From contig JABJCS010000238.1 in NCBI GenBank assembly GCA_018665505.1, positions 1 through 6,083 on the forward strand: a DNA stretch of 6,083 bases, written 5' to 3'. A program made the translations under genes and the position numbers. Under the pieces are notes generated by a model. It worked only from the letters and a program-made list of their open reading frames with translations, had not been told where the DNA came from and ran no database searches. This stretch comes from Alphaproteobacteria bacterium (GTDB taxonomy: Bacteria; Pseudomonadota; Alphaproteobacteria; UBA8366). Below are positions 1 through 6,083 of the stretch, in pieces (position 1 is the first letter of the stretch; each line of letters starts with the position of its first letter).

Positions 1-390
1 CATAGACCGGGAACGGTGGCACTGTGGCGCAAGGTGGAGACGTGGTTCGATGCGGACTGGGAAGCCCGCTACCACGATCCCGATCCAAAGAAGAAAGCGT
101 TCGGTGGGCGGGTAGAAATTACCCTGCAAGACGGGCGCGTGTTGGTAGATGAAATCGCCGTCGCCGACGCGCATCCGGCAGGGGCTCGGCCCTTTGTGCG
201 GGAGAATTACATCGGAAAGTTCGAAACGCTTGCCGCATATGCGGTCGGTGATGAGGAGAGGCGGCGGTTTGTCGAAACGGCAGGTTGTGTGGCGGACTTG
301 GGGCCGGGTGCCCTCTTGGGTTTGACCCCGGTCGCGGACCGATTGAACTTACTGGCCGTACCGGATGGCCGCGGCATATTTGACGCATAG
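1..390 (+). CDS. prpD: 2-methylcitrate dehydratase PrpD, C-terminal part (5' end outside window)
   Basis: This is the last 129 codons of a MmgE/PrpD-family protein; the frame is open from base 1, so the GTG at 16 is internal and not the start. PrpD dehydrates 2-methylcitrate to 2-methyl-cis-aconitate in the cytoplasmic methylcitrate cycle that consumes propionyl-CoA. The visible stretch aligns well from memory with the C-terminus of actinobacterial-type PrpD (the mycobacterial protein): an opening HRPxTVALW segment, then DPxKKAFG, a V(L)VDE(I/L)AVADAHP motif, GARPF, Y(I/V)xKFxTLA, and a closing GGLN-like and GIF segment. The active-site region lies upstream and cannot be checked. It ends 10 nt before the next gene, and its stop codon overlaps that gene's ribosome binding site, which suggests one operon. 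prpB and prpC are not in the window, so a role on another tricarboxylic substrate is possible. The family call is secure and the exact substrate less so. Confidence 0.88.
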   Translation, partial: HRPGTVALWRKVETWFDADWEARYHDPDPKKKAFGGRVEITLQDGRVLVDEIAVADAHPAGARPFVRENYIGKFETLAAYAVGDEERRRFVETAGCVADLGPGALLGLTPVADRLNLLAVPDGRGIFDA

Positions 391-394
391 GAGA
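389..394 (+). promoter_or_regulatory. Ribosome binding site AGGAGA of the decarboxylase-like gene
   Basis: AGGAGA sits 6 nt before the ATG at 401 and shares two bases with the prpD stop codon TAG. The overlap fixes the downstream start and suggests that the two genes are translated from one message. Confidence 0.65.
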
Positions 395-400
395 TAGGCC

Positions 401-1393
401 ATGGGTGATTTGAAAATCAGCATCGCGACGAACGACTACGACCGGACCCGTGCTGTGAAGGACGGCAGGGTCAAGGTGGATGGGTGTGATGTCACCTATC
501 TAAATATGCTGCCAGAAGAGCTGTTCTTTCGCGCTGTCCGCTACGCGGAATTCGATGTGACAGAACTCTCTTTCTCGACCCATATGTTGCAGACACAACG
601 CGGCGACGCGCAGTATCTCGGTATCCCCGTTTTCCTCTCTCGCGTCTTCCGACATTCCGGGTTCTATATCCGGACGGATCGCGGCATCGAGACCGGTGCT
701 GACCTGAAAGGCAAGACTATCGGCGTGCCGGAATACCAGATGACCGCAGCGGTATGGCAGCGCGGTATTCTGAAAGACGAATTCGGCATTGAGCCCTGGG
801 AGGTTGCCTGGCGAACCGGCGGCCTTGAAGAAACCGGTCGCGAAGAACGCACGCCGATCAATTTGCCTGACAAATTTGACTGTCAACGTATCGGTCCCGG
901 TCAGACGCTCTCGGGTATGTTGGAATCGGGTGAACTCGACGCAGTGATCTGTCCCCCGGTTCCGTGGTGTTTGCAGCGAGGTGCCGCTAATGTAGACTGT
1001 CTCTGGCCTAATTTCCGCGCGGCGGAACAGGATTACTTTCGCCGCTCCGGCATTTTCCCAATCATGCATATATTGGGTGTGAAAAAATCACTCGCAGCCA
1101 AGTATCCATGGCTACCGGCAAATCTCTATAAGGCATTCCGGCACTCAAAGGACTTGGCATTTACGGATTTGGAAGCTCAGGGCGCGTTGAAGGTATCGCT
1201 CCCGTGGGTCACCGCAGAGCTGGAAGAGACGCGGGAACTCATGGGGCTGGATGTTTGGTCATACGGGGTCGAGGATAATCGGACGGCGATCGAGGCGCTC
1301 ATTCGATATTCGGCGGAACAAAGCCTGACTGAACCCGGTCTCAAACCGGAAGACCTGTTTGCGGAAACCACACTGCAAACAGCGCGGAGCTGA
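401..1393 (+). CDS. 4,5-dihydroxyphthalate decarboxylase-like protein (periplasmic-binding-protein fold, no signal peptide)
   Basis: This 330-residue protein resembles the Pht5 / 4,5-dihydroxyphthalate decarboxylase family, whose members have a type 2 periplasmic-binding-protein fold and are often annotated as ABC transporter substrate-binding proteins. Family-like stretches are an N-terminal KISIATNDYDRTRAVKDG, an EL(S)FS segment near residues 55-60, PEYQMTAAVWQRGIL from residue 110, a DAVICPP segment near 180-187, and FPIMHILGVKK from residue 219. The N-terminus is charged, with no hydrophobic signal segment or lipobox, so I infer a cytoplasmic protein and favour an enzyme over a transport receptor. 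Pht5 itself decarboxylates 4,5-dihydroxyphthalate to protocatechuate, but many family members sit in unrelated gene clusters, so the substrate here is open. The ATG at 401 is chosen because of the AGGAGA 6 nt upstream. Between prpD and a molybdenum hydroxylase, a decarboxylation step in catabolism of a cyclic acid is plausible. Confidence 0.75.
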   Translation: MGDLKISIATNDYDRTRAVKDGRVKVDGCDVTYLNMLPEELFFRAVRYAEFDVTELSFSTHMLQTQRGDAQYLGIPVFLSRVFRHSGFYIRTDRGIETGADLKGKTIGVPEYQMTAAVWQRGILKDEFGIEPWEVAWRTGGLEETGREERTPINLPDKFDCQRIGPGQTLSGMLESGELDAVICPPVPWCLQRGAANVDCLWPNFRAAEQDYFRRSGIFPIMHILGVKKSLAAKYPWLPANLYKAFRHSKDLAFTDLEAQGALKVSLPWVTAELEETRELMGLDVWSYGVEDNRTAIEALIRYSAEQSLTEPGLKPEDLFAETTLQTARS

Positions 1394-1403
1394 GCTTCTA
1401 ACC

Positions 1404-1427
1404 GGATATAGGCAACGACCTATATCC
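1404..1427. repeat. Perfect 9-bp inverted repeat in the gap before the CinA-like gene
   Basis: GGATATAGG at 1404-1412 and CCTATATCC at 1419-1427 are exact reverse complements around a 6-nt loop (CAACGA). The dyad lies 10 nt after the stop of the decarboxylase-like gene and 18 nt before the next ribosome binding site. No T-run follows on either strand, so it is not a standard intrinsic terminator. It could be an operator for a dimeric regulator or an mRNA hairpin that adjusts expression inside the operon. The function is not shown. Confidence 0.5.
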
Positions 1428-1445
1428 AATACGGCATATGAGATT

Positions 1446-1450
1446 GGAGG
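1446..1450 (+). promoter_or_regulatory. Ribosome binding site GGAGG that sets the CinA-like start
   Basis: GGAGG lies 5 nt before the ATG at 1456 and inside the reading frame that would begin at the earlier ATG at 1438. That earlier ATG has no purine-rich site before it, so 1456 is the better start. Confidence 0.7.
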
Positions 1451-1455
1451 AAGAG

Positions 1456-1941
1456 ATGGAGCTAACCACCAAGACGGCGGAAATCGCGAAATTATTAGTG
1501 GCGCGTGGTGAGACGGTGGCCGTCGGCGAGAGTTCGGCGGGCGGATTGGTCTCGGCCTCGTTGCTCGCGGTGCCGGGGGCGTCCAAATATTTCATGGGCG
1601 GTGGTGTCATTTATACGCACCGGGCGCGCAAACGTCTCACGGAGATCGACTTTAAAGATCACCCCGGCGTGCGGTCATCCAGCGAGCCCTATGCGAGCCT
1701 GCTGGCGAAGAGCATGCGGGAGAGGTTGAGCGCGACTTGGGGCTTGGCCGAGACCGGGGCTTCCGGGCCGACCGGCAACAGCTATGGCGATGATGCGGGG
1801 CACACTTGTGTCGCGGTGGACGGACCGGTGTGCGACGTCCGGACCTTGGAGACTGCGTCGGCGGATCGTGAAGCCAATATGTGGGCTTTCACCGACGAAG
1901 CATTGGACATCTTCATTGAATGCCTGAAACGGGCGCCCTGA
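1456..1941 (+). CDS. CinA C-terminal-domain protein, divergent nicotinamide-nucleotide amidase (PncC)-like
   Basis: The 161-residue protein is a stand-alone CinA C-terminal domain. In the PncC family this domain deamidates nicotinamide mononucleotide to nicotinate mononucleotide in NAD salvage. The fold signature is seen as VAVGESSAGGLVSASLL (residues 21-37), VPGASKYFMGGGVIYT (39-54) and TGASGPTG (100-107). These match the family patterns ESCTGG, G(S/A)SxxFxxGxVxYS and GIAGPxGG. The match is divergent at the core: ESCTGG reads ESSAGG at residues 25-30, and the lysine after the conserved tyrosine (Y53) appears as Arg58 or shifted to Lys59. The full-length CinA N-terminal MoCF-like domain is absent, as is usual for PncC. 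The start at 1456 follows a strong GGAGG; an ATG at 1438 would add six residues. It ends 8 nt before a molybdenum hydroxylase gene, so it may act on a catabolic intermediate instead of NMN. The family is clear and the activity uncertain. Confidence 0.75.
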   Translation: MELTTKTAEIAKLLVARGETVAVGESSAGGLVSASLLAVPGASKYFMGGGVIYTHRARKRLTEIDFKDHPGVRSSSEPYASLLAKSMRERLSATWGLAETGASGPTGNSYGDDAGHTCVAVDGPVCDVRTLETASADREANMWAFTDEALDIFIECLKRAP

Positions 1942-1949
1942 TCGTCTGA

Positions 1950-4259
1950 ATGTTCGGCCAACGAATTAAACGGAAAGAAGACCCGGCACTATTGCGGGGT
2001 GACGGTCGGTTTGCGGACGACATTCAGTTGCCCGGCATGCTGCACGCCCATTTCGTGCGCAGCCCTTTGGCGCACGCACGGATCACCGGGATTGATACGG
2101 CGCAAGCGCTGACTCTGGACGGCGTTGTGGCGATCTACACGCTCGCCGACCTGTTGCCGCATTTAACCGGTGAGCGCGTGCCGGTCGAAATGCCGGCACC
2201 GGCCATCCGTCACCGTATCGACCCTTATGTATTGGCGAAGAACGAAGTGTGCCATGTGGGTGACCCTGTCGCATTGGTAATCGCGGAGAGCAAGCAGGTG
2301 GCCGAAGATGCCGCCGGCATCGTTTGGGTCGATTATGATCCGCTTCCGGCCTGTGTCGATCCACGGGCCGCCTTGGCGACGGGTGCACCACAAGTACGTG
2401 CCGACGTCGCAGACAATTTAGTAGCTGCTTTTGACGTGACATACGGCGACTCTGATGCGGCGTTTGTGATGGCACCACATGTCTTCAAGGAAGAGATCCA
2501 AATCCACAAAGGTGGCGGCCATGCCATGGAGTGCCGGGCGCTTGTTGCCGATTACGATCCGTCGCGCAGGCATCTCACTGTCTGGAATGCTACGCAAATG
2601 CCGCACCGGGCGCAGATGATATTGACCCGATGCCTTGGCATGGCGGAGGCAGATGTCCGAGTGGTACCGCCCGATGTCGGAGGTGGATTCGGGCCGAAGT
2701 TCGTTTTTTATTCGGAAGAAGTCTCCGTACCTTTGGCGTCAAAATTGTTGAAGCGACCGGTAAAGTGGATAGAAGATCGCCGCGAGCATTTCACGGCGAC
2801 AACTCAGGAACGCGACCAGTTTTGGAATGTTGAAGTCGCGGTTGATGAGAAAGGCTGCTTGATCGGTATTCGGGGAGACTTGGTGCACGATCATGGCGCC
2901 TATACGCCCTATGGTTTGGCGCTGGCACAGAATTCAACAAGTAATCTCTTGGGGCCGTACAAGCTGCCGAACTATGACCTCAAGGTACGAATGGCACTGA
3001 CCAACCTAATCCCGGCGACCCCGACGCGGGGGGCCGGTCGACCGCAAGGCACGTTTGTCATGGAACGCCTGCTGGACCGGGTTGCCGGCGAGCTCAAGTT
3101 GGATCGCGCGGAAGTACGGCGGCGCAATTTTATCGCCGCCGATGAGATGCCTTATGCGACACCGGTGGTCACCCGAGACGGCAAGGCGATGACCTATGAC
3201 AGTGGGGATTATCCGGGCGCCCAAGCAATGGTGTTGGAAAAATCCTCCTATGAGGGGTTTGAGGCTCGGCGTGAAGCAGCCCGCACGGAAGGGAAGTATC
3301 TAGGGTTTGGGCTTGCGAATTATGTTGAAGGGACGGGGCGGGGACCATTCGAATCAGCTGTAGTGCGCATTGGCCCCTCTGGCGTGGTGACGGTCGAGAC
3401 TGGTGCGACCTCTCAGGGGCAGGGCGTCGAGACGGCGCTGGCGCAAATCGCGGCGGGGGAAATCGGCGTGGCGCTTTCGGATGTGAAAGTATCGATGGGA
3501 GATACGGCAGTTGTGCCCTACGGGCTCGGCGCCTTTGCGAGCCGTCAAGCGGTTACGGCCGGATCGTCCGTTTCCGTAGCTGCGCAGGAAGTACGTGTGA
3601 AGGTACTAAAGGCCGCGTCGCATATGCTGGAAGCCGCTGTTGGCGATTTGGAGATCGTTGCCGGTGACGTGCGGATAAAGGGATCGGATCGATCAATTCC
3701 GATCGGTAATGTCGCGACGGCGCTTGCGGGTCAGCCGGGTTACGCAATTCCCGGTGGCTTGCCGCCAGGATTAGAGTCACGGATCAATTTCGAAGTCGAT
3801 AGCATTTCCTACTGCAACGGCAGCCATGCCTGCGAAGTTCTGGTCGACCCCGAAACCGGAGCCATGGAGATCGTGCGTTATGTGGTTGTTCATGATTGCG
3901 GTCACATGATCAATCCGACCTTAGTGGAAGGTCAAATAATTGGCGGTGTCGCGCATGGGATCGGCAATGCGCTGATGGAACGCATGGTCTATGACCTCGA
4001 CGGACAGCCGCTCACCGCGAATTATGGAGAATATCTGCTGCCGACGGCGCCGGAAATACCGCGCATCGAGATCTTCCACATGGAATCACCGACACCGCTG
4101 AATCCCCTTGGCGTTAAGGGAACCGGAGAGAGCGGCACTGTTCCAGCGGCGGCGTGCATTATCTCAGCCATCGAAGATGCACTCTCTCCCTTTGGAGTTC
4201 GAGTGGGTGAAACTCCCATGACGCCGATGGCCGTGGTGGAATTGTTCGCCGACCGCTAA
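1950..4259 (+). CDS. Xanthine dehydrogenase-family molybdopterin-binding (large) subunit, CoxL form II-like
   Basis: The 769-residue protein is the molybdenum-cofactor subunit of a xanthine oxidase-family hydroxylase, which hydroxylates a C-H bond with water and passes electrons to FeS and FAD partners. An N-terminal GQRIKRKEDPALLRGDGRF opens the aldehyde oxidase a/b-hammerhead domain (about 15-125). The cofactor domains follow with GGGFGPK (244-250), RPVKW near 271, a TRGAGRP active-site loop (359-365), SQGQG (488-492), HDCGH (648-652) and the catalytic glutamate E727 in KGTGESG. The RGAGR loop is the form II type; form I CO dehydrogenases have a cysteine-containing AYRCSFR loop, so CO is an unlikely substrate. 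Length is normal for the family. The ATG at 1950 has no clear ribosome binding site and lies 8 nt after the previous stop, which suggests translational coupling. No medium (FAD) or small (2Fe-2S) subunit lies next to it. The substrate is unknown; an aromatic or N-heterocyclic acid would fit. Confidence 0.9.
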   Translation: MFGQRIKRKEDPALLRGDGRFADDIQLPGMLHAHFVRSPLAHARITGIDTAQALTLDGVVAIYTLADLLPHLTGERVPVEMPAPAIRHRIDPYVLAKNEVCHVGDPVALVIAESKQVAEDAAGIVWVDYDPLPACVDPRAALATGAPQVRADVADNLVAAFDVTYGDSDAAFVMAPHVFKEEIQIHKGGGHAMECRALVADYDPSRRHLTVWNATQMPHRAQMILTRCLGMAEADVRVVPPDVGGGFGPKFVFYSEEVSVPLASKLLKRPVKWIEDRREHFTATTQERDQFWNVEVAVDEKGCLIGIRGDLVHDHGAYTPYGLALAQNSTSNLLGPYKLPNYDLKVRMALTNLIPATPTRGAGRPQGTFVMERLLDRVAGELKLDRAEVRRRNFIAADEMPYATPVVTRDGKAMTYDSGDYPGAQAMVLEKSSYEGFEARREAARTEGKYLGFGLANYVEGTGRGPFESAVVRIGPSGVVTVETGATSQGQGVETALAQIAAGEIGVALSDVKVSMGDTAVVPYGLGAFASRQAVTAGSSVSVAAQEVRVKVLKAASHMLEAAVGDLEIVAGDVRIKGSDRSIPIGNVATALAGQPGYAIPGGLPPGLESRINFEVDSISYCNGSHACEVLVDPETGAMEIVRYVVVHDCGHMINPTLVEGQIIGGVAHGIGNALMERMVYDLDGQPLTANYGEYLLPTAPEIPRIEIFHMESPTPLNPLGVKGTGESGTVPAAACIISAIEDALSPFGVRVGETPMTPMAVVELFADR

Positions 4260-4332
4260 TTGTCTCTTTACCGCAGACACATGGGTGCCGCTGGAGGCTT
4301 TTATGGAAATGAAGCCCACCGATAATTGATCC

Positions 4333-4400
4333 GCCTCAATGACGTGATTTGTGTCCGGCATTATCCTTGATTTCAGGATAGTCATTCTTGAAATGGAGGC
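4333..4400 (+). promoter_or_regulatory. Candidate RNA thermometer / SD-masking structure in the hsp20 5' leader
   Basis: Three complementary pairs nest here. GCCTC (4333-4337) matches GAGGC (4396-4400), which covers most of the hsp20 Shine-Dalgarno sequence. AATGAC (4338-4343) matches GTCATT (4381-4386) exactly. TATCCT (4362-4367) and AGGATA (4375-4380) form an inner 6-bp hairpin with a 7-nt loop. If they fold together, the ribosome binding site is base-paired, with a bulge at 4387-4395. ROSE-type thermometers in the leaders of small heat-shock genes are well known in rhizobia and other alphaproteobacteria, but I do not see the classic ROSE U(U/C)GCU motif. A competing 5-bp hairpin, ATTGA/TCAAT (4325-4340), is also possible. 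Folding energies were not computed. Confidence 0.35.
4395..4399 (+). promoter_or_regulatory. Ribosome binding site GGAGG that sets the hsp20 start
   Basis: GGAGG lies 6 nt before the ATG at 4406. This rules against the in-frame TTG at 4388, which would place the Shine-Dalgarno sequence inside the coding region. Confidence 0.75.
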
Positions 4401-4405
4401 ATGCA

Positions 4406-4837
4406 ATGGTTGAAAAATCCCATACGGCGGCTGGGCATGAAACCGGCTTTTGGCCACATGTGTTGGACCCGCTCCGGAACGCTGGCGAGAAGGTCGCGAA
4501 CTTCTTTGCGCCATCGGCCGACGCATCGTCGATAGATGACGTCTATGAGATCAATGTCGAGTTACCCGGTGTAGCGGGCGAAGATGTCGACGTCGAGCTG
4601 CATGATAATGTGTTGGTCGTAAAAGGAGAAAAACGGTTCGAACGAGAGGAGACCGGGAAAACCTATTATTTCTCGGAGCGGCGTTTCGGCTCGTTTCATC
4701 GATCTTTCCGATTGCCGGAAGATGTAGATGAAGAAGATATTGCTGCGGATTTCGTCGATGGTGTTCTGACGATTAAGATCGCTAAACGGTCGTCCAAAGC
4801 CCCTCAACCTAAGAAAATTGAGGTGAGAAAGAACTAG
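4406..4837 (+). CDS. Small heat-shock protein, Hsp20/alpha-crystallin family
   Basis: This 143-residue protein is an ATP-independent holdase chaperone of the cytoplasm that binds unfolding proteins and hands them to the DnaK and ClpB systems. The N-terminal arm (1-35) is followed by an alpha-crystallin domain at about 36-127. That domain carries the typical beta-strand patterns: YEINVELPGV (47-56), LVVKGEK (70-76), ERRFGSFHRSFRLP (91-104) and the A-x-x-x-x-GVL signature ending in GVLTIKI (119-125). The C-terminal tail has an I-x-I/V-type motif, IEV at 138-140, which family members use to link dimers into oligomers. The length is usual. The ATG at 4406 is chosen for its GGAGG 6 nt upstream. 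It stands apart from its neighbours, with 146 nt before it and 125 nt after it, and is probably its own transcription unit. Its leader may fold over the ribosome binding site. The family call is secure. Confidence 0.95.
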   Translation: MVEKSHTAAGHETGFWPHVLDPLRNAGEKVANFFAPSADASSIDDVYEINVELPGVAGEDVDVELHDNVLVVKGEKRFEREETGKTYYFSERRFGSFHRSFRLPEDVDEEDIAADFVDGVLTIKIAKRSSKAPQPKKIEVRKN

Positions 4838-4859
4838 TTCGAGCAGATACCCAGACTTG

Positions 4860-4892
4860 GGCGGCGTCCGATTGGCGCCGCCTCATTATTGG
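4860..4892 (+). terminator. Probable rho-independent terminator after hsp20
   Basis: GGCGGCG (4860-4866) pairs exactly with CGCCGCC (4876-4882), and the stem extends by T-G and C-G to 9 bp with a 5-nt loop. It lies 22 nt after the hsp20 stop. The following stretch, TCATTATTGG, is only partly T-rich, so the terminator may be weak. Confidence 0.5.
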
Positions 4893-4925
4893 CCTTCCCA
4901 TTGTTTAAGGGTAAGTTTCGTCGTT

Positions 4926-4946
4926 CCCGGAATCATGGCTTCCGGG
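4926..4946. repeat. Perfect 7-bp inverted repeat before the cyclase-like gene
   Basis: CCCGGAA (4926-4932) and TTCCGGG (4940-4946) are exact reverse complements around a 7-nt loop. The right arm ends 2 nt before the GGGGAG ribosome binding site at 4949-4954. It may be a regulatory hairpin or operator for the downstream gene; no T-run follows, so it is not a typical terminator. Confidence 0.4.
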
Positions 4947-4948
4947 TC

Positions 4949-4954
4949 GGGGAG
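4949..4954 (+). promoter_or_regulatory. Ribosome binding site GGGGAG of the CyaC-like gene
   Basis: GGGGAG lies 8 nt before the ATG at 4963. It favours that start over the in-frame ATG at 4981, which has no purine-rich site at a proper distance. Confidence 0.6.
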
Positions 4955-4962
4955 ACGGACGC

Positions 4963-6006
4963 ATGATCAACGGCAATCTGATGCACCAGATTCGGCTTTA
5001 TTCCGGATTGGTGCTTTTCGTATTCGCACTCACTCATTTCATCAATCACGCCTTCGGATTGATCTCGATCGAGGCGACGATGGCGGTGCAGGAGTGGCGT
5101 ACGCTTGTATGGCGGAACCCCGTCGGTGGTGTGGTGTTATATGGCGCCTTGTTGGCGCATATCGCTTTGGCGCTGCTAAAAATTTATCAACGTTACACGC
5201 TGAAAATGCCGCTATGGGAGGCAATTCGTTTGGGGTTGGGTCTCGCCATACCGTTTATCTTACTAGGGCATATCGTTAACACGCGGTTTGCGCATGAAGT
5301 GCTCGGTGTCGACGATAACTATGTCTATGAATTCGTGAAGCTGTGGCCGAATTCCGGATGGAACCAAACGATTCTACTGCTGTTGGTTTGGATTCATTCA
5401 TGTATTGGCTTGCACTACTGGCTGCGGATGAAGGAATGGTACCGCCACACTCAGAACGTTTGGTTCGTGTTGGCCATTCTTATCCCAACCCTCTCATTGT
5501 TGGGGTTTTATGCGGGCGGTCGGTTTATGGAGCAGTTGGAAGCGGATGCTCAATGGCTCGCTACCCTCAAGCTCGATACCAATTGGCCCGACGCGGCGGA
5601 AGCAGCCCTCATAGCCGAAGTTAAATCAATCTCCTTGACGGTATTTATTATTATCGCGGCAATCGCGTTTTGCGGTCGACCGTTACGGACATTCATTCAA
5701 AATCGCTCGGGTATGCTCAACATCACCTATGCGGATGGTCGCACGGTGCGTTCGAGCCCGGGACCGACGCTGCTGGAAATTAGCCGCGCTAATGCTGTAC
5801 CCCATGCCGCTGTTTGTGGCGGCAGAGGCCGCTGCTCGACCTGCCGAGTACGGATTGCTTATGGTATCCGTTTCATGGATGAGCCGGGACCGGCAGAGCA
5901 GGAATTGCTTGAAAAGATCGGGGCGCCTCCCACCGTCCGGCTGGCCTGCCAATGTCGCCCTTGTAGATATGTCGGTACTCGCGGAACATTTTCATTGGCT
6001 TCTTAA
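4963..6006 (+). CDS. Truncated CyaC-type adenylate cyclase: six-helix membrane anchor plus 2Fe-2S ferredoxin domain, catalytic domain missing
   Basis: The 347-residue product matches the sensory half of class III adenylate cyclases of the Sinorhizobium meliloti CyaC type, known to be redox-regulated through a quinone-responsive diheme-B membrane anchor. Six hydrophobic segments lie near residues 12-35, 54-75, 87-110, 136-155, 164-184 and 222-238. Histidines H25, H29, H66, H103, H145 and H151 in or next to them are possible heme ligands. A cytosolic 2Fe-2S ferredoxin domain follows at about 250-333, with C285, C291 and C294 (C-x5-C-x2-C) and C329 in the LACQ motif. In full-length relatives this domain is followed by a linker and the cyclase catalytic domain. 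Here the recognisable sequence ends at RP (332-333), and 14 unrelated residues (334-347) run to the stop. A transposase-like ORF starts 16 nt later, so I infer that an insertion sequence split the gene near 5962. The remaining product cannot make cAMP. The anchor and FeS calls are firm; the truncation cause is inference. Confidence 0.8.
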   Translation: MINGNLMHQIRLYSGLVLFVFALTHFINHAFGLISIEATMAVQEWRTLVWRNPVGGVVLYGALLAHIALALLKIYQRYTLKMPLWEAIRLGLGLAIPFILLGHIVNTRFAHEVLGVDDNYVYEFVKLWPNSGWNQTILLLLVWIHSCIGLHYWLRMKEWYRHTQNVWFVLAILIPTLSLLGFYAGGRFMEQLEADAQWLATLKLDTNWPDAAEAALIAEVKSISLTVFIIIAAIAFCGRPLRTFIQNRSGMLNITYADGRTVRSSPGPTLLEISRANAVPHAAVCGGRGRCSTCRVRIAYGIRFMDEPGPAEQELLEKIGAPPTVRLACQCRPCRYVGTRGTFSLAS

Positions 6007-6083
6007 TTTTGGAAGGGAGAAGATGTTCATGAACAACGAGCAGCGTGAGATTCAACGCAAACTACGCATTCTTCGATATGCCG
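5962..6083 (+). mobile_element. Left end of a probable IS481-like insertion sequence (continues past the window)
   Basis: The cyclase-like similarity stops at 5961, and the next bases, TGTAGATATGTCGG, begin with the TGT common at the ends of many insertion sequences. About 60 nt of leader, more AT-rich than the gene before it, then leads into a transposase-like ORF in the same orientation. The exact boundary may be a few bases either side of 5962. The right end, the matching inverted repeat and any target duplication lie outside the window, so the element's family and completeness cannot be confirmed here. Confidence 0.5.
6023..6083 (+). CDS. Start of a probable IS481-like transposase / helix-turn-helix protein (3' end outside window)
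   Basis: Only about 20 codons are visible: MFMNNEQREIQRKLRILRYA. This resembles, from memory, the N-terminus of IS481-like transposases, where an (E/Q)R-x-I-x-RKL-x-(V/I)L-x-(Y/H)A helix leads into a helix-turn-helix and then a DDE integrase core. The purine-rich GGAAGGGAG at 6011-6019 serves either the ATG at 6023 or the one at 6029. The spacing to 6029 (9 nt) is more usual than to 6023 (3 nt), so the true start may be 6029. It begins 16 nt after the truncated cyclase-like gene. With so little sequence the family call is tentative; another DNA-binding protein cannot be excluded. Confidence 0.5.
   Translation, partial: MFMNNEQREIQRKLRILRYA

Follow-up and report, generated by a model that had tools for sequence, protein, structure and literature searches.

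What has become of the catalytic domain of the redox-sensing adenylate cyclase that this contig appears to encode? The window (the whole 6,083-nucleotide stretch analysed here) closes with an open reading frame on the forward strand, 4963-6006, that encodes 347 residues, ends in a TAA stop codon at 6004-6006 and is the last complete gene in the window. An earlier note had proposed that this gene is a redox-sensing adenylate cyclase cut in two by an insertion sequence (IS): the 2Fe-2S domain would be intact through its fourth cysteine and be followed by 14 residues unlike the family and a stop, where relatives continue into a class III cyclase domain, and the next frame, 16 nt on, would be the N-terminus of a transposase in the same orientation. 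The note also suggested comparison with an uninterrupted orthologue, and it counted intact relatives ending at the same point as evidence against its own proposal.

A Pfam scan of the window protein returned a Fer2 match at residues 259-334 (E 3.2e-8), corresponding to a 2Fe-2S ferredoxin-type domain at 5737-5964 on the forward strand (edges converted from residue numbers), and no match to a class III catalytic domain. We aligned the protein with the best 120 listed of 6022 homologues; all family counts use 117 of these relatives; the remaining three, P0001 (truncated exactly as the window protein is) and two fragments (P0006 and P0007), are left out. Cys285, Cys291, Cys294, and Cys329 are each invariant in 117/117 of these best-listed relatives, which together with the Fer2 match upholds the claim that the 2Fe-2S domain is intact through C329. 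Equally invariant (117/117, again the best listed of 6022) are His25, His66, His103, and His145 of the membrane anchor. Wissig et al. 2019 reportedly described a tetra-histidine heme signature, and the four histidines are the putative heme ligands of the anchor in the window protein. Pro333 is kept in 116 of the 117 relatives, and from residue 334 on the window protein departs from the family.

Judged from its sequence, ORF 4963-6006 is what remains of a CyaC-like redox adenylate cyclase: its sensor half. The surviving 5' part of the gene, residues 1-333, occupies 4963-5961 on the forward strand, comprises the membrane anchor and the 2Fe-2S domain, and is 79% identical to 10001-10999 of locus L001. 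An excerpt of PMC10463352 describes Sinorhizobium meliloti CyaC as a class III cyclase that carries a six-helix diheme-B anchor and a 2Fe-2S cluster and whose activity responds to quinones. Set beside that description, the uninterrupted relatives of the window protein share the order of histidine-bearing membrane anchor, 2Fe-2S domain, and class III cyclase, whereas in the window copy the catalytic domain is gone. By analogy, the ancestor of the window gene would have been CyaC-like, and heme binding and a quinone response may be ascribed to it only by likeness to CyaC. The window copy itself is a disrupted remnant and not a working member of the CyaC-like cyclases.

Past the 2Fe-2S domain, the uninterrupted relatives go on into a Guanylate_cyc domain, as the earlier note had said. 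P0005, the L001 product from a Rhodospirillaceae MAG, has 576 residues, is 79% identical over window residues 1-333, and carries Fer2 at 259-334 and Guanylate_cyc at 366-546 (Pfam). A second uninterrupted relative, P0002, is 85% identical to the window protein. P0006, a record that lacks the N-terminus, is identical to the window protein at 212 of 221 positions over residues 113-333 and then runs on into the cyclase domain, indicating that the uninterrupted form of the gene exists in near relatives. At the DNA level, blastn of the window against L001 yielded two collinear blocks, 5-1958 and 4395-5960, with the stretch between them not common to both, and the gene neighbours of the two loci mostly agree. 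The suggested comparison with an uninterrupted orthologue thus places the end of similarity at base 5960, inside codon 333.

What follows is the left end of an IS. The junction lies at 5961..5962: the orthologous match stops at 5960, and similarity to the IS sets in at 5962, or one base earlier (5961) in copies whose flank ends in T as well; T5961 can be assigned to either side. The sequence from 5962 onward reads TGTAGATATGTCGGTACTCGCGGAACATTTTC. When 5955-6083 was searched by blastn, 38 plasmid records matched (best E 2e-24); each of the 20 rows listed of the 38 begins its match at 5961 or 5962, and 17 of these 20 come from one species, Pseudosulfitobacter pseudonitzschiae. We compared the window with seven other sites, each positioned by its best match to the first 25 IS bases of the window; these were L003-L008, on five plasmid records with L003 and L007 on the same one, and L027, from a genome (L026, a weak and more diverged match, and L028, a weak match judged coincidental, were left out). 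All eight sites (8/8) share the terminus TGTAGATA and agree at 19 of their first 28 IS bases, whereas the sequences flanking them on the left are unrelated. Such a conserved terminus, starting TGT at a fixed base, is a trait of the IS481 family. The window holds the left 122 bp of the element (5962-6083, forward strand), which is cut by the window end. Since the sequence from 5962 is the IS left end, the 14-residue tail is IS DNA: these residues and the stop codon (5962-6006, forward strand), fused to the sensor frame in the translation, are absent from the 117 relatives and common to P0001. A sequencing frameshift was also considered for the changed tail and was rejected, as the DNA past 5961 matches the IS and not the cyclase in another frame.

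After the TAA and a further 16 nt come two candidate start codons, ATG 6023 and ATG 6029, of a transposase ORF (6023-6083, forward strand) that is cut by the window end and reads in the same direction as the cyclase gene. The 18 residues from 6029 are identical to the starts of the IS481-type transposases of L003, L004, L007, and L008 at 15, 14, 15, and 12 of 18 positions, respectively, in line with the earlier identification of this frame. Only the first 18-20 transposase residues are contained in the window, and the family assignment is taken from the full transposase of L008, which passes the NCBIfam IS481 model NF033577 (267 bits, cut-off 224). Two related copies, L007 and L008, are complete: each measures approximately 1000 bp, begins with TGTA, ends with TACA and has imperfect inverted repeats at its termini. 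In L007 the transposase frame is broken by an internal stop. A plasmid search with the L008 element matched 23 records and, L008 itself excluded, five matches begin at its first base, three end at its last base and a fourth ends two bases further. No target duplication was obvious by eye at L007 and L008. According to an excerpt of PMC10045372, IS481 elements duplicate 2-15 bp of their target, in most cases 6 bp, and related eukaryotic elements have TGT...ACA ends. In its transposase, its termini, and its length of about 1 kb, the related full element resembles the IS481 family; the window copy is known here from its left 122 bp alone.

We conclude, with a probability of roughly 0.93, that an IS481-family insertion sequence disrupted a CyaC-like gene at the Pro333 codon. 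Gene disruption by IS elements is common, and this is the ordinary explanation of the locus, as the earlier note had read it. On this reading the element, oriented like the cyclase gene, would have transposed into codon 333 (Pro), where the 2Fe-2S domain gives way to the linker that leads to the catalytic domain. The rest of the IS, approximately 880 bp, would lie beyond the window end, and so would the catalytic half.

Could the protein instead end here legitimately, serving on its own as a heme/2Fe-2S sensor or in electron transfer? The 2Fe-2S sensor module is not tied to a cyclase, since 27/117 aligned relatives carry something else past the 2Fe-2S domain, and P0007 (252 aa, from a 3132-bp contig) ends in PMRP, level with window residue 333. 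However, the 27 have a different and long C-terminal domain, and the tail of the window protein is IS DNA. Intact relatives with the same end, which the earlier note had named as contrary evidence, number 0/117 in the alignment (best listed of 6022 homologues); the only proteins among the 120 aligned that do end there, P0001 and P0007, both stand outside this count, and P0007 is a degenerate fragment with an apparent frame change before its end and loss of the LACQ motif. The one nearby stop among the 117 belongs to P0026, a 384-residue protein named 'partial' that is already into the cyclase motif. We therefore regard a natural short form as extremely improbable.

Assemblies often break inside IS copies, and the window does end inside one, so that the assembler might have fused the 5' half of an uninterrupted cyclase gene with an IS copy that belongs at another site, the element being multicopy; a close uninterrupted allele also exists in the form of P0006. 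Against such a chimera, the junction falls at the exact IS terminus, and the same fusion occurs a second time. P0001 is the same 347-residue fusion protein with one difference, S249P, and ends at the same point; it belongs to a cluster of 6 sequences from 3 contigs of up to 14,901 bp. The junction is present in at least two non-identical sequences, which may or may not come from independent samples. Because public data contain this truncated protein a second time, one residue apart, a one-off assembly chimera is unlikely, and the existence of a cyclase-only ORF starting at an internal Met argues in the same direction; overall, we consider this explanation very unlikely.

That cyclase-only ORF emerged from a search with the catalytic half. 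P0121, a 212-residue ORF on a 1182-bp contig, begins exactly at the internal Met that is residue 365 of P0005, is identical to P0006 at 207 of 212 positions, and retains the Guanylate_cyc domain (Pfam). P0121 may represent the stranded catalytic half of the split gene: a gene caller would start at the internal Met if the upstream frame were closed, as an IS would do, and a frameshift could do likewise. Two further ORFs that begin with this Met, P0122 and P0123, have the look of mutated or frameshifted sequences, and P0121 itself may come from another strain or be the product of a frameshift. Since P0121 keeps its Guanylate_cyc domain, a catalytic half left stranded could still be active, provided that it is expressed. 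The earlier note had suggested that the element could drive or block the downstream cyclase fragment; in 5700-6083, which takes in the left end of the IS, there was no sigma-70-like promoter pattern. One might go further and suppose that the gene has been split into two persisting products, an output-less heme/2Fe-2S membrane sensor and a soluble, sensor-free cyclase starting from Met365 like P0121; redox-controlled cAMP would then have given way to unregulated or IS-driven cAMP in this lineage. We think this improbable.

Among several close relatives on short contigs (P0007, P0122, P0123, P0124, and P0150), conserved residues are altered, an internal deletion is seen, and the frame seems to have shifted. 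Such defects could mean that the gene is decaying in sister lineages, or that the sequences are noisy.

If the IS481-family element did disrupt the gene, as we favour, the 347-residue product may remain able to fold and to bind heme and the 2Fe-2S cluster, and it would make no cAMP. Redox control of cAMP would be lost at the locus, and the catalytic part would be left at most as a separate sensor-free ORF from the internal Met365. Loss of the redox-to-cAMP pathway at this locus is the likely effect of the insertion. The disruption, falling between the sensor and output modules, makes a clean natural knockout, a likely loss of redox-responsive cAMP input by an IS in a relative of an uncultured Rhodospirillaceae MAG. 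In the L001 genome there is also a further full-length paralogue, open frame 584, at 40% identity, and cyclase function may be backed up by a paralogue if the genome of the window carries one as well.

Searches for the IS end outside plasmids gave few matches, and the results for the order and for the family and genome of the orthologue weigh against the favoured reading. The exact 32-base IS-end pattern had 0 matches in viral contigs, and the IS end had no match in phage records and matched 0/11 genomes of the orthologue's family, a search run without a positive control. In 385 genomes of the class there were two weak matches, the diverged L026 and L027, an IS end beside which no transposase start was seen by eye. 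In the order, 1/43 genomes gave a 29-bp match (L028); this candidate, at 1499-1529, was rejected as a coincidence, being a 93% match inside an unrelated open frame that by eye resembles a sigma-54 activator. The related full element had three partial matches in the 385 class genomes, and the genome of the orthologue contains only a distant transposase relative, at 25% identity.

Elsewhere in the window, a gene for a molybdenum-hydroxylase large subunit occupies 1950-4259, between CinA and Hsp20 genes; L001 has no such subunit between the same two genes. Its best NCBIfam match is an aerobic CO dehydrogenase group, with a score below the cut-off of that group, and no small or medium molybdenum-hydroxylase subunit is found among the window proteins scanned.

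The relatives with a different output deserve separate mention. P0023 and 26 others (27 of the 117 relatives) keep the histidine anchor and the 2Fe-2S domain and continue into a different C-terminal part of approximately 150 residues. A Pfam scan of five of these 27 relatives returned no family above cut-off in that part. The C-terminal part of P0023 matched 32 plasmid records by tblastn (best 38%, E 2e-16), and 9 of the 20 rows listed of the 32 carry the annotation 'anti-sigma factor'. An AlphaFold model (mean pLDDT 79) gave weak matches to RseB/MucB, at E 0.0035 and up, over a region that may or may not be this part. This looks like an alternative architecture in which a CyaC-type redox sensor is fitted with an anti-sigma-like output, and we consider this sensor variant a more interesting lead than the IS disruption.
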